From Candidatus Angelobacter sp. Gp1-AA117 (GTDB lineage Bacteria > Acidobacteriota > Terriglobia > Terriglobales > Acidobacteriaceae), in contig QHVI01000030.1 in assembly GCA_003223515.1 (NCBI GenBank), forward strand, positions 62,001 through 126,000: a DNA stretch of 64,000 nucleotides, in the 5' to 3' direction. The position numbers and the translations under genes are program-made. This document shows, piece by piece, positions 1 through 64,000 of this stretch. The first letter of the stretch is position 1, and each line of letters starts with the position of its first letter. The notes under the pieces were generated by a model. It did not search any database and was not told the DNA's origin. It saw only the letters and a list, made by a program, of their open reading frames with translations.

Positions 1-2
1 CC

Positions 3-890
3 CGGTTTGTCGGCGTCATAATCCTTCTTCTTATGGTTGTTTATTCCGGTGGGATGGCAGCCCAGGCTCAACCGGCCCGCTCCGCGAGTGACGCGGAGAT
101 CTCGGCTACGCGGCAGCAGTTGTTCAAGCTGTTGCGCCAGAGTCCCAAACTTACCTCGGTTGTGGCCCGGGATTCATCCTTGATGAGTAACCAGGAATAT
201 GTCACCCGCAATAACCCGGCGCTGGGCCAGTTTCTTCAGCAGCATCCTGAGATTGCCCGCAATCCGGAGTTCTACCTCTTCGCCGAAGGAGAAGGGAACA
301 GCCCGGAAGATCGGCTGGCGCAGGTGGTCTGGCCGGACCTGCCGTATCAGCCCCGCACACGGCTCGATGCAACCGATCTCATCGCCTTTATGGTGTTCTT
401 TTGTGTGCTGAGCGCCCTGATGTGGCTGCTGCGTGTGCTGCTGGAGAACCGGCGCTGGGGACGCATCCTGAAAATCCAGACCGAAGTCCATGGCAAGCTG
501 CTGGATCGGTTTGCCAACAATCAGGAACTGCTTACCTATATGAACACTGACGCGGGAAAGCGTTTTCTGGAATCTGCGCCCATTGCGGCGGGCCTGGACT
601 CAAGTCCACAAGCCAGAATGTCAGTGATGCGTGTGCTCACCCCGCTGCAGATCGGTGTGGTAACAACCCTGGTGGGAATCGGCTTTCTGGCGATGCGCCA
701 CAAGCTCGATGCCGGAATCGAAGGGCCATTCCTGGTATTTGGAACTTTGGGGTTGATGCTCGGACTTGGGTTTATGATCTCCGCAGGAATTTCATTCTTC
801 CTGGCGCGGCATCTCGGCCTGTTGCCTGAGACCAGCGCAAATGGTGAAATGAACGCCACTCTGGCCGCCAGGGACAAAGATCGGCTGTGA
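3..890 (+). CDS. Secreted/membrane hypothetical protein, 5' end outside window
   Basis: The reading frame is open from the left edge. The first in-frame ATG (33) sits inside what looks like a signal peptide, because codons before it encode RFVGVIILLL, so the true start probably lies upstream. After the Ala-Gln-Ala-Gln cleavage region comes a soluble stretch of about 90 residues, then a transmembrane segment (around DLIAFMVFFCVLSALMWLL), a helical region, and two further hydrophobic segments near the C-terminus. No family was recognised. It ends 15 bp before an ECF sigma factor gene and a zinc anti-sigma gene, so co-expression and an envelope-sensing role are possible, but this is context only. 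Confidence 0.75.
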   Translation, partial: RFVGVIILLLMVVYSGGMAAQAQPARSASDAEISATRQQLFKLLRQSPKLTSVVARDSSLMSNQEYVTRNNPALGQFLQQHPEIARNPEFYLFAEGEGNSPEDRLAQVVWPDLPYQPRTRLDATDLIAFMVFFCVLSALMWLLRVLLENRRWGRILKIQTEVHGKLLDRFANNQELLTYMNTDAGKRFLESAPIAAGLDSSPQARMSVMRVLTPLQIGVVTTLVGIGFLAMRHKLDAGIEGPFLVFGTLGLMLGLGFMISAGISFFLARHLGLLPETSANGEMNATLAARDKDRL

Positions 891-905
891 GGGCTGCAAA
901 CTTCT

Positions 906-1484
906 ATGACGTGGGACAGCATGATCACGCAGATGAATGCCGCAACGGCCGAGGCTATCGCCGAGCCGCTTATGGATGAAGAGGCATTCACCGGCTTTTA
1001 TCAGCGAACCTCACGGCAGGTATGGGCCTACCTCGCGCGCGTCTCCGGCAGTCCTGCTCTGGCCGATGATCTGGTGCAGGAAAGCTATCTGCGCTTCCTG
1101 AGCGCTTCCGCGCCCTGGAGAGATGGCGAGATCGCCTGTCGCCGTTACCTGTTCCGCATTGCCACGAACTTGCTGCACGATCACTGGCGGCGTCCGCAGA
1201 CAACGCCTCTGGAAGATCTTCCTGAGGCGGCCTTGCCGGTGCTTGCCGGCCAGGATACAGAACGAATCCATGCCCAGGCGCTGCTTGGACCCGCCCTGGC
1301 GCAGTTGAAGCCCCGCGAGCGCCAACTGCTATGGCTGGCCTACGCCGAAGGCTACAATCATCGCGAGATCGCAAACATCACCGGACTGGCTGCAACGGGA
1401 ATTCGCCTGCTGCTCTTCCGGGCACGACGCAAACTGGCGCGCCTGTTGCGCCAGCAGAATTTGAAAATGGTAAGAAGTCTATGA
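906..1484 (+). CDS. ECF-type RNA polymerase sigma factor
   Basis: The protein has 192 residues and the two-domain layout of extracytoplasmic-function sigma factors. Region 2 lies around residues 30-95 (YLARVSGSPALADDLVQESY). Region 4 is near the C-terminus, with helix-turn-helix text LAYAEGYNHREIANITGLAA followed by a basic helix. It would direct core polymerase to stress or envelope promoters. The stop overlaps the anti-sigma start by ATGA, indicating translational coupling. An alternative start is the ATG at 924. Subgroup and regulon cannot be read from the sequence. Confidence 0.92.
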   Translation: MTWDSMITQMNAATAEAIAEPLMDEEAFTGFYQRTSRQVWAYLARVSGSPALADDLVQESYLRFLSASAPWRDGEIACRRYLFRIATNLLHDHWRRPQTTPLEDLPEAALPVLAGQDTERIHAQALLGPALAQLKPRERQLLWLAYAEGYNHREIANITGLAATGIRLLLFRARRKLARLLRQQNLKMVRSL

Positions 1485-1951
1485 AGTATCTCTGTCCTCA
1501 GGAAGAACGTGTCAGTGCCGCGATTCAGGCCGGTCAATGGCCGGATGCCTGTGACCCGGATTTGCGCGCTCACGCAGAAGGCTGCCGGGTATGCAGTGAC
1601 GTGGTACTGGTGGCCACGGCTTTGCGCCGCTCCTACAACTCCATGCTCCAGGCTGCCCAGCCTGCTTCACCGGGTCTCTTGTGGTGGCGCGCTCAGATAC
1701 GCCAGAAAAACGCCGCCCTCGAACGCGTGATGCAGCCCGTGGTTGTTGCTGAGAAAGTGGCAGCTATGATCATACTTCTGGCGGTGGTTGCGTTGCTGGT
1801 ATGGCGGCGCGCTGATTTGAGTGGCTGGTTGTCCAGCGTGTGGGGGCCACTCTCAAGCATGGCGTTGCTGCCGGGATTCCTGATCGGCACAGCCGCTACC
1901 CTGGCGATTTTTGGTGGAGTCGCTGTGTACCTGCTGAAAGCCAAAGAGTAA
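1481..1951 (+). CDS. Zinc-binding anti-sigma factor, membrane-anchored
   Basis: The start ATG at 1481 overlaps the stop of the sigma-factor gene (ATGA) and gives a 156-residue protein. The N-terminus has the zf-HC2-like pattern LRAHAEGCRVC (HxxxCxxC) that binds zinc in many anti-sigma factors. Two hydrophobic segments follow in the C-terminal half (around AAMIILLAVVALLVW and LLPGFLIGTAATLAIFGG). The expected job is to hold the upstream ECF sigma factor at the inner membrane until a signal releases it. A longer frame starting at 1331 exists but would lie inside the sigma gene, so it is not preferred. Confidence 0.85.
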   Translation: MKYLCPQEERVSAAIQAGQWPDACDPDLRAHAEGCRVCSDVVLVATALRRSYNSMLQAAQPASPGLLWWRAQIRQKNAALERVMQPVVVAEKVAAMIILLAVVALLVWRRADLSGWLSSVWGPLSSMALLPGFLIGTAATLAIFGGVAVYLLKAKE

Positions 1952-2305
1952 TCAAATCATCAGACAAGATTTAAATCATGTCACGATGCGCGGTTCGTCC
2001 TGATTATCCAGCAGTCTGTCCTCTAATCAGTGTGCATCTGTGTTGATCAGTGGTACGGGTTTTGATCTTTCAGCGCTCATCAGCGTTCATCAGCCGGCAA
2101 AAAATTGGTTGTGGCTCCGCCAGGCTGCATTGCTATTCCTGAAATTCTTCTCGTTGTGCGAAGGAATTTCAAGCGTTGTTACCCAACAGTGATCAGTGTT
2201 CATCTGTGGTGATCAGTGGTAAAGGTTTTGATCTTTCAGCGCTCATCAGCGTTCATCAGCGGCAAAAAAATTGGTTGTGGCTCCGCTACGCTGCGGTAAA
2301 AGCCA
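1952..2305. repeat. Gene-free spacer holding a direct repeat of about 95 bp
   Basis: No credible gene is seen. Two copies of a block of about 95 bp stand in direct order at about 2026-2120 and 2191-2286, with words ATCAGTG, TCATCTGTG, TGATCAGTGG, TTTTGATCTTTCAGCG and TTGGTTGTGGCTCCGC. Between them (2130-2190) lies a weak hairpin GAAATTCTTC / GAAGGAATTTC. The same hairpin and following words recur at 38290-38360 and in degenerate form near 33490 and 33630, so this is a dispersed repeat family. The two convergent neighbours end here. Confidence 0.8.
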
Positions 2306-3982
2306 TTATGCGTTCGCCTTCAGAAGCTGCTCAGCATGTTGTCTCGATATTTCCGTGAGTTTCGCCCCGCTGAGCATGCGGGCAATCTCTTCGGTGCGCT
2401 GGTCTTCATTGAGCCTTCGTACAGAGGTTTTCATCCGCCCGGAGATCTCTTTTTTCTCGATCACATAATGGTGATCGGCAAACGACGCAATCTGGGGCAG
2501 ATGAGTAATACACAAGACCTGGTTCGCCTTGGCCAGTGACTTCAGCTTCTTGCCCACAGCTTCTGCGGCGCGTCCGCCGATTCCGGTATCGATCTCATCA
2601 AACACCAGCGTCTTCTGCACTGCCGCCTTGCTTTTCTTTCCGGCTTCGATGGTGGCTTTGAGCGCCAGCATCACCCGCGAAAGCTCGCCACCGGAGGCTA
2701 TCTGTTCGATGGGCTTCAAAGGCTCGCCGGGATTGGTGGCGATCAGGTAGGCAACGCTGTCAAAGCCCGAGGCCGTCCAGTTCTCCGACTCGTCAGAACC
2801 GGAAACCTCGATTTTGAAGTGCGACTTCATCGCCAACTGGTTGATCTCGGCTTCCACCAGTTTCTGCAACTCGCGGGCCGCGCTGTACCTTTTTTTTGAA
2901 ATGGCGCGGGCGAAATCGAGATAAGCATCGGCGGCCGCCGCAAGCTGCTTCTTCAGGTCGAGCATGATCTGGTCGCGGTTTTCCACCTCGTTGAGCTTGC
3001 AGGAGACCTCTTCGCCATAGGCAATCACATCATCGACAGTTGCGCCGTACTTGCGTTTCAGGCGGTCAAGCTGGGCCAGGCGGTCTTCCACCTGCTCCAG
3101 CCGTTCCGGCGAGGCATCGATTTCTTCAGCGTAGTCGCGCACCGTGGCGCTCACGTCCTCAATGGCTGCTTTTGCCGTATGCAGAGAGGCAAGTGCTTCT
3201 TCAAATTTGGAATCGAAGCGGGAAAGTTCTTCTACATGCTTGCGGGCCAGCCCCAGGTTGGAAGAAACAGAGGCTTCCGAATCATAGAGCAGGTCGTAGG
3301 CAGCCATGGCCGCGCTGTAGAGCTTTTCTGCATTGGCCAGGACCCGCTTTTCTGTCTCCAGCTTCTGGTCTTCACCCGGCTCCAGCTTGGCTGATTCGAT
3401 CTCTTTCTTCTGGAAGCTCCACAGATCGACCATGCGCAGGCGATCCTGCTCGTCGCGCTGGAGGTCGATCATCTGTTGGCGGATTTTGATCCAGCCCTGA
3501 TGCTTTTCCGCCAGCTCTTCCATATTATTCCCGGCGAACGTATCCAGGAGCAAAAGCCGCGCAGCCGCATCGAAAGACGGAATGGTCTCGTTCTGCGCGT
3601 GAATAGAGGCCAGCACCGGGGCAAGCTGCCGCAGCAGGGCCACCGTGGCCGGCTGGTTGTTTACAAAGACGCGTCCTTTGCCGCTGGCGGCAATCTCCCG
3701 CTTTACGATGATCTGGTCGTCTTCCGGCTCAACCCCATTTTCCTCAAGGATTTTTTTTGGGCCGCGCCCATCGACTTCAAAAACGCCGCTGATGGTCGCC
3801 TTCTCCGCGCCATGGCGAATCATCTCCGTGGAGGCCTTGTCGCCCAGCAGCAGGGCCAGCGCGTCGATGAGGATAGACTTGCCCGCCCCGGTCTCGCCGG
3901 TAAGCAGGTTCAATCCGGGGGCAAACTCCACCGCCAGATTGTCAATCACCGCATAATTTTCCACGCGCAATTCAAGAAGCAA
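2306..3982 (-). CDS. recN: DNA repair protein RecN
   Basis: This 558-residue SMC-like ATPase begins LLELRVENYAVIDNLAVEF. It has Walker A GETGAGKS (around residues 29-36), long central coiled-coil arms, the ABC signature ASGGELSRVMLALK and Walker B LVFDEIDTGIGGRAAEAVG near the C-terminus. RecN acts at double-strand breaks in recombinational repair and is usually induced by DNA damage. Length and motif order match the family. It is transcribed alone, convergent with the sigma/anti-sigma genes. No LexA box was confidently identified upstream. Confidence 0.97.
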   Translation of the reverse strand: MLLELRVENYAVIDNLAVEFAPGLNLLTGETGAGKSILIDALALLLGDKASTEMIRHGAEKATISGVFEVDGRGPKKILEENGVEPEDDQIIVKREIAASGKGRVFVNNQPATVALLRQLAPVLASIHAQNETIPSFDAAARLLLLDTFAGNNMEELAEKHQGWIKIRQQMIDLQRDEQDRLRMVDLWSFQKKEIESAKLEPGEDQKLETEKRVLANAEKLYSAAMAAYDLLYDSEASVSSNLGLARKHVEELSRFDSKFEEALASLHTAKAAIEDVSATVRDYAEEIDASPERLEQVEDRLAQLDRLKRKYGATVDDVIAYGEEVSCKLNEVENRDQIMLDLKKQLAAAADAYLDFARAISKKRYSAARELQKLVEAEINQLAMKSHFKIEVSGSDESENWTASGFDSVAYLIATNPGEPLKPIEQIASGGELSRVMLALKATIEAGKKSKAAVQKTLVFDEIDTGIGGRAAEAVGKKLKSLAKANQVLCITHLPQIASFADHHYVIEKKEISGRMKTSVRRLNEDQRTEEIARMLSGAKLTEISRQHAEQLLKANA

Positions 3983-4848
3983 GGAGTCCCTCAGAAGTTA
4001 TGCGCAGTCTAGCAGAATTTGGCCCTGGGGAAATCAGGTAATTCCCAGAACATCTGGAGTGTATTTCAATTGATTGCACCTTGCTAAAAGTCCCGAAGGG
4101 ACACTATGAAAGTAGCCCGGCATGAAGCGAAGCGGAATGCCGGGATTCGAAGCGGGAAAGTGGTATCAGTCCGCTCTAGCCGGACGACTGAGTTTTCTTA
4201 TTCATTGTTTCGGCGCATGGCTGCTGGGACATCTCTCCAGGTTTTTCTGGCTTATCATCAAGGCAAGCTTCAGGCCCTGGCCAATCACCAGCATCTATCA
4301 TGGTGCGTGGCTGCGCGCCCAGGATCAATATTTCTCTTGAATCGCTATAGTAATGTTTATATAGAATGTTCTTCTGCATGGCCCATTCACGCCCATTCAC
4401 CGTTGGAATGCTGCCTGTGCGGCAGCTTCGTTCGCTGGTGGGGAACATCATCGGAACGCCACTGCCGTCACCCCGTCACCAGCCGTCTCGCCGTAAGGGT
4501 AGACTGCACCCATTCCGCGATTAACAAGGGTGGTGACGGGGTTACGGCGGTTACCCCTTTTTTTTGAATGGTGGAATGACAGAAGAGAGGCAGTATCGTA
4601 GCAGGTTAAAAGTCTTTCATGCGATGGCCTGCGTTTGACCTAAGCGGCACAGAATGTTACGTTTGCAAGTGAGATGAATGGCGGCTGTTCTAACGCCTTC
4701 TCATAAACACCGGTTTCTCAGTACCACGCAGTTTGCAGGGTTAAAAGCCCAATCTTAACTCGGGCTTATCGGCACGGCTAAAAGCCATGCCCTGTTACAA
4801 ACTGGTCCATGAGACGGCTGCTTAGCCTTATCTCCGCACATTATTGCA
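3983..4848. other. Long spacer with hairpin repeats, no credible gene
   Basis: About 870 bp separate recN from tolQ. Visible structure includes a hairpin with arms CCCGGCAT and AATGCCGGG near 4118-4145, an inverted repeat of about 23 bp (4461-4484 with 4529-4551), a strong terminator at 4538-4565, and small hairpins near 4740-4795 built from GGGCTT and GGCACGGCT. A 153-codon open frame covers 4106-4567, but its composition is unlike a protein and it runs through these hairpins, so I do not call it. Confidence 0.7.
4538..4565 (+). terminator. Rho-independent-type terminator, source transcript unknown
   Basis: The stem GGGGTTAC / GTTACCCC, with one T-T mismatch, closes a GGCG loop and is followed at once by eight T residues. 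This is the classical layout of an intrinsic terminator on the + strand. No gene was recognised upstream of it on that strand, so it may end a small RNA. Confidence 0.6.
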
Positions 4849-5526
4849 ATGATGAATATTTCTCTCGTTTGCTCCTTCATAGGTGGGGAGATCGTGAACC
4901 TGGTACAGGAAACCGGTCTTGTCGCCAAATTGGTCCTCGTGATCCTCCTGATTTTCAGCGTATTCTCATGGGCCATCATTCTTGCGAAATGGTCCTCATT
5001 GCGCCGCGCACGCACGCAGAGCGGACGTTTCCTGCGTGCCTTCCGCAAAGCCCAGAAACTTCAGGACGTGATGGCTGTCTCAGAGCAGTTCAAGCCCAGC
5101 CCTCTGGTACCGGTATTTGAACATGGCTTTGAGGAATACCGGAGGCAGGCATCGCTGCGCATCAATGCGGTCCAGCGGGCCACGCAGATTGCCTCCTCCG
5201 AGGAACTCACCCGGCTGGAGCGCCGTCTGCCGTGGCTGGCTACAACGGGCGCAGTAACACCATTTATCGGGCTGTTTGGAACCGTGTGGGGCATCATCGA
5301 CGCCTTTCACGGGCTTGGCACTGCCGGCGCCGCGACCTTGCGCGCTGTGGCGCCAGGCGTTTCAGAAGCGCTCATCACCACGGCGGCCGGATTGTTTGCC
5401 GCTATCCCGGCGGTGATTGCCTATAACCAGTTCACGCACACCATGCGGGAATTCGGGGCGCGCATGGATGATTTCTCCATGGAATTTCTAAACGTGCTGG
5501 AGCGCGGTTCCGGCGAGGTGCGCTGA
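4849..5526 (+). CDS. tolQ: TolQ/ExbB proton-channel subunit
   Basis: The 225-residue protein has the MotA/TolQ/ExbB layout: one N-terminal transmembrane helix ([21 protein letters not shown]), a cytoplasmic loop, then two helices (around [21 protein letters not shown] and [20 protein letters not shown]) that carry the conserved channel residues. With TolR it uses proton motive force to energise TolA. It is the first gene of tolQRA-tolB-pal-cpoB. A GTG at 4894 with a good ribosome site (AGGTGGGGAG) is an alternative start and would give an N-terminus closer to usual TolQ proteins. The stop overlaps tolR. Confidence 0.93.
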
Positions 5527-5948
5527 TGGCCTTTACCAACGTCCGCGGCCGTACAGAGACATCGCTCTCTGAGATCAACGTCACCCCCTTCGTTGATGTC
5601 GTGCTGGTGCTGCTCATCATCTTCATGGTTACCGCGCCCGTGCTGCAATCGGGCATTGAGGTGAATGTCCCCAAAACCAAAACGGTGAAGCAGATTTCAG
5701 AAGAGCGGCTGGTGATTACCATCAACAGCAAGCAGGAAGTCTTTCTCGGGAATGATCCGGTGAATATCAACTCCCTGGGCGACCAGTTGCGGCAGAAGAT
5801 TCGCGATCCGCAGGGACAATCGATCTATGTTCGCGCCGACCAGAATGTTCCCTTCGGCGCTTTTGCTACGGTGATGGATGCGGTAAAAGCCACCGGGATT
5901 TCCAACGTGAGCATCGTGACCGAACCGTTGCAGCAAGGCAAAAAGTAG
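5526..5948 (+). CDS. tolR: TolR/ExbD biopolymer transport protein
   Basis: The 140-residue protein has a short cytoplasmic N-terminus ([20 protein letters not shown]), a single transmembrane helix carrying the conserved Asp of the ExbD/TolR family, and a periplasmic domain. It pairs with TolQ to form the stator that couples proton flow to TolA. The start ATG overlaps the tolQ stop by one base (TGATGG), so the two are translationally coupled. The family assignment is secure. TolR is preferred over ExbD because tolB and pal are in the same operon. Confidence 0.94.
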
Positions 5949-5968
5949 AGGTATTGGCGTTCTAAGAA

Positions 5969-6745
5969 ATGTTGCAGACGGGCATCTTTGAAGAACGGGA
6001 CAAATGGGGCAGAGAGATCATGCTCTCCGCCGGACTGCATACCCTGCTGGCCATTGTTGCGATCATCATGGGGATCTTCGGCGGCCCGCATGGTGAGAAC
6101 TGGGGTGGCAGCACATCGGGTGAAGCCGTGCAGGCCAACCTGGTGAGCGCTGTCCCGCTGCCTGCTCCGCAGCAGCCGACCCAGAACATTGTCGCCACAG
6201 AGAATAAAGGCCTCACGCAGTCGGTCCCGCAGCAGGCAGAAGAGCAGCCGGATGCCGTTCCAATTCCAGATAAGCAGGTGAAGAAACGTCCTGACCGGAC
6301 GCCCATCACCCAAAACATAAAACCGCCGCAGCCTGTAACTCCGCCGAAAGACAATGTTGTGCCTTATGGCGAGGGCGGCCCCATCAGTGGGCCCTATGGA
6401 ACTTTCACAACTACTCATACCAAAGGCGGGTTTAACTTTCAGGGAGCAGGAGATTTCGGCAGCCGCTTTGCCTGGTACGTCCAGACGGTGAACCGCAAAG
6501 TTTCAGACAACTGGTATACCGTTGAGGTCAACCCCAGCGCGCAGGGACACCGGGTCTATCTCATATTTGACATATTGAAAGATGGTTCGCCTGCCAATGT
6601 GCAGATTGAGCAGTCCAGCGGCATCCCGGCGCTGGATCAATCGGCAGTAAACGCGCTGAAGCGCATTGACACTTTTGGCCCGTTACCACCTGGATACTCC
6701 GGCAACAAGGTTTCGGTAGAGTTCTGGTTTGATTATCAGAAGTAG
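5969..6745 (+). CDS. TolA/TonB-type energy-transducing protein
   Basis: The 258-residue protein has an N-terminal membrane anchor (LSAGLHTLLAIVAIIMGIF), a Pro/Gln/Lys-rich spacer at about residues 55-130, and a C-terminal TonB-like domain (about 165-258) with QIEQSSGIPALDQSAVNALK and the final strand VSVEFWFDYQK. It lies between tolR and tolB, where TolA is expected, so it should link the TolQR motor to Pal/TolB at the outer membrane. The C-domain reads as TonB-like rather than classical TolA, which is common outside Proteobacteria. Confidence 0.88.
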   Translation: MLQTGIFEERDKWGREIMLSAGLHTLLAIVAIIMGIFGGPHGENWGGSTSGEAVQANLVSAVPLPAPQQPTQNIVATENKGLTQSVPQQAEEQPDAVPIPDKQVKKRPDRTPITQNIKPPQPVTPPKDNVVPYGEGGPISGPYGTFTTTHTKGGFNFQGAGDFGSRFAWYVQTVNRKVSDNWYTVEVNPSAQGHRVYLIFDILKDGSPANVQIEQSSGIPALDQSAVNALKRIDTFGPLPPGYSGNKVSVEFWFDYQK

Positions 6746-6753
6746 AGGAGTTC

Positions 6754-8094
6754 ATGTTGAGAGCACTTCTTGGAAAGTCCGCGTTATTCGTATTTCTTCT
6801 GGTTGTTCTTTTGGGGCAGGCTCTGGCCCAGGACTGGATTCGCACAGGAACGAACCGGGGCGCGCCGGTGCGCCTGGCTGTGCCGGACTTTAAGGCGGCA
6901 ACTACCGAACCGCAGACGGCGCCGCTCAATACCACCTTTAACCAGACACTGTGGAACGATCTCGACAACTCCGGCATTTTCGAGATGGTGGCCAAGAGCT
7001 TCTATCCGCTGCAGAATCCGGGTTCGCCCAATGAAGTGAAGCTCGATGCGTGGGGAAATCCGCCGCCCAATGCGTCCATGCTGGCCTTCGGAAATCTGGG
7101 GGTGACCAATGGCAAGCTGGCCGTGCAAGGCTGGCTGTTTGATGCCAAAAATACGGCATCACCGCAGGTGCTGGGCAAACAGTACCAGGAAGCCGCAACC
7201 AACGATAACGCGCGCCTGATTGCGCACCGCTTCGCCGATGAAATCATCTTCAGGTTGGGCGGCGGCATTCCCGGCATAGCTGAATCCAGAATCTTCTACA
7301 TCAGTTCGCGCAACGGACACAAAGAAGTCTGGGTCATGGACTACGACGGTGCGGGGCAGCAGCAGTTGACTCACCTGAATTCCATCGCGCTTTCTCCCCG
7401 TATCTCGCCGGACAATTCCCGCGTGGCCTTCAGTGGACTCTCCAATGATTCCTGGCAGATTCTGATGTATTCCATGGACCTGGGACGGCTGGTTTCCTTC
7501 CAGCGATTCCCCGGAGGCAATTACAGCCCCGCCTGGTCGTCCGATGGAACCAAACTTGCTTTTTCTTCTTCCATGCGCAGCGGTGATCCGGAAATCTTCA
7601 CGGTCGATGCCACCGGCGCTAATCCCAAACGTCTGACATCGTTTAAAGGCTCAGACGTTTCTCCAGTCTGGAACCCGAAAACCAATGGCCAGATTGCGTG
7701 GGTGAGCGGCCGTAATGGATTGCCGCAGATCTTCCTCATGGATGCCGATGGCAGCAACGTGCAGCAGATCACGAGCGAAGGTTATGCGGTATCGCCATCG
7801 TGGTCGCCGAATGGATTGTTGCTGACCTTTGCCTGGAGGCGCCATTATGGCCCCGGCGCGCCCGGCGGTCAGGACATCTACATCATGAATATCGCCACGC
7901 ATGAGTTTGTACAATTGACGCACGATGCCGGGGTGAATGACTTCCCATCGTGGTCACCGGATGGCAGGCACATTGTTTTTCAATCCACACGGACCGGCTC
8001 AGAACAGATTTGGACCATGCTGGCGGATGGCACGCACCAGCAACAGCTCACACGCGACGGCAAAAATTCAATGCCCAACTGGAGCGTCAAGTAA
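6754..8094 (+). CDS. tolB: Tol-Pal translocation protein TolB
   Basis: The 446-residue periplasmic protein has an N-terminal signal peptide (LFVFLLVVLLGQALAQ), a mixed N-domain that begins VRLAVPDFKA, and a C-terminal propeller of PD40/TolB repeats, seen as SPRISPDNSRVAFSG, YSPAWSSDGTKLAFSSS, SPSWSPNGLLLTF and FPSWSPDGRHIVFQS. TolB binds Pal and the Tol motor during outer-membrane constriction. It starts 8 bp after the upstream gene. Length is typical. Confidence 0.96.
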   Translation: MLRALLGKSALFVFLLVVLLGQALAQDWIRTGTNRGAPVRLAVPDFKAATTEPQTAPLNTTFNQTLWNDLDNSGIFEMVAKSFYPLQNPGSPNEVKLDAWGNPPPNASMLAFGNLGVTNGKLAVQGWLFDAKNTASPQVLGKQYQEAATNDNARLIAHRFADEIIFRLGGGIPGIAESRIFYISSRNGHKEVWVMDYDGAGQQQLTHLNSIALSPRISPDNSRVAFSGLSNDSWQILMYSMDLGRLVSFQRFPGGNYSPAWSSDGTKLAFSSSMRSGDPEIFTVDATGANPKRLTSFKGSDVSPVWNPKTNGQIAWVSGRNGLPQIFLMDADGSNVQQITSEGYAVSPSWSPNGLLLTFAWRRHYGPGAPGGQDIYIMNIATHEFVQLTHDAGVNDFPSWSPDGRHIVFQSTRTGSEQIWTMLADGTHQQQLTRDGKNSMPNWSVK

Positions 8095-8144
8095 GAATTT
8101 CAGGGATTTGATTTTGGCGAGAGATTCGCATTTGGAGGCATGAG

Positions 8145-8879
8145 GTGAATAGGAAGAGAAGCTTGGTTGTAATTGTGGGAACACTGGCGCTGCTGATGGC
8201 GGTCAGCGGGTGCAAAAAACCGACGCCACCGCCGGTGGTCAAGACGCCACCGCCTGAAGTTAAACCGGTAACTGCAACATTGTCCGCAAATCCTGGTTCG
8301 ATTGAGCGCGGCCAGCAGGCAACGCTTACCTGGAGCACAGAAAACGCGACAGACGTTACGCTGCAGGGACAGAAGGTAGACCCGAGCGGATCACAGAGCG
8401 TTTCACCCACGCAATCCACCGACTATCACCTGGTGGCCCAGGGCCCCGGCGGCGCCAAAGAAGCCACGGCGCGTGTGACGGTAGCCGCAGCGGCACAGCC
8501 GCCGGCGAACAACACTCCCACTCCCACCGAAGAAGAGCTCTTCAACCAGAACGTGCAGGACGTCTTCTTCGATTACGACTCGGCACAACTGCGCTCTGAT
8601 GCCCAGCAGCAATTGCAACATGCTGCCCAGGTCATTAATCAGCATCCCAACTGGCGCATCCAGATTGAAGGCAACTGCGATGAGCGCGGCTCTACCGAGT
8701 ACAACCTCACGCTGGGTGAAGAGCGTGCCAACGCTGCCAAGCAGGCGCTGGCCCAGGCAGGCGTAAGCGCTGACCGCCTGAAAACCATCAGCTACGGAAA
8801 AGAAAAACCGGTCTGCACGCAATCCACTGAAGATTGCTGGCAGCGGAACCGTCGCGATCATTTCACCTTGCAACACTAG
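8145..8879 (+). CDS. pal: Peptidoglycan-associated lipoprotein Pal
   Basis: The start is GTG, preceded by GGAGG eight bases upstream. The signal peptide ends in a lipobox (AVSGC, lipidated Cys23). A proline-rich linker leads to an immunoglobulin-like stretch (about residues 45-110). The C-terminal OmpA-like domain carries VFFDYDSAQLRSDAQQQL and the peptidoglycan-binding region GNCDERGSTEYNLTLGEERA. Pal anchors the outer membrane to the wall and binds TolB. The extra domain between lipobox and OmpA domain makes it longer than the enterobacterial protein. Confidence 0.95.
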   Translation: MNRKRSLVVIVGTLALLMAVSGCKKPTPPPVVKTPPPEVKPVTATLSANPGSIERGQQATLTWSTENATDVTLQGQKVDPSGSQSVSPTQSTDYHLVAQGPGGAKEATARVTVAAAAQPPANNTPTPTEEELFNQNVQDVFFDYDSAQLRSDAQQQLQHAAQVINQHPNWRIQIEGNCDERGSTEYNLTLGEERANAAKQALAQAGVSADRLKTISYGKEKPVCTQSTEDCWQRNRRDHFTLQH

Positions 8880-8884
8880 AAACA

Positions 8885-8913
8885 TTGCCGGATGGGGTAT
8901 CCCCGTCCGGCAT
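8885..8913 (+). terminator. Strong hairpin after pal
   Basis: Arms TGCCGGATGGGG and CCCCGTCCGGCA pair around a TAT loop with one internal mismatch. It sits six bases after the pal stop. It is followed by ACACTTT, not a clean T run, so it could be an attenuating or mRNA-stabilising hairpin between pal and cpoB instead of a full terminator. Confidence 0.5.
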
Positions 8914-8918
8914 ACACT

Positions 8919-8970
8919 TTATGGAGCGTAGCCGCTGCACTCCCTGCGGGAGCCTCGGCTGCGCGCATAG
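8919..8970. repeat. REP-like palindromic repeat (ATGGAGCG...CCTCGGCTGCGC)
   Basis: The block starts ATGGAGCGTAGCCGC, contains a small hairpin CTCCCTGCGGGAG, and ends CCTCGGCTGCGC. The same outer halves occur at 10317-10395 and around 46535-46760 with different sequence between them, and the core recurs at 62983 and 63189. It lies in the spacer between pal and cpoB. Confidence 0.65.
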
Positions 8971-9026
8971 ACCTAAAAGCTGGGATAGACGAAATCCAGC
9001 AATTCTGCATCTAAAGAGTAAGTTTT

Positions 9027-9911
9027 ATGAAGAAATCTATCGTTTTCGCCCTGTTCGCGTTGATGGCCCTTGCTTCATTGCCGGCCTCTGCGGGCACCAA
9101 AGAGCAGCTCATCCAGCTTCAAACCACTGTGCAGTTGCTCCAGGACAACATGGCGCGCATGCAGCAGTCATTCGACGAGCGCATGGGCGTGATGAAAGAC
9201 CTGATCACACAACAGACTGATAACGTGAACCGCATGAGCGGCACCGTTAACAACCTGCAGAAGACCCTGCAGCAGCAGAGTTCCGATTCAGCCGGCAAAG
9301 TGGACAACGTTTCCGGACAGGTTCAGGCGCTGCACGATGCCGTGGATGAACTCAAGGCCCGCCTGGCCAAAGTCAGCAAGCAGCTTGATGACATTCAGGC
9401 AGCCCAGCAGAACATGCAGGCTCCTCCTCAGGGACAGCCCGGAGGTGCCCCGGGTGCTCCCGGCGCTGCTCAGAACCAGGCTCCGCCGCCGGACGTGCTC
9501 TATAACACCGCCCTGGCCGACTACAACGCGGGCAAAAATGATCTGGCCACCAATGAGTTCACGCAGTATCTGCAGGCCTATGGCAACACCGACTTGGCCG
9601 GCAACGCTCAGTTCTATCTGGGCGAGATCGATTACCGCAAAGGAAGTTTCCAGGCCGCCATTCAGGATTACAACAAGGTACTCGATCAGTATCCGGGTGG
9701 AAACAAAGGCGCGGCGGCGCAGTTGAAGAAAGGACTCGCGTTTCTGGAGTTAGGGCAGCGTGATGCCGGAGTACAGGAATTGCGCAGCCTGATTGCCCGT
9801 TATCCGAAGAGCACCGAAGCCGTGCAGGCAAAAGACAGATTGAACCGCTTGGGGGCCGCAGGCGCGGCCTCCAGGGGCAAACCGCAACGGCCTTCGCCGC
9901 GCGTCCACTAA
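9027..9911 (+). CDS. cpoB: Tol-Pal system protein CpoB (YbgF)
   Basis: The 294-residue protein has a signal peptide (SIVFALFALMALASLPASAG), a long coiled coil (about residues 25-130, rich in Gln, Asp and Leu), a flexible Pro/Gly/Ala linker and C-terminal tetratricopeptide repeats (ALADYNAGKNDLATNEFTQY, GSFQAAIQDYNKVLDQYP). CpoB coordinates wall synthesis with Tol-driven outer-membrane constriction. It closes the tolQRA-tolB-pal operon, the conserved position for this gene. About 147 bp with a hairpin and a repeat separate it from pal, so its expression may be partly uncoupled. Confidence 0.93.
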   Translation: MKKSIVFALFALMALASLPASAGTKEQLIQLQTTVQLLQDNMARMQQSFDERMGVMKDLITQQTDNVNRMSGTVNNLQKTLQQQSSDSAGKVDNVSGQVQALHDAVDELKARLAKVSKQLDDIQAAQQNMQAPPQGQPGGAPGAPGAAQNQAPPPDVLYNTALADYNAGKNDLATNEFTQYLQAYGNTDLAGNAQFYLGEIDYRKGSFQAAIQDYNKVLDQYPGGNKGAAAQLKKGLAFLELGQRDAGVQELRSLIARYPKSTEAVQAKDRLNRLGAAGAASRGKPQRPSPRVH

Positions 9912-9920
9912 GCTCTTCTT

Positions 9921-10238
9921 CTACTTCTTTCCCAATCCCAGTTCCCGCAAGCAGTACCGAATCTCCTGCGCCATTTCTGTGATCCGCATTCCATCCTGAA
10001 CCATCAGCTTGCAGGAGATTGCAGTGCGGTCCTGTGTGCCCTCGCCCAGATCGTAGTTGACGCGGCAATCCTGGCACTCCTCGTTCCAGCAGAAGCGTCC
10101 GTGGGCGACTTCTTCAGGAGAAAGATACTGGAAGGCGCGCAGGAGCATGTTGCCTTCCGGAACCTCGAACTCCTTACCGGCAATCGTGATCTTCACCAGC
10201 TTCTCAAACGGACGAAAAAGAGGCCCCGGATTGGACAT
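9921..10238 (-). CDS. [2Fe-2S] ferredoxin-like protein
   Basis: The 105-residue protein carries four cysteines, C50, C55, C58 and C76, in the CX4CX2C...C spacing of plant-type [2Fe-2S] domains (FCWNEECQDCRV and ISCKLMV). Residues 15-45 resemble the beta-grasp N-half (VKITIAGKEFEVPEGNMLLRA). It is probably a small electron carrier or a subunit of a redox enzyme. It is convergent with cpoB and stands alone, so its partner is unknown. korAB nearby are ferredoxin-linked, but this gene is not in an operon with them. Confidence 0.82.
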   Translation of the reverse strand: MSNPGPLFRPFEKLVKITIAGKEFEVPEGNMLLRAFQYLSPEEVAHGRFCWNEECQDCRVNYDLGEGTQDRTAISCKLMVQDGMRITEMAQEIRYCLRELGLGKK

Positions 10239-10820
10239 AATAGGAATTCTAGAACATTTGGTGAATGCATCACGCCCAGAAATCCTTTCACAACCTCACA
10301 GGATAAAAGAGAATCCTTATGGAGCGCAGCCGCCGGGCCCCTATTGTGCGCAGCACTTGCGCACCATAGGGTGGAGGTGCCCTCGGCTGCGTAGGATAAA
10401 GATAAATCTTTCGTGAGTTGAAGAATTTAGACGAATAGTAGTGCAGAGCAAAGTAGGGCTGGCAAGGAGCAGATTACGTCCACTATCGCCTTGCACATAC
10501 TCAGCGCCGAAGGCGCGGCATTATTGAGCCCACGTCGGAAGACGTGGGTAATAGGTAAGAGGAAATTCAGAGCCCCCGGAGGGGCGGCACCGCCAGCAAA
10601 ACAAAAACGGCTGCGATGGAGAGCGCAGCCGTTTCCCGAGTTCCCTTTTCCCGTGTCTATCAAGAATGAGAACGTCCTCTTCTATTTCACCACCCAACTG
10701 GAGAATGAGGATCCAGCCGGCTTATGTATATATAGACGCAAGTTGTGCCCAAAAGTTTGTTAAGAAGTGTTGGACAACGGTTAATACCCGGTAAAACATC
10801 TTTGTTTCGAAGGAGCAATC
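10239..10820. repeat. Repeat-rich spacer
   Basis: No gene larger than the small one at 10821 is supported. The spacer holds a REP-like block at 10317-10395 (GGAGCGCAGCCGC ... CCTCGGCTGCG with an inner inverted repeat CCCTATTGTGCGCA / TGCGCACCATAGGG), a second dispersed repeat at about 10501-10560 whose inverted copy lies at 63061-63120 (core GCCCACGTCGGAAGACGTGGG split as a hairpin), and a bidirectional terminator-like hairpin at 10605-10634. Confidence 0.75.
10605..10634. terminator. Bidirectional terminator-like hairpin
   Basis: An 11-bp perfect stem, AAACGGCTGCG pairing with CGCAGCCGTTT, closes an ATGGAGAG loop. There are A residues before it and T residues after it, so it could act on either strand. 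No directly adjacent gene explains it. Confidence 0.45.
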
Positions 10821-10985
10821 ATGAAACAGGGCAAACGCGAAGATCAGAAGAAAGATGTTCCCGAAACAGGCGGCATCGATCCCAAGCCTCCGGAGAATGA
10901 AGAAGCCATCCTCAATGATCAGGACCCCGGAGATCGCCAGAAACAGAATCAGAACGATAAAAAAGACGATCCGCTGGCAGCCTGA
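10821..10985 (+). CDS. Small highly charged hypothetical protein (54 aa)
   Basis: A clean ribosome site (AAGGAG, 6 bases before ATG) precedes a 54-residue frame. The product is extremely hydrophilic and probably disordered, rich in Lys, Asp, Gln and Pro (starts MKQGKREDQKKDVPETGG, ends DKKDDPLAA). It has no cysteine or hydrophobic core. Such proteins are often stress-related, but no family was recognised. The spacer before it holds hairpin repeats and a short AT-rich stretch (TATATATAG at about 10728) that could be a promoter. Confidence 0.6.
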   Translation: MKQGKREDQKKDVPETGGIDPKPPENEEAILNDQDPGDRQKQNQNDKKDDPLAA

Positions 10986-11144
10986 AGGAATTTTGTAATG
11001 GGTAATTTGGTAAGTGGGTAATTGAAACCCGACGAGTCACAATTACTCAATTACCAAATTACCCAGTTACACAATTCTCGACCGAGGCGATACTGCTCCC
11101 TCATAAGTACTGCTGGTGCGAGTACTGCTGGTGCGCAGAGAGGG

Positions 11145-12188
11145 TCAGCGCAACGCCTCCATGATCTCGTCCAGCGCCTGCTTAGGCGGACGCACCGTGC
11201 TTTCCGGCAAACTCGCCAGAGATTCCTCTGACATGTTGAGCAGTTCGGTGAACGAAAGCGCCTTGGTGTTTATGTAGAAGACGCCGGTCAGCATCTCGCC
11301 TTTTTCGTGCGACTCAGCCAGCACTTTCATGGCCTCGATTTTGTTTGTTGGATCATAATCACGTTCCAGCTTGCGCAGGCGCAGCTCTGAGCCATCATGC
11401 ATTCGGACGGTCGTGGTGGTTCCAGGATCGTAGTCCACTTCGATGTGCTCAAAATGAGGAACGAAGCCTAACTCGTTGATGGCCTCTTCGTGCTCTTTGA
11501 AGTATTTGTATGACTTGGTTGAGCCTTCATGATCATTGAAGGTGACGCACGGAGAGATAACATCGATCATCGAAGTTCCGCGATGTGCGATAGCTGCTTT
11601 CAGCATGGTGAGAAGCTGTTTCTTGTCTCCGGAGAAGGAGCGCCCCACAAAGGTAGCGCCAAGCTGGATAGCCAGCATGCAGGTATCGATCGCAGGAAGG
11701 TCATTGATGACCCCGGTCTTCAGCTTTGCGCCCAGATCGGCAGTCGCGGAGAACTGGCCCTTGGTGAGTCCGTAAACTCCGTTGTCCTCGATCACGTAAA
11801 TGATCGGCAGGTTGCGGCGCATGAGATGGATGAACTGGCCAATACCGATGGAGGCCGTATCGCCGTCACCGGTAACCCCCAGTGCCAGCAGCTTGCGGTT
11901 AGCCAGTGCCACGCCGGTGGCCACCGAGGGCATGCGTCCGTGCACCGAGTTGAAGCCGTGAGCGCGGTTCAGAAAGTACGCGGGAGATTTTGACGAGCAG
12001 CCAATGCCGGAAAGTTTGACTACTCCCTCAGGCTGAATACCCATCTCGTACATCGCATCGATGATGCGCTCGGAGATGGCATTGTGGCCGCATCCGGCGC
12101 ACAGCGTGGTTTTGCCGCCGCGATAATCAAGAACAGTCAAACCAATATGGTTGGTTTTGGGTGCGGGTGTGGTTGGCGTTGCCGACAT
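11145..12188 (-). CDS. korB: 2-oxoacid:ferredoxin oxidoreductase, beta subunit
   Basis: The 347-residue thiamine-diphosphate subunit carries the cofactor motif GDGDTASIGIGQFIHLMRRN and the family text DNGVYGLTKGQFSAT. CAGCGHN near the N-terminus fits the beta subunits of 2-oxoglutarate and pyruvate ferredoxin oxidoreductases. With the alpha subunit it oxidatively decarboxylates a 2-oxoacid to acyl-CoA, passing electrons to ferredoxin. The start ATG overlaps the korA stop by one base (TAATG), so the pair forms one operon. The preferred substrate is probably 2-oxoglutarate by analogy, but is not proven by the sequence. Confidence 0.93.
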   Translation of the reverse strand: MSATPTTPAPKTNHIGLTVLDYRGGKTTLCAGCGHNAISERIIDAMYEMGIQPEGVVKLSGIGCSSKSPAYFLNRAHGFNSVHGRMPSVATGVALANRKLLALGVTGDGDTASIGIGQFIHLMRRNLPIIYVIEDNGVYGLTKGQFSATADLGAKLKTGVINDLPAIDTCMLAIQLGATFVGRSFSGDKKQLLTMLKAAIAHRGTSMIDVISPCVTFNDHEGSTKSYKYFKEHEEAINELGFVPHFEHIEVDYDPGTTTTVRMHDGSELRLRKLERDYDPTNKIEAMKVLAESHEKGEMLTGVFYINTKALSFTELLNMSEESLASLPESTVRPPKQALDEIMEALR

Positions 12189-14029
12189 TACCGGCCCTCC
12201 TGGGAAATGATTTCATCTGTGACTGAGCGCGCATCGACCGGCAACCCGTTATAGTGGCGTATGCTGCGCAGTTTTACCACCTGCTCGGGCGAGAGATCGA
12301 GTTTGAGCAGCTCCATCATCTGTCCATCGCGGTTCTGCTCTACCACGTAGACACGGACATGATTTTTCACGAAATCATGCACATCATGATTGAAGGGATA
12401 AGCCCGCAGGCGCAGATAATCGATGTCGACCTTGTATTCCTCTCTCAATTGATCTGCAGTTTCCATCATGGCCCAATGCGTAGTGCCATAGGCGATCACG
12501 CCGATTTTTGAACCGGTCTTCACATGGAGCACCGGCTTGGGCACGAAGGAGCGCGCCGTCTCGAATTTTTTCGCGAGCCGGTCCACGTTGTTTACGTAAT
12601 CGTCAGGGCGCTCGCTGTACTGCGCCTTTTCATTGTGTCCGCTGCCGCGGGTAAAGTAAGCCGCCTGAGGATGATTGGTGCCCGCCAGAGTGCGATAGGG
12701 AATGCCGTCTCCATCCACATCTTTATAGCGCCCAAAGCCGCCCAGCCGGTTCAGATCTTCTTCAGTCAATACCTTGCCGCGCGACATCGGCTTGCCTGGA
12801 TATTCAAACGGATCAGCCATCCAGTTGTTCATGCCCAGATCAAGGTCACACATCACGAATACCGGTGTCTGGAATTTCTCAGACAGTTCAAACGCCTCGA
12901 TGCCCAGGCTGAAGCACTCTTCCACAGAAGCTGGAATTACAAGAATGTGCCTGGTGTCGCCATGTGAAAGGAAGGCGCATTTCAGGATGTCGCCCTGCAT
13001 CGTGCGCGTAGGCAGACCTGTAGACGGTCCCACACGCTGGATATCGAAGATGACTCCCGGTATCTCAGCGTAATATCCCAGGCCGACAAATTCAGCCATC
13101 AGCGAGATGCCCGGTCCGGAAGTGGAAGTCATGGAGCGTGCACCAGCCCATCCTGCGCCAAAGACCATGCCTATCGCGGCCAGTTCATCTTCAGCCTGGA
13201 CGACTGCGAAGGTTGCTTTGCCGTCCGGGCCGATGCGGTACTTCTTCAGATAATCGATAAGCTGCTCTACCAGTGAGCTTGAGGGAGTAATGGGATACCA
13301 GGTAACCACGGTCACGCCGGCAAACATGCAGCCCAGGGCAGCCGCCGCGTTTCCATCGATGATGAGCTTGCCCTTGTTCTCATTCATCGGCTCGATAAAG
13401 AAGGGATCCTGCTTCTGGAAAGTTGCTTTGGCGTAATCGGCTCCGGCGCGAATCGCGGCCGTATTCAGCTCAGCCGCTTTTTTCTTTTTGGCAAAGTGCT
13501 TAACCAGCGCTTTTTCAGACTGGACCAGATCGATGCCCAGCAGCCAATCCACCACGCCTACGTAGATCATGTTTTTGACCAGGCGGCGCAGTTTGGCCTC
13601 AGGACATACTGGTCCCACTAACTTGTCAAAGGGCACAGCATAAAAAGTAATGTCGTTGCGTAACGAAGAAAGATTCAAAGGTTCGTCATAGACGCAGGCC
13701 GCGCCGGACGCGAGTGACATCACGTCTTCTTTGGCCGTTTCCGGATTCATCGCGACCAGGAAATCGATTTCCTTCTTGCGCGCAATGTAGCCGTACTTGC
13801 TGGCGCGAATGGTGTACCACGTGGGCAGCCCGGCAATGTTCGAAGGGAAGAGATTCTTGCCGGAGACCGGCACTCCCATCTGAAAGATGCTGCGCAGCAA
13901 AATCGTATTGGCAGATTGTGATCCGGAGCCGTTTACCGTGGCCACCTGAATGCTGAAGTCGTTTACGATGCGTCCGCCTCCAGCGTCATGTATCTGATGT
14001 TCTTGTAGTGTTATGTCAACAGTTCCCAT
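12188..14029 (-). CDS. korA: 2-oxoacid:ferredoxin oxidoreductase, fused gamma-alpha subunit
   Basis: The start chosen is the ATG at 14029 (MGTVDITLQEHQIHD), giving 613 residues. An earlier in-frame start at 14098 would add 23 residues with no family support. Residues 1-190 are the gamma domain (NDFSIQVATVNGSGSQSANT). The remainder is the alpha subunit, with GNAAAALGCMFAGVTVVTWY and PITPSSSLVEQL followed by the catalytic core and a C-terminal domain III (VVEQNRDGQMMELL). This two-gene KorAB form is usual in aerobic or microaerobic bacteria. A TGTGA-N6-TCACA palindrome lies 148 bp upstream and could regulate it. Confidence 0.93.
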   Translation of the reverse strand: MGTVDITLQEHQIHDAGGGRIVNDFSIQVATVNGSGSQSANTILLRSIFQMGVPVSGKNLFPSNIAGLPTWYTIRASKYGYIARKKEIDFLVAMNPETAKEDVMSLASGAACVYDEPLNLSSLRNDITFYAVPFDKLVGPVCPEAKLRRLVKNMIYVGVVDWLLGIDLVQSEKALVKHFAKKKKAAELNTAAIRAGADYAKATFQKQDPFFIEPMNENKGKLIIDGNAAAALGCMFAGVTVVTWYPITPSSSLVEQLIDYLKKYRIGPDGKATFAVVQAEDELAAIGMVFGAGWAGARSMTSTSGPGISLMAEFVGLGYYAEIPGVIFDIQRVGPSTGLPTRTMQGDILKCAFLSHGDTRHILVIPASVEECFSLGIEAFELSEKFQTPVFVMCDLDLGMNNWMADPFEYPGKPMSRGKVLTEEDLNRLGGFGRYKDVDGDGIPYRTLAGTNHPQAAYFTRGSGHNEKAQYSERPDDYVNNVDRLAKKFETARSFVPKPVLHVKTGSKIGVIAYGTTHWAMMETADQLREEYKVDIDYLRLRAYPFNHDVHDFVKNHVRVYVVEQNRDGQMMELLKLDLSPEQVVKLRSIRHYNGLPVDARSVTDEIISQEGR

Positions 14030-14176
14030 GTGGATTGATCCTGATATCAAGGGAGTTCGAATTCCGAATTTTAGTGCAGTGATGCCGCTCACTGGCATTA
14101 TAAAGCAGCAGCGAAGCCTAAACCCACTTTACCCGGCATGAGTCGTGCCTAAACCCTTTCCTGTCGTAAACATACC

Positions 14177-14192
14177 TGTGACGTGCGTCACA
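14177..14192. promoter_or_regulatory. CRP/FNR-type palindrome TGTGA-N6-TCACA
   Basis: The intergenic region between divergent korA and the gene at 14369 contains TGTGACGTGCGTCACA, a perfect match to the half-sites and spacing of a CRP-family operator; the dyad extends one more base on each side. Its position 148 bp before korA and 176 bp before the other start allows control of either gene. The regulator itself is not in the window. Confidence 0.55.
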
Positions 14193-14368
14193 GACGGCGT
14201 GTCCCGGCCATCTGCCCTCGACACACGAAAGTACTCAGAATTTCCAGTTTCAGAACAAAAATGCAGTGGGTGGTTATACCCGGTCTGTGTGGTGCTACCG
14301 TTTTAGGAGTAGCTGCCGGTGTGTAAACACGCCCAACTACTTCCGGACTGCGAAAAGAGACGACGGAT

Positions 14369-14743
14369 ATGATTTCCAACGCCACTGAAGATTTCAAGAA
14401 ACATACTTTGCGTGCGCTGCCCACGCTGGTCGAAAAACTGGCTTATATCTGTTCCCTGCAAACTGATACCGGCGAATACCGGCACTGGGGATTGACCAGA
14501 GTTTACGGCGAGAAACGCGCCCATCAGGCGATCGAAACCATTCATGCGCAAATGGCCGAGGAATTGGTGCGCATTCCCATCAGGGATATCTATCAGGAGT
14601 ACCAGCAGGCGGTAGAGAAGCCGGTACAGCCGGCGCTGCTGCGGCCCCACTCCCTGGTGCTGAAGCCTCCGTCTAACGACGACGAACTTCTTTCGGCTCA
14701 CCTTCAATTAATTCAGGAGTCGCTTGCTGCGGTGGCTGGCTAG
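14369..14743 (+). CDS. Hypothetical protein (124 aa)
   Basis: The frame encodes a mainly helical, soluble protein beginning MISNATEDFKKHTLRALPTL. It contains a Tyr/His/Arg-rich centre (GEYRHWGLTRVYGEKRAHQA). No signal peptide or membrane segment is seen and no family was recognised. Its last 71 bp overlap, tail to tail, the 3' end of the regulator gene on the other strand, so either the two genes can interfere by antisense transcription or one 3' end has been extended by loss of a stop. Confidence 0.6.
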   Translation: MISNATEDFKKHTLRALPTLVEKLAYICSLQTDTGEYRHWGLTRVYGEKRAHQAIETIHAQMAEELVRIPIRDIYQEYQQAVEKPVQPALLRPHSLVLKPPSNDDELLSAHLQLIQESLAAVAG

Positions 14744-15515
14744 GATAGTGCCAGTCGGCCAGGCGCATCGCCACACCTACAACCTGCCCAATCACTTCGG
14801 CTTCCTGCGGATGTTTGAGAATCCTGGGCTGCACCGAGGAGAGCGGGTGTGACTGCAGCACGATCTCTCCTTTGCGTATCGAGCACCAGCAGCACAGGTA
14901 ACCTTCACGCGTCTCAACGAAATAGATGGGCCGCTCATACTCAGAACGCCATTTGCCTTCTTCTACGCGGCTGCGTTCTTCGTCTACCTGGATAAAAGAG
15001 CCGGGCAGGACCAGCGGATACATCGTGAGGTCTTCCGTGCCGATGTAGGCGTAGGTGTATTTCTTGCGCGCCAGCTCCTGCAGGTATTGCAATGGAACTA
15101 CGCCCCAGTTCTCGATCATGCGTCCCAGGTTGGTGCTTTGGCGCAGATCGAAGCCCGGATCAAATTTCACCGGCACGGTTACCGAGCCCCGGTCGGCCAT
15201 GATTTCAACCCGGTGAGTTTTTGCCGGCCTGCAGACGGTGAAATCGGCAGCCGTGGAACTCAGATCCACGCCATACAGCTTGAGCAGTTCAGAAAAATCT
15301 GTGCGGTAGATCACCGAGAGGACGTAGAGCCGGTAAATGCTGGGCACAACTCCTTTGGTCTCGATATCAGAGAGGCGGCTGGGGTTGATGATGAACTCTT
15401 CAATGCCACGCACGTCTGACAGGGCAGTACTGGCAATCTCCACATCCCGGAGAGTCAGCCCAATCTGCTCACGCATTTCGCGTAACTTTTTGCCTGCTGA
15501 GAGAACTGTATCCAC
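14673..15515 (-). CDS. Xre-family transcriptional regulator with large C-terminal domain
   Basis: The start is GTG, giving 280 residues. The first 70 form a Cro/C1-type helix-turn-helix (LREMREQIGLTLRDVEIAST ... SRLSDIETKGVVPSIYRLYV). The remaining 200 residues include an S24/sensor-like beta-rich region (MYPLVLPGSFIQVDEERSRV, RPIYFVETREGYLCCWCSIR), but no Ser-Lys self-cleavage pair can be assigned. Related two-domain regulators occur widely in Acidobacteriota; function unknown. The upstream spacer holds a dyad AGGGTT / AACCCT at about 15615-15634 that could be its own operator. Confidence 0.8.
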   Translation of the reverse strand: MDTVLSAGKKLREMREQIGLTLRDVEIASTALSDVRGIEEFIINPSRLSDIETKGVVPSIYRLYVLSVIYRTDFSELLKLYGVDLSSTAADFTVCRPAKTHRVEIMADRGSVTVPVKFDPGFDLRQSTNLGRMIENWGVVPLQYLQELARKKYTYAYIGTEDLTMYPLVLPGSFIQVDEERSRVEEGKWRSEYERPIYFVETREGYLCCWCSIRKGEIVLQSHPLSSVQPRILKHPQEAEVIGQVVGVAMRLADWHYPSQPPQQATPELIEGEPKEVRRR

Positions 15516-15847
15516 TTGTAGGTTCCGGTTGATCCTTTAATAACCAAAGATCAGTTCGATCAATAACATTACGATAGACGTCTAATCAGGTACAACGTCT
15601 TCAATAAATTAAGCAAGGGTTCGATGGTTAACCCTAAGTATAACATTCTGATATATCTAGACGGAACTCCGCACTCCAAAGTTCCGTGCCGGAGACTCCG
15701 GCTTGCCTTGCGAGCACATCAGAGGCAACATCAGACGCTGTCTATCTCTGGAGCCTGCCCAATGATACGGTGTCACAAAACAGCGCTGCCCTGTAGGACC
15801 CGGAAGAAAAAACTTACGACCCACTGCCGCCGCTGCACCGGGAGAGA
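15516..15847. other. AT-rich spacer with possible operator
   Basis: The 332-bp spacer has an AT-rich stretch (15540-15660) with a dyad AGGGTTCGATGGTTAACCCT and a small hairpin GCCGGAGACTCCGGC near 15689. An open frame from 15624 has unlikely composition and no ribosome site, so no gene is called. Confidence 0.5.
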
Positions 15848-16909
15848 CTAATTGCGGAACGGGGCCATCAGGGCCTCGACTTCCGATTTTTGTGCAGCCG
15901 TAAGTGGCGCCAACGGTAACCGAGGGAGGCCGCCATAGTACCCATTCAGGTCCATGGCATATTTGACCGCTGGTATTCCCAATTCGGAAACAATCCGCTT
16001 TGTTGCGGTGACAATACTGTCCTGCTTTGTCCGAGCCAACTCCATGTCATTGTCTCTGAATGCCGAGTAAATTTCAAAGCAAATCGTAGGCGCAGGGGCA
16101 GCAAAGCCCAGCACGCCTCCGCTGGCGCCCGTTTGTAAAGAAGCCAGCAGGGTTTGCGCTGCACCTACAAGGATCTGGAATCCGGCATCTTTTTGCCGCG
16201 TTTTGATCCTGGACTTGACGCCAATCGCGGAGCCTCCGCTGCCCGTCAGTTCGCCTACGCTTACGAGCTGTCCGCCATCGTCGGTTATAGCCGGAGCAGG
16301 GGAGTTCAGCATGCGCGCTGTGACCGCCTGAAAGACCTCCGTGGCCATGGCGGTGCGTTTGATGTGGCGGGTTGCCTGCACCATGGTGGTTACTTTCTCC
16401 ACGTTGCCGCTCGACTCCTTGATACCGATGATGTTCGGGTGTTCGGCCAGGGCGACGATGACCTCCACCGGCAGATCATACGCCGTAAATGGCGGCACCG
16501 TGTACAGCAGAACCGGCAGGGGGGAACGGTCGGCCACCGTCCGGTAGAAGGCCAGCAGGGCTTCGGGTTTCATCTGCGGGCGATAGAAGTGCGGAGTACG
16601 GATCAGCGCAACGTCATACTGTAACTTGGCCGCGTATTCCGTGAGCCGCAGCGTTTCGATTGCAGACTCGGCGCCTGTTCCCGCAATGAGCACTTTTTCC
16701 GGTGAGGCGGCCTGCACGGATTCCCGCAATACCTCGCGGCGCTCTTCATCGCTGAGCATCACCGCTTCACCCGTCGAGCCGAGAATCACCAGTCCCGCCA
16801 CGGGCGTTCTGGAATAACGGTCGATGTTGTGCTCGATCTTTTTGTAGTAGACACTCCCGTCAGAATAAAAAGGAGTGGTTACCGCGGGAAAGACGCCTTG
16901 CAGGAGCAT
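15848..16909 (-). CDS. Dihydrodipicolinate synthase (DapA)-family lyase
   Basis: The 353-residue protein is a class I aldolase-like TIM barrel: GLVILGSTGEAVMLSDEER (substrate-binding), the YTVPPFTAYDLPVEV strand with the conserved Tyr, and GIKESSGN with the Schiff-base Lys. It is 50-60 residues longer than DapA (usually about 290-300). The extra length lies mainly at residues about 190-245, after the catalytic Lys strand. The family also covers N-acetylneuraminate lyase and keto-deoxy sugar acid aldolases, so the exact substrate cannot be named. It is monocistronic. Confidence 0.85.
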   Translation of the reverse strand: MLLQGVFPAVTTPFYSDGSVYYKKIEHNIDRYSRTPVAGLVILGSTGEAVMLSDEERREVLRESVQAASPEKVLIAGTGAESAIETLRLTEYAAKLQYDVALIRTPHFYRPQMKPEALLAFYRTVADRSPLPVLLYTVPPFTAYDLPVEVIVALAEHPNIIGIKESSGNVEKVTTMVQATRHIKRTAMATEVFQAVTARMLNSPAPAITDDGGQLVSVGELTGSGGSAIGVKSRIKTRQKDAGFQILVGAAQTLLASLQTGASGGVLGFAAPAPTICFEIYSAFRDNDMELARTKQDSIVTATKRIVSELGIPAVKYAMDLNGYYGGLPRLPLAPLTAAQKSEVEALMAPFRN

Positions 16910-17011
16910 GTCTCAATTGTACTTAAATGTTCCGGTATTGAGTAGAAACCGCAAGTTACGAATCAATGAAATCACTGTTAAAAATCGCGTTTCCCTTTTC
17001 AGGATTGCGAT

Positions 17012-17041
17012 AAAAAGCCCCGTGCTGCCACGGGGCTTTTT
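17012..17041. terminator. Bidirectional intrinsic terminator
   Basis: A perfect stem GCCCCGTG / CACGGGGC closes a CTGC loop, with five A before it and five T after it. On the minus strand it lies just after the stop of the gene at 17067-17585 and so ends that two-gene transcript before dapA-like transcription begins. Confidence 0.85.
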
Positions 17042-17066
17042 ATCAGAAGAAGGGGGAAGGGTGAAA

Positions 17067-17585
17067 TCAGATAGCCGTGGCCAGCGGGGCCGCGTTCTGT
17101 GGTTGCAGTGAACCAAGACGCAGAACCTTTTCTCGCAAGGCCTGGTAAGTTGGTTCCAGCGTGGCTGGAGTAAGCTGCAGGGATGGGAACAGGTATTCCG
17201 CCGTCAGCTTGGCAAAGGCCACCATGCATTGCATGCGGATTTGCGTCGCCATGTCGATCACTTGTGCTGCCGCCTGTGCCACTTCGGCATTGGCGTCCTG
17301 GCGCAGGTTCTCTGCTTTTTGCAGCACGATGGCGGAATTCTTCGCAATGCGTCCAACGTACTTTACGGTGACCGCAACCCGGCGCCGTTTCAGGTGTACG
17401 AACTCGCTCCGCGAGAGTTTCTTCCGCAGGAATTCTTCATCATCACGGTCCATCAGGGTGCGAAAGGCGTCCAGATCAACGGGCCGCTCAGCCTGCCCGG
17501 CCGCATGAATCCCGCGGCTGCGGGCAACAAAGTAAAGCAGTGCAATAGCACAAAGCGCAATGGCCAAAACGATGAATGTAATCAT
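17067..17585 (-). CDS. Membrane-anchored hypothetical protein (172 aa)
   Basis: The start ATG at 17585 overlaps the upstream stop (ATGA), giving MITFIVLAIALCAIALLYFV, a single N-terminal membrane anchor. The rest is helical and cytoplasmic or periplasmic (DRDDEEFLRKKLSRSEFVHL, VGRIAKNSAIVLQKAENLRQ). No family was recognised. It is translationally coupled to the polytopic membrane protein before it, and a strong terminator follows, so the two form a complete operon and may act as a complex. Confidence 0.78.
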   Translation of the reverse strand: MITFIVLAIALCAIALLYFVARSRGIHAAGQAERPVDLDAFRTLMDRDDEEFLRKKLSRSEFVHLKRRRVAVTVKYVGRIAKNSAIVLQKAENLRQDANAEVAQAAAQVIDMATQIRMQCMVAFAKLTAEYLFPSLQLTPATLEPTYQALREKVLRLGSLQPQNAAPLATAI

Positions 17586-18325
17586 TGGTGAATAAGCTCC
17601 GTAAGTGCATGGTTCCACTGCTCAAGCTGGGCCAGCTTGGGCAGATCTGTATTGCGTGCAGTTGACTCGGGAATCAACAGGTATCCGAGCCAGGTTAATA
17701 AACTCAAATTGAAAGCGATGATTCGTGCGAAATTAACCGCGACCTCCGCTGTATGCCCAAAATGCAGGCGCATCGATACAGCCACTAATTCCACGCTGAT
17801 GAATATCCCGAATCCCAATGCCACGCCGAATAGGTACTGCCTCCAATGCAAGCCAAAGGCGCTGGCAAACAGGAAAAGAAAAACTAACAAACCTACTTCG
17901 ATGGTGCGCGTAGCCTCTTCCACCACCAGCATTGTCGACATGAGGGGATTGTGGTCGCCCGAAGATTGCGAATAAAAAACAATGCACCCAAGAAGCATTA
18001 AACCCAGGGCGCTCCACTGGAAAATTGACCGGGCGAGGGTACGCAGTGCGGGATAAGAATTCAAAAGTGTGCGAAAGATCTCATAAAAGATGCCAAACCC
18101 CAGGAGAAGTCCCAGCACCTCGGTAAACCAATACACCTGGTTATAAGCCAGCTTTGAAAAGCGTAAGCTGTAAAGGCTGAGTCCCATCATCAAACCAAAG
18201 ATGGAATAAATTGTAAAAACGGGGAAGTTTTTCCATGTCTTCTTGGCAAGAAGTACGATGGCAAGCAGTGCCTGAAGCACCATGCCTGCAATCCAAAGCT
18301 GCGGGAGAAGCACTTTTAACGACAT
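17582..18325 (-). CDS. Polytopic membrane hypothetical protein (247 aa)
   Basis: About seven hydrophobic segments are visible, beginning with LWIAGMVLQALLAIVLLAKK and ending with IIAFNLSLLTWLGYLLIPE. The architecture resembles seven-helix sensor-type membrane domains of unknown function that are frequent in Acidobacteriota. There is no soluble catalytic domain. The stop overlaps the next gene's start by ATGA. Substrate or signal is unknown. Confidence 0.78.
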   Translation of the reverse strand: MSLKVLLPQLWIAGMVLQALLAIVLLAKKTWKNFPVFTIYSIFGLMMGLSLYSLRFSKLAYNQVYWFTEVLGLLLGFGIFYEIFRTLLNSYPALRTLARSIFQWSALGLMLLGCIVFYSQSSGDHNPLMSTMLVVEEATRTIEVGLLVFLFLFASAFGLHWRQYLFGVALGFGIFISVELVAVSMRLHFGHTAEVAVNFARIIAFNLSLLTWLGYLLIPESTARNTDLPKLAQLEQWNHALTELIHQ

Positions 18326-18387
18326 ATTCAGTAAGAGGATACTTCCAATTGCGCCGCCTCACAATCCTTTTAACAGCTCTCATTACC

Positions 18388-18591
18388 TCAGTTACTTATA
18401 AGAGGCATCGGGTCACAATTTACCGTTGGGCAATCTGGCATGGGCCAAGGTCCATCTGGTTGAGGAGCTGATGGACCGGGCTTTGGCAGCGGAACACTCG
18501 GACCATCTGTTAAAGCCGTACCAAGCGCCACGTTGGTTAAAGACAGCATTCCCGAAATGAGAACGATCCGGGCCGTTAGTTTCATGCTCAT
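18388..18591 (-). CDS. Possible small secreted proline-rich protein (67 aa)
   Basis: The frame begins MSMKLTARIVLISGMLSLTN, a plausible signal peptide, followed by a Pro-rich tail with two cysteines (PMPDCPTVNCDPMPLI). A GAGG lies nine bases before the ATG. It stands alone and has no recognised relatives. Short length and skewed composition keep the call tentative. Confidence 0.4.
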   Translation of the reverse strand: MSMKLTARIVLISGMLSLTNVALGTALTDGPSVPLPKPGPSAPQPDGPWPMPDCPTVNCDPMPLISN

Positions 18592-18987
18592 TTGATGAAT
18601 CCTCGAATCCTAGGGGAGATTCTGCAACCTGGGGGAACTCGATAAATTATTCCAGAATGCCGGGAATGTCCAACATAATCATAGGCTGATTGACATTTTC
18701 CAGACTCGGAACAGGATTTCCACCCGGTCCAATTTTGGGAAAGATTTTAACCCAAATAGCCGGCTGCAAATCACAAAAGTGCAGCCATAAACGGCTTCTC
18801 ATACTCAAGATAAGGCCAATCACAAATTCTTCCTGGGGCCAGTTTCTGTCGCTGGACTTTTGTCGTGCCCACCTATCTGAGCCTGTTTGCCCCCCAGCCC
18901 TTTCGCCAGATCGGGAGAAAAACAGATAAAGCTTGATCTGCATCCAATAAAAGATAATAATTTATCCAATTGTGGAGAGAATAGCCG
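18592..18987. other. Spacer before the toxin-antitoxin pair
   Basis: About 395 bp. A 98-codon frame on the minus strand (18943-18647) ends with a protein-like stretch, but it has no ribosome site and its beginning is unlikely, so it is only a possibility. The right end (18930-18975) is AT-rich with TTGATC and GATAAT about 17 bp apart, a plausible promoter for the antitoxin gene. Confidence 0.4.
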
Positions 18988-19425
18988 ATGGCGGTTAAAG
19001 CTGCATTACCAGATCTTGGTCTGGGGCCGAACAAGATTCCTGATTTTACCGAGAAGGAGACACAAGAGAAGCTGAGCCGCTCGGCTATGCAGGCATTCTT
19101 CCAGATCGTGGAAAAATGGGAGCTTACAACAGCCCAGGCCATCCCATTGTTCGGGAAAATCTCAGAGAGCGGCTTTTTTGAGCTAAAAAAGAAGCAGGAC
19201 AGGGCTTTGTCCCAGGATGAACTCACGCGTGTTTCGCTTGTGATTGGAATTTTTAAGGCTTTAAACATTCTTTTCAATGAGAAGCTCGCGAATCAGTGGG
19301 TCACGCGTCCTAACAAGAATCCAATGTTCAAAGAAGCGCGCCCAATCGATTTTATGATCAAGGGCGGCATTCCTGGGATGCTGAGCGTCCGCAGATTCTT
19401 AGATAGCGCAAGGGGAGGCCGGTAA
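18988..19425 (+). CDS. Xre/MbcA/ParS-type antitoxin
   Basis: The 145-residue protein starts after GGAGAG. It contains an N-terminal helical region (EKLSRSAMQAFFQIVEKWEL) and a C-terminal DUF2384-like toxin-binding domain with LGIFKALN-type text (SLVIGIFKALNILFNEKLAN) and the family's ending LSVRRFLDSARGG. It sits 5 bp before a RES-domain gene, the usual partner. It should neutralise the toxin and repress the shared promoter. Confidence 0.88.
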   Translation: MAVKAALPDLGLGPNKIPDFTEKETQEKLSRSAMQAFFQIVEKWELTTAQAIPLFGKISESGFFELKKKQDRALSQDELTRVSLVIGIFKALNILFNEKLANQWVTRPNKNPMFKEARPIDFMIKGGIPGMLSVRRFLDSARGGR

Positions 19426-19430
19426 AGTAA

Positions 19431-20105
19431 GTGCCCGACAGAACTCCCCCTGTTCTGGATCTTGATGTTCGTGATACTCACCGGTTGATTCCCGCTCGAT
19501 ATGCGGACGGCGGAGCCTCTGTACTTGCGCGGCTCACAGACAACGACGATGTTCTCAGTGATATTTTCGAGCTCGATAACGCCACCAATTACCGCCTTGC
19601 AGCAGAGGAAGGCCATCTGCCCGGCATGGATGCAAGAGAGTTGGTGTTCGGCATCCCCAGGTACCGAATCATCAATGCCGCTTTCTGCCATCCTTCTCCC
19701 ACGGGGTCCCGGTTCAACTCATCTGACCGGGGCGCGTGGTACTCGGCATTCGAGCTGGAGACATCGCAGCAAGAAGTTGCATACCACAAACAAAAGCTGT
19801 TGCAAGAGACGGGTTGGGATGAACCCGAAATTTCAGATTACGTAGATTATCTGGCCGATTTTCACGCCGCGTTTCACGACATAAGGGGAAATAATGCGTA
19901 TGCCGACTGTCTTCACCCAGACAGCTATGTTGCATCTCAAGCCTTGGCGGCGCAGCTGTGGGAACCCACAATTCTTTGCATGACTTCTGGCAATTCAAGA
20001 AATTCCGTCCGGCAAAGTAATTTGCCGGACGGCCCCATAGTAGACTTCCTAGGCCTCTACGGCAGAATGGTGATTGACTTGTGGTATTGCGAGAAATGCA
20101 GGTAA
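19431..20105 (+). CDS. RES-domain toxin, C-terminus probably altered
   Basis: The start is a GTG five bases after the antitoxin stop. RES-domain marks are SRFNSSDRGAWYSAFELETS, the QQEVAYHK helix and DSYVASQALAAQLWE. RES toxins degrade NAD+ and are held in check by the Xre/ParS partner. After SGNSRNSVRQ, where the family normally continues with a final strand, the frame runs into a perfect hairpin at 20005-20032 and then 49 bp into the 3' end of the opposite gene. The last 25 or so residues (LPDGPIVDFLGLYGRMVID) do not look like RES protein, so activity may be reduced or lost. Confidence 0.82.
   Translation: MPDRTPPVLDLDVRDTHRLIPARYADGGASVLARLTDNDDVLSDIFELDNATNYRLAAEEGHLPGMDARELVFGIPRYRIINAAFCHPSPTGSRFNSSDRGAWYSAFELETSQQEVAYHKQKLLQETGWDEPEISDYVDYLADFHAAFHDIRGNNAYADCLHPDSYVASQALAAQLWEPTILCMTSGNSRNSVRQSNLPDGPIVDFLGLYGRMVIDLWYCEKCR
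20005..20032. terminator. Perfect 12-bp hairpin in the tail of the RES gene
   Basis: CCGTCCGGCAAA pairs perfectly with TTTGCCGGACGG around a GTAA loop. It lies inside the annotated 3' end of the RES frame and between two convergent genes, so it may be the real terminator of both. There is no long T run. Confidence 0.5.
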
Positions 20106-21736
20106 TTCCACCCGTTGATCACCCGGTCCCACGCTCCCAGATAGAAGGTATGGGCACAGTTGATTGAGGTGAGATCGCCCGGCACCGTGGCGTGCCACGC
20201 TGGCGCCGGAACCGTTCCTCCCGCCACTCCGAGCCACTCTTTGGTGGGAACCGGAGTGTAGCTCTGCGATGTAATGCCCGCTGACTGGTTGTCGCCCCAC
20301 ATTGCGGAGAGGCTCCAGCTCAGCAGGTGCTTTTCCGGGTCCTTGGCTGTGATCGTGAACTGGAACTGGTCGTTCGCCCCAGTCGATCCAACATGCACCA
20401 TCGCGCAGGTCGAGACCGGAGTGCCGTTGTGGAGTATCTGGTCAATGGAAGCCACTGGCCAGCCATTGTCTACCATGATCTGCACATGACGGCCCGCGTC
20501 AGTGGCGTGGCCGATTTCCGTGGCTGCATTGGCCGCGCTGAAGATGCGCACAGCCACGTTTCGCAGCCCATTCGCAATCGGTGGATTCGCATCGGTATGG
20601 ATGAACCCGCCCAGCCATTGGTTGAGCCAGACTTCTCCCGCCGGACGCACCGGGAAAAATATCCCGTTCACCGGAGAGGTAGTGATCGCATCGAAATTGC
20701 CGGTCCCGGCATTCAGGCGGTAATCGGTGAAAGGCGCAGTCTGCGCGACTCCGCCAACCTCCACCACATAGAAGTGTGCTCCCGCCGTGGACGCACCCTG
20801 ATGGTTGACCATCACCGGGACTGAGCCCCCAAAGGGCGCGTCTTTCACCTGGAAGAAGTAGCTTGGATCAACCGTGGTGTCGGCGAAACCATTCACGATT
20901 CTGTTGAAAGGCACGTATCCGAATCCCAGCAGGATTGTGCCCGTCGATGTGTATGGCAGCAGTTGCAGCTTGCTGATGATCTGGTCGCTGCACACCAGCA
21001 CCTCTCCCGCACCGGCGGGAATAGCGTCGGATGGACGGAACGGCACGTTGGCGATGCGCGTGACCGTTGCCGGCGACGACGCGATGTTGACGATGGTTAC
21101 ATGGTTGGCGGGGTCGCGCTCGGTAGTGATCAACTGGCTCTCGCCTGAGCCGAGGAAGTTCACGAAGAAGGGCGCGGTCAGGCCGGTAGTGATGACTTCA
21201 CGATGTCCGTCAGCCAGCCGGATGCGAGTGATCCTGCCGCCTGTCTGCTCGGATACGTAAGCGAAATCGCGCGCTGTGGTGATTGCAAGCCCTACAGCTC
21301 CCTGCAATCCGCCGATGATGGAAGTTTTTGTGCCGGTGGTAAGGTCAATGCGCAGCAACCGTCCCGCGGGCGCAAATTCCACCACATAGGCCTGGGAGCG
21401 GTCTTCATCGAGCACGATCTGGTGAGGCGCGGTCATGCCCGTGGCAACTACCGTCGCGTGGACGCGATTGGCATTCAGCAGGTCAACCTTCAGGAGCGAT
21501 CCTGCTCCGGCAGTGCTGCCGCGCTCGGTGACATAGGCATGGCGTCCATCGCGGCTCAGTGCGATATGTTCCAGCAGTTGATACCCCGTGCCGATGAGGG
21601 TGTCCGCGTGGGTTGCGACGTTCAGGCGATGAAATTCGCCATCGAACTCCACAAAAAATAACTGGTTGGTGGACACATTGTAAGCTCCGCCTACAACTCC
21701 ATCCATGCCGGGTAAAATTGTGACTGGTGTAATCAT
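20057..21736 (-). CDS. Large beta-propeller (NHL/YVTN-like) protein
   Basis: The 559-residue protein has no clear signal peptide. Residues 10-270 form propeller-like repeats (HIALSRDGRHAYVTERGS, PHQIVLDEDRSQAYVVEFAP, GLAITTARDFAYVSEQTGGR). The C-terminal 270 residues read as beta-sandwich modules (SVPVMVNHQGASTAGAHFYV, NDQFQFTITAKDPEKHLLSW). It probably binds a ligand or polymer; no catalytic motif is evident. Stand-alone gene, convergent with the toxin gene. Confidence 0.75.
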   Translation of the reverse strand: MITPVTILPGMDGVVGGAYNVSTNQLFFVEFDGEFHRLNVATHADTLIGTGYQLLEHIALSRDGRHAYVTERGSTAGAGSLLKVDLLNANRVHATVVATGMTAPHQIVLDEDRSQAYVVEFAPAGRLLRIDLTTGTKTSIIGGLQGAVGLAITTARDFAYVSEQTGGRITRIRLADGHREVITTGLTAPFFVNFLGSGESQLITTERDPANHVTIVNIASSPATVTRIANVPFRPSDAIPAGAGEVLVCSDQIISKLQLLPYTSTGTILLGFGYVPFNRIVNGFADTTVDPSYFFQVKDAPFGGSVPVMVNHQGASTAGAHFYVVEVGGVAQTAPFTDYRLNAGTGNFDAITTSPVNGIFFPVRPAGEVWLNQWLGGFIHTDANPPIANGLRNVAVRIFSAANAATEIGHATDAGRHVQIMVDNGWPVASIDQILHNGTPVSTCAMVHVGSTGANDQFQFTITAKDPEKHLLSWSLSAMWGDNQSAGITSQSYTPVPTKEWLGVAGGTVPAPAWHATVPGDLTSINCAHTFYLGAWDRVINGWNYLHFSQYHKSITILP

Positions 21737-22089
21737 TTCTTTCTTTTCTCCTCTTCAATTACAGGCTTCGCCCCACGCGCATTCCCGGCTCCTTCGCGAC
21801 AGCCCGTAAGTGTCTGGCTGCGCTCTGTGGTGTTGCAAATAAGCGTGAAGGGCTAATTCCGGTTCTCTATTGAAGACGCAGCCGGCACAGCCTTCCCTAA
21901 AAGAATTTGAGGCGCGTCGCAAATTGAATGTAGGCTGCTCTGCACGACCGAAGGTCGGGTTGACGTTGATCTTGGTTTTGGCTCAAGGGCCAGTGACGAA
22001 GGGCATTTCTTCCTGGTTTGGCTAACTGCCAATTACTATTTGCTCATTGCTCTTTGATAAAATGACCGTACCAGGACTTCCAGTCATGT
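21737..22089. other. Spacer before tRNA-Pro
   Basis: About 350 bp with no credible gene. A small hairpin CGACCGAAGGTCGG is seen near 21946-21960. The stretch just before the tRNA (TTGCTC and GATAAAAT at about 22038-22062) could hold its promoter. Confidence 0.45.
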
Positions 22090-22169
<80 letters not shown>

Positions 22170-22182
22170 AACTCTTGGCGAA

Positions 22183-23292
22183 TCAAGCCAATAGCCGCGT
22201 GGTCGGCTCTTTTGTTAATTCCGTCAATTCAGGACTGTGCCCATTTTTGTGCCCACCCCCTAGCCGTTCCATTGCGCCAAGCACGGCATTTTCTGAGGGA
22301 TGTACATATCGGGCTGAAATGGTAATAGAACTGTGCCCAGCGATACGGGCGAGAGTCCAAGCATCACAACCGGACTCTCCCAGCCTTGTAAGAAACGTGT
22401 GGCGCAAGCTGTAGAGCACGAATGGGCGCACCTTGGCAAGACGTAAAGCATTGCGGTGTTGCTTCTTGAGGCTGCAAGGTTCAACGTGTCCGCTCTTGGT
22501 GGACGCGGGCCATATCCAACCCTCTGCGGGCTTGCCTGCGCTCTCCCAGCGTGTTTCCAGAATGGCTCTGACTCTGGGAGTCATTGGGAGCACTCGCCGG
22601 GCTGCCGCTGTCTTGCCATGCGTCACAAGAAACGTGCCATTGCGTCCATTCGACCAAGTAATGGACTCCCAGCGCAAACGGTAGCACTCTTCCGGGCGCA
22701 AGCCTGAATCAACGAGAACTGTGGCGACAGCCGCCAATTGCTCCGTAGCGGCAGAGAGGTATCGTGCTTCTTCTTCCGGGCTAACGACTCGCTCCCGATG
22801 GCGCTCTCCCGGTAATCGTTTGATATTGGGCGCAGAGGGCAATTCCCCCCATTCAACAGCCAAGCGCAAGATGCGCCGGAGCACCCGCAAGGAACTGTTT
22901 ACAGAACTGACTTGCAGCCCTTGCGCTTGCCGATATGCCGCGAACTCCGCAGCACGTTCGCCTGTAATCTCATCTAGCCGTAAATTCGCAAGGGGTTTGT
23001 AATTCCTAGCTGCTCGTAACCCGACGCGATAAAAATCCAGCCATGTTTTAGGGGATGATTTTTCAAAAGTTGCTTTTGCCCAAGGCTCAAATCGCTTATC
23101 GCAAAATTCCGCAAACGTTAGGCTCTGCTTCTTATCCCGTATTCCCACTTCGCCTTTTGCGAGTGACGTGCGGTGCGCTGCCTCCATCTGACGCGCCACT
23201 TTGTCATTGCCCTGTTTAGTTGATTCTCGAATCGCTTCGCTGTTCCACATGAACTTGTACCAGTAGATTTTGCCTCTTTTGTAAATTGCCAT
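22183..23292 (-). CDS. Tyrosine-recombinase integrase
   Basis: The start chosen is ATG 23292 ([20 protein letters not shown]), the usual opening of this integrase group; the frame extends further upstream but overlaps the previous gene. At 369 residues it has an arm/SAM-like N-domain ([20 protein letters not shown]) and a catalytic domain with Arg ([14 protein letters not shown]), the HxxR box as [10 protein letters not shown], the second His in [15 protein letters not shown] and the Tyr nucleophile in that last motif. It should integrate and excise the island at tRNA-Pro. Its 3' end contains two TGTGCCCA words that recur near the internal att site. Confidence 0.95.
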
Positions 23293-23296
23293 TGGT

Positions 23297-24022
23297 TTAT
23301 TCCTTTGTTGTGTTTCTTCTGTTTTTGAACTTGCGGGATTGTTCCTGTGTTCTCGTTTTCTTACGTTTTGCTGAAAGCCGCTGTTTGTGTCCCTCACGCT
23401 TCCAATAATCAAGAGCAAACTGCCTTTGGGCTTCAGCCTTGCAATCGGCGTTATCACACATCTTTTGATCTTTGCGGTTAGCGACAAAATAAGGGGCAGG
23501 ACAGGCCCGGTTCTGGCAGATTCGGAGATAGTCGTATCTATCCAACACAGCCTGAACCAGCGCAGCCCGCAGACTGCCTGGGTTGGGAATCAATTTTCTG
23601 TCACGCAACGAGCAGATGAAAGGCGGATATGAGTAGCTATAGAACTCAATTATTTCGCGCTGTGTTGCCTTCATGGAAGGCTGCCGCATGAGCCATGAGT
23701 TAAGCAACAATGGAGTGCGTGTGCTGCCTGACCAGATTTCCCTTAGCTGGTTGCGTAGGGTAATGTAATTTGCCTCTGGCTCTTGCGGAAACGACACGAA
23801 AGTCCTAACAAGCCGAGACACCCCATCATCTTTCAGATTTGCAATTTCTCTCAATAACTGAGGTTGCCGAATTCGTGATTCAAATTGACTCAATTCAGAA
23901 ACTTCATCCACGTGAAGAAGACACAGACGCTGAATTTCTTCGAGACTGTTTGCCTCCTCTAACTTCGCCCTGAATGCCTCAGTCCTGCTTGAGAGTTTCC
24001 TTGGGTGTCGCTGCGTCATCAT
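23297..24022 (-). CDS. Zinc-finger-like hypothetical protein, integrase-coupled
   Basis: The start chosen is ATG 24022, preceded by AGAGGG, giving 241 residues; a longer frame to 24142 begins with unlikely hydrophobic text. The C-terminal third has a CGNR-like metal-binding pattern (RICQNRACPAPYFVANRKDQ then KMCDNADC) followed by a strongly basic tail (KRLSAKRKKTRTQEQ-type). The stop is four bases before the integrase start, so both are probably co-transcribed. It may be a DNA-binding partner of the integrase or an island regulator; function unknown. Confidence 0.75.
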   Translation of the reverse strand: MMTQRHPRKLSSRTEAFRAKLEEANSLEEIQRLCLLHVDEVSELSQFESRIRQPQLLREIANLKDDGVSRLVRTFVSFPQEPEANYITLRNQLREIWSGSTRTPLLLNSWLMRQPSMKATQREIIEFYSYSYPPFICSLRDRKLIPNPGSLRAALVQAVLDRYDYLRICQNRACPAPYFVANRKDQKMCDNADCKAEAQRQFALDYWKREGHKQRLSAKRKKTRTQEQSRKFKNRRNTTKE

Positions 24023-24092
24023 CTTGCCCTCTTGCTTTAGTAGTATATAACAACAACAACTAAAGATAAAATAGAATTGTTGGAGGTTGAAA
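24023..24092. promoter_or_regulatory. Divergent promoter region of the island
   Basis: Only 70 bp separate the divergent genes. The stretch is AT-rich, with CAACAA at about 24052-24060 facing TTGTTG at about 24076-24081, an inverted pair that could be the operator of one of the small HTH proteins. AGATAAAATAG between them could hold a -10 element. Confidence 0.4.
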
Positions 24093-24266
24093 ATGAAGCC
24101 AGAGCACCTGTCAGTTGTGGAGATGTGCCGGACATTGGGCATCTCTCTTGATAACGCTTATCGCCTGATTTATTCCGGCAAGATCGAAGCCAAAAAAGTT
24201 GATGGGAAGTGGCAAGTGTCGCGCCTCTCCGTTATGGAACGGCTACGCAGGAGGAAACATGCTTAA
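24093..24266 (+). CDS. Small excisionase-like HTH protein (57 aa)
   Basis: The ATG at 24093 is preceded by GGAGG at 24082. The 57-residue product (MKPEHLSVVEMCRTLGISLD ... NAYRLIYSGKIEAKKVDG) reads as a winged helix-turn-helix of the MerR/Xis type, with the typical IYSGKIEAKKVDGKW hairpin and basic tail. Its stop overlaps the next gene's start (ATGCTTAA). It is a good candidate for the island's recombination directionality factor. Confidence 0.78.
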   Translation: MKPEHLSVVEMCRTLGISLDNAYRLIYSGKIEAKKVDGKWQVSRLSVMERLRRRKHA

Positions 24267-24465
24267 CGTTGACTCGGAATCCCTGAAGCCTGCGAATGGT
24301 GCGCCTGAATTGCTAACGTTAGACGAACTCGCATCCTCTTGGAAGATTTCAAAAAGCACGATTCGGAAATGGATTCGGCAAGGCAAACTAAAACCTGTGC
24401 GGCTCTGTCGCCGTGTGCTTATCAGTCATGAAGAAGCTCAAAGGTTTTGCAGGGAGAATCAATGA
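24259..24465 (+). CDS. Second small HTH protein (68 aa), excisionase/HTH_17 type
   Basis: The ATG at 24259 lies after AGGAGG (24247-24253) and overlaps the previous stop. The 68-residue product has the helix-turn-helix LTLDELASSWKISKSTIRKW followed by IRQGKLKPVRLCRRVLI, the standard excisionase/MerR fold ending in a short helix (HEEAQRFCRENQ). The tandem pair of Xis-like genes suggests one acts in excision and one in regulation, but they cannot be told apart here. The next, broken gene starts at its stop. Confidence 0.82.
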   Translation: MLNVDSESLKPANGAPELLTLDELASSWKISKSTIRKWIRQGKLKPVRLCRRVLISHEEAQRFCRENQ

Positions 24466-25426
24466 ATGTTGCCAAACTCAGACTCTCAAGAGAATGCTGG
24501 CGCGACTTTGGCACGATTGCCCATCTTTCCAAAAGACGCACTTGTTGGTTCATTGGGAGAACTGGCTACAGTGCTTGCAGAAGGTACAGAAGTACCGCCG
24601 GAATTTATTTTCGCGGCTGCTTTGACATTCTTCGGTGCAATGCTTTTGATACACGTCTTTATACAGTCTTATTGGGTGATTCTGGTGATCCGAAAAAGAC
24701 TACTGCCTTGAAAAAGACACGGCATTTTTTTGACAGTCTTGGAAGCACTAAAATGCCGCACATTGAGCAAGGCATTGGCAGTGCAGAGGGTTTGGCGCGA
24801 GTGTTGGCCCAATATCCCGACACACTGTTGGCATATGACGAACTCCGCTCACTACTGGATAAAGCTAAGGCACAGTCATCGGTATTGCTGCCGATGATTG
24901 CCGGATTGTACGAAGGTCACGAATGGGACAATACGATTAAAAATTCCCAGATCGGATAGTTGCACAAGTGGCGGCCTCTCACGCCGGGGCCGTGCCGCGC
25001 AGATTTCCTGTTGATGATGAGGCAAAGGCGGCCTTTGAGAAATGGTATATCGCTCTCCCATCTAGTCCCCACACTACGCGGTTGGATACTCTTGGACGCT
25101 CTCTGATGGTGTTATTTGCAGTCACTATGAATAAGGCGCAGGTTGATGCTGAAGTTATTGGCTTAGTTCTTCAGGTGCTGGATTATGAGTTTCGCGTTCG
25201 CATTGCGACTGATCCCATTGATGCAGACAACGCAATTGCGAAGTTGGAGGAAAAAATACGCCGTTACCTCCGTATACATCCTGATTCCAGCGTTCGGAAC
25301 GTGCGGCGCAATATCAACGCAGATCGCCAAGGTATATGGGCATTTCAACATGCCATCGAAAATTTGACTAAGAGCCATGAAGTTCGTGAGGTTAATAAGA
25401 AGCTTCGCTTGGTAGAAGCACCATGA
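24466..25426 (+). pseudogene. Broken DUF3987-like primase/helicase ATPase
   Basis: Three consecutive frames together make one degraded protein. Frame one starts MLPNSDSQENAGATLARLPI and reaches PPEFIFAAALTFFGAM at about 24645. Frame two gives the Walker A-like LYTVLLGDSGDPKKTTALKK and Walker B-like TLLAYDELRSLLDKAKAQSS, stopping at 24959. Frame three continues VPRRFPVDDEAKAAFEKWYI to 25426. At least two frameshifts, and apparently an internal deletion near 24950, inactivate it. DUF3987 proteins are typical of integrative elements. The last part could still be translated as a 150-residue fragment. Confidence 0.75.
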
Positions 25427-25536
25427 ATACAGGCAGGCCCGGATGTCGTCAAATATGTCGTCATTGCTGGAACGCTGCTAAATGGCCGAAACGCAAAGAT
25501 TTAAGGGAATATCTGACCTTTGTCATCACTCGATAG
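25423..25536 (+). CDS. Possible small Cys-rich protein (37 aa)
   Basis: The ATG overlaps the stop of the broken ATPase gene (ATGA). The 37-residue frame (MNTGRPGCRQICRHCWNAAK, then basic) has three cysteines in CxxxCxxC spacing. Coupled small zinc-ribbon-like genes occur in such islands, but the length makes this uncertain. Confidence 0.35.
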   Translation: MNTGRPGCRQICRHCWNAAKWPKRKDLREYLTFVITR

Positions 25537-25827
25537 ATATAGTGTTTTGTCTTTTTCAGATAAATGACATGCACGTTTATGCGGGACAAGTGCTTGATCT
25601 CATGACTCTTGTCCTCAAAATGAGTCTGACGACGATAAACGACGACACGCCTGAAAGTTCTGCATGTTATCCGGTGTCCGGGCTGGGATATTTGGCCTCC
25701 ATCGCCGTATATGTACTTTGATTAGAAATGGCCTTGGAAGCGCACTGGAAAGCCGTACAGCCATTTTTCTACGTCTAACCTACGTGTCCATGTCCAAGGG
25801 CCAGAGCAGGCCGCTGAGGGCCGTTCT

Positions 25828-26229
25828 ATGCTGTTCCAAGCGAGGAAAAGAACTGAATCACATCGCCGGGTGAAAGATGCGCTGCTGAGGGGCAGCAGCA
25901 TCTACGATGCCTTGTGTGCTGCCGGGTACAGCCCGAAGCAAGCCCGCAAGGGCCGGGCCGCGATTCCTGATGCAGTGTTTGAACTGATGACGCGGGAAGA
26001 GTTGCTGGCCTATGAATGTCTGGGAAAGAAGCTGCTGAGAGACAAGAGAAAATTGGAATGCTGCGTTGTGGGTTTCATTTACAGCAATATGATGCTAGGC
26101 CGGAATGATGGCGTTAAAGCTGCAAGGTTGCTAGGGGAGCATTGCGGGGTTTTGAAATTGACTGAGGAAGCACACATGCAAGACAAACCACTGCTGATCC
26201 TAGTTCCCAGAACCTCAATTCCAATATAA
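25828..26229 (+). CDS. Hypothetical protein with terminase-small-subunit-like N-terminus
   Basis: The 133-residue protein is basic at the start (ARKRTESHRRVKDALLRGSS) and contains YDALCAAGYSPKQARKGRAA, which resembles the HTH of phage terminase small subunits and related replication-resistance proteins. The C-terminal half is helical (DGVKAARLLGEHCGVLKLTE). No ribosome site is clear and the start may be a little downstream. It is island cargo of uncertain role. The 290 bp before it (25537-25827) hold nothing recognisable. Confidence 0.6.
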   Translation: MLFQARKRTESHRRVKDALLRGSSIYDALCAAGYSPKQARKGRAAIPDAVFELMTREELLAYECLGKKLLRDKRKLECCVVGFIYSNMMLGRNDGVKAARLLGEHCGVLKLTEEAHMQDKPLLILVPRTSIPI

Positions 26230-26242
26230 CGGAGATAACTTT

Positions 26243-26422
26243 ATGGTTGATTTTGACAAAGACGGAAATCTAATTCCAACAAAAGATGCTGTTGCAGAAA
26301 TAAACCGCAAGTATTCTGACAAGCCGCCTGAAGTCAGGGCAGTTCTTGCACAGGTGCAGACTATTCTAAGTCGGCTCCAAAAAATGAAAGCTGCTGGAAT
26401 CACTTTTGATTTTTCACAATAG
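26243..26422 (+). CDS. Small hypothetical protein (59 aa)
   Basis: GGAGA lies eight bases before the ATG. The 59-residue product starts MVDFDKDGNLIPTKDAVAEI and ends in an amphipathic helix (VLAQVQTILSRLQKMKAAGI). It follows the previous gene by 13 bp, so both are probably on one message. No family was recognised. Confidence 0.6.
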   Translation: MVDFDKDGNLIPTKDAVAEINRKYSDKPPEVRAVLAQVQTILSRLQKMKAAGITFDFSQ

Positions 26423-26431
26423 ACGTGAGTG

Positions 26432-27436
26432 TCAAGGGTTTTCGCTAACGGCCTCACTCAGAGTAAGAGTTTTGGTTCCGGCTGAGTCGGTCACAATCAT
26501 GAGTCGCATTTTTCTATCACCACAAGCGAACACAAGTCCTTTCATCTGTATATTGTCCTGGCTTTGGTGCGGGATGGAGAGGATTTTGCAATCGTTTCCA
26601 GTATCATGAACGAAGCTGCTGACAGTTGAATACAAAATCTCAGAAAAATCCTTATCACCTACCTCTTTGCTGTAGAAGACTGAAATAATGGCTGATAGTT
26701 TATCGGCATTAAACACCACCATACCTAAATCATTATTCGCGTCATAAACAGAATCTCCATTTGAGCCTATGGGTGTCACACGGTAATATTTTGCTAATTC
26801 GCTTTCGACTACACGGCGAGGTATTCCGAGTTCAAGCCGTATCGTTCCAATATAAGCATCCTTAACGGTAGTCGGACTGCTTAGGGTTTGCGAAGTGCTT
26901 TTATCAGCGCAATTAGATTGCGTGACAACAGAGTTTGTTTTGGTTACGGTCTGAGAAGAAGCAAGGATTGCGAATGTGACTTCTTTATGCTTGCCTTTGG
27001 GATCATACAGCAGCACTTTCAGTCTGCCCTTGTCCCATCTCGCCTGATACGTTCCCGGCTGCATCTGGCAACCGCTGTAAATGGGCAAGCCAGATTGTGC
27101 CCGCACAGCATCTGCGCCACCTGCCAAAAATCGTGCTCCCGCGCCTTGTATGCACATTACCTCGTATGTGTTGCCATCGCTTGCTTCAACCGTGGAAGTC
27201 AGCATAGTGTGCGGCCCGCCACCTGTCTGCCGGGAATTGCAGTTTATCTGCTGAGTACCCGGAACAGGAGTGCAGTTAGTTTGTGTTTGCGCGTTTGCAG
27301 AGGCCGCTGTTGAAGACGTGGTCTGGATAAATTTCAAAGTCAGCGGGTACTTGCTGGAATCCTGAGCAAAAGAAGCCAGCGCAAATGAAGGGACGACCAG
27401 CAGAGTTAACAAAAACCGTTTTGATGTGATACGCAT
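26432..27436 (-). CDS. Secreted hypothetical protein, island cargo
   Basis: The 334-residue protein has a signal peptide (FLLTLLVVPSFALASFAQ) and a two-part mature region. The first part has several cysteines (TNCTPVPGTQQINCNSRQ). The second is a domain that starts IGTIRLELGIPRRVVESELA, reminiscent of small periplasmic modules repeated in Acidobacteriota. No catalytic motif is seen. It is convergent with the small gene before it and divergent from the Xre gene. Role unknown. Confidence 0.72.
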   Translation of the reverse strand: MRITSKRFLLTLLVVPSFALASFAQDSSKYPLTLKFIQTTSSTAASANAQTQTNCTPVPGTQQINCNSRQTGGGPHTMLTSTVEASDGNTYEVMCIQGAGARFLAGGADAVRAQSGLPIYSGCQMQPGTYQARWDKGRLKVLLYDPKGKHKEVTFAILASSQTVTKTNSVVTQSNCADKSTSQTLSSPTTVKDAYIGTIRLELGIPRRVVESELAKYYRVTPIGSNGDSVYDANNDLGMVVFNADKLSAIISVFYSKEVGDKDFSEILYSTVSSFVHDTGNDCKILSIPHQSQDNIQMKGLVFACGDRKMRLMIVTDSAGTKTLTLSEAVSENP

Positions 27437-27452
27437 ATAGTCCCTAGCAGCA

Positions 27453-27491
27453 AGGGCATTGTGCCTTTAGGCAACAGTGCCTATGGGCACT
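27453..27491. promoter_or_regulatory. Two adjacent dyads at the Xre gene start
   Basis: AAGGGCA / TGCCTTT (27453-27469, one mismatch) and AGTGCC-TATG-GGCACT (27476-27491, perfect) lie side by side. The second covers the first two possible start codons of the Xre gene. This is the layout of autoregulatory operators for small controller proteins. Confidence 0.45.
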
Positions 27492-27740
27492 TTGATGCGG
27501 CCCGCGTCATTGGATGATGCCAGTGTGTCCAATCCAATACGAGAGCGGCTGGGGAAACGGGTTAGGCGGCTACGCGAGCGGCATGGCTGGACACAGGCGG
27601 TATGTGCAGAAAAGTTTGGCTTGAATGTGACTTATTTGGGGCTGTTGGAACGCGGCCAAAAGAATATCTGCCTCGACACTCTGCACATTATCGCTGTAGG
27701 ATTCGGCGTTTCGCTTTCTAGGCTGCTGTCGGGCGTGTGA
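27477..27740 (+). CDS. Xre-family controller-like regulator
   Basis: The frame may start at GTG 27477, ATG 27483 or ATG 27495. None has a ribosome site, and the operator-like dyad makes 27495 (a leaderless start) attractive. The Cro/C1 helix-turn-helix is complete: IRERLGKRVRRLRERHGWTQ, then AVCAEKFGLNVTYLGLLERG and LDTLHIIAVGFGVSLSRLL. Its stop overlaps a GTG start of the GIY-YIG gene (GTGA). Size and position resemble controller proteins of type II restriction systems, though no methyltransferase is present. Confidence 0.85.
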   Translation: MPMGTLMRPASLDDASVSNPIRERLGKRVRRLRERHGWTQAVCAEKFGLNVTYLGLLERGQKNICLDTLHIIAVGFGVSLSRLLSGV

Positions 27741-28225
27741 TCCAACCCAGCTATAACGCCATCCAACATTCCAGAGGGCTGGGAATGGCAGCAAATCTCA
27801 CCGTAGCAGAACTATTCAAAGAAGCAAACCTTACACCACACGGGCCAGTGCAATGGGGTGCGCCGATACCAGACAAAAGCCCTGGCATTTACGTTGTGGC
27901 TCTTACCGGAGATGCAAACGCCAGCAGTTGCACAATAGATGCCGATTATCTGGAACCATCCGAGCGGCAGCGATGGATTCCGAACCAGCCAATCATTTAC
28001 ATAGGGCAGACCACAAAACGGACATTAACCAAGCGTCTAGGGGAATTCTATCGCCATATATACGGGGCCAAGAGTCCTCACAGTGGCGGGGAAGCTGTCA
28101 AACTCTTGCACTGTGATCTTTGGGTGTATTGGTCGCCTTCACCTGATCCCCGCGACTCCGAATTATTGATGCTGTGTGCATTCAGGAAGCGAGTAGGAAA
28201 GCTGCCATTCGCAAACCGAAGTTAG
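27737..28225 (+). CDS. GIY-YIG nuclease-domain protein
   Basis: The GTG at 27737 overlaps the Xre stop; an ATG at 27785 is an alternative start. The protein has the two GIY-YIG strands, SPGIYVVAL and NQPIIYIGQTT, then the catalytic-Arg helix TLTKRLGEFYRHIYG and a His-containing segment (GAKSPHSGG). The family cuts DNA and includes homing, repair and restriction nucleases such as Eco29kI and Hpy188I. Coupling to a controller-like regulator in an island suggests a restriction or anti-phage module, but this is inference. Confidence 0.78.
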   Translation: MIQPSYNAIQHSRGLGMAANLTVAELFKEANLTPHGPVQWGAPIPDKSPGIYVVALTGDANASSCTIDADYLEPSERQRWIPNQPIIYIGQTTKRTLTKRLGEFYRHIYGAKSPHSGGEAVKLLHCDLWVYWSPSPDPRDSELLMLCAFRKRVGKLPFANRS

Positions 28226-28309
28226 CATTTCAAGTTTCCCATGAACGGTAGAGATGGCCAAAAACAAAGGCCCGCCGTGCAAGCGGGCCTGAGTGCGGTC
28301 AATGTGCCG

Positions 28310-28588
28310 TTACATTCTTTGAACGTTGCTGCGGACTGACTTGTATTTCTTGAGAATTTTCTCATTGCCATCTGTCCAATCTGACAGAACAGGAAATGTG
28401 AAAACGGCAGTTTCCAGAGCAAAATTGAGCGCCGTCTTATCCCGAAACCGCAGGGTGATTGCGTAATATTCGTGGTCGGAAAAGAGTTCCACCGTTTCCA
28501 CGATCTTGCCTTCGGCTTCGGGAAAACTTGCGAGTTCTCTGCGGCTTGTGTGTATCTGTGGTGAGTGTGTACGCTTATTGGCAGCCAT
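28310..28588 (-). CDS. Small hypothetical protein (92 aa)
   Basis: AGGAG lies five bases before the ATG at 28588. The product begins MAANKRTHSPQIHTSRRELA and contains an alternating beta-like stretch (KIVETVELFSDHEYYAITLR). No family was recognised. An overlapping frame (28222-28593) lacks this support and is rejected. Confidence 0.65.
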   Translation of the reverse strand: MAANKRTHSPQIHTSRRELASFPEAEGKIVETVELFSDHEYYAITLRFRDKTALNFALETAVFTFPVLSDWTDGNEKILKKYKSVRSNVQRM

Positions 28589-28656
28589 TGCATCTCCTAT
28601 GGTGTTGCAGTGGTTAGGGCGCGTTCAGTGGTCACACACTGGGCGCTGCCCGCTGG

Positions 28657-28908
28657 TTATGGTTTAGTCTTTCGCTTCGATTGCTTTTTCTGCGCTTGCT
28701 TTTTGTGCCGGGCAGTTCTGCCGTTTTTGATCTTGGGCAGGAGTGCCCGGACTCGCTCAATATCTGCCTCTGTCCACGAATGCACCCGCAGCCCGCCAAT
28801 TTCCACGATTTTGGGTGCAGGCACTTTTTCGGCCTTGATGTAACGGCTTAGGGTGGCAACATCTATGTCCAATTTCTTAGCAGCGTAGCGAGTGGAAAAG
28901 GTAGACAT
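28657..28908 (-). CDS. Small MerR-like HTH protein (83 aa)
   Basis: The product begins MSTFSTRYAAKKLDIDVATL and continues SRYIKAEKVPAPKIVEIGGL, a helix-turn-helix with wing of the MerR/HTH_17 group, then a Lys/Arg-rich tail (KQAQKKQSKRKTKP). It resembles island-borne regulators or Xis proteins. It lies 69 bp upstream of the 92-residue gene on the same strand. Confidence 0.75.
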   Translation of the reverse strand: MSTFSTRYAAKKLDIDVATLSRYIKAEKVPAPKIVEIGGLRVHSWTEADIERVRALLPKIKNGRTARHKKQAQKKQSKRKTKP

Positions 28909-29253
28909 TGTATTGCCAGCAAGTGTTGCAGATGCAAAGCAGTGATGTCAATTGAGAAATCTACCTATTGGCTGAAATTCAGGAACTCCCAAGCCAGAAA
29001 ATATTTTGTGATGTTATGCGCGGAACTTCGCGCCTTTCAGTACCGGGGGGAAGGGTGCTCTGCCGGGGCCATCGAAATGAGCCTTCGATTTTTCGGGCCG
29101 AAAATTGTGCCCAAAATTGTGCCCATCACCTAACCAAACTGAGTATCATGGAGTGACACCCCCCACCGGGAAACTCTTGAATACCCGCATGGATACTGCT
29201 TGGTATCACTCCATGACAATCCAGCTAACTTGTTGATTCTTCGTGCGGCAAAT
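28909..29253. other. Right-end recombination region of the first island segment
   Basis: No gene is called. Two TTGTGCCCA words 12 bp apart (29105-29113, 29117-29125) match a pair with the same spacing in the integrase 3' end (22236-22255). A 17-bp imperfect inverted repeat follows (29144-29160 with 29202-29218, core TCATGGAGTGA / TCACTCCATGA). These look like arm-type or Xis binding sites. Confidence 0.5.
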
Positions 29254-29302
<49 letters not shown>

Positions 29303-29742
29303 TCTAAGTGACTGAGTTGCAAGAGGAAATCTATCCAGTCTATCTGAGGCAGAATCCGAGGCGCACCTGAGTCGAGGGCAGGTGAGCCTGTTAGTCGGGT
29401 AGTTGCGTTCCTGTAACGCTTCGCTGTTCTTCCGCACTATGTATTAGAGGCTTGGTCCTCAATATCAATATTGGTGCCATCCCACCGAGATTATAGATCA
29501 GCTTGGAAGAATTGCGCAGCGACGAGTATTCGCGCCTTTCAAACACCGAAGGAGGATAAATCTTCTGACCGATTTTTCTTTGTGGTTGCAATGGCACAGG
29601 ATTTCTGGCCCAACTGTCTCGGCAGGATTGTGCCGGATAGTCCGTAATATGCCCAAAATCGCACTGCTGGTCACCGTGGAGTGTAAACGTTTGTATATTG
29701 CATGAACGCCGATCCATTCTCTGTCTAATTAGGAGGGATATT
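29303..29742. other. Spacer in the inner island segment
   Basis: About 440 bp. Minus-strand frames exist but one is the classic antisense-tRNA artefact and another (29717-29391) has no start signal and unlikely composition. AGGAGG at about 29730 belongs to the next gene. Confidence 0.45.
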
Positions 29743-30705
29743 ATGAGTATTCTCAGGCCTTTGTTGACCTTATGGGCTTTGTTCGTGGCAAGCTGTTCGC
29801 TTTCGGCTCAGGAAAACACATGCGAAGTGCCGCTTGTCGTCACTCGTTTCATTGCCTCCTCCGGAACTGTCAAACTAGTTAAGAATCTAACCCGTAGAGA
29901 TTTGGCAATAACCGTTGGGGATGTAGCCGGAGCCGTGGAAAATGCCGCAGTCGACGCCGGGGGAAAGCGAGTTGCCCTCATCTTGGACACAAGCAGGAAA
30001 GTTCCCAAGGATGAGTGGAAGCTGGAAACGGAAATGGCTCTCAGTTTGATTAGGCATGCTCGGCCAGAGGACAGGTTTGCCATTTTTGTGACGGGAGTTA
30101 ACAGCCCAATAGGACCACTACTTTCCGCAGATGGGGTGCGAAAGCGACTCGGCGAGTTAGTCTCCGCCCGCCCAGACGCTTCTGACGAAAGCGAGAGAAT
30201 TTATGACGCACTCCTTATGGCGACGAAGCGACTGGAGCCGCCGGAATTTGGAGATGCGGTTTTTCTATTCGGCCATCCGGAAGATTCGGGTAGCAACGCG
30301 AGTCCTGAGCAAATCCAAGAGATAATTCTGAAAAACCGCGTACGATTCTATGCCATGAGTTTCACTGATCCTCTTAAGGGCAAGCTCCCGCCGGGATTGA
30401 ACCCGAATAAACCACTTTCCGCAACGCTGAGTCAAGAACCAGCAGACAAGATCAGCCATGCGACGGGATACTTTTTCTCATTTCACTCCGTAGACAACCT
30501 CAAATATCCCGGCCAAATGACACTGTTGAAAGGCTTCCTCGCAGACTTGTATGCGGGCATCGCCGAACCTTACCGGCTCAAGATCAGTGCGAACATAACA
30601 GACAAAACTGCTCTCAATCTCGTCATTGGGAATGCTGAGAGTCGCAACATTCGCCAGAGCGATGTGCACTATCCTCGCTACATTTATCCGTGTCCGGCAC
30701 GGTGA
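29743..30705 (+). CDS. Secreted VWA-domain protein
   Basis: The start is ATG 29743, after AGGAGG. The 320-residue protein has a signal peptide (LLTLWALFVASCSLSAQ) and a von Willebrand A-like fold: strand ALILDTSRKVPKDEWKLETE, where the MIDAS DxSxS is changed to DTSRK, then SLIRHARPEDRFAIFVTG and RVRFYAMSFTD. Acidobacteriota have many such secreted VWFA proteins. It is the only gene between the internal and distal att copies. The degenerate MIDAS suggests metal binding is weak or lost. Confidence 0.8.
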   Translation: MSILRPLLTLWALFVASCSLSAQENTCEVPLVVTRFIASSGTVKLVKNLTRRDLAITVGDVAGAVENAAVDAGGKRVALILDTSRKVPKDEWKLETEMALSLIRHARPEDRFAIFVTGVNSPIGPLLSADGVRKRLGELVSARPDASDESERIYDALLMATKRLEPPEFGDAVFLFGHPEDSGSNASPEQIQEIILKNRVRFYAMSFTDPLKGKLPPGLNPNKPLSATLSQEPADKISHATGYFFSFHSVDNLKYPGQMTLLKGFLADLYAGIAEPYRLKISANITDKTALNLVIGNAESRNIRQSDVHYPRYIYPCPAR

Positions 30706-31100
30706 GCACGTTGATTCCCTATGCGCATTTTCTCACACCTGGGGGAATCGCCTAACGCTCACGATGAAGGCTCTTTGTCGTTCCTGGCGATCGTCGGCAA
30801 TTCGGAAGTTAGGGGGACGAATCCGAAGTTCTCACAAGACTTTCTCTTAATCTACTTCCAACAATCTACTTTCAACCAGAAGCATCCAGCAGCCCTGTCC
30901 ATGCGGATACTGCGGCGACACTGCTTGCAAATCCAGCACGCCGTCCAATGGTAGTTCATTTTAGGCTTCAAGGCTGTAGATGATTCCGTAGCTGCCAATT
31001 CCAAAAAACATCCAAAAGCTCAAAAACCTGCAATAGCGGTTTGTAAGTTGTTGAAAATGACTATGTTTTAAAATCAAGCGTTTGCCGGTTTTATAATTTA
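30706..31100. other. Spacer before the distal att site
   Basis: About 395 bp without a credible gene. It is more AT-rich toward the right (30960-31100). A minus-strand frame running through the att copy is an antisense-tRNA artefact. Confidence 0.5.
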
Positions 31101-31150
<50 letters not shown>

Positions 31151-31162
31151 ATTTCAGATCCC

Positions 31163-31864
31163 CTAATGCAACAATTTCTTCTTAGCCGCGGCGAACTCGC
31201 CGTCGGTCAGAGCCCCACGCTCGTGCAAACTTGCCAGCCTTTCCAGTTCGTCCCCGAGAGTTCTGTGGCTTGTTGCCGGCGGTGTTAACTCTCGGATCGG
31301 CGGAGTGGCCGCAGTATTTGTGTCGTTAGCGTTACCCTGGTCATAATCGACCCGCTGCGGATTGGCCGCATCAACCATGATGGGGATTTTGTCTCCGGGT
31401 GAAGGTATATCGCCCAGCATGAACAACCCGTTCCAGGTTGCCTCATATGCCGGGGTCCCGTCCGCGCGCTCGATGCGCAGGCGTAGTTTCCGCTTGATGT
31501 AAACATTGTTGATGACCACGTTCATCATCGGCTTCAAGACTTCCAGCACAACCCCGGTGGCCGGGACAGCGCGTTCTCTGAATGATTCTGCCTGTCGTGC
31601 GGAAAAAGCCATCCAACACGGCAGCCCGATTGCGACCGCATACCACACCCATAAAAGCAACGAACCCGGCGGTGTCCAGTCGAGGGCCCATGGCAGCAGG
31701 GACGCCGAAAACCACCAGAGCAGGGTCCGCCAGATTACTTCATGGTTGTCCGCCAGACTCATGATCCACATGAACATCACGAACTGGGCGAGATATCCCA
31801 ATACCCAATAAAGGATCAGAGTGCCGCCTATGTTCTTTTGAACGTCAATGTAACCGAAACACAC
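31163..31864 (-). CDS. Membrane protein with C-terminal SHOCT motif
   Basis: The 233-residue protein has three hydrophobic segments in the first 95 residues (YWVLGYLAQFVMFMWIMSLA, LLWWFSASLLPWAL and LLLWVWYAVAIGLPCWMAF). A beta-rich region follows (VVINNVYIKRKLRLRIERAD), and it ends with a SHOCT element (LASLHERGALTDGEFAAAKK). SHOCT is a short oligomerisation or binding motif. The gene ends 13 bp outside the distal att site, so it belongs to the chromosome side of the island. Function unknown. Confidence 0.8.
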   Translation of the reverse strand: MCFGYIDVQKNIGGTLILYWVLGYLAQFVMFMWIMSLADNHEVIWRTLLWWFSASLLPWALDWTPPGSLLLWVWYAVAIGLPCWMAFSARQAESFRERAVPATGVVLEVLKPMMNVVINNVYIKRKLRLRIERADGTPAYEATWNGLFMLGDIPSPGDKIPIMVDAANPQRVDYDQGNANDTNTAATPPIRELTPPATSHRTLGDELERLASLHERGALTDGEFAAAKKKLLH

Positions 31865-32151
31865 CCAGCCTGATGAGAGTCGCCGGTCCGGTCATAAGAA
31901 CACACCACACCACCAGGAGAGTGTAAAGACGGCGCAATTTCATGAGGGATACGATACTCTCAAGGCTTAAGCTTGGGGAATAATCTTCCTGCCGTTTGGC
32001 GAGGAACATAGCCCGCAATCAGCAGCAACCCGTACAAGTTCACGGGCAAAGAACGAGATTGTTCTTCTCCCTCATAGAATTGTTGCTAATCATAGAAAAC
32101 TCCCTTCAGGCGGATGACCCGGCAGAATCCCCCCCCAATTCTCTTTTTCTC
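31865..32151. other. Spacer before the DUF3631 gene
   Basis: About 290 bp with no gene. It becomes AT-rich at its right end, where the promoter at 32152-32179 lies. Confidence 0.4.
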
Positions 32152-32179
32152 TTGACATCCATAGTAATATTTCTATAAT
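32152..32179 (+). promoter_or_regulatory. Near-consensus sigma-70 promoter
   Basis: A perfect -35 (TTGACA, 32152-32157) and a perfect -10 (TATAAT, 32174-32179) are separated by 16 bp. The predicted start is about 15 bases before the ATG of the DUF3631 gene, leaving a very short leader with GGAG. Confidence 0.85.
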
Positions 32180-32200
32180 ATTACACAAGCCTGGAGACCT

Positions 32201-33352
32201 ATGAGCCATTTGCATACATCCCCCGGCCACAGACGCGCAACTGAAGTCCTTCCGCCTTTGAGCGGACATGGCCTTGAACCTGCGGAAATTCCTGCGCACC
32301 AGATGATTTATCGCCTGGCCCGCTTCTTCCGCCAGTATCTCCACTGCACTGCTGAGCAGCTTGCCGTGCTCTCCTTGTGGACCGTTCACACCCACTGCTT
32401 CTCGGCTGCCCGTACCACTCCTTACCTCAATATTTGCTCAACCGAAAAGCAGTCTGGTAAAAGCCTCTGCCTGGATCTGCTTAGTCTTGTATGCGCCCAT
32501 CCCTGGCACGCGACCGGAGTCGGTCCAGGCGTCCTGACCCGAAAAATCATCAGCACCCGCCCCACCGTCTTGCTCGACGAATGCCAGAACACCTTTGGCG
32601 CCTCCGATGCCGGAGTAAGAGGCTTGCTGGTGACAGGATGCAAACGTGGAGGAGTATATGAGGTCGCAGCGTCTGCGGCTGACGTCTTTTGTCCCAAAGC
32701 CTTCGCCGGCATGCGCATCCTGCCCCCTGCCGTTCATGATCGTGCGGTTCCCATCACCCTCCATGCTGTCAGGCCTGATGAAACCATGAGACGCTTTGTT
32801 CTGGAGCACGCAAGAGAAGAGGCTGCGCCGCTCGTGGTCTGGCTGAAACAATGGTCTGCTGCCCATCTTGAGCAGTTGAATCGTGCTGCTCCCTGTCAAC
32901 GTGCTGCGCTGCCTGCACAACTCACTGCCCGTCAGCAGGATTGCGTTGAGCCGCTGCTGCAGATTGCCGGCCTTATCGAAGGCCAGGTGCCCAGGGAAGC
33001 TCGGGATGCCTTCGTCCGCATTTTTCAGCAGGATTCGTCTCAAGGTTGTTTTGTTCAGTTTGTCTCGGATGTTCATGCAGCTTTCACCGAGACGCGCAAC
33101 GCTCGTCGTCTGCCGACCGCTGCCATCCTCAATTGTCTGAACTCCCGCAAAGATCGCCCCTGGAGTACCTGGCATGACGGCGCACCGATGAATCCCGTCG
33201 ATCTTGCCCGTCTGCTTCGCCCTCATGGCATTACTTCGCGCAATATCAAGCTCGGCACTGACTTTGTTCTCAGAGGCTACTATGCGAGGGACTTCTCCTC
33301 TCTTTGGCAGCAGTACCTGCCCCCTCAGAAGGTCGGAAATGATGCCGGGTAG
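32201..33352 (+). CDS. DUF3631-domain ATPase-like protein
   Basis: The 383-residue protein has Walker A-like STEKQSGKSLCLDLL, Walker B-like TVLLDECQNTFG and the DUF3631 C-terminal region (DRAVPITLHAVRPDETMRRF then a helical domain). Such proteins are found as stand-alone genes or on mobile elements in Acidobacteriota and Actinobacteria, often beside CHC2 primases. Here none is adjacent. A near-consensus promoter drives it, which is unusual for this window and hints at recent acquisition. The stop lies inside an 11-bp hairpin (33345-33380). Confidence 0.82.
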   Translation: MSHLHTSPGHRRATEVLPPLSGHGLEPAEIPAHQMIYRLARFFRQYLHCTAEQLAVLSLWTVHTHCFSAARTTPYLNICSTEKQSGKSLCLDLLSLVCAHPWHATGVGPGVLTRKIISTRPTVLLDECQNTFGASDAGVRGLLVTGCKRGGVYEVAASAADVFCPKAFAGMRILPPAVHDRAVPITLHAVRPDETMRRFVLEHAREEAAPLVVWLKQWSAAHLEQLNRAAPCQRAALPAQLTARQQDCVEPLLQIAGLIEGQVPREARDAFVRIFQQDSSQGCFVQFVSDVHAAFTETRNARRLPTAAILNCLNSRKDRPWSTWHDGAPMNPVDLARLLRPHGITSRNIKLGTDFVLRGYYARDFSSLWQQYLPPQKVGNDAG

Positions 33353-33380
33353 CGCTACTCTGTCAGCAGGCGCTACCCGG
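33345..33380. repeat. Hairpin at the 3' end of the DUF3631 gene
   Basis: CCGGGTAGCGC and GCGCTACCCGG form a perfect 11-bp inverted repeat around a 14-base loop. A third word GCGGGTAGCGCC follows at about 33406. There is no T run, so it may be a repeat element instead of a terminator. Confidence 0.5.
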
Positions 33381-33922
33381 ATCCCCACGATGGATGGGCT
33401 TGGTAGCGGGTAGCGCCAGTAGCACATGGTTGCATGATCCAGACCGGCAGCAAAAACACCCTCAATGGCCATCACCCTGAACGCCTCTGTATTGCTGTCT
33501 CCAAAATTCTTGTTTTTTGCAAAGAATTTCCGGCTGTTTTATTCGCGTCACCCAATCTTCTGATTCGCGTAAAATTCGCGTCATTGCCGTTATTCGCGGC
33601 TTATTTGCCTTCCTCTGCGTCCTCTGCATTGCTATATCCAAAATTCTTGTTGTCCTGCGAAGAATTTCATGCTGCTCTGACCTCCTTCCAGTTCCAGCTT
33701 TGGCGACCTGAAAATCTTGAGGAACAAACAGTGCCAGATTAAACACACATAAACTTACTTTTGCTACCTCTGCGTCCTCTGCGCCCTCTGCGGTGAAAGT
33801 CTTTGGTTGTGGCTCCACCACGCTGTTGAGCAACCGTTGAATCAGCGTCATCAGCGGCAAAAAATTCTGACTGCACCAAATAGCTTTGGATGTCACCACT
33901 GGTTTTGCTACACTTCACCTCC
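33381..33922. repeat. Spacer with dispersed repeats
   Basis: No gene is supported. Two hairpin units (33490-33535 and 33625-33670) share CCAAAATTCTTG ... GCRAAGAATTTC with the elements at 2140 and 38300. Degenerate CCTCTGCG tandem words stand at 33605-33625 and 33765-33800, and a fragment of the 2026/2191 repeat at 33825-33865. TTGGAT (33886) and TACACT (33909) 17 bp apart could be a weak promoter giving a nearly leaderless message for the next gene. Confidence 0.65.
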
Positions 33923-34723
33923 ATGTCGCCCCAGAATATTCGCCGTAACAAACTTATCTGGATCGGTCTTCTGCTCACCATTGCCGCAGTATTGAGCCAG
34001 GGGCTGTATTTCACCCGGCTCCCCGGACAGCATGTTTTTCCATGGCTCAACCTTGCGTTGGCCATTGTTGCGGTCATCCTGCTGACGATCGGCCTGCTGC
34101 GGGCCTTCAGGCAGCCAGACTTGTATCGTGGCAAGATTTCAGGCTCGATCTCCACGCTCCTGGCAGTGGTCATCCTCATATTCACTGTCACCATGTTTGT
34201 CGACGTCCGTAAAGTGCCGGCCTCTGCCGGAGCGCCTAAGGTTGGACAGAAGGCGCCTGATTTCATGCTCAGCGATATTCATGGCCAGAATGTCTCCTTG
34301 TCACAGTTGCTTTCCAGTCCCGAGGGAGGCGCACCGCCGAAAGCAACGCTGCTGGTCTTCTATCGTGGCTATTGGTGACCCTTCTGCACCCTCGAGTTAC
34401 GAGGCATTCAGAAGCAGTTGCAGGAATTTCAGGCCGCAGGAGTCAAGCCCGTGGCCATCAGCGTAGATACACCTGAGGTTTCCGCCAGGCTGTGCAGGAA
34501 AGCCGGTCTTACTTACACATTTCTTTCCGACCCCAAAGAGGATGTCCTTCGCCAATATGATCTGGTGCATGCGAAAGGCGGCCCCGGCGGCACGGACATC
34601 TCCCGCCCTGCGGAATTCCTGGTGGATTCCACCGGCACAGTGCGCTGGGTCAATTTCACTGAAGACATCCGGGTGCGCGCCCGGGCAGACGAGATGCTGG
34701 CTGCCGCCAGAGAGATCAGGTAG
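33923..34723 (+). CDS. Membrane-anchored redoxin, probable selenoprotein (in-frame TGA = Sec152)
   Basis: The reading frame is continuous from 33923 to 34723 except for one TGA at 34376-34378. Residues 10-93 contain three membrane segments. The AhpC/TSA-type redoxin domain follows (GQKAPDFMLSDIHGQNVSLS). The TGA falls exactly where this family has its first reactive cysteine: YRGYW-(TGA)-PFC, giving a UxxC motif with C155. The frame then continues with good redoxin text (GVKPVAISVDTPEVSARLCR, AEFLVDSTGTVRWVNF). A bacterial SECIS-like hairpin starts two bases after the TGA. It probably reduces peroxides or disulfides outside the membrane. A nonsense mutation is the alternative. Confidence 0.82.
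34376..34414 (+). promoter_or_regulatory. UGA codon plus bacterial SECIS-like hairpin
   Basis: After TGA (34376-34378) the sequence folds as CTTCTG (34381-34386) with CAGAAG (34409-34414), then CCTCG (34390-34394) with CGAGG (34400-34404), closing a five-base AGTTA loop. The loop carries GT, the feature recognised by SelB, and that G is separated from the UGA by 17 bases, within the spacing known for bacterial SECIS elements. The selenocysteine machinery genes are not in this window. Confidence 0.75.
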
Positions 34724-34755
34724 ATAGAATGTTATAAATCAGCAATATCGCTTGT

Positions 34756-34773
34756 GCCCTTATTGGGCTTTTT
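34756..34773 (+). terminator. Weak terminator after the redoxin gene
   Basis: GCCC and GGGC pair around TTATT and are followed by five T residues. The stem is short, so efficiency is doubtful. Confidence 0.4.
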
Positions 34774-34873
34774 GCCCTATATTCCGATCACCTGATCAGC
34801 AGATCTCCCGCTCACCCGATTTCCAGTGTCTCTGCGGGTGTACTAAGTAGTAAAAATAAATTTGCGGCAGAAC

Positions 34874-34901
34874 TTGACATAAGGTAAGAGTGGCCTAAAA
34901 T
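34874..34901 (+). promoter_or_regulatory. Sigma-70 promoter in front of a hairpin
   Basis: TTGACA (34874-34879) and TAAAAT (34896-34901) are 16 bp apart. No open reading frame follows on the + strand. Instead a structured stretch begins about 10 bases downstream. Confidence 0.7.
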
Positions 34902-34906
34902 AGATA

Positions 34907-34994
34907 CATCACCTCCGATCCGATTCAGGATCGAATGGGCTTGTGAACCAAGGAAAAGTCACCGCTTCTTGGTTTCAAGCCCATTTAAATTTTC
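34907..34994 (+). ncRNA. Candidate small RNA with two hairpins
   Basis: Downstream of the promoter lie a small hairpin (CGATCC / GGATCG, about 34916-34933) and a long one. In the latter AATGGGCTTG (34934-34943) pairs with CAAGCCCATT (34976-34985), and AACCAAG pairs with CTTGGTT inside it. It is followed by TTAAATTTT, so the second hairpin may also terminate. The product would be about 85-90 nt. I do not recognise an Rfam family. The hfq gene lies 1.5 kb away, but no functional link is shown. Confidence 0.55.
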
Positions 34995-35104
34995 AGCCCT
35001 TAGTACTTAGCCTGTAGCTCTTAAGTTTTGTCTCAAGAGGGAAATATTGTCGCTAAATGTGCGGTTACAGATTCGCGTAAATTCGTAAATTCGTTTGATT
35101 GGCC

Positions 35105-36517
35105 TTATTTGCGGCTTTTTTGGCTCTGACTTTTACGCGAGGCGCGGGGAAGAACCGCATACCTCTGCAATACCCTCGCCAGCGATTCCGGCGCCTCCAC
35201 TTCCATCTGCACGGCGCTATCGCGGTATGCGCGTTTCAGGATACGGGCACGTGCCTCAATCTGGGCCAGGAGTTTGCCTTCGGTCTGCGGCACTTTGATG
35301 CGCATGGTTTGGATTGCATCCACGTGCAACTTGCCGTCGATAACCTGGAGCAGTTCATCGAGGCCAAGCTTCTTAGTGGCCGAAACATAGACGTTCATTC
35401 CACCGTTCACCAGTGAGCGTCGCTGTGCCTCCGGCAGCAGATCGGTTTTATTCATCACGCGAATTTGCGGCGCGCTCATCACTTCCAGCTCTTCCAACAC
35501 CTGTTCGACCTGCTTCTGCTGCTCATGTGCAATGGGGCTGGTCACATCCGAAATATGCAGGAGCAGCGCGGCGCGCTGTACCTCTTCCAGCGTGGCGCGG
35601 AAGGCGCTTACCAGGGTGGTCGGCAGGTTGCGAATGAATCCCACTGTGTCTGAGAGCAGGATTTTGCGCTTGCTGGGCAGCGTGATGGAGCGCACGGTTG
35701 GATCGAGCGTGGCAAACATCTTGGCGGATGTCAGCACGCCGGCCCGCGTCAGCGCGTTGAATAGCGTGGATTTTCCCGCATTGGTGTAGCCCACCAGGGC
35801 CACCGTCGGCAGCGGGACAGCTTCACGCCGCTGCCGCTGCTGGCCGCGGATGCGCTTAACCTCTTCAAGCTGGCCTTTGATGTGGCGGATACGCCGGTAA
35901 ATCTTCCTGCGGTCCGTTTCTAGCTGGGTTTCACCGGGGCCGCGGGTGCCGATTCCGCCGCCCAGCTGCGACATTTCAATACCGCGTCCGCCGAGTCGCG
36001 GCAGCAGGTATTCAAGCTGCGCCAGCTCCACCTGAAGCTGCCCTTCACGAGTGCGGGCGTGGCGGGCAAAGATATCCAGGATCAGTTGTGTCCGGTCGAT
36101 CACGCGCGCATCAACTTCGTTTTCTATGTTGCGCTGCTGTGAAGGTGAAAGCTCATGATCCACCAGCACCACGTCCGCCTGGGCCGAGGCTACGGCCCCG
36201 GCGATCTCCTGCAATTTGCCTTTGCCGATCAAGGTAGCCGGGTCAGGCTGGTCGCGGCGCTGCACGAATTCGCCGGCAATCTCTGCGCCCGCAGAGCGGG
36301 CCAGTTCGCGGAACTCGGCGAGCGACTCCTCCAGCCCTTGAACCGCAGACCGCGGGTGCTGTGTGCCCACCGCGGCGGCATCGCGAGCGATCACCGCGCC
36401 CGGAGGCAGATGAATGTCCTTTTCAGAACGTGAACGGCGGCGAAACTCGACAGCCACAAGGAAAGAGCGTTCCGGTTGGTCATTGCGGGTGCTGATCATC
36501 CCATCCGGAGCATGCAA
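35105..36517 (-). CDS. hflX: GTPase HflX
   Basis: The 470-residue protein has the HflX N-terminal domain ([34 protein letters not shown]), the Gly-rich linker ([20 protein letters not shown]) and a G domain with G1 [15 protein letters not shown]3 [10 protein letters not shown] and G4 NKTDLL. HflX binds 50S subunits and rescues or splits stalled or stressed ribosomes. It follows hfq on the minus strand, the classical hfq-hflX order, with a spacing of 27 bp. Confidence 0.97.
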
Positions 36518-36544
36518 ACGGCGGGAACCTTGCCTGGGAATAAC

Positions 36545-36832
36545 CTAGCCCTCCGACTTCACTGGACTGGCTTCGCTTTCCGTACTTGCGGAATGATGTG
36601 TCCGGTTTTCTCCGTAATGACTGCCCTTCGACATGACCACCGTTGAAATGGCATGTTTAAAGATGAGCTGTTCCTGATTGTTCGTTTCAAGGACTACTGA
36701 ATACTTATCAAAGGAACGGATGCGCCCGGAAAGCTTCACACCGCTCAACAGATAAATCGTGATCTGCGTCTTGTCTTTACGCGCTGTGTTCAGAAATGAG
36801 TCCTGGATGTTTTGCGCCGGCTTGTTTTCCAT
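36545..36832 (-). CDS. hfq: RNA chaperone Hfq
   Basis: With start ATG 36832 ([20 protein letters not shown]) the protein has 95 residues; an ATG ten codons earlier (36862) is possible. Sm1 is [20 protein letters not shown] and Sm2 is [14 protein letters not shown], with the conserved KHAIST. The C-terminal tail is Ser/His/Glu-rich. Hfq matches small RNAs with mRNA targets and supports sRNA regulation. AGGAG lies in the 10-codon stretch before the chosen start. Confidence 0.97.
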
Positions 36833-37014
36833 CTGCCGATCTTTCTCCTGTATGACTTCCATACCGTTTGAACCCTGAGAACAGCTAAGATAAACTCCTT
36901 AAAGCATTGTAGACCTTCGACTCCCCGGCGGCAAAAGGGGCCAAACCCGCCCTCCTCCAGAATGTTAAAATCCGGTTAGAGAGCCTTGTGAAGAGCGCCC
37001 TGCAAAAAACGGTG

Positions 37015-38157
37015 ATGCAGGTCCCCATGCTGGACTTGTCGCGCCAGTACGCCTCCATTCGCAGTGAGGTGCTGGCTGCGGTCGAGCGCATCTGCGACTC
37101 CCAGCGCTACATTCTGAGCGACGAAGTAGCTGCCTTTGAGCGCGATTTTGCCGGACTTTGCGGAGCCCGCGAAGCTGTTGGCTGCGCTTCTGGTACAGAT
37201 GCATTATGGCTGGCCCTGGCTGCCGCAGGTGTAGGTCCAGGACACGACGTTATTACCACCCCTTTCAGCTTTTTTGCCACCGCCAGCGCGATTACCCGCG
37301 CCGGAGCATTCCCGGTTTTCGCCGATATCGATCCCGAGACTCTGAATCTCGACCCCCAAAGCGTTGAGAAGAAGCTCAAGGCCGGGCGCTCGCGCATGAA
37401 AGCCATCTTGCCTGTGCACCTGTACGGGCAATGCGCGGATATGGATGCTTTCAACCAGGTTGCTGAACAGTTCCATCTCGCAGTGATTGAAGATGCCGCG
37501 CAAGCCGTAGGCGCGACCTGGGACGGCAAGCTGGCTGGTTCGATCGGGCTGGCAGCCGCATTCAGTTTCTATCCCACAAAAAATCTGAGTGCTTTCGGTG
37601 ATGCGGGTGCGCTGACTACCAATGACGCAAAGCTGGCGGAGCGTATGCGCAGCCTGCGCAATCATGGCAGCAGGCAGCGCTATTATCACGAGGAAATTGG
37701 CGCCAACAGCAGGCTGGATGCCATCCAGGCTGCGGTTTTGCGGGTGAAGATGCCGCTGCTGCAACAATGGAACACAGAGCGCCGGCAGCGCGCGCGTGCT
37801 TATGACCGTCTGTTGAGTCATGCTGGGCTCACCAGCACGGGAGCAGACTCGAGCGCGCCGGTCACAATCCTGAAAACCCATCCCAAAGCTACCCACATTT
37901 ATCACCAGTATGTCATCCGGGTGCGTTATCGTGATCGCCTGCGGGCTTTTCTGGGCGAGCGCGGTGTGGGGTCAGAGATTTATTATCCTGTACCTCTGCA
38001 TCAGCAGAAGTGCTACGCCTATCTGGGCTACGCCCCAGGTGATCTGCCGGAATCCGAGCGCGCCGCTACTGACGTACTGGCATTGCCGATGTTCGCCGAA
38101 CTGCGCGAAGACGAGCAGCAGTACGTGGTGGAAATGATCGCTGATTTTTACTCGTAA
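37015..38157 (+). CDS. DegT/DnrJ/EryC1-family aminotransferase
   Basis: The start may be GTG 36988 or ATG 37015 (MQVPMLDLSRQYASIRSEVL); the latter matches the family's usual opening. The PLP fold is evident: GCASGTDALWLALAAAGVGP, the FPVFADIDPETLNLDP strand, VIEDAAQAVGATWDGK with the ring-binding Asp, and SFYPTKNLSAFGDAGALTT with the Schiff-base Lys. These enzymes aminate keto-sugars for surface polysaccharides. No sugar-biosynthesis genes are adjacent, so the substrate is unknown. Confidence 0.93.
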   Translation: MQVPMLDLSRQYASIRSEVLAAVERICDSQRYILSDEVAAFERDFAGLCGAREAVGCASGTDALWLALAAAGVGPGHDVITTPFSFFATASAITRAGAFPVFADIDPETLNLDPQSVEKKLKAGRSRMKAILPVHLYGQCADMDAFNQVAEQFHLAVIEDAAQAVGATWDGKLAGSIGLAAAFSFYPTKNLSAFGDAGALTTNDAKLAERMRSLRNHGSRQRYYHEEIGANSRLDAIQAAVLRVKMPLLQQWNTERRQRARAYDRLLSHAGLTSTGADSSAPVTILKTHPKATHIYHQYVIRVRYRDRLRAFLGERGVGSEIYYPVPLHQQKCYAYLGYAPGDLPESERAATDVLALPMFAELREDEQQYVVEMIADFYS

Positions 38158-38491
38158 GTTCTTTGCTGCGATCTGCTGAAATAAAACCTTACCGCTTGAC
38201 GCTGATGAACCAAAAGCTTTACCACTGATTAAACAGATAAAAACAGATAAGTTTGTGATCTTTCTCTGCCGGCTTTGCGCCCTCTGTATTGCTATTCCTG
38301 AAATTCTTCTCGTCGTGCGAAGGAACTTCAAGCATGGTTACCCAACAGTAATCAGTGTTTATCTGTGTTGATCTGTGGTGAAATTTAGAATCAGCGTTCA
38401 TCAGTTCATCAGCGGTAAGGTTTTGCTCTTCTCCGTGCCTCCGTGTCTCCGTGGTAGGTTTGGTTGCGGCTAGGCTGCGTTATGGTTCAAA
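38158..38491. repeat. Spacer with dispersed repeats
   Basis: About 330 bp. The block 38290-38420 repeats the element found at 2130-2285 (TGCTATTCCTGAAATTCTTC, then GCGAAGGA and ATCAGTG words). Degenerate CTCTGCG/CTCCGTG words stand at 38270-38290 and 38425-38455. No gene. Confidence 0.75.
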
Positions 38492-40129
38492 TCACTTACG
38501 CACAGAATCGGTGGCAGATTGCATCAATAATGCTCCGTAGTTTGCGGCCGCCTGCTCCAGTCTTTGTTGCTCTGCTGTGCCTTCCAGAGCATTCGCGGCC
38601 AGCATGCACCAGGCACAGCGGAACACCGCATAGGCTTTGAGATAGCCGCCGATTCTGGCGCGGGCATCATCGCCGCTGGCGCGGTGGTACATCCTGAGGA
38701 ACGTCTCTGTCGCGCGCGTGTTCATTTGCCATTCGATGATGGCTCCGGCCAAGTCCCACGCGATGTCGGTTGCTCCGGGAAAGAAATGATCGTCGCCATG
38801 AGCGCCGGAATCGGTCTTCAGCATCTGGCCGTCAGCACTGAGGACCCATTCGTGCGGCTGCATGCGGCCATCCACGATGGCAGGGTGGATGATCTCCAGC
38901 GTGGCTGAAGTATCAAAGCGCAGTGCATGGAGATTGTGCTGCACCATGTGCCGCAACGCATCAGAATCGGCTGCTTCAATCCTGAAAGCCTGTGCCCGGA
39001 AAGCGCAATAAGCAGCCATGCGGGCCAGCACGCTCTCTGAAAGATCTTTGACAGACATGGGACGGCCCTTAATCAGCGGGTAGGAAGCAAAGCCATCGCT
39101 TTCCATGCGAGGGCTAGGCCCGAATCCAGCCTCAGCAATGGTTGATTCGCGCTCTATTAGCTGCTGGCCGTAATGTCCGAACCCAACGAACTTGAAGAAT
39201 CTCGGATCGGCGGGGGGACTTGCCGCCCCGGAACTCACATATTTCACGCGCTCAAAATTCAGCCATGAAGCCGGCCAGCAGCTCTCGCTTTTGAGAAAGT
39301 AACGCCGCCACTCTCCGCCGCCAATGTACACCTGCGCACCGGCAGGAATGCGGGTTCCATTGGGTACCGCCACTGAGCGGAACTTTCGCCAGCGCTGCGG
39401 ACCATCCGGGGCGCGCAGTAATTCAACGTGCGGTTCGTAGCTGCACACGAACGTAATTCTTTCATGGGCCACACCGGCCCTCGCGAGCGCCTCTCCTGTG
39501 GCCAGAAAGGACGATCCGCTGATGCCCGGCCCTTCATCCACCACGAAGAAAGCCGCACCGGAGGAAATCCCATCCGTCACAAGCTGAAGCTGTTCCGGAG
39601 AAAATTCCGCCCGCCGGTCATAAGGATGTCCTTTAGGGCGCACGCTTGTTCTCTCTGCGCGGCAGCCATGTTCTCGCAAGGCCGCAGCAAAGACCGCGCT
39701 CAAGGTCACGCCAATACTGCGAATGCCAATGACTACAGCTTGGGTTGGAAGTGGGTCTAGCCGGGTCAGGACATCGGCAAAGGCCAATGGATGCAGGGCG
39801 TAATACGCGAACCCTTCAGGAGTTGAGAGGACCAGATTCTCTGGAGGAACAGCAGTTTCAAGACGTTTGAACTGCTGGAGCAAAGCAGAAGCTGGACGGG
39901 CAGCAACGAGGGTTTCAGCAGCGGCATCTGTTACTGCTGCCCATGCTTGCGTGCTCTGATGCTCATCGGCAATAGCACATTCCAATTCTCCTGCATACAG
40001 CAATGCCGAGAGGACGGCATCAGCCCCACCCAGCCTGAGCTGCTGGATCAGGGCGAGCTTTAGTGCTGTTCCGCTTACAGTCTTGCGCCCTTCGCGAAAG
40101 ACGAGCAGGTTCAAAGAATGTGCTTTCAT
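38492..40129 (-). CDS. Phosphoribosyltransferase-like / kinase-like fusion, unknown function
   Basis: The 545-residue protein has a type I phosphoribosyltransferase-like core at about residues 100-260. AVVIGIRSIGVTLSAVFAAA supports the first strand, and FFVVDEGPGISGSSFLATGE (194-213) is the PRPP-binding loop. The C-terminal third contains KTDSGAHGDDHFFPGATDIA-WDL (438-460), which reads like the catalytic and metal loop of aminoglycoside-phosphotransferase-like kinases. This combination recalls PRTases of nucleotide-modification or tellurium-type clusters, but no such partner genes are nearby. Substrates are unknown. Confidence 0.7.
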   Translation of the reverse strand: MKAHSLNLLVFREGRKTVSGTALKLALIQQLRLGGADAVLSALLYAGELECAIADEHQSTQAWAAVTDAAAETLVAARPASALLQQFKRLETAVPPENLVLSTPEGFAYYALHPLAFADVLTRLDPLPTQAVVIGIRSIGVTLSAVFAAALREHGCRAERTSVRPKGHPYDRRAEFSPEQLQLVTDGISSGAAFFVVDEGPGISGSSFLATGEALARAGVAHERITFVCSYEPHVELLRAPDGPQRWRKFRSVAVPNGTRIPAGAQVYIGGGEWRRYFLKSESCWPASWLNFERVKYVSSGAASPPADPRFFKFVGFGHYGQQLIERESTIAEAGFGPSPRMESDGFASYPLIKGRPMSVKDLSESVLARMAAYCAFRAQAFRIEAADSDALRHMVQHNLHALRFDTSATLEIIHPAIVDGRMQPHEWVLSADGQMLKTDSGAHGDDHFFPGATDIAWDLAGAIIEWQMNTRATETFLRMYHRASGDDARARIGGYLKAYAVFRCAWCMLAANALEGTAEQQRLEQAAANYGALLMQSATDSVRK

Positions 40130-40137
40130 TCACCCGA

Positions 40138-40374
40138 TCAGGCCGCTTCTTTTTCTTTCTTTTTACGGGCTGCACGCGGCGAACGGGAAACATCTCCTTC
40201 TTTATCAATGAAGTAAAGGAACTGGTTGTCGCGTTCCACGGCATTAGGCACCAGTACCCTGGTTTCACCCTCTCCGGATTTGGGTTTCTGGCACACATTC
40301 CCATTGCCATCAAGGAAATAAAGATATTTCTTGTAATCCCGTTCCAGATTCAGTTGTTTAACTTTTTCTGCCAT
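40138..40374 (-). CDS. Small conserved hypothetical protein (78 aa)
   Basis: The start chosen is ATG 40374 (MAEKVKQLNLERDYKKYLYF); a GTG at 40392 is possible. The product contains two similar motifs, KYLYFLDGNGNVCQKPK and QFLYFIDKEGDVSRSPR, which look like a duplicated beta-hairpin, then a basic tail (AARKKKEKEAA). It lies 8 bp upstream of the fusion gene on the same strand and may be co-transcribed. Function unknown. Confidence 0.7.
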   Translation of the reverse strand: MAEKVKQLNLERDYKKYLYFLDGNGNVCQKPKSGEGETRVLVPNAVERDNQFLYFIDKEGDVSRSPRAARKKKEKEAA

Positions 40375-40416
40375 ACCCGTTTTGGACGGCACATCTTTGT
40401 ATCCGGATGCCCTCGG

Positions 40417-41538
40417 CTAACGTGAGCGTCTCGATTTGCGGTGCAGCTTGGGTGGAGGCTCCTCTCCCGGTCCAAGTACCCGGCGCACAATGGGAGGATT
40501 GAATTTGTACTGCAATTCACGGTTGCTGCCGTTTTCATCCTGCACACGCAGCGTAAAAGTCCGCAGGTCGCCTTCCTTACCAAAGTTTCCCCGGCCCAGG
40601 GTCACAGGCAACACGCCGTTCAGACCGCGTTCACGATAGGCAGTTTCATAGCGGTGGCGCCGGACATTCCAGGTGAAGACGCGCACTTGGCTATAGTCAT
40701 AAGGCAGGCCGTCTTTGTTGTCAGAGAGGAGTACCAGGTATTCGAGGACTTTCTTGTCTTCGTCCTGCACCTCATCCAGTGCGAAGAAAGCCACAATGCG
40801 CTGGCCCTCGGCATAAGTCGCGATCTCGATTGGGACATCTACATACAACAGGCGACCAAGCACCCAGCCCACTCGCTTTTGCGCATCTCTCACCAGCCAC
40901 CAGTCTTCCAGAATCACCGGCTGGCCTGGTTTAGACGCTTGATCGTCGTCTGACTCGGAATCCTTGTCTTTGTCCTTTGCGTCTTTCTTGTCGCTGTCTT
41001 TCTGGTCTTTATCTTTGTCGGGTTTATCGGGCTTGGCGACCGCCGTCGCGGGTGCGTTGCGGTCGGCAGTCTGGCGCTGCAGCAGCTCCACCTTGTCGTT
41101 TTCATTGAGTTGATAGAGGTGCTCGGATTTGCGTCCCGGAGTCACGTGCAGGTTTACCGGCCTGCGAGCCACCGCCACAGCCTGGGTGGGAACGTCTTTG
41201 AACTTTTGCGCCATCTGCTGGAACTGGTCATAGGTTTCCTGATCCGTCAGGTAGCGGTCCTGGATCCAGCCTTCCTCGCCCCGGGAGGTACGCACGCGCA
41301 CGAAACGCTTGTTCTGCATGTGCTCCAGAATCTGCACGCGCTCACCGTTATGGACTAACCCGGTCTTGTTGTACAGGGTGGCTACATGATCGCGCAACGC
41401 GGCTTCCGGTTCAGCCACATAGGCGTATTCGGGTTTCTCGGAGACAGCTCCGCACCCGCTCAGGAGCACGACCAGAGAGAAAACGAGAATGAGAAAAATC
41501 AGCGAACCTCTGAGGTCCGCAACAGCAGGTTTGTACAT
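40417..41538 (-). CDS. SH3-domain lipoprotein
   Basis: The start ATG 41538 gives a lipoprotein signal with lipobox LLSGC. The protein has 373 residues. Two bacterial SH3-like modules are seen (HVATLYNKTGLVHNGERVQI ... GEEGWIQDRYL, and VNLHVTPGRKSEHLYQLNEN ... QKRVGWVLGRLLY). They are split by an extremely charged Lys/Asp linker (residues about 170-205). The C-terminal 150 residues are beta-rich. It probably binds peptidoglycan or a wall partner from the outer or inner membrane surface. Confidence 0.82.
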   Translation of the reverse strand: MYKPAVADLRGSLIFLILVFSLVVLLSGCGAVSEKPEYAYVAEPEAALRDHVATLYNKTGLVHNGERVQILEHMQNKRFVRVRTSRGEEGWIQDRYLTDQETYDQFQQMAQKFKDVPTQAVAVARRPVNLHVTPGRKSEHLYQLNENDKVELLQRQTADRNAPATAVAKPDKPDKDKDQKDSDKKDAKDKDKDSESDDDQASKPGQPVILEDWWLVRDAQKRVGWVLGRLLYVDVPIEIATYAEGQRIVAFFALDEVQDEDKKVLEYLVLLSDNKDGLPYDYSQVRVFTWNVRRHRYETAYRERGLNGVLPVTLGRGNFGKEGDLRTFTLRVQDENGSNRELQYKFNPPIVRRVLGPGEEPPPKLHRKSRRSR

Positions 41539-41630
41539 GGGTGAAAGACAAATATAGCAGTGTTGCGTGAAAAGCACAGGTGCATTCCGCGAATCCGCGC
41601 TTACACGTATACTGCTCATTCGGAGGACCA

Positions 41631-42599
41631 GTGCAAGCCCCCCTTACGTTCGTTTTATCGGCAGTATTGCTGTTTTCTTACCCGCTTTTTGCGCAGGATG
41701 CACCCGCGCATGACGTCCTTGCCAACCACATCCATGGCGAACTGGCCTTTCTGGCAGACGACGCTCTGAGAGGACGTGGCAGCGGCACTGCCGATGAACT
41801 GGTAGCGGCCGTCTACCTGGCTTCGCAACTGCGCGAGATGGGCGTACAGCCTGCCGGTGATCATGGCGGCTATATCCAGGATGTCTCCGGTGAGTTCAGG
41901 TTTCGCGGCGGCCCCAGGCAGTGGCACACCCGCAATGTGATTGGCATCATTCCCGGCCATGATAGCAAGTTGAAAGATGAAGTAGTGCTGCTTACTGCTC
42001 ACCTGGACCATATCGGAGTCCAGAAACCCGTCAATGGAGACGATATTTATAACGGCGCCGACGATGATGCTTCAGGCTGCGTGGCTGTTCTTGAACTTGC
42101 GCGCGCGCTGGTTGCAAAAGAGCACAAACGGACGATAGTGGTGGCCCTCTTTGGCAGCGAGGAAACCGGCGGCCAGGGTGACCAGTATTTTCTTGAGCAT
42201 CCGCCGGTTCCACTCAAGAACATCATTGCCAACCTGGAGTTTGAGATGATCGGTCGTCCGGACTCCGCCGTGAAGCCCGACGAACTCTGGCTCACCGGGT
42301 TCGACCGCAGCAATCTTGGTACGGAACTCGCCAAACACGGCGCCAAGCTGGTTGCTGATCCTCATCCTAGCGAACAGTTTTTCCAGCGCTCAGACAATTT
42401 TGCGCTGGCTCAGAAGGGGATCATCGCCCATACCGTCTCCAGTTTTGGCTTGCACAACGACTACCACCGGCCCAGTGATGATCTGGCGCACATCGATTTC
42501 AGGCACATGGAACAGGCAATAGAATCGATGTTCAAGCCTGTGGAATGGCTAGCTAATACAGACTTCAAGCCCGAATGGAACCCCGGCAAAAAACCGTAA
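41631..42599 (+). CDS. M28-family zinc aminopeptidase, secreted
   Basis: The start is GTG 41631, preceded by GGAGG, which puts the signal peptide (LTFVLSAVLLFSYPLFAQ) at the N-terminus; the longer frame to 41580 is not needed. The mature enzyme shows the metal-ligand set LLTAHLDHIG (His), NGADDDASG (bridging Asp), ALFGSEETGGQGD (catalytic Glu pair) and the late His in HNDYHRPSDD. It should trim N-terminal residues from extracytoplasmic peptides. Divergent from the SH3 lipoprotein. Confidence 0.93.
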   Translation: MQAPLTFVLSAVLLFSYPLFAQDAPAHDVLANHIHGELAFLADDALRGRGSGTADELVAAVYLASQLREMGVQPAGDHGGYIQDVSGEFRFRGGPRQWHTRNVIGIIPGHDSKLKDEVVLLTAHLDHIGVQKPVNGDDIYNGADDDASGCVAVLELARALVAKEHKRTIVVALFGSEETGGQGDQYFLEHPPVPLKNIIANLEFEMIGRPDSAVKPDELWLTGFDRSNLGTELAKHGAKLVADPHPSEQFFQRSDNFALAQKGIIAHTVSSFGLHNDYHRPSDDLAHIDFRHMEQAIESMFKPVEWLANTDFKPEWNPGKKP

Positions 42600-42616
42600 T
42601 GAAACTTCCATCATCC

Positions 42617-42823
42617 TCAAAGAATGCCAGGTGGAGTTCCGTTGCTTGAGAAATACTCGATCAAAGGTTTGACGATGCAATATATCAGGAGTACACCTGC
42701 AAGCACCACTATAATGGTAAGGCTTATTTCATCGGGAAAACCAAGAATTCCGTCTGCCACTTCAAGCAATCCTCTGCCCCATCCGGGTTTCTCGTCCTGA
42801 CTTTGCGTGCTTTCCTCGAACAT
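42617..42823 (-). CDS. Small single-span membrane protein (68 aa)
   Basis: A good ribosome site (AAGGGGGCGAG) precedes the ATG at 42823. The product has a polar N-terminus (FEESTQSQDEKPGWGRGLLE) and one hydrophobic segment (ISLTIIVVLAGVLLIYCIVK). No family was recognised. Convergent with the M28 peptidase gene. Confidence 0.55.
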   Translation of the reverse strand: MFEESTQSQDEKPGWGRGLLEVADGILGFPDEISLTIIVVLAGVLLIYCIVKPLIEYFSSNGTPPGIL

Positions 42824-43043
42824 GACTCGCCCCCTTACACGAGAGACGATGCCTTTGAAGGAAAATTACAGCGCGGGGGAGTTTTTGGGGGTGAATTTTC
42901 TTTCTCCCGATCTCTGCTTTAGTGATAGTATTACAGCGCTCAAACCCGATGCCGTCCGCGACGGCGCGAACTTTCGTGGCTTTATCATCCGTGCGCTTGT
43001 ACTTAGTGATTTAAAGTTCCAGCAAGTCCAGGAGAATGCGAGA

Positions 43044-43739
43044 TCACGGCAAATTCAGCACGACCTTCTCGCCATTCCCGGTGTACTCCAGTTGGTGGAC
43101 ATTCTTGCGGTCTTTACTGGGAACCGAAAAGTAAAGATAGCCGGAGACCGGAGCTGAAGCTTCGCCCAAAGGTAAAGCTTTTCCGCTGAGTTCCTGCTCC
43201 ATGGCGCGCCGGTCGTAGCGAATGGTCTCGGTATTGTTAGGTGTAGTCTTCCCACCGACGCCGACACCGACGCCGGCACCAGAAGAGTATACGACCCCAT
43301 TGGGACGGCGCTGGCCGGTTGCAGGATCGATTCCGCCATGTTCATAGCCAATGCCGCTGTGAGTCTCGACCCCAGCCTGAGTTGTCCGGTCCCCTGGGAC
43401 GATCTCAACCAGGTCGGCAGCGATCAACTCAGCGCTCGCAGGGCGAATGCCAATATCAGCGCCTTTTACCCGCAGTACAAAATCATCCACCGAGACGTTC
43501 ACGCGCGTACCCTTGGGAAACAGCGCAACCTCAACCACGACGCAGCATTCTTCTACATTCGTGATAAAAACCTTCCTCGCATCTTTGCGGGAGAGGAGCA
43601 GGGCTCCAATCGAAGCTCTGCTCTGCTCCGCATGTGCCGGATACTTGTCAGCAGAGGCGCGAGGGGCCGTTCCTTTAGGAGACTGGGCAGCCAATTCTGC
43701 GCAGATCAATAGGAGAGCCAGGCTTTTAATAAGTTTCAT
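43044..43739 (-). CDS. Secreted hypothetical protein with Gly/Val-rich stretch
   Basis: The start ATG 43739 gives a signal peptide (SLALLLICAELAAQ); 231 codons remain. The mature part has a beta-rich domain (CCVVVEVALFPKGTRVNVSV) and a stretch of Gly-Val repeats (SSGAGVGVGVGGKTT). The end YLYFSVPSKDRKNVHQLEYT resembles short secreted acidobacterial proteins. No catalytic motif. A longer frame to 43796 lacks a ribosome site. Confidence 0.72.
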   Translation of the reverse strand: MKLIKSLALLLICAELAAQSPKGTAPRASADKYPAHAEQSRASIGALLLSRKDARKVFITNVEECCVVVEVALFPKGTRVNVSVDDFVLRVKGADIGIRPASAELIAADLVEIVPGDRTTQAGVETHSGIGYEHGGIDPATGQRRPNGVVYSSGAGVGVGVGGKTTPNNTETIRYDRRAMEQELSGKALPLGEASAPVSGYLYFSVPSKDRKNVHQLEYTGNGEKVVLNLP

Positions 43740-43903
43740 AGCATGCCTTCTATGAGGCAAATTGTACTCCACTTGAGCTGCCCGGATTGCCCTCACGGAA
43801 GAGAAGAACGTTGCAGGGACTGAGTACCAGGTGCTAATTGCTAAGCGCTAATTGCTGTAGTAAAAAAGTAGTTCATGACAAACCCAGGTGCCGCAGGAGC
43901 GCT

Positions 43904-44821
43904 GTGCTAAGAGCCACATTTATTGCCCTTTCCCAAAGCAAGTCACTGCGTTCTTTTGCTGAAAAAAGCGCCATCGGGCAACGCCTTTCCAGCCGTTTTG
44001 TCGCCGGCACAACCATCGAAGATGCCTTGCGCGCCACCCAGGCCACCAACCGGCTTGGGCTCGGGGTGAGCGTGGACAATCTCGGCGAAAACGTAACCAA
44101 CCCGGAAGAGGCCCGGCAGAGCGCCGAGCTTTATCATCAGTTGCTGGATGAGATGTCCAGCCGCCGCCTGAATGCCAATGTGAGCCTCAAACTTACTCAC
44201 ATGGGTCTTGACGTGGATGAGAGCATGGCCTATGAGATCACCTCCGGCGTGGTGGAGCATGCTGTAAAGATCAATAACTTTGTGCGCGTGGACATGGAAG
44301 GCTCAGCCTATACGCAGAAGACTGTTGATTTCGTCCGCCGTCTTCACCATGGCGCCGGCTATGCCGGACGCGTTGGCGCCGTCATCCAGTCCTATCTCTA
44401 TCGCAGCGAGAAAGATGTGGAGCAGCTTGTGGCCGAGGGCATTCGCATCCGCCTGTGCAAGGGCGCCTATAAAGAGCCGCCGGAAATTGCCTTTGAAAAA
44501 AAGTCGGACGTGGACGCTAATTACGTAAAGCTGATGAAGATGCTGCTGAAGAGCGGAATCTATCACGGCATCGCCACGCATGACGAGAATATGATTCGTG
44601 CAACCATCGAGTTTGCCCAGGGCGAGAAGATTCCGGCCTCGACTTTTGAGTTCCAGATGCTCTATGGCGTGCGTCGCGACCTGCAGCAGAAACTGGTGAA
44701 GGACGGCTGGCGCTGCCGCGTCTATATTCCTTTTGGTACAGAATGGTACCCATACTTCATGCGCCGCCTGGCCGAGCGTCCGGCAAACGCATTATTCATC
44801 CTGAAGAACCTGTTACGGTAG
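43904..44821 (+). CDS. Proline dehydrogenase (monofunctional)
   Basis: The start is GTG 43904, five bases after AGGAG, giving 305 residues. FAD-barrel motifs include NRLGLGVSVDNLGENV, VSLKLTHMGLD, IQSYLYRSEKDVEQL, IRIRLCKGAYKEPPE, GIATHDENMIR and EFQMLYGVRRDLQQKL. It oxidises proline to pyrroline-5-carboxylate at the membrane, feeding the respiratory chain. The P5C dehydrogenase domain is absent, so a separate gene is expected elsewhere. Monocistronic. Confidence 0.95.
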   Translation: MLRATFIALSQSKSLRSFAEKSAIGQRLSSRFVAGTTIEDALRATQATNRLGLGVSVDNLGENVTNPEEARQSAELYHQLLDEMSSRRLNANVSLKLTHMGLDVDESMAYEITSGVVEHAVKINNFVRVDMEGSAYTQKTVDFVRRLHHGAGYAGRVGAVIQSYLYRSEKDVEQLVAEGIRIRLCKGAYKEPPEIAFEKKSDVDANYVKLMKMLLKSGIYHGIATHDENMIRATIEFAQGEKIPASTFEFQMLYGVRRDLQQKLVKDGWRCRVYIPFGTEWYPYFMRRLAERPANALFILKNLLR

Positions 44822-44945
44822 TCTGCATTGAATCGAGCAAACCAAATATACGATCTGTGGTTGCAAAGCCGTACTGTAAGAAAATCCTGAGATATGGTCG
44901 AAGAGGTATACCTGGTCCTAAGGAAATATACGGATAGCGCATGAA

Positions 44946-45173
44946 TCAATCACGCACTGGCGCAGCAAGTCCTACGTTAGGTAAGGGCATTTTTAGGAGA
45001 GTGTAGTTTTTTTCACCAGAGGCCTGTGCAGACCTGATTGCATCTTCGACGGACATTCCATGCCCGACAACATGTGTTTCATCCTCCGACAAGGCCACCC
45101 ACTCCCCTGGAGGGGCGTCTTTTAGTGCGGCGCTAAGGTCTTTGGGTTCCATACGTGAGAATGCTGCCATCAT
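44946..45173 (-). CDS. Small DUF5678-like protein (75 aa)
   Basis: The product contains PPGEWVALSEDETHVVGHGM followed by SVEDAIRSAQASGEKNYTLL, the pattern of the DUF5678 family, whose members are small and often stand alone or near toxin-antitoxin genes. No partner toxin is adjacent. The start ATG follows within a spacer between proline dehydrogenase and the Xre regulator. Confidence 0.7.
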   Translation of the reverse strand: MMAAFSRMEPKDLSAALKDAPPGEWVALSEDETHVVGHGMSVEDAIRSAQASGEKNYTLLKMPLPNVGLAAPVRD

Positions 45174-45247
45174 TATACTGCATCAATTCTTGTCCAAATA
45201 AAAACCGGAGCATGATGCTCCGGTTGCCGGTGAACTGGAAAAAAGGG

Positions 45248-45784
45248 TTACGCGCTTCTCCTCGGGCGCACGCTCAGTTCGCGCATCTGCGAGAGCAGGC
45301 TGGTGCGCTGCATGGCATCCAGCTTGTTGAGGTAAGGTACGACTTGAGAAATAAATTCATCCTGCATCAGGTCGCCGATTTCATCTTCCAGGGTGCGGTT
45401 GCTGCCCTTCAGCAGGTCCGCCATCGAAACTTCCAGCGCGGTTGCCAGGCGTTGAAGGGAGGAGAGGGTCGGCATGGCTTTTTCGTTCTCGATCTTCGAG
45501 ACGTAAGTGCGCGGCACCTGCATACGCAGAGCAAGCTGACGCTGGCTCAGGCCAGACTTTTGCCGGAACATGCGTATGGCGGTGGCCACCTGAAGGTGAG
45601 AATGGTCGTCAGCCGCAGGCTCAGTAGCCGGGGCCTGCACTTCCAGGATGGGTTCCGGTTCGTCCTCATCAAGCGAGGTACGGCATTTTCTGCAAAGATT
45701 ATTGTTGGTCCGGAACTGGACGAGATGACAATGGTCGCAACGCACTACCTCTCGGGAATCAACCGGGGCCAGTGTTGTAGCCAT
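45248..45784 (-). CDS. Xre regulator with N-terminal zinc ribbon
   Basis: The 178-residue protein starts with a CxxC...CxxC ribbon (RCDHCHLVQFRTNNNLCRKC). After a Glu/Pro/Ala linker comes a Cro/C1 helix-turn-helix (IRMFRQKSGLSQRQLALRMQ, VPRTYVSKIENEKAMPTLSS). The C-terminal part is helical (VPYLNKLDAMQRTSLLSQMR). The ribbon-plus-Xre layout is common in Acidobacteriota. Targets are unknown; it is monocistronic. Confidence 0.88.
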   Translation of the reverse strand: MATTLAPVDSREVVRCDHCHLVQFRTNNNLCRKCRTSLDEDEPEPILEVQAPATEPAADDHSHLQVATAIRMFRQKSGLSQRQLALRMQVPRTYVSKIENEKAMPTLSSLQRLATALEVSMADLLKGSNRTLEDEIGDLMQDEFISQVVPYLNKLDAMQRTSLLSQMRELSVRPRRSA

Positions 45785-45937
45785 TTAGATTTTCGGAGGT
45801 GCCAGAGCGGGCACTCCAAAACACGAACTGGCGGTAGTCTCAGGCATTACTTTAGGATTGTCAATAGAAATTTCAGGTAAAAACCGTAAAGCTGCCTGAA
45901 TAACCGGAGAAAAGCAGGAGAAAACAGGTAATAAACC

Positions 45938-46519
45938 ATGATGAATCGCGAATCGGCGTGGAGTTTACTTTGTGAGTACACCCGGTCAGAGAGCCTGCGC
46001 AAGCACATGATGGCCGTGGAGGCCTGCATGCGCGCCTATGCCCGCAAGTTTGGCGAGGACGAAAACAAGTGGGGCATCACCGGGCTGCTGCATGATTTCG
46101 ATTATGAAAAATACCCCACGACGCAGGAGCATCCGTTCGTGGGCAACAAGATCCTGGAAGAGCGCGGCTATCCGGAAGACGTGCGCCGCGCCATTCTCTC
46201 CCATGCCGACTACAGCGGGGTAAAACGCGAGACCAACATGGAGAAGGCGCTCTTCGCCTGCGACGAATTGGCTGGATTCATTACTGCATCCGCCCTGGTA
46301 AAGCCGGGCAAGTCACTGGCCGAGGTGGACGCCAAATCCGTGCGCAAAAAAATGAAGGACAAAGCATTCGCGCGCAGCGTGAGCCGCGATGACATCATCA
46401 ACGGCGCGGCTGATATGGGCATAGACTTGGAAGAGCACATCGCCTTCTGCATTGAAGCCATGAAGGGAATTGCTTCTGAGTTGGGACTGGCAGGGCAGGC
46501 CGCCGCGCCATCGGCGTAA
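45938..46519 (+). CDS. HD-domain phosphohydrolase
   Basis: The 193-residue protein has the HD motif as GITGLLHDFDYEKYP, an upstream helix with His (SLRKHMMAVEACMRAYARKF) and a downstream ligand in RRAILSHADYSGV, plus CDELAGFITASALVKPGK. This subset is close to predicted hydrolases of the HDIG/YqeK kind. It probably acts on a nucleotide or phosphate monoester. Isolated gene. Confidence 0.88.
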   Translation: MMNRESAWSLLCEYTRSESLRKHMMAVEACMRAYARKFGEDENKWGITGLLHDFDYEKYPTTQEHPFVGNKILEERGYPEDVRRAILSHADYSGVKRETNMEKALFACDELAGFITASALVKPGKSLAEVDAKSVRKKMKDKAFARSVSRDDIINGAADMGIDLEEHIAFCIEAMKGIASELGLAGQAAAPSA

Positions 46520-46836
46520 CCTCCATAAAATTTTATGGAGCGCAGCCGCCCTCGGCCAATGCCACTTACTTTAGGGACACCATGCTGTATCCCAATGAGA
46601 GATGTCATTCCGAACGCCCGTTAAGCTCACGCGCGTTTTCTTCAGCGCGTGAGTAGGGCGGAGGAATCTGCCCCGCTGCTGCCCGCCCATGCGAAAATTC
46701 TTTTAAATTCATGCTCGAATGTGCAATGTAAGTGGCATTAGCTGCCCCTCGGCTGCACGCGAAGATTTTTTGCCAGGCAATTACTGCGCCTTCCGGTGAA
46801 ACCTGCTGCGTGATCTCTGGAAATGCTGTGCAGCGT
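46520..46836. mobile_element. Spacer with MITE-like element (46558-46739)
   Basis: The element is bounded by inverted AATGCCACTTAC (46558-46569) and GTAAGTGGCATT (46728-46739), 182 bp in all, and has no open frame. It splits a REP-like sequence (left AGCCGCCCTCGGCC, right AGCTGCCCCTCGGCT), suggesting an imperfect target duplication. The same terminal repeat bounds the element at 62997-63188, whose inside is different. The interior holds TCATTCCGAACG and GCGCGTGAG hairpin words. Confidence 0.65.
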
Positions 46837-47667
46837 TTATCTGCTCCAGAACTTTCTGCCGAGACGCTTGATGTCTTGCCCGAATGCCGTATTTAATGGA
46901 CAGAAATTCAGTGCGGGGGCAAGTTGCTCAACTTGCTCTCCCACACGCCGAATCGCCTGTTCGTACTGCTGTTTATCGCGATCTCCAATATCCACGCCAA
47001 TAACGATTTGCGCCTGGCCATTGGGAAAGTCTATTTGCGCGAGGTAAAGCGCTTCGAGGTCAGGAACAGCCTTTGCCGTATCCATGAGTCTCTGCAAAAT
47101 TTCGGGTGGGGGTGGGTTGGCAGGCTGACCAATTAGAACCTTTTGTCCTTTTTTTATCTCGAGTTTAACGAGTCCGGTATCCGAAGAGGATATCGGTGCC
47201 CATCCTTCTGCCAATGCTTCCAGCTCTCTTCTTGTGATGAAGCCTCCGGGCCGCAACATCTTTCGGATTGGGTCATAAGGATTGATAGCGATCCGCTGAA
47301 ATTTTGTGTCCCTGACCATCTGGAAATATGGCATGGAGGGAATAATGATGGAAGGAGTGTTCGGGTCCCAATTCTGCAAGGCTTCCGCATCGGTAAAAGC
47401 AGGCGTTGTTTTGTTTCCGTTATGATCAAGGAAGCCGCGGAGCCCTATGTGTATTGGCTCAGATGCCGGCGATGCATCAGGTTTGCGCAGACCCTCGGGT
47501 AATTCAGGAACAGGTATGTAGAACTGGCAATCCAGGAACAACTCGTAAAGCTGTTTTCGCGTGGCGTGGGAATCATTGACCGCGACTTCGTGCATGGCGC
47601 GCAAAAGCCTGGAGTTATCGACCGCCTCTTCTGACCTTTGACCAAACAGCTTCTTAATGAACTTCAT
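46837..47667 (-). CDS. SseB-like protein
   Basis: The start ATG 47667 (MKFIKKLFGQRSEEAVDNSR) gives 276 residues. The N-half reads as the SseB domain (YELFLDCQFYIPVPELPEGL, PAFTDAEALQNWDPNTPSII, FQRIAINPYDPIRKML). The C-half matches the SseB C-terminal domain (EALYLAQIDFPNGQAQIVIG). The family is named for serine sensitivity, but its biochemistry is unknown. It follows hutH by 49 bp on the same strand. Confidence 0.85.
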   Translation of the reverse strand: MKFIKKLFGQRSEEAVDNSRLLRAMHEVAVNDSHATRKQLYELFLDCQFYIPVPELPEGLRKPDASPASEPIHIGLRGFLDHNGNKTTPAFTDAEALQNWDPNTPSIIIPSMPYFQMVRDTKFQRIAINPYDPIRKMLRPGGFITRRELEALAEGWAPISSSDTGLVKLEIKKGQKVLIGQPANPPPPEILQRLMDTAKAVPDLEALYLAQIDFPNGQAQIVIGVDIGDRDKQQYEQAIRRVGEQVEQLAPALNFCPLNTAFGQDIKRLGRKFWSR

Positions 47668-47716
47668 GTGCAGAGATTGTACAGTCGGGCAAGTGACTGC
47701 AGTAGAGCTTGTGGAC

Positions 47717-49228
47717 TCAGCGTGCCACACCGCCCGAGCGGATTAATTCTGCCACCTTGGCAAAGTCTCCGGCCATCACCCGGTCATGCTCCACTTTTGG
47801 GCTCACCTTGCGGATGGCGGCATGGACTTCCTGTAGCGGACGGCTGGTCTTGAGCGGTGCCAAAAAATCGATAGCCTGGGCGGCGGCGCATGCCTCGATC
47901 GCCAGAACATTCGTGGTGTTCGCGACAACCTTCTTCAACTTAATGGCAGCGGTCATGCCCATGGAGACGTAGTCCTCTTTGTTGCCGGACGTAGTGATCG
48001 AATCCACGGATGCCGGATGGGCCAGCACCTTGTTTTCGCTCACCAGGGCAGCCGCCGTCACTTGCGGCATCATGAATCCGGAATTCAGGCCGGCGTCGGG
48101 AGCCAGAAAGGGCGGCAGGCCTTCACTGAGCGCCGGATTTACCAGCCTCTCGATACGGCGCTCAGAAATCCCAGCGAGCGCGCTCAGGGCGATAGCCAGA
48201 TAATCAAGAGCAAAAGCCAGCGGTTCACCATGAAAATTCCCGCCAGAGATAATGTCGCCTTCAGCGTCATCTTTCACAAACACCAGGGGATTATCCACGG
48301 CGGAGTTCATCTCCGTCGTGAACGTTTTGCGGCAGAATTCCAAAGTATCGCGAACCGCACCATGTACTTGGGGAATGCAGCGCAGAGAATAGGCGTCCTG
48401 TACACGACCGCATTCCATATGAGATTCGCGGATTTGGCTTCCAGCCAGCAGCGCGCGCAGCTTGGCCGCCACGTGTACTTGCCCGGCATGAGGACGCGCC
48501 AGATGAATGCGCTCATCAAAGGCCACATCTGTCCCTTTTAATGCGTCCAGCGACATGGCGCTGATCAGGTCGGCGCTATTGGCCAGGGTTTCCGCCGTTA
48601 ACAGAGCCAGCGTGCCCACGGCCAGCATTCCCTGCGTTCCATTAATAAGGGAGATGGTTTCCTTTGCTTCGAGTACCAGCGGAGTGAGCCCGGCTTGCTC
48701 CAAGGCATCCGCGCTGTTCATTCGTTTGCCTTTGAAGAAGGCCTCGCCTTCGCCAATTAAGGTGAGTGCAAGGTGGGCCAGAGGAGCAAGATCGCCGCTG
48801 GCGCCTACGCTGCCCTGTGAGGGCACTACCGGATGCACACCGTGATTGAGCATCTCGCAGAGCCTCTCGATCACCTGAGCGCGCACCCCGGAGTATCCCT
48901 TGGCCAGGGAGTTTGCGCGCAGCAGCATCATGGCGCGGGTTTCTTCTTCGGAGAGAGGTTCCCCCACACCCACAGCATGGGAGCGCACCAGGTTGATCTG
49001 AAGCTGCCGGTTCTGCGCCGGGTCGATGCGCACATCGCTCAGCTTGCCCACGCCGGTAGTGATGGCATAGGCCAGCCGGTTTTCGCGGACCAGTTTATCC
49101 ACCACGGCCCGCGCAGAATTTACTTTCTGGCGGGCATCCTGTGCCAGGCCAACCGGCGTGCGCTGATAAACGATCTGCTCAAGCGCATCGAGCGTGAGAT
49201 TGTCGCCAGTGATTTGAATGGTAGCCAT
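47717..49228 (-). CDS. hutH: Histidine ammonia-lyase
   Basis: The 503-residue enzyme shows the MIO-forming triad in GSVGASGDLAPLAHLALTLI, the N-terminal text YAITTGVGKLSDVRIDPAQN, and the end VEHDRVMAGDFAKVAELIRS. It converts histidine to urocanate and ammonia. No other hut genes are in the window. It sits last in the run carboxyltransferase, HMG-CoA lyase, enoyl-CoA hydratase, thioesterase, with a 5-bp gap to the thioesterase, so amino-acid catabolism is a common theme. Confidence 0.96.
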   Translation of the reverse strand: MATIQITGDNLTLDALEQIVYQRTPVGLAQDARQKVNSARAVVDKLVRENRLAYAITTGVGKLSDVRIDPAQNRQLQINLVRSHAVGVGEPLSEEETRAMMLLRANSLAKGYSGVRAQVIERLCEMLNHGVHPVVPSQGSVGASGDLAPLAHLALTLIGEGEAFFKGKRMNSADALEQAGLTPLVLEAKETISLINGTQGMLAVGTLALLTAETLANSADLISAMSLDALKGTDVAFDERIHLARPHAGQVHVAAKLRALLAGSQIRESHMECGRVQDAYSLRCIPQVHGAVRDTLEFCRKTFTTEMNSAVDNPLVFVKDDAEGDIISGGNFHGEPLAFALDYLAIALSALAGISERRIERLVNPALSEGLPPFLAPDAGLNSGFMMPQVTAAALVSENKVLAHPASVDSITTSGNKEDYVSMGMTAAIKLKKVVANTTNVLAIEACAAAQAIDFLAPLKTSRPLQEVHAAIRKVSPKVEHDRVMAGDFAKVAELIRSGGVAR

Positions 49229-49233
49229 GATCC

Positions 49234-49656
49234 TTATTCCGCCGCCTGCCCCGTGAAGGCTGCAATGTATTTCTTCGGCAACGATGCACGCTGAAATTTG
49301 TCGTCGACGATCAGATGAGTGGTTTCGCCTTCCGCCAGTACCGCCTGATCGCTTACCCGCAGAATCTCGTATTCGAAGTGCAGCATATAGCGATGAACGC
49401 CCTTCAGCCGCGTGCGCACCAGGATCTCATCATCGTAATAGGCAGGAGCCTTGTAGCGAACGTGCAGGTCCACCACCGCAATATGGCAATTATCTTCCTT
49501 TTCCATGTCGCGGTATTGAAAGCCATACTGCCGCAGCAACTCCACCCGTCCCACTTCAAACCACACCACGAAGTTGGAGTGGTACACCACGCCCATCTTG
49601 TCCGTCTCGGCATAGCGGACGCGGAGTTTCGTTTCTCCAACAATGCCCTTGTTCAT
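49234..49656 (-). CDS. YbgC-type acyl-CoA thioesterase
   Basis: The 140-residue hotdog-fold protein has the 4-hydroxybenzoyl-CoA thioesterase motif VRYAETDKMGVVYHSNFVVW with the catalytic Asp region, then FEVGRVELLRQYGF and EILVRTRLKGVHRYMLHFEY. It hydrolyses short or branched acyl-CoA. Position directly between enoyl-CoA hydratase (10 bp) and hutH (5 bp) suggests co-expression and a role in clearing acyl-CoA from catabolism instead of in the Tol system, where ybgC often lies. Confidence 0.92.
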   Translation of the reverse strand: MNKGIVGETKLRVRYAETDKMGVVYHSNFVVWFEVGRVELLRQYGFQYRDMEKEDNCHIAVVDLHVRYKAPAYYDDEILVRTRLKGVHRYMLHFEYEILRVSDQAVLAEGETTHLIVDDKFQRASLPKKYIAAFTGQAAE

Positions 49657-49666
49657 AGCATTCGGC

Positions 49667-50452
49667 TCAGCCTTTCCAGGCCGGCTTGCGTTTTTCCAGG
49701 AATGAGGTAACGCCTTCTTGGAAGTCCGCGGTCAGGCGTATGGCGGCATTCTCTTTCACAGCCTGCTGAACCTGTTGATCGAGTCGTTCCCGCGTGTAAC
49801 TGGAAAGCAGCGACTTGGTGGCGCGCAGGGATGCCGGACTATTTTCCAGAAGCTGCCGTGCCAACTGCTGCGCTCTGTCCATTAATTGATCAGGAGCGAC
49901 GATCTCATTGACCAGCCCCAGATTGTGGGCTTCCTGCGCGTCGAAAATGCGTCCCGTGAGCAGCAGTTCCCGCGCGCGCTTTTCGCCGATATTCGCGATA
50001 AGAAAGCTGGAGACAATGGCCGGGACAAAGCCGATCCGCACTTCGGTATAGCCAAACTTCGCTTCAGGAACTGCCAGCGTGAAGTCGCACAATGTTGCCA
50101 GCCCGGTGCCGCCGGCAATGGCTGCGCCATTCACAGCTGCAATGGTCGGCTTCGGGAAGTCATAAAGTGTGCGAAAAAGCCGCGCCATGGTTTCAGAGTC
50201 CTGAATGTTCTGCTCGTGGGTGCGGCCGGTAAGCTGCTTCAGGTTTTCCAGATCCATGCCGGAGCAGAACGCCTTACCCGCACCGGTAAGAATGAGAATG
50301 TGAGCTGGTGATTGCGCCGCCTGCTGCAATCCAGCCAGCAAATCGTCAATCAGTTCATAGCTGATGGCATTGCGCTTGTCTGGACGATTGAGAGTGATGA
50401 TCGCGATGCGATCAGCTTCAGAGTATTGAAGCGTGTTGAATAGCCTGTTCAA
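49667..50452 (-). CDS. Enoyl-CoA hydratase/isomerase-family protein
   Basis: The 261-residue crotonase-fold enzyme has the oxyanion-hole segments GAGKAFCSGMDLENLKQL and AAVNGAAIAGGTGLATLCDF, a Glu in FGYTEVRIGFVPAI, and the ending EGVTSFLEKRKPAWKG. Between HMG-CoA lyase and an acyl-CoA carboxyltransferase, methylglutaconyl-CoA hydratase activity for leucine breakdown is the most economical guess, but the family is broad. Confidence 0.92.
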   Translation of the reverse strand: MNRLFNTLQYSEADRIAIITLNRPDKRNAISYELIDDLLAGLQQAAQSPAHILILTGAGKAFCSGMDLENLKQLTGRTHEQNIQDSETMARLFRTLYDFPKPTIAAVNGAAIAGGTGLATLCDFTLAVPEAKFGYTEVRIGFVPAIVSSFLIANIGEKRARELLLTGRIFDAQEAHNLGLVNEIVAPDQLMDRAQQLARQLLENSPASLRATKSLLSSYTRERLDQQVQQAVKENAAIRLTADFQEGVTSFLEKRKPAWKG

Positions 50453-50532
50453 TTTTGCTGCCCTTTTCTTGAATTCCTCTGCGCCCTCTGCGTTCTCTGC
50501 GGTAAAGTTAAAATCTTTCTGGTTACAACAAA
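50453..50532. repeat. Short CCTCTGCG tandem repeat
   Basis: Between the hydratase and lyase genes stand three 9-bp units in a row: CCTCTGCGC, CCTCTGCGT and TCTCTGCGG, then TAAA. The same array type occurs at 33765, 51409, 51583 and 63230. Confidence 0.6.
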
Positions 50533-51399
50533 TTAGCGCGTCATAGTATGCTTCTTCGCGATTTCTTCTGACATGCCGGTGAGAGAGTCCAAAGGCTTAC
50601 TCAAAGGGACCTCCGCGCCGACAGATGCCAGCGCCTGAATTGCTATCTCTGTAGGAATATTACCCACCAGCTCATTTTGTGCAAATGGACAGCCACCCAG
50701 CCCGCCAATCGCCGAATCGAACCTTCGGCAACCTGCATGATAGGCGGATAGTATTTTCTCCGCTGCGCCTGCTCTGGTGCTGTGCAGGTGCGCCCCGATT
50801 TCCAGATGACCATGGGCTTCGATGATCGCAGAAACCAACTCGCTCACCTGTTGCGGTGTCGAGAGCCCTACGGTATCGGCAAGCGAAACCTGCCTGATGT
50901 TCATGTCCGCGACCAGGCTAACTGCTTCGACGACCTCTTCTGCATTCCATAGATCGCCATAAGGGTTCCCGAAGGCCATGGAAATATAAACCACCACATC
51001 GAGTCCCGCACTGTCAGCCTTGAGCTTGATCTTCTCCAACTCTTCAACGGATTGTTCCAGTGTCTGGTGCTGGTTGCGCTCCAGGAATGTGGGTGAGACG
51101 GAGTAAGAGAAGCCGAGCGTATTGACAGCTTCCGTATGAATCGCGCGCTCTGCGCCTTTTTCATTGACCACGATGCCGATGATCTCGACGTCATCCGGTG
51201 GATCGAGTTCTTTCAATACATCTTCAGAGTCCGCCATCTGTGGGACGGCCCTGGGGGAGACGAACGACACCGCATCAATATGCTTGAACCCCGCCTCAAT
51301 CAAAGCGCGGAGGTAGTGGGCCTTGAGAGCGGCAGGAATCTGTACCTGTAACCCCTGCCATGCATCGCGGGGGCATTCGATCATCTTCACTGAATTCAT
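50533..51399 (-). CDS. mvaB: Hydroxymethylglutaryl-CoA lyase
   Basis: The 288-residue HMGL-like TIM barrel starts VKMIECPRDAWQGLQ, with the metal/substrate motif VSFVSPRAVPQMAD, SLADTVGLSTPQQVSE, the metal-binding HLHSTRAGAAEK and the catalytic-Cys loop SAIGGLGGCPFAQ. It cleaves HMG-CoA to acetyl-CoA and acetoacetate, the last step of leucine degradation. The carboxyltransferase upstream and the hydratase downstream are compatible with that pathway. A 30-bp inverted-repeat element separates it from the carboxyltransferase gene. Confidence 0.94.
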   Translation of the reverse strand: MNSVKMIECPRDAWQGLQVQIPAALKAHYLRALIEAGFKHIDAVSFVSPRAVPQMADSEDVLKELDPPDDVEIIGIVVNEKGAERAIHTEAVNTLGFSYSVSPTFLERNQHQTLEQSVEELEKIKLKADSAGLDVVVYISMAFGNPYGDLWNAEEVVEAVSLVADMNIRQVSLADTVGLSTPQQVSELVSAIIEAHGHLEIGAHLHSTRAGAAEKILSAYHAGCRRFDSAIGGLGGCPFAQNELVGNIPTEIAIQALASVGAEVPLSKPLDSLTGMSEEIAKKHTMTR

Positions 51400-51408
51400 A
51401 AAATCATT

Positions 51409-51610
51409 ACCGCAGAGGGCGCAAAGGACGCAGAGGAATCTTTAGGTTTTTCTTCGTGTTCCTTTGTACCGCAAGGTGCTTTGAAATCGTGCTTTCTCGC
51501 GCAAATTTTATTCGATCATCTGCGCCATTGCTGAGCGGTACGAGCTGTCTGAGGTCACGACACACAAAACTTTTTTTGGGTTCCTCTGCGTCCTTTGCGC
51601 CCTCTGCGGT
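51409..51610. mobile_element. MITE-like element with 30-bp perfect terminal inverted repeats
   Basis: The left end (51409-51438) ACCGCAGAGGGCGCAAAGG... is the exact reverse complement of the right end (51581-51610), whose text starts TTCCTCTGCGTCCTTTGCGC. Total length is 202 bp. The interior is noncoding and includes a C/T-rich stretch. It is the best-preserved member of the CCTCTGCG repeat family here. Confidence 0.7.
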
Positions 51611-51662
51611 AAAAGGGCTTTTGGTTATGGCACCGATACGCTGTGTCCTCTGTGGTTCCATC

Positions 51663-53345
51663 TTACGTTTGCAACACCCCGACTTTGAATTCCGCTACTT
51701 CGGGATTCAGCGATGCTGCTTCTAGCGCCGTAATTAATGCCTGCCTCGTTTCCACCGGATCGATGATCTTATCGATCCACAATCTGGCAGCGCCGTAACG
51801 CGGATCAGCCTGGTGGTCGTAGATCGCCTTGGTCGAGTTGTACAGCTCCTGTTTTTCCTGGTCGCTCAGCTTCTTGCCGCCGCGCTCCAGTTGCTTGATC
51901 TTGATCTCCACCAGCGTTCCGGCCGCCGATGCGCCGCTCATCACGGCATAACGCGCTGTTGGCCACGCAAAAAGAAATCTCGGGTCATACGCTTTGCCGC
52001 ACATCGCGTAATGACCGGCGCCGAATGAGCCGCCGATGATGACGGTGATCTTAGGCACCACGGAATTAGATACGGCATTCACCATCTTGGCTCCAGCTTT
52101 AATAATGCCGCTCCATTCGGCGTCGCGCCCCACCATGAAACCGTTTACGTCGTGCAGGAAGACCAGGGGGATCAGGTTTTGATTACAGTCCATGATGAAG
52201 CGCGCAGCTTTTTCAGCGCTTTCGGTGTAGATCACGCGGCCAAACTCCACGCGCTTTTCGCCCGAGTGCGTATCGGTCTGCTGCACGTGCATGCTCTGGT
52301 TGGCGACCAGGCCTACGGCAAAACCGCCAATACGGGCATATCCGCAGATTACCGTCTTGCCATATTCGGCTTTGTATTCATCCATGCGGCTGCCATCTAC
52401 AATGCGCGCAATGATCTCTTTCATGTCATATGGACGCGCCGCATCAGACTCAAAAATTCCATAAATTTCTTCCGCCGCATAGGCCGGTTCTTCTGTCTTG
52501 GTACGGTCAAAGCGCGCGGTGGGTTTGTGTCCCAGCTTGCTTACCAGCGAGCGGATGCGCTCAATACAGATATGATCATTGGCTTCGCGGTAATCGACTG
52601 TTCCGGCGATCTGCGCATGCATGGCCGCGCCGCCCAGCTCTTCTGCCGAATATTTGGCTCCAATCGCTGCCTGCACCAGCGCCGGACCAGCCAGGAAGAG
52701 GCCGCTGCCCTCGGTCATCAGAATGGTGTCGCACATCACCGGCAGGTAAGCGCCTCCGGCCACGCACATGCCCATGATGGCAGTGATCTGCGGAATGCCT
52801 TTGGCGGACATCACCGCATTGTTGCGAAAGACGCGGCCAAAATCGTCAGTATCAGGAAACACATCTTCCTGCAGAGGCAGGAAGACGCCGGCCGAGTCCA
52901 CTAGATAGATGGTGGGAATATGGTTCTCAATGGCAATGTTCTGCGCCCGGATGACCTTCTTTGCGGTCATGGGGAAGAATGCCCCGGCTTTGACGGTGGC
53001 ATCGTTCACAATCAGCATGAACTGGCGTCCATGAATGCGCGCCAGCCCCGTGACCACGCCCGCCGCAGGAGCCCCGCCCCACTCTTCGTACATCTCGTAG
53101 GCGGCGTAAATTCCCAACTCGAAAAATTCGGTATTGCGGTCAATCAGCAGGTCGATGCGCTCACGTGCAGTAAGACGTTTTTTCCCGTGCTGCGACTCAA
53201 TGGCTTTTGGTCCCCCGCCTTGGCGTATCTGCTCCTCTTCATTGCGGATGGCGGAGACAAGCTCGGCCATGCTGCGCATGTTCTTTTCAAAGCGGGCGGA
53301 GGTAGGGTCAATCTTGGACGTGAGTTTATTCAACTGGTCAGCCAT
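51663..53345 (-). CDS. Acyl-CoA carboxylase, carboxyltransferase (beta) subunit
   Basis: The 560-residue protein has the two crotonase-like halves of biotin-dependent carboxyltransferases: GGAPAAGVVTGLARIHGRQF and VDSAGVFLPLQEDVFPDTDD in the N-half, then VFLHDVNGFMVGRDAEWSGI, IIGGSFGAGHYAMCGKAYDP and WPTARYAVMSGASAAGTL in the C-half. Best fit is the methylcrotonyl-CoA carboxylase beta subunit, given HMG-CoA lyase downstream, but propionyl- or geranyl-type cannot be excluded. The biotin carboxylase subunit is not in this window. Confidence 0.93.
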   Translation of the reverse strand: MADQLNKLTSKIDPTSARFEKNMRSMAELVSAIRNEEEQIRQGGGPKAIESQHGKKRLTARERIDLLIDRNTEFFELGIYAAYEMYEEWGGAPAAGVVTGLARIHGRQFMLIVNDATVKAGAFFPMTAKKVIRAQNIAIENHIPTIYLVDSAGVFLPLQEDVFPDTDDFGRVFRNNAVMSAKGIPQITAIMGMCVAGGAYLPVMCDTILMTEGSGLFLAGPALVQAAIGAKYSAEELGGAAMHAQIAGTVDYREANDHICIERIRSLVSKLGHKPTARFDRTKTEEPAYAAEEIYGIFESDAARPYDMKEIIARIVDGSRMDEYKAEYGKTVICGYARIGGFAVGLVANQSMHVQQTDTHSGEKRVEFGRVIYTESAEKAARFIMDCNQNLIPLVFLHDVNGFMVGRDAEWSGIIKAGAKMVNAVSNSVVPKITVIIGGSFGAGHYAMCGKAYDPRFLFAWPTARYAVMSGASAAGTLVEIKIKQLERGGKKLSDQEKQELYNSTKAIYDHQADPRYGAARLWIDKIIDPVETRQALITALEAASLNPEVAEFKVGVLQT

Positions 53346-53454
53346 AGCGTTTCAAGGCAAACCAGCTAGAGTAAATGAGCGGGAGAAGAGGGTGCAACGA
53401 CCGCTCCCTCTGGTCCGACTGGTACGGGTATAATGCTACCCGTCTGAAGTCACA

Positions 53455-53622
53455 ATGAGGACTGGAAACACAATTGTTGGAAGCTTTCTGGCTTTCTTTT
53501 TTATGATGCTGTCCGTCATGGTGGCTTTCCGTGGCGGCAATCTGGTTATCCTGATGTTGTGCGCAGCAGCTTTTGCTTCAGGCGCTACATACTTCTTCGT
53601 ATTCTTCTTCGGGAAGAGGTAA
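53455..53622 (+). CDS. Possible small two-span membrane protein (55 aa)
   Basis: The frame MRTGNTIVGSFLAFFFMMLS ... VMVAFRGGNLVILMLCAAAF ... GATYFFVFFFGKR makes two plausible membrane helices with basic ends. There is no clear ribosome site. TATAATG about 20 bases upstream could be a -10 element for a nearly leaderless message. A longer frame on the other strand is not preferred. Confidence 0.4.
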   Translation: MRTGNTIVGSFLAFFFMMLSVMVAFRGGNLVILMLCAAAFASGATYFFVFFFGKR

Positions 53623-53710
53623 TCCCCAGCCAAATCGGCAGTTCTGACGAGCAATTTCCCCCTAAACTGCTGTAAACTAAGAGTTCCCCGCAAATTCATG
53701 GAGGGATGTT

Positions 53711-55237
53711 CTGAAGCTCAGGATTCAACTGCTTTTCCTATCTTGTGTCGCCTTTGCCGCCTCCGGCAGCCTGTTTGCTCAAACCACCAAGGCGCAGCTC
53801 GAGGTCAGTGAAACTATTTTCACCATGGCTGCAGCCCTGAATAGCTGCGGCTATGATGCTGGTCTTGATAACTCCTTGCCCTTGCGGCAGACGATTCGTA
53901 CTGAGGTACAGCAGGCCATCCAGAAAACCCCTGAAGCCACCAGGGCACAGCAGTTGGTCTGTAAATTTCAGCGCGAGCACACGCCTGCCGATCCGGCCCG
54001 TGACATCCCTCAATACATATCTTTAGCCATTGATATGGGCGAGGCCCCGGCGTTCAAGCCCACCTTGCCTGAAGCCGATCTTCCACCCGATGCTGCCCAG
54101 GTGCTGGGCATTGTCAACCTGTTGCAGAACTTCTATCAGACGTCGGGGCTTCATGCTATCTGGCAGAAACATCAGCCTGAATACGAAGAGCAGATTCAGC
54201 GCTTCCATGATCCTGTCGCCAATGTCATCACCCAGACTGATCTCTACCTGAAGCTGCCTTTCAGCAGTTATTTGGGAAGAAAATTCGTCATTTATCTGGA
54301 GCCATTGCTGGCCCCCTCACAGATCAACTCTCGCAACTACGGCGACAATTACTTCCTGGTTGCTTCTCCGTCCGAGCAGGGTGCGGAGCCGTTGCGGCTG
54401 CATGAGATTCGCCATACATATTTGCATTACGTCCTTGATCCTATGGCGCTGAAACATGCGCGCAGCATCAAGCGCCTTGATCCCATACTCGAGAGCGTTC
54501 AGACTGCTCCGCTGGAGCCTTCGTATAAGGAAGACATCACTCTTCTGGTGAACGAGTCGCTCATCCGGGCGATCGAAGCGCGCACCTTGCCCGCAGCCAG
54601 GAACAACGAGGAACCCCGGCTGGCTTCCATGCAGCACTCCATGGAAGAAGGTTTCATTCTCACGCGTTATTTCTATGACACTCTGGCGAAGTTTGAAAAA
54701 GAAGCCACCGGCCTCAAGGACGCATACGGTGACTTCCTCTACAACATCGACATAAACCACGAGAAGAAGCGCGCAGCCGAGATTACGTTTGCTTCGCACG
54801 CTGCACCTGAAGTCGTCAGCGCATCCAAACAGTTAGCACACGATGACAAGCTGCTGGATCATGCCGAGCAACGGCTGGTGGATGGCGATGTCGCCGGTGC
54901 ACAGAAGCTCGCGCAGGAAGCGCTCAGTGATCCCAGGAGCAATCAGGAGCCCGGACGCGCTCTCTTCATTCTCGCTCGCGCCGCGACGCGGGCCGGTGAT
55001 ATGGAAGGCGCACGCAGCTATTTCGAGAAGGCCGTACAGGCAGCGCATGACCCCCGCACGCTGGCCTGGAGCCATATCTATCTGGGCAGGATTTTTGACA
55101 TTCAGGAAAAGCGCGATGTCGCGGTATCGCATTACCGCGCAGCCCTGGAAGCCGGTGACCCCACGCCGGACACCAAAGCGGCAGCCGAAAAGGGATTGGC
55201 TAACCCTTACGCTCCTCCGCGCGCGCCGCAGCATTAG
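53711..55237 (+). CDS. Secreted TPR-containing hypothetical protein, possible CTG start
   Basis: The conventional ATG at 53825 would cut off a clean in-frame signal peptide (KLRIQLLFLSCVAFAASGSL, then FAQ). That peptide is preceded by CTG at 53711, and GGAGGG lies about 7 bases before it. No ATG, GTG or TTG is in frame there, so CTG initiation is likely. The protein would have 508 residues: a helical N-domain, a middle with RLHEIRHTYLHYVLDPMALK (His residues that could bind metal) and C-terminal TPR-like repeats (AAEQRL-, GRALFILARAATRAGDMEGA, AVSHYRAALEAGDPTPDT). No enzyme family was recognised. Confidence 0.75.
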   Translation: MKLRIQLLFLSCVAFAASGSLFAQTTKAQLEVSETIFTMAAALNSCGYDAGLDNSLPLRQTIRTEVQQAIQKTPEATRAQQLVCKFQREHTPADPARDIPQYISLAIDMGEAPAFKPTLPEADLPPDAAQVLGIVNLLQNFYQTSGLHAIWQKHQPEYEEQIQRFHDPVANVITQTDLYLKLPFSSYLGRKFVIYLEPLLAPSQINSRNYGDNYFLVASPSEQGAEPLRLHEIRHTYLHYVLDPMALKHARSIKRLDPILESVQTAPLEPSYKEDITLLVNESLIRAIEARTLPAARNNEEPRLASMQHSMEEGFILTRYFYDTLAKFEKEATGLKDAYGDFLYNIDINHEKKRAAEITFASHAAPEVVSASKQLAHDDKLLDHAEQRLVDGDVAGAQKLAQEALSDPRSNQEPGRALFILARAATRAGDMEGARSYFEKAVQAAHDPRTLAWSHIYLGRIFDIQEKRDVAVSHYRAALEAGDPTPDTKAAAEKGLANPYAPPRAPQH

Positions 55238-55255
55238 TCTGGAGAAGGAATTCGC

Positions 55256-56056
55256 ATGAAGCAGGTAAAGACTCTTTTATGGATCGCCACCTTGATGTGG
55301 GGTACGTTGCTGTGCGCTCAGCAGCCATCAGCAGGAGCCAGCCAGGCAGGCACGCAGCCGCAGTCTGCGGGCAAGCGTGCACCACAAGCCAGGACCCAGC
55401 AGGAATTCGACGATTACAACAAGGCATATGCGCTTTCCGGCGGAGCGGCGGTAGAAAAAGCAGCCAACGAGTTTACGATCAAATACCCCAGTAGCGAATT
55501 GCGCAGCTATCTCTATTCCAAGGCCATGCACGAATACCAGAATGAGAACAATCCCGGGAAAATGCTGGCCATGGGCGAGAAAGTGCTGGTGCTTGATCCC
55601 GATAATCCTATCGCCCTGGTGCTCACCGCTACCGTTCTTGCAGACAGCTTGAGCGACGCAGACCAGGATCGCGACCAGAAGATTGCCGAGATCAAGAAAA
55701 ACGCCAACCACACGCTGGAAACCGTGGACTCATCTTTCACGCCGCCTCCGGAGGCCTCTCCCGATCAGGTTGCGGCGTACAAGAGCACATTGCAGTCTAT
55801 GGCACACTCGGCGCTCGGCATTATGGAATTGAAGACCGATGACAATGCCACAGCCGAAAAGGACCTGAAGCTGGCCGCGGAGTTGAACAAGACCCAGCCC
55901 GATCCGTATATCTGGTACCACCTGGCCCTGGCCCAGGATCACCAGCAGAAATATAAGGAGGTAACGTATGAGGAAAGAAGATTTCAAAGCTTTAGAAGCG
56001 GCCATCGGACACTCCTTCCAACGTCCGGAGCTGCTGGAGCGCGCGCTCACTCATAG
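55256..56056 (+). CDS. Secreted TPR protein whose tail overlaps rnc
   Basis: A signal peptide (LLWIATLMWGTLLCAQQ) precedes a Gln/Ala-rich stretch and TPR-like helices (MHEYQNENNPGKMLAMGEKV, PIALVLTATVLADSLSDADQ, MAHSALGIMELKTDDNATAE). The normal repeat pattern ends at YIWYHLALAQDHQQKYKE. The final 30 residues are read from the first 89 bp of rnc in another frame and look random, so an ancestral 3' end was probably lost in a deletion joining it to rnc. It follows the previous TPR gene by 18 bp. Confidence 0.8.
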   Translation: MKQVKTLLWIATLMWGTLLCAQQPSAGASQAGTQPQSAGKRAPQARTQQEFDDYNKAYALSGGAAVEKAANEFTIKYPSSELRSYLYSKAMHEYQNENNPGKMLAMGEKVLVLDPDNPIALVLTATVLADSLSDADQDRDQKIAEIKKNANHTLETVDSSFTPPPEASPDQVAAYKSTLQSMAHSALGIMELKTDDNATAEKDLKLAAELNKTQPDPYIWYHLALAQDHQQKYKEVTYEERRFQSFRSGHRTLLPTSGAAGARAHS

Positions 56057-56732
56057 CTCTCATGCGCATGAAGAATCTAAAGCTGCGGGCGAAAATGCCG
56101 GGGAGGGGAGGCAGGACAACGAGCAGTTTGAGTTCATGGGCGACGCCGTTCTGGGGCTGGTAACCAGCGAACTTCTGGTGGAGCGTTTCCCTGGTTTTCA
56201 TGAAGGACAGTTATCGAAGCTCAAGGCGCACCTGGTCAGCGGTGGTCATCTGGTGCGCGCGGCTTTGCGCTTTGATGTAGGAAAATATCTGCGCCTGGGA
56301 CGCGGCGAGGAACGGAGCGGAGGCCGCTCCAAGTCGGCGCTGCTTTCGGATGCATTGGAAGCCCTCATCGCAGCGATGTACCTGGATGCCGGATTTGAAA
56401 TAACCCGCGCATTTATCATCCGGCAGATTCTTGAGCCCGAACTGGAGCGCGTGATTGTCGAAGGCGATGGCGAGTTCAGCCTTACCGATTACAAGTCGGC
56501 GTTGCAGGAACTGCTGCAATCCAGCGGTCGTGCTCAGCCCGTGTATGTCACCGTGAAAGAAGATGGCCCTGATCATCGCAAAGTCTTTACGGTAGAGGCG
56601 CGCATCTATATCCAGGGGCAGCATCATCCCGAATATGTGACCCGCGCCGAAGGCGCAACCAAAAAGAAAGCGGAGCAACTGGCGGCCAAGCAGGCGCTTG
56701 AACATATGCGTCCTCAAGCTCAGAGCTTATGA
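55968..56732 (+). CDS. rnc: Ribonuclease III
   Basis: The start has a strong site (AAGGAGGT) eight bases upstream. The 254-residue enzyme has the signature FEFMGDAVLGLVTSELL with catalytic Glu/Asp (E55, D59), the LERALTHSSHAHEESK dimer helix, ALLSDALEALIAAMYLDAGF with the second acidic pair, and a C-terminal double-stranded RNA-binding domain (DYKSALQELLQSSGRAQPVY). It processes rRNA and other duplex RNAs. Its stop overlaps lepB by ATGA. Confidence 0.97.
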   Translation: MRKEDFKALEAAIGHSFQRPELLERALTHSSHAHEESKAAGENAGEGRQDNEQFEFMGDAVLGLVTSELLVERFPGFHEGQLSKLKAHLVSGGHLVRAALRFDVGKYLRLGRGEERSGGRSKSALLSDALEALIAAMYLDAGFEITRAFIIRQILEPELERVIVEGDGEFSLTDYKSALQELLQSSGRAQPVYVTVKEDGPDHRKVFTVEARIYIQGQHHPEYVTRAEGATKKKAEQLAAKQALEHMRPQAQSL

Positions 56733-57709
56733 CAATTGATCCGGAAAAGAACGTTCCTGAAAGCAACCTGGAACCGGCGGCCGCCAGCGATTCCGCTAAG
56801 GTGAATGGCAATTCCGCGCATCCGTGCGCTGCCGGGCAGCAAGGCGCGCCTGTTCCAGCCCATGAAAACGCTCCTGTTCCGGAAGAAGAAATCAGCACCG
56901 CTCCGCCTATTGTTTTTGACGATGCTCCCGAGCAGAGGGAAGAGCATGTAATCCTCGAACCTGAGGAAGAAGATGTCTCTCCGCAGATCGATCCCGGCTA
57001 CAGCAGCCTTCAATCTTTCCTGTCGGTCATCGTAATCGCGCTGTTTGTGATCACCTTTGTGGTGCAGGCTTTCCAGATTCCCTCTGAATCCATGGAGCGC
57101 ACTCTGCTGATTGGCGATTATCTGCTGGTGGATAAAGTTCATTTCGGCAGCACCACCGGCCCCTTGAGTCATCTGCTTCCCTATCGCGACATCCGCCGTG
57201 GCGATATCGTTGTGTTCCATTACCCGATTGATCCTACCCAGCATTTCGTCAAGCGCGTGATCGGCATACCCGGTGATCATATTCGCGTGGTGGACAAAAA
57301 TGTCTATGTCAATGAGGTTTACGCGCCGGAGAGCTACGTGATTCACAAGACGCCCAACTACGAACCTTTCCGCGATAACTTCCCGGTGGAGAATGACTAC
57401 ACCGGCCAGGAAGACCGCAAGTGGCGGGGATCAATGCGCCAGTATCTCAACCATGGTGAACTGGTGGTTCCGCCCGGAGAATACTTCGTGATGGGAGACA
57501 ATCGCGATCTGAGCCTTGACAGCCGTTACTGGGGATTCGTCCCTCGCGACAACATTGTGGGCCGCCCGCTGGTGATTTATCTCTCGTTGCGCGAAGGACG
57601 AGAGCCGCATCCCTACGCTGCCGATAATCCATCCTTTGGTTCCGGCAGCGTTCTCGCCCATGTCTGGCAATTCGCCCGCTGGGACAGGATGTTTCACCTG
57701 GTGCGTTAA
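56729..57709 (+). CDS. lepB: Signal peptidase I with long N-terminal extension
   Basis: The start overlaps the rnc stop (ATGA). The first 90 residues are an acidic, disordered extension. A membrane segment (about 97-115) follows, then the catalytic region QIPSESMERTLLIGDYLLVD (Ser121), the Lys in QHFVKRVIGIPGDHIRVVD, and the GDNRDLSLDSRYWGFVPRDN box. It cleaves signal peptides of exported proteins. A second lepB lies 1.2 kb downstream, so signal peptidase is duplicated here. Confidence 0.96.
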   Translation: MTIDPEKNVPESNLEPAAASDSAKVNGNSAHPCAAGQQGAPVPAHENAPVPEEEISTAPPIVFDDAPEQREEHVILEPEEEDVSPQIDPGYSSLQSFLSVIVIALFVITFVVQAFQIPSESMERTLLIGDYLLVDKVHFGSTTGPLSHLLPYRDIRRGDIVVFHYPIDPTQHFVKRVIGIPGDHIRVVDKNVYVNEVYAPESYVIHKTPNYEPFRDNFPVENDYTGQEDRKWRGSMRQYLNHGELVVPPGEYFVMGDNRDLSLDSRYWGFVPRDNIVGRPLVIYLSLREGREPHPYAADNPSFGSGSVLAHVWQFARWDRMFHLVR

Positions 57710-57790
57710 GCAGTTCCTTAGTCCCCAAAGAACAAACGAAGTTCTTCAAAACTAGTGCGGCAGCGTCCCGAGTCCGAATTGAATTCCTGA

Positions 57791-58717
57791 CTACGCCGCC
57801 TCCCGCTCCGCAATCACTCTATCGCCCAATTGCGGATACTTCTCCACCAGCGACTCCGGCGCTTTCACCTTCTTGCCTGACAAAAGGCTTTTCAACTCCA
57901 GCGCATTGACCGCTGCCTGACCCTTTGGATGATTATTGGCCACTACGAAGGTCTTCTCGGCTTTCTTTGACATCTCTTTGACCCGATTCTCCACGCGCTC
58001 CAGCCGCTCGCCGGTGTAAAGGAAGTCGTAGCGCTCGTCACGGCTTTTCGAGTTGAACCATTTCTGGTAATTGCGTCCATGCATGCGCAAGTAAGCGAAA
58101 GGCGCAGTTACATAAGCAGTTCCGTCCAGGCTGTTGCCCAACCTCGGCTGATCGACATTGCAAAAGGCTACGTTGCGCTCCGTCAGTTCCCTGATCACCC
58201 ACTCGTCATTCCAGCTTGCATCGCGAAACTCAACCGCTAGCGGATACTCCCGGAACAAATTGGTCACGTCCAGCACGTGGTCCCAATTGCCATAGAGAGG
58301 ATCGGGGCTTTTCTTGTCTTTAAACCTGAAGGAGATGGGAAACTGCACGACCACGGCTCCAAGACGTCCGCCATTCATCAGCGGATCAAAACCGGCCCTT
58401 GCCTCGTCTACGTCTTTCTGCGTGTACTTGATGGTTTTGACTGAAGAGGATGTTTTCTTTGGTTCCGGCGCATGCGTAAACACCTGTGTCAGCTTGGCCG
58501 TGAACTGAAAATTGGGATTTACGCCGGCAACGTGATTGCACCAACTCTCCGCATCCTTCGGTTTCAGCGGGCCGTAGAACGAGGTATTGATCTCACAAAG
58601 GTCGAAATAGCGGGCCAGATAGACCAACTCATGTCCGTACTTCTTCTTGACATCCGCGGGATAGACGATGCCCTTCCAGTCTGGATACTGAAACCCGGCG
58701 GTGCCAAAGTAAATCAT
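57791..58717 (-). CDS. DUF72 (YecE-like) protein
   Basis: The 308-residue TIM-barrel-like protein starts MIYFGTAGFQYPDWKGIVYP and has FDLCEINTSFYGPLKPKDAE, NFQFTAKLTQVFTHAPEPKK and YPLAVEFRDASWNDEWVIRE, the standard DUF72 text. Biochemical role is unknown. It lies between the two lepB genes on the opposite strand. Confidence 0.92.
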   Translation of the reverse strand: MIYFGTAGFQYPDWKGIVYPADVKKKYGHELVYLARYFDLCEINTSFYGPLKPKDAESWCNHVAGVNPNFQFTAKLTQVFTHAPEPKKTSSSVKTIKYTQKDVDEARAGFDPLMNGGRLGAVVVQFPISFRFKDKKSPDPLYGNWDHVLDVTNLFREYPLAVEFRDASWNDEWVIRELTERNVAFCNVDQPRLGNSLDGTAYVTAPFAYLRMHGRNYQKWFNSKSRDERYDFLYTGERLERVENRVKEMSKKAEKTFVVANNHPKGQAAVNALELKSLLSGKKVKAPESLVEKYPQLGDRVIAEREAA

Positions 58718-58832
58718 CTGCGCACATATTTAGATGGGCACTCCTAACTCGCCGATTGCCAAAATTGCCATAAATGCCAAACTGAAACCATAGCGGTGCC
58801 AGAGGATTCATATCAAATGGCAGGAACGCGAA

Positions 58833-58881
58833 AGCCAAGAGCCAACAGCCAAAAGCTAATAGCCAAGAGCCAAAAGCCAAC
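58833..58881 (+). repeat. Heptamer tandem repeat (AGCCAAN x 7)
   Basis: Seven successive 7-bp units read AGCCAAG, AGCCAAC, AGCCAAA, AGCTAAT, AGCCAAG, AGCCAAA, AGCCAAC. Only the seventh position varies, apart from one unit with an extra change. The array is 50 bp before the start of lepB2 and may alter its upstream region by copy-number change. Confidence 0.75.
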
Positions 58882-58931
58882 ACCCAATCTGGTAAACTCT
58901 TCCTTCAGGACATCTGACTCCAGGAAGGTCC

Positions 58932-59702
58932 TTGTTGCCCTTGTTTAAGAAGACTGCAAAGCCAAAAGAGCCGCGTCCCAAAGAGACCTTGCCGGAATCG
59001 ATAGCGGGTATAGCTTCGGTGCTGGTTTCCGGCCTGTTTATCATCACCTTTATCGTGCAGGCGTTTGAGATTCCTTCCCGTTCCATGGAAGATACCCTGC
59101 TCGTCGGCGATCACGTTTTTGTCGACCGCCTGACAGCGATGAGTAAGGCCAGCTACGTTGGGCCGCTGGTCCCTTACCGTGAAATCAAGCATGGCGACAT
59201 CATTGTCTTTCTCTCCCCCCAGGAGCCGGGACTGCACGTGGTGAAGCGCATCATCGGGATTCCGGGAGACCGCATTCATTTGCGTCGAGGCGTGGTCTAT
59301 CGCAACGGCCAGGCCCTGAACGAGCCTTACGTAAAGTTGCTCGAACATAATTACGATCCTTACCGTGACGAGTTTCCCTCCGTCCCTCCCTCCGGCCAGG
59401 TGGCATGGTATTGGCCCATGATGCTGAAAGAACATATGCAGGGAGAGGATCTGGTAGTGCCCCCGGGCAATTATTTCGGTATGGGCGATGATCGCGAAGT
59501 CAGCCTCGACAGCCGTTATTGGGGCTTCATTCCCCAGGAAAACGTGATTGGCCGTCCACTGTTTATCTACTGGTCCTTTGAAACCCCCGAAGACCAGTAT
59601 CAGCACACCTCGATAAAGGAGCGCATCCAGTTCGTCTTTCATGTGATCATCCACTTCTTTGACAAGACGCAGTGGCGGCGCATGTTCCATCTGGTGCGCT
59701 GA
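58932..59702 (+). CDS. lepB: Signal peptidase I, second paralogue
   Basis: The best start is TTG 58932 (AGGAAGG just upstream), giving 256 residues; no earlier ATG exists in frame. The membrane segment (SVLVSGLFIITFIVQAF) is followed by EIPSRSMEDTLLVGDHVFVD (Ser51), VVKRIIGIPGDRIHLRRG (Lys) and the GDDREVSLDSRYWGFIPQEN box. It differs from the first copy by lacking the acidic N-terminal extension, and so may handle other substrates or be regulated separately. Confidence 0.95.
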   Translation: MLPLFKKTAKPKEPRPKETLPESIAGIASVLVSGLFIITFIVQAFEIPSRSMEDTLLVGDHVFVDRLTAMSKASYVGPLVPYREIKHGDIIVFLSPQEPGLHVVKRIIGIPGDRIHLRRGVVYRNGQALNEPYVKLLEHNYDPYRDEFPSVPPSGQVAWYWPMMLKEHMQGEDLVVPPGNYFGMGDDREVSLDSRYWGFIPQENVIGRPLFIYWSFETPEDQYQHTSIKERIQFVFHVIIHFFDKTQWRRMFHLVR

Positions 59703-59768
59703 TAGCGCAGGAACAGGGGTGGAAGTTTTGCCAGCGCTGCTACAATCGAGCTATCTGAAACCAGGATA

Positions 59769-62282
59769 ATGGCAGTTTCTTCGCGAAAGAAAACCGTTCT
59801 CGCGCTTCTTCTCACGCTTGCGTTGGGCATCTTCGTGCCCCCTAACGTCAATGGCACCCGTTTCAGCAAGCGGCTGGCATCAAGCCTGAGCAATGCGCTG
59901 GGCCGCCAGGTGAAAATCGGTTCGGTGAAGTTTCGCCTGCTGCCGCGTCCCGGCTTTGATCTTTATGATTTCCAGGTACTCGACGATCCCAACTTCAGCG
60001 CTGAGCCTCTGCTCCTGTGCGGGCAGGTCACAGCCGACGTGCGCCTCACCTCGCTATGGCAGGGACGTCTGGAGATCGCCAATCTCAAACTGCAAAACGC
60101 TACAGACCGCACCCCGCCCAGCCTGAATCTCGTCTATCGTGATGGCCACTGGAATCTTGAGTGGCTGCTGGTGCGTGCCGAGCAGGTGCCCACAGCGCCT
60201 ACAGACAAGAAGCGGGCCGAGCAACGTCCGCGCTTTCCTTACATAGAAGCAGATGCAGGCCGCATCAACGTAAAAGTTGGCCTGGAGAAGAAACCGTACG
60301 CGCTTACCAATACTGACTTTGCTTTGTGGCTGCCTGCTGAAGACCACTGGCATGTTCGCCTCGAAGGCCGTCCGGTTCGTACGGACATGAATCTCAGCGA
60401 CACCGGCACGATTAAGATCGAGGGCGACCTGAAGCGTTCTTCCGATCTGCACGAAACGCCGGTGAAGATGCAGTTTTTCTGGCGTGACGCCCAACTTGGT
60501 CAACTCACCAGCCTGGTTCTCGGCCAGGATCGGGGTTGGCGCGGTGGACTGAACTTAAATGTCCAGCTCTTCGGTTCGCTTACTGATATGCATATGGTTG
60601 CAGATGCAGGTCTTGAGAGCCTGCGCCGGTATGACATTGATCGTAACTCGATGCCCGGCTTGCACACTCGTTGTCTGGGTGAATACCTCCAGGGCCTGCT
60701 AGATTTCAACTGCAGCCTGCCTCTTGAGAATGGCAGCGTAAAACTGGCGGGCAAATTCTCCCTGAGCGCACCTAGTGATTATCAGATGTCGATTGCCGCT
60801 CAGCGGGTCCCACTTTCAGTCCTGGCCGTCTTTGCGCGTCACGCCAAGCGCACTCTTCCCGACGATCTGGAAGCCTCCGGCACCCTCGATGCAGATTTTT
60901 CCTTTGCAAATCATCAATGGGCGGGAAATGGAGACACATCTCCATTTTCGCTGCGGTCCGCGGTCGCCGCACAGCCGGTTCAAGTGAGCGCCATCCACTT
61001 TCATGCAGGAATCCCGGAAGAATCGGGCCAGCAGCCTGCAAAGAAGAAGCGCGTTGCCAAAGTCCCGGCACAAATCGCCCCTGTTGCATTCATCGTTGAT
61101 CCCTTCACGATTAGGGCCGGCGCCGGAGCGCCACTTCATGCTCAGGCTAATTTGACGGCAACCGGCTATGAGATAGAAACACAGGGAGCTGCACCGCTTG
61201 AGAGAATGATTGAGTTGGGAAAAATCAGCGGATTCCGGTCACGCATCAGCAATACCACTGGAAGCGCTGACTTCAATGTGAACATGAATGGAGTGTGGGC
61301 GGGCTTCGCACCCTCTCATCTCGGAGGCACGGCGCACCTGCGCGACGTGACCGCCTCCATTCCTGGCATCAGACAGCATCTTCTGCTTGAATCGGGCGTA
61401 CAGTTCACTGATGAAGCCGTTGTGCTGAGCAACATTACCGCGCGTTTTGAGCGCCTGCCTTTTGGGCTGAGCGGCTCTGTGAGCTCTCCCGTGAACTGCG
61501 CATCAGAAACCCCCTGTCCCATACAGTTTGACTTGCATGCCGATTCTTTTGGCGCCGCCGAGTTCGCCCGGCTTATGGGCATGGATCAGAAAAACTGGAA
61601 ATTGCCTTTCCTTTCAGCCTCCGAAAAATTACCGGACTTCCGCGCCGCAGGCACATTCTCTGCGGACACATTCGACCTTGCCAAACTGGCCATGGAAAAA
61701 TTCTCCGCGCATGTGGAGATTGGCGACCATGCGCTGCTGGTCAGCCGCATCAATGCCCGGGTGGCTGGAGGCACAACCCAGGGCGACTGGTCCGCGGACT
61801 GGAGCACATCGCCGGTACGCTACAGCGGAAGTGGAATACTTACCGGAGTCGCGCCCGACCATCTAGGCATTCCCATGCTGGCCTCATGGATTACCGGCAA
61901 AGCTAACCTGAAGTATTCTCTGAAATTCAGCGGCCTCAACGGCCCAGACATGCTGGCCAGCGCCACCGGGCAGGCGGACTTTGCTGTGACCAATGGAATC
62001 TCGCAGGCGGTGGCCCTTGAGGGATCAAAACCCACGCGCTTTCAGAATTTTCAGGGCGCTTGCGCGCTCGATAGCGGACTTTTAAGTTTCAGTTCAGGCA
62101 AATTAAGAGCAGAGAACCGCATCTATGAGATTAGTGGGAGTGTATCCCTCGCCGACAAGCAGGCAAAACTAAAGGTTAGCGGCAGCGCTACGCAATGGGA
62201 GATCACCGGCGCGCTCGATAACCCCAATGTTGCTGCCCAGCGTCTCACGGCACAGGACATTCCCGCCCATACTCAGCAATAA
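59769..62282 (+). CDS. AsmA-family protein
   Basis: The 837-residue protein has an N-terminal membrane anchor (LALLLTLALGIFVPPNV) and then the AsmA/repeating beta-groove layout: IGSVKFRLLPRPGFDLYDFQ, ADVRLTSLWQGRLEIANLKL, FAPSHLGGTAHLRDVTASIP and the C-terminal domain GSVSLADKQAKLKVSGSATQ. The AsmA clan is tied to lipid transport and outer-membrane assembly. Its stop overlaps the next gene's start (TAATG). Confidence 0.9.
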   Translation: MAVSSRKKTVLALLLTLALGIFVPPNVNGTRFSKRLASSLSNALGRQVKIGSVKFRLLPRPGFDLYDFQVLDDPNFSAEPLLLCGQVTADVRLTSLWQGRLEIANLKLQNATDRTPPSLNLVYRDGHWNLEWLLVRAEQVPTAPTDKKRAEQRPRFPYIEADAGRINVKVGLEKKPYALTNTDFALWLPAEDHWHVRLEGRPVRTDMNLSDTGTIKIEGDLKRSSDLHETPVKMQFFWRDAQLGQLTSLVLGQDRGWRGGLNLNVQLFGSLTDMHMVADAGLESLRRYDIDRNSMPGLHTRCLGEYLQGLLDFNCSLPLENGSVKLAGKFSLSAPSDYQMSIAAQRVPLSVLAVFARHAKRTLPDDLEASGTLDADFSFANHQWAGNGDTSPFSLRSAVAAQPVQVSAIHFHAGIPEESGQQPAKKKRVAKVPAQIAPVAFIVDPFTIRAGAGAPLHAQANLTATGYEIETQGAAPLERMIELGKISGFRSRISNTTGSADFNVNMNGVWAGFAPSHLGGTAHLRDVTASIPGIRQHLLLESGVQFTDEAVVLSNITARFERLPFGLSGSVSSPVNCASETPCPIQFDLHADSFGAAEFARLMGMDQKNWKLPFLSASEKLPDFRAAGTFSADTFDLAKLAMEKFSAHVEIGDHALLVSRINARVAGGTTQGDWSADWSTSPVRYSGSGILTGVAPDHLGIPMLASWITGKANLKYSLKFSGLNGPDMLASATGQADFAVTNGISQAVALEGSKPTRFQNFQGACALDSGLLSFSSGKLRAENRIYEISGSVSLADKQAKLKVSGSATQWEITGALDNPNVAAQRLTAQDIPAHTQQ

Positions 62283-62848
62283 TGAAAATCCTGGTCACCA
62301 TTCTGGTTCTTCTTGCCTGCGCCGTATGCATGCCTGCGCAGCAGCACCGCCTTGCCGATAGCGCACAGCAGAAGCTGAATCATATCGTCCAGAACGGCCA
62401 GGCAGCCAGGCCTGACCCGAATCCCACCGTGCTGACGGAAGATGAAATCAATGACTACTTTGCCGCGGGACGAGTCGTACTTCCTCAGGGCGTGAAGAAG
62501 GTCTCATTTAAGGGACAATCAGGCGTGGTCACCACTTTTGCAGTCATCGATTTCGACGAGATCAAGCAGGGGCAGCACACTTCCAATCCTCTGCTTTCCA
62601 TGTTCAATGGGACGCACAATGTAGATATCGAAGCTGATGCCGTCGGTACGGCGGGAAAGGGCAAAGTACACGTCCGCACCGTGACCCTGGACGGAATTGA
62701 AGTCCCGAAGATGGCGCTGGAGTACTTCGTAAACAAATACATCAAACCCAAATATCCCAACCTGGGCATAGATTCCGAATTCCAGCTTCCCAACAAAATC
62801 GACGCGGCCACAGTCGGATATCACAAGCTCACCGTCACCCAGAAATAG
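62282..62848 (+). CDS. Small secreted hypothetical protein (188 aa)
   Basis: The ATG overlaps the AsmA stop by one base. A signal peptide (LVTILVLLACAVCMPAQQ) precedes a beta-rich domain (VLTEDEINDYFAAGRVVLPQ, GVVTTFAVIDFDEIKQGQ, KVHVRTVTLDGIEVPKMALE). No family was recognised. Coupling to the AsmA-family gene suggests a role in envelope lipid or polymer handling. Confidence 0.8.
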   Translation: MKILVTILVLLACAVCMPAQQHRLADSAQQKLNHIVQNGQAARPDPNPTVLTEDEINDYFAAGRVVLPQGVKKVSFKGQSGVVTTFAVIDFDEIKQGQHTSNPLLSMFNGTHNVDIEADAVGTAGKGKVHVRTVTLDGIEVPKMALEYFVNKYIKPKYPNLGIDSEFQLPNKIDAATVGYHKLTVTQK

Positions 62849-63359
62849 TACTCAGCACTCAGCCCCTGAACATCCTCATCTATCTCAACCTTCGCAGAGG
62901 ACGCAAGAAGGAAGGTTAAAAACTATAGAAGCGCAATCTCGTTGTGCTTTCACTCAAGTTATCTGAGAACATTCTGCCGCGCAGCCGAGGGCGGCTAATG
63001 TCACTTACTTAAGACAATTTAGCCTGATTGTGTCGCCCCTAACGGGGCTCTGTTCTTCAATCTAACCTTTTCCCACGTCTTCCGACGTGGGCTCAATAAT
63101 CACGCGCCTCCGGCGCTCGGCTTATCGTGACCTTTTCTGCGCTCTTTCCCAAGCTGTTGAGCAGTCCCATGCTTAAGTAAGTGGCATTAGCCGAGGGCGG
63201 CTACGCTCCACAAGATTTTTTTTGCTTTCCTTTGCGCCCTTCGCGTCCTTTGCGGTTCATTCGGATCATGTCGCAATTTATGCTCGATCCAGAACAGTTA
63301 ATCCCGCCGCAAAGGCGTGCTTAAGCCCGTATCATCTCCACCCGCTGTGGATGCTGCTT
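62849..63359. repeat. Repeat-rich spacer with MITE-like element
   Basis: No gene is called. The spacer holds the element 62997-63188, a degenerate CCTCTGCG-type array at 62895 and 63226-63260, and the inverted copy of the 10501-10560 repeat (63061-63120), which lies inside the element. An open frame at 63222 has no credible signals. Confidence 0.75.
62997..63188. mobile_element. MITE-like element with 14-bp target duplication
   Basis: The ends AATGTCACTTACTTAAG (62997-63013) and CTTAAGTAAGTGGCATT (63172-63188) are inverted repeats with one mismatch in 17. They are abutted by perfect 14-bp direct repeats AGCCGAGGGCGGCT (62983-62996 and 63189-63202), as expected for a target-site duplication. 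The 192-bp element has no open frame and must use a transposase in trans. Confidence 0.8.
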
Positions 63360-64000
63360 TCACTTCACAAATTTTGGCTTCTCCCCCTTGCTCCACGGAT
63401 CATATTCACGGGCAAAGCGCACACGGTCTGAAATGGGAGGATGGTTCCAGTACCAGATCACCGCCAGGCGGCTCGGATAAGGATAATCCAGGCTCATCTC
63501 ACCCAGCATCTGAAATGAATGCGCAGCCGCCTCCTGCGGATCAGGATTGATGCCATGCGTGACCTCCAGTCCATAGATATCGGCCTCATGTTCCACGTGG
63601 CGGCTGATCGTGTTCCCAATCGGTTCAGCAATAAAGCCGAGGATCCCGAACAGCAGAAGAAGCATTGGCACAGCAGCCCAGTCGCCGAGTTCGCGAATAT
63701 GCCAGCGCTGCTGGGAACGAGGCAGAAACCACTTGCATAGACGGTAAAGAACATAGAAGCCAAGCAGCAGCCCCAGTGATCCAAGAATGATTCCCTGGAT
63801 TATATGATTCAGCACGTAGTGCCCCATCTCATGACCGAAGACAAACAGCGTTTCCGGAATCGTCATCTTCTGAATGGTGTTGTCCCATACCACCACGCGC
63901 TTCGAAGCACCGAAGCCGGTGACATAGGCGTTCAGTGTGGTGACTTTCCGGCTGGCATCCATCTCGTACATTCGATCGCGCGGTATGCTGAGCCCGCCGC
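63360..64000 (-). CDS. M48-family zinc metalloprotease, 5' end outside window
   Basis: The frame is open to the right edge, so the start (and probably an N-terminal membrane domain) is missing. It carries the HExxH motif as FVFGHEMGHYVLNHII, two hydrophobic segments (GIILGSLGLLLGFYVLY and VPMLLLLFGILGFIAEPI) and the third ligand in VEHEADIYGLEVTHG. This is the Ste24/HtpX-like group of membrane proteases for quality control or peptide processing. An internal ATG at 63971 is not the likely start, because codons before it still read as protein (SIPRDR). Confidence 0.92.
   Translation of the reverse strand, partial: GGLSIPRDRMYEMDASRKVTTLNAYVTGFGASKRVVVWDNTIQKMTIPETLFVFGHEMGHYVLNHIIQGIILGSLGLLLGFYVLYRLCKWFLPRSQQRWHIRELGDWAAVPMLLLLFGILGFIAEPIGNTISRHVEHEADIYGLEVTHGINPDPQEAAAHSFQMLGEMSLDYPYPSRLAVIWYWNHPPISDRVRFAREYDPWSKGEKPKFVK

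Follow-up and report, generated by a model that had tools for sequence, protein, structure and literature searches.

A membrane-anchored UxxC redoxin with a predicted selenocysteine, encoded by a TGA-containing gene of Acidobacteriota and Verrucomicrobiota

Does the redoxin-like frame at positions 33923-34723 of the window (the whole stretch of 64,000 nucleotides of DNA analyzed here) represent a gene destroyed by a stop codon, or does it encode a selenoprotein? The initial annotation had favored the latter on account of one long frame interrupted by a single TGA, and translation of the 266 codons with TGA read as U reproduces this picture: the only such codon (34376-34378) specifies residue 152 of a protein of 266 residues and lies in the context LLVFYRGYW-U-PFC. 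The two features on which the following analysis is built are:

33923..34723, + strand: predicted selenoprotein coding sequence, 266 amino acids with Sec152, stop codon TAG
34376..34378, + strand: UGA codon predicted to be read as selenocysteine 152; TGA at this column in every orthologue inspected

Standard ORF calling divides the gene into two pieces (33890-34378 and 34418-34723), just as had been foreseen for an automatic annotation, and such a split is also what one would see in a redoxin gene recently broken by a nonsense mutation or a sequencing error, in which the TGA ends translation. Frames crossing a TGA are, moreover, common by chance. A mechanical length test (more than 70 codons including a start codon before the TGA and more than 50 codons after it) recovers 52 of them in the window, with the redoxin frame being the 18th by length; because of this abundance, which fits a broken gene, the open frame by itself is weak evidence. 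The proof that can be drawn from the DNA is homology on both sides of the TGA together with an RNA element, not the frame alone. A start codon at about the same place is possible in most orthologues, and inspection by eye found no ribosome-binding site standing out ahead of the gene. We also looked by eye through the 25 highest-ranking of these 52 frames for other selenoprotein genes in the window, and apart from the redoxin frame none showed an obvious redox motif.

To assess the fate of the TGA codon in related genes, we collected relatives from several sets of genomes. A sample of 297 genomes of the phylum contains 15 orthologues, including the gene in the window, and TGA is present at the column in all of them (15/15); in two of these (L027 and L033) the membrane part is truncated or encoded in a different frame. 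A scan of GTDB with patterns that do not touch the Sec codon detected 305 relatives, and 80 of the best 80 of these 305 possess TGA at the column; this set overlaps with the phylum sample, as some contigs occur in both. Judged from the record titles and the lineages that these names denote, the best 80 of 305 comprise 59 acidobacterial and 19 verrucomicrobial loci, one from Binataceae, and one labeled 'Deltaproteobacteria'; the latter two could be binning errors. Full-length matches were found in 10 of 61 close relatives (the own genome included), each listed with a TGA, and these are derived from seven of the nine members of the genus and from three genomes of other genera. In all seven close-relative loci that were inspected, own gene included, the TGA sits at the Sec column. 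In the copy of one member of the same genus (G510), a TAA stands one residue upstream of the conserved RNW start and is itself preceded by an ATG; it is possible that this copy uses a non-ATG start or is damaged. In the Verrucomicrobia group, full-length matches occur in three of 194 genomes, and a TGA is listed for each; two of these genomes (G297 and G301) are those of loci L066 and L082 and hence have already been counted. No full-length member with Cys at the column was met among the relatives checked, i.e., the best 80 of 305, the phylum sample, the close relatives, and the Verrucomicrobia group. In 15 distant homologues (L037-L051), seven have Cys at the Sec column and eight have TGA. 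The expectation of a Cys in place of the TGA therefore came true for distant redoxins, with closer homologues retaining TGA. In a tree of 63 redoxin domains the orthologues fall on one side of a branch, and the distribution of Sec and Cys over the tree requires two changes in all; since the support of that branch is only 56, a single orthologue group is the best tree rather than a firmly established one.

Three genomes were considered as candidates for the use of UAG as a Sec codon, and each was rejected. The TAG of G473 (TAG alone) follows an intact WCPFC, and this genome has no tRNA-Sec over the cut-off; in G243 (TAG alone) the column is occupied by Asp (DDTPVC) and the aligned stretch is free of stop codons; in G143 (TGA plus TAG) the column itself is TGA, the TAG being located immediately upstream of the ATG. 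The tRNA-Sec genes of G243 and G143 read UCA.

We also asked how the sequence on either side of the TGA has diverged from that of 58 orthologues. Downstream, with codons +4 to +9 set apart, the differences per site amount to 0.318, 0.230, and 0.617 at codon positions 1, 2, and 3, respectively; upstream, they amount to 0.470, 0.333, and 0.632. This third-position bias indicates that the stretch after the TGA is under protein-coding selection, and it is much like the bias before the TGA, contrary to what a recently broken gene would lead one to expect. A broken gene is likewise hard to reconcile with the finding of this TGA in every orthologue inspected, in records titled Acidobacteriota as well as Verrucomicrobia, and we consider this explanation next to inconceivable.

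The second element of the argument is an RNA structure directly behind the TGA:

34390..34404, + strand: SECIS-like apical hairpin, formed by CCUCG (34390-34394), the loop AGUUA (34395-34399), and CGAGG (34400-34404)
34381..34414, + strand: lower stem of the hairpin, in which 34381-34386 pairs with 34409-34414; weakly conserved in relatives

In bacterial SECIS elements, a hairpin is positioned just 3' of the UGA and carries a G near the beginning of its small apical loop. Folding of the segment 34376-34420 yielded -14.0 kcal/mol, compared to a mean of -7.5 kcal/mol for shuffled sequences (z -2.8; 1 of 200 shuffles as good), and gave the two-stem hairpin with a GU in its five-base loop that the initial annotation had described: the G of the AGUUA loop (34396) is separated from the TGA by 17 bases. 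The redoxin gene hence possesses a hairpin directly downstream of its UGA with an early G in a small apical loop.

Conservation of this SECIS-like element was studied in 81 loci, i.e., the gene in the window and 80 GTDB loci. All five pairs of the inner stem are intact in the 81 sequences, and two of the pairs exhibit changes on both sides, so that the element is conserved in relatives with compensatory change. The synonymous difference at codons +4, +5, and +6 is 0.00 over 77 genes, compared to mostly 0.4-0.8 elsewhere. The Glu codon of the loop is GAG in 81/81 loci, although GAG makes up 51% of the Glu codons elsewhere in these genes, and the codon that follows is TTA or TTG in 78/81 loci, codons that account for 22% of the Leu codons. 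Where residue +5 is Ser, its codon is TCC and is combined with the Arg codon CGG (62/62 loci); at the loci with Leu, CTC is used and Arg is encoded by CGA in 17 and by CGG in 2 of 19. Through these codon choices the inner stem is kept paired. In 500 shuffles, none matched the observed values for the cells paired, the cells with two-sided change, or the covariation score, and 7 matched the observed number of pair types; the number of pairs with two-sided change was matched in 91 of the 500, a control that the observed value does not exceed. Versions of the hairpin slid along the sequence reach 38-58% pairing compared to the 76.6% observed, and their scores are lower as well. The switch from TCC/CGG to CTC/CGA is confined to one clade of the protein tree, and the two-sided stem changes consequently represent about one event. 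When the window sequence is taken as the reference, 98 of 207 codons for the same residue at +4 to +9 differ (0.47, compared to 0.58 elsewhere), because the window sits in the switched clade. For the lower stem as drawn from the window sequence, 59.1% of the cells are paired across relatives. In two distant orthologues (L035 and L036) the TGA is present without the AGUUR hairpin, and for this reason their recoding signal may differ.

Recoding of UGA would depend on dedicated machinery, and the initial annotation had assumed that SelB and SelC are encoded elsewhere in the genome. Mining of the genome from which the window is derived (6.48 Mb, 206 contigs, rated 100% complete) bears this out: SelA (547.3 bits), SelB (399.7 bits), and SelD (372.0 bits) are all present above the curated cut-offs, together with a tRNA-Sec (71.9 bits, anticodon UCA) that ARAGORN calls as Sec. 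The selD gene has one in-frame TGA itself in the context VKAAG-U-ASKL, which we take to be the usual Sec site of this protein. A third match in this genome exceeds the Rfam cut-off as well (48.9 bits), but ARAGORN calls it a tRNA-Ser; the Rfam tRNA-Sec cut-off is therefore not proof by itself. ARAGORN reports a second tRNA-Sec with a UCA anticodon (57.9 bits; L002:1501-1595, minus strand, G000 contig C190). Compared by eye with L001:1501-1593, its anticodon stem contains a paired change and there are more mismatches elsewhere, which suggests either a duplicate or a decaying copy; one tRNA-Sec copy was seen in G257, a genome of the same genus, at E 1e-9.

The same machinery accompanies the gene in other genomes. 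SelB is found above the cut-off in 15/15 orthologue genomes of the phylum sample and in all 18 genomes tested of the 21 with non-acidobacterial titles. A redoxin match is present in 112 of the 297 phylum genomes, and 74 of these have at least one TGA-containing redoxin among the matches listed; SelB occurs in 72 of these 74 genomes compared to 17 of the 38 others (Fisher p 1.7e-10; among the matches listed), where a TGA anywhere in the match was counted and its position at the Sec column was checked only in matches made into loci. G277 and G080, in which a redoxin match contains a TGA (counted anywhere in the match) but no SelB passes the cut-off, do not belong to the 15 orthologue genomes. 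In the 14 other orthologue genomes, a tRNA-Sec match over the Rfam cut-off was detected in each, and ARAGORN confirms a tRNA-Sec in 13 of them; for G201 (84% complete, with SelB; L145) a single match was obtained at E 1e-9 (55 bits), and ARAGORN calls it a tRNA-Ser. Six comparison genomes, chosen for the presence of a redoxin with no TGA among the matches listed and no SelB, gave no tRNA-Sec over the cut-off (0/6).

These data also bear on the possibility that the UGA is translated as a standard amino acid such as Trp, or is passed by leaky read-through without selenium. The frame would be open under any such reading; however, eight of the orthologous genes terminate at a TGA themselves, distant homologues carry Cys at the column (7/15), the genome encodes the machinery for Sec, and the SECIS-like element is conserved. 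We regard translation as a standard amino acid as highly improbable. Taken together, 33923-34723 is almost certainly a selenoprotein gene, with an in-frame UGA flanked by conserved coding sequence on both sides. The interpretation given in the initial annotation is supported overall, and its checkable predictions came true: neither a lack of the machinery, nor other stop codons at this column in sister species, nor a base error was seen. The recoding signal and its conservation can be read from the DNA, and from them we infer the incorporation of selenocysteine: the hairpin just after the UGA would recruit SelB with Sec-tRNA, selenocysteine would be inserted at residue 152, and translation would continue to the TAG.

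What kind of protein would be produced? The following features were assigned to it:

33950..34207, + strand: three predicted TM helices (residues 10-32, 42-63, and 71-95), from the helices of the AlphaFold2 model and hydropathy
34241..34648, + strand: AhpC-TSA (PF00578) thioredoxin-fold domain, residues 107-242, E 6.4e-32
34385..34387, + strand: Cys155, second residue of the UxxC motif, invariant in alignments A1 and A2
34607..34609, + strand: Pro229, at the position of the catalytic Arg of true peroxiredoxins; P in 58 of 59 rows, with one gap

The PF00578 domain scores 110.6 bits, compared to a cut-off of 26, and together with the UxxC motif it places the protein among the Prx-like UxxC selenoproteins; 13 NCBIfam models match the protein, and for none is the model's own cut-off reached. 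The AlphaFold2 model (mean pLDDT 92.6, pTM 0.86) consists of three long helices followed by a thioredoxin-type fold, and in the 59 rows of alignment A2 three hydropathy segments are found in 55, two in three, and four in one. Positive charge favors the cytoplasmic side of a membrane (the positive-inside rule). On average, there are 2.2 K+R residues in the N-terminal segment, 1.2 in the loop joining helices 1 and 2, 4.1 in the loop joining helices 2 and 3, and 2.6 following helix 3, a distribution that favors a location of the redox domain outside the cytoplasm; judged from these charges, the AhpC/TSA domain should face the periplasm.

The chemistry of the predicted active site can be read in two ways. 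According to the initial annotation, the TGA replaces the first reactive Cys of AhpC/TSA redoxins. This holds for an alignment with the CxxC of ResA and thioredoxins, as the first Cys of the WCPHC motif in a ResA structure falls on Sec152, but not for true peroxiredoxins: in profile alignments, Sec152 falls on the Thr/Ser of their TxxC motif, and their peroxidatic Cys corresponds to Cys155, three residues later. The same alignments place Pro229 on an AhpE residue that we take to be its catalytic Arg (an R116A structure is among the Foldseek matches), and the position of Pro229 is presumably that of the cis-Pro in thioredoxin-like oxidoreductases. Instead of the T/SxxC(U) site and catalytic Arg of peroxiredoxins, the protein hence possesses UxxC and Pro229. 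It might nevertheless act as a selenium-containing peroxiredoxin, in which peroxide attacks Cys155, with Sec152 as the resolving residue, or Sec152 directly; its nearest relatives in sequence and fold are indeed the Bcp and AhpE peroxiredoxins, with Bcp4, BcpB, and AhpE as the best solved Foldseek matches (3hjp, 5epf, 4x1u). Besides the two substitutions at the active site, paralogues from the own genome speak against this. Six of its 14 AhpC-TSA matches contain a TGA, the read-through motifs being TSG-U, TGG-U, SPT-U, W-U-GC (TlpA-like), YG-U-IFC, and that of the gene in the window. In the five besides the latter (L163, L164, L166, L173, and L175) the TGA is at a likely redox position, and in TSGU, TGGU, and SPTU it is, by eye, at the apparent peroxidatic position, which supports a different chemistry for the window protein. 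We deem a peroxiredoxin function possible but rather doubtful. The paralogues further suggest a predicted selenoproteome rich in redoxins, and with it a wide use of selenium in the redoxins of this organism.

Since Sec152 replaces the Thr/Ser and Pro229 the catalytic Arg, we favor a thiol-disulfide oxidoreductase with a three-helix anchor and a periplasm-facing domain over a classical peroxiredoxin, and hold the disulfide-oxidoreductase reading of the chemistry to be somewhat probable. In such an enzyme, the Sec152-x-x-Cys155 pair would probably cycle between the selenolate/thiol and selenenylsulfide states, and the substrates reduced at the membrane surface would be disulfides or sulfenic acids derived from peroxides; Sec would presumably act as the attacking nucleophile.

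The genomic surroundings were inspected by clustering the flanking ORFs of the 81 loci. No redox-related neighbor was found repeatedly next to the gene in these 81 loci; the two commonest clusters (named by eye), an OPT-like transporter upstream and a YchF-like GTPase downstream, were found in 14 of the 81 loci each, and a conserved operon partner was rejected. The locus in the window is in none of the 22 flank clusters listed. Upstream of the gene (33560-33800) we noticed by eye repeats of the type 'cctctgcgtcctctgcg', and similar letters are seen by eye immediately ahead of the tRNA-Sec gene of L001. Acido-Lenti-1 RNA matches above the Rfam gathering score lie at 10503-10548 (minus strand) and 63072-63117 (plus strand).

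PF00578 selenoproteins with a UxxC motif ('Prx-like 1', thiol:disulfide oxidoreductase) already appear in a list from 2008 (PMC2398784, in the text available), and the available parts of two further papers tabulate them as well (PMC9312934, PMC13188914). The accessible portions of the literature (PMC13188914, PMC9312934, PMC5330540, PMC12013277, PMC9402790, PMC2398784, PMC5029168) likewise record a UxxC protein named 'redoxin family protein' and a UxxS protein of cd02970. According to the accessible text of the deep-Sep paper, numerous Cys homologues exist for almost all selenoproteins, and the acidobacterium Occallatibacter riparius possesses three known selenoprotein genes (PMC12013277). The claim of a new selenoprotein therefore stands for the membrane-anchored group only and not for PF00578 UxxC proteins as such, which were listed in 2008 (PMC2398784). 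In the available text of the selenoprotein literature, we found no description of a three-helix membrane-anchored UxxC form; the fusion to three TM helices, the TGA in every member checked, and the occurrence in Acidobacteriota and Verrucomicrobiota were not found described there. That these proteins form a distinct membrane-integral redoxin family across the two phyla, with no Cys member and an obligatory selenocysteine, is a proposal to which we give even weight for and against; if true, the chemistry at the periplasmic face of the membrane would need selenium and not merely benefit from it. The enzyme would in any case be conserved in Acidobacteriota and Verrucomicrobiota and is easily missed because standard ORF rules split its gene, and the TGA in every member checked makes the group a natural system for studying what selenium does that sulphur cannot.

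With the known Prx-like UxxC selenoproteins, the protein shares the PF00578 domain with UxxC and a predicted redox role; however, the text available on them mentions no three-helix membrane domain, and the group studied here is without a Cys member among those checked. SelL-related proteins (NF040769) have a related redoxin fold, and their model matches 59/59 rows of A2 at E <= 0.001, but the window protein scores 49.8 bits compared to a cut-off of 120, and it lacks the UxxU motif that we take to be that of SelL. ResA is a membrane-tethered, extracytoplasmic protein. The W-C-P-x-C motif of a ResA structure aligns on the W-U-P-F-C of the window protein, which differs from ResA/TlpA by its three TM helices, by the greater proximity of its fold to Bcp- and AhpE-like proteins, and by a score of 50.3 bits, compared to a cut-off of 170, for ResA (NF002854). 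PrxQ/Bcp and AhpE, finally, provide the nearest solved structures, but their T/SxxC and catalytic Arg correspond to UxxC and Pro in the window protein.
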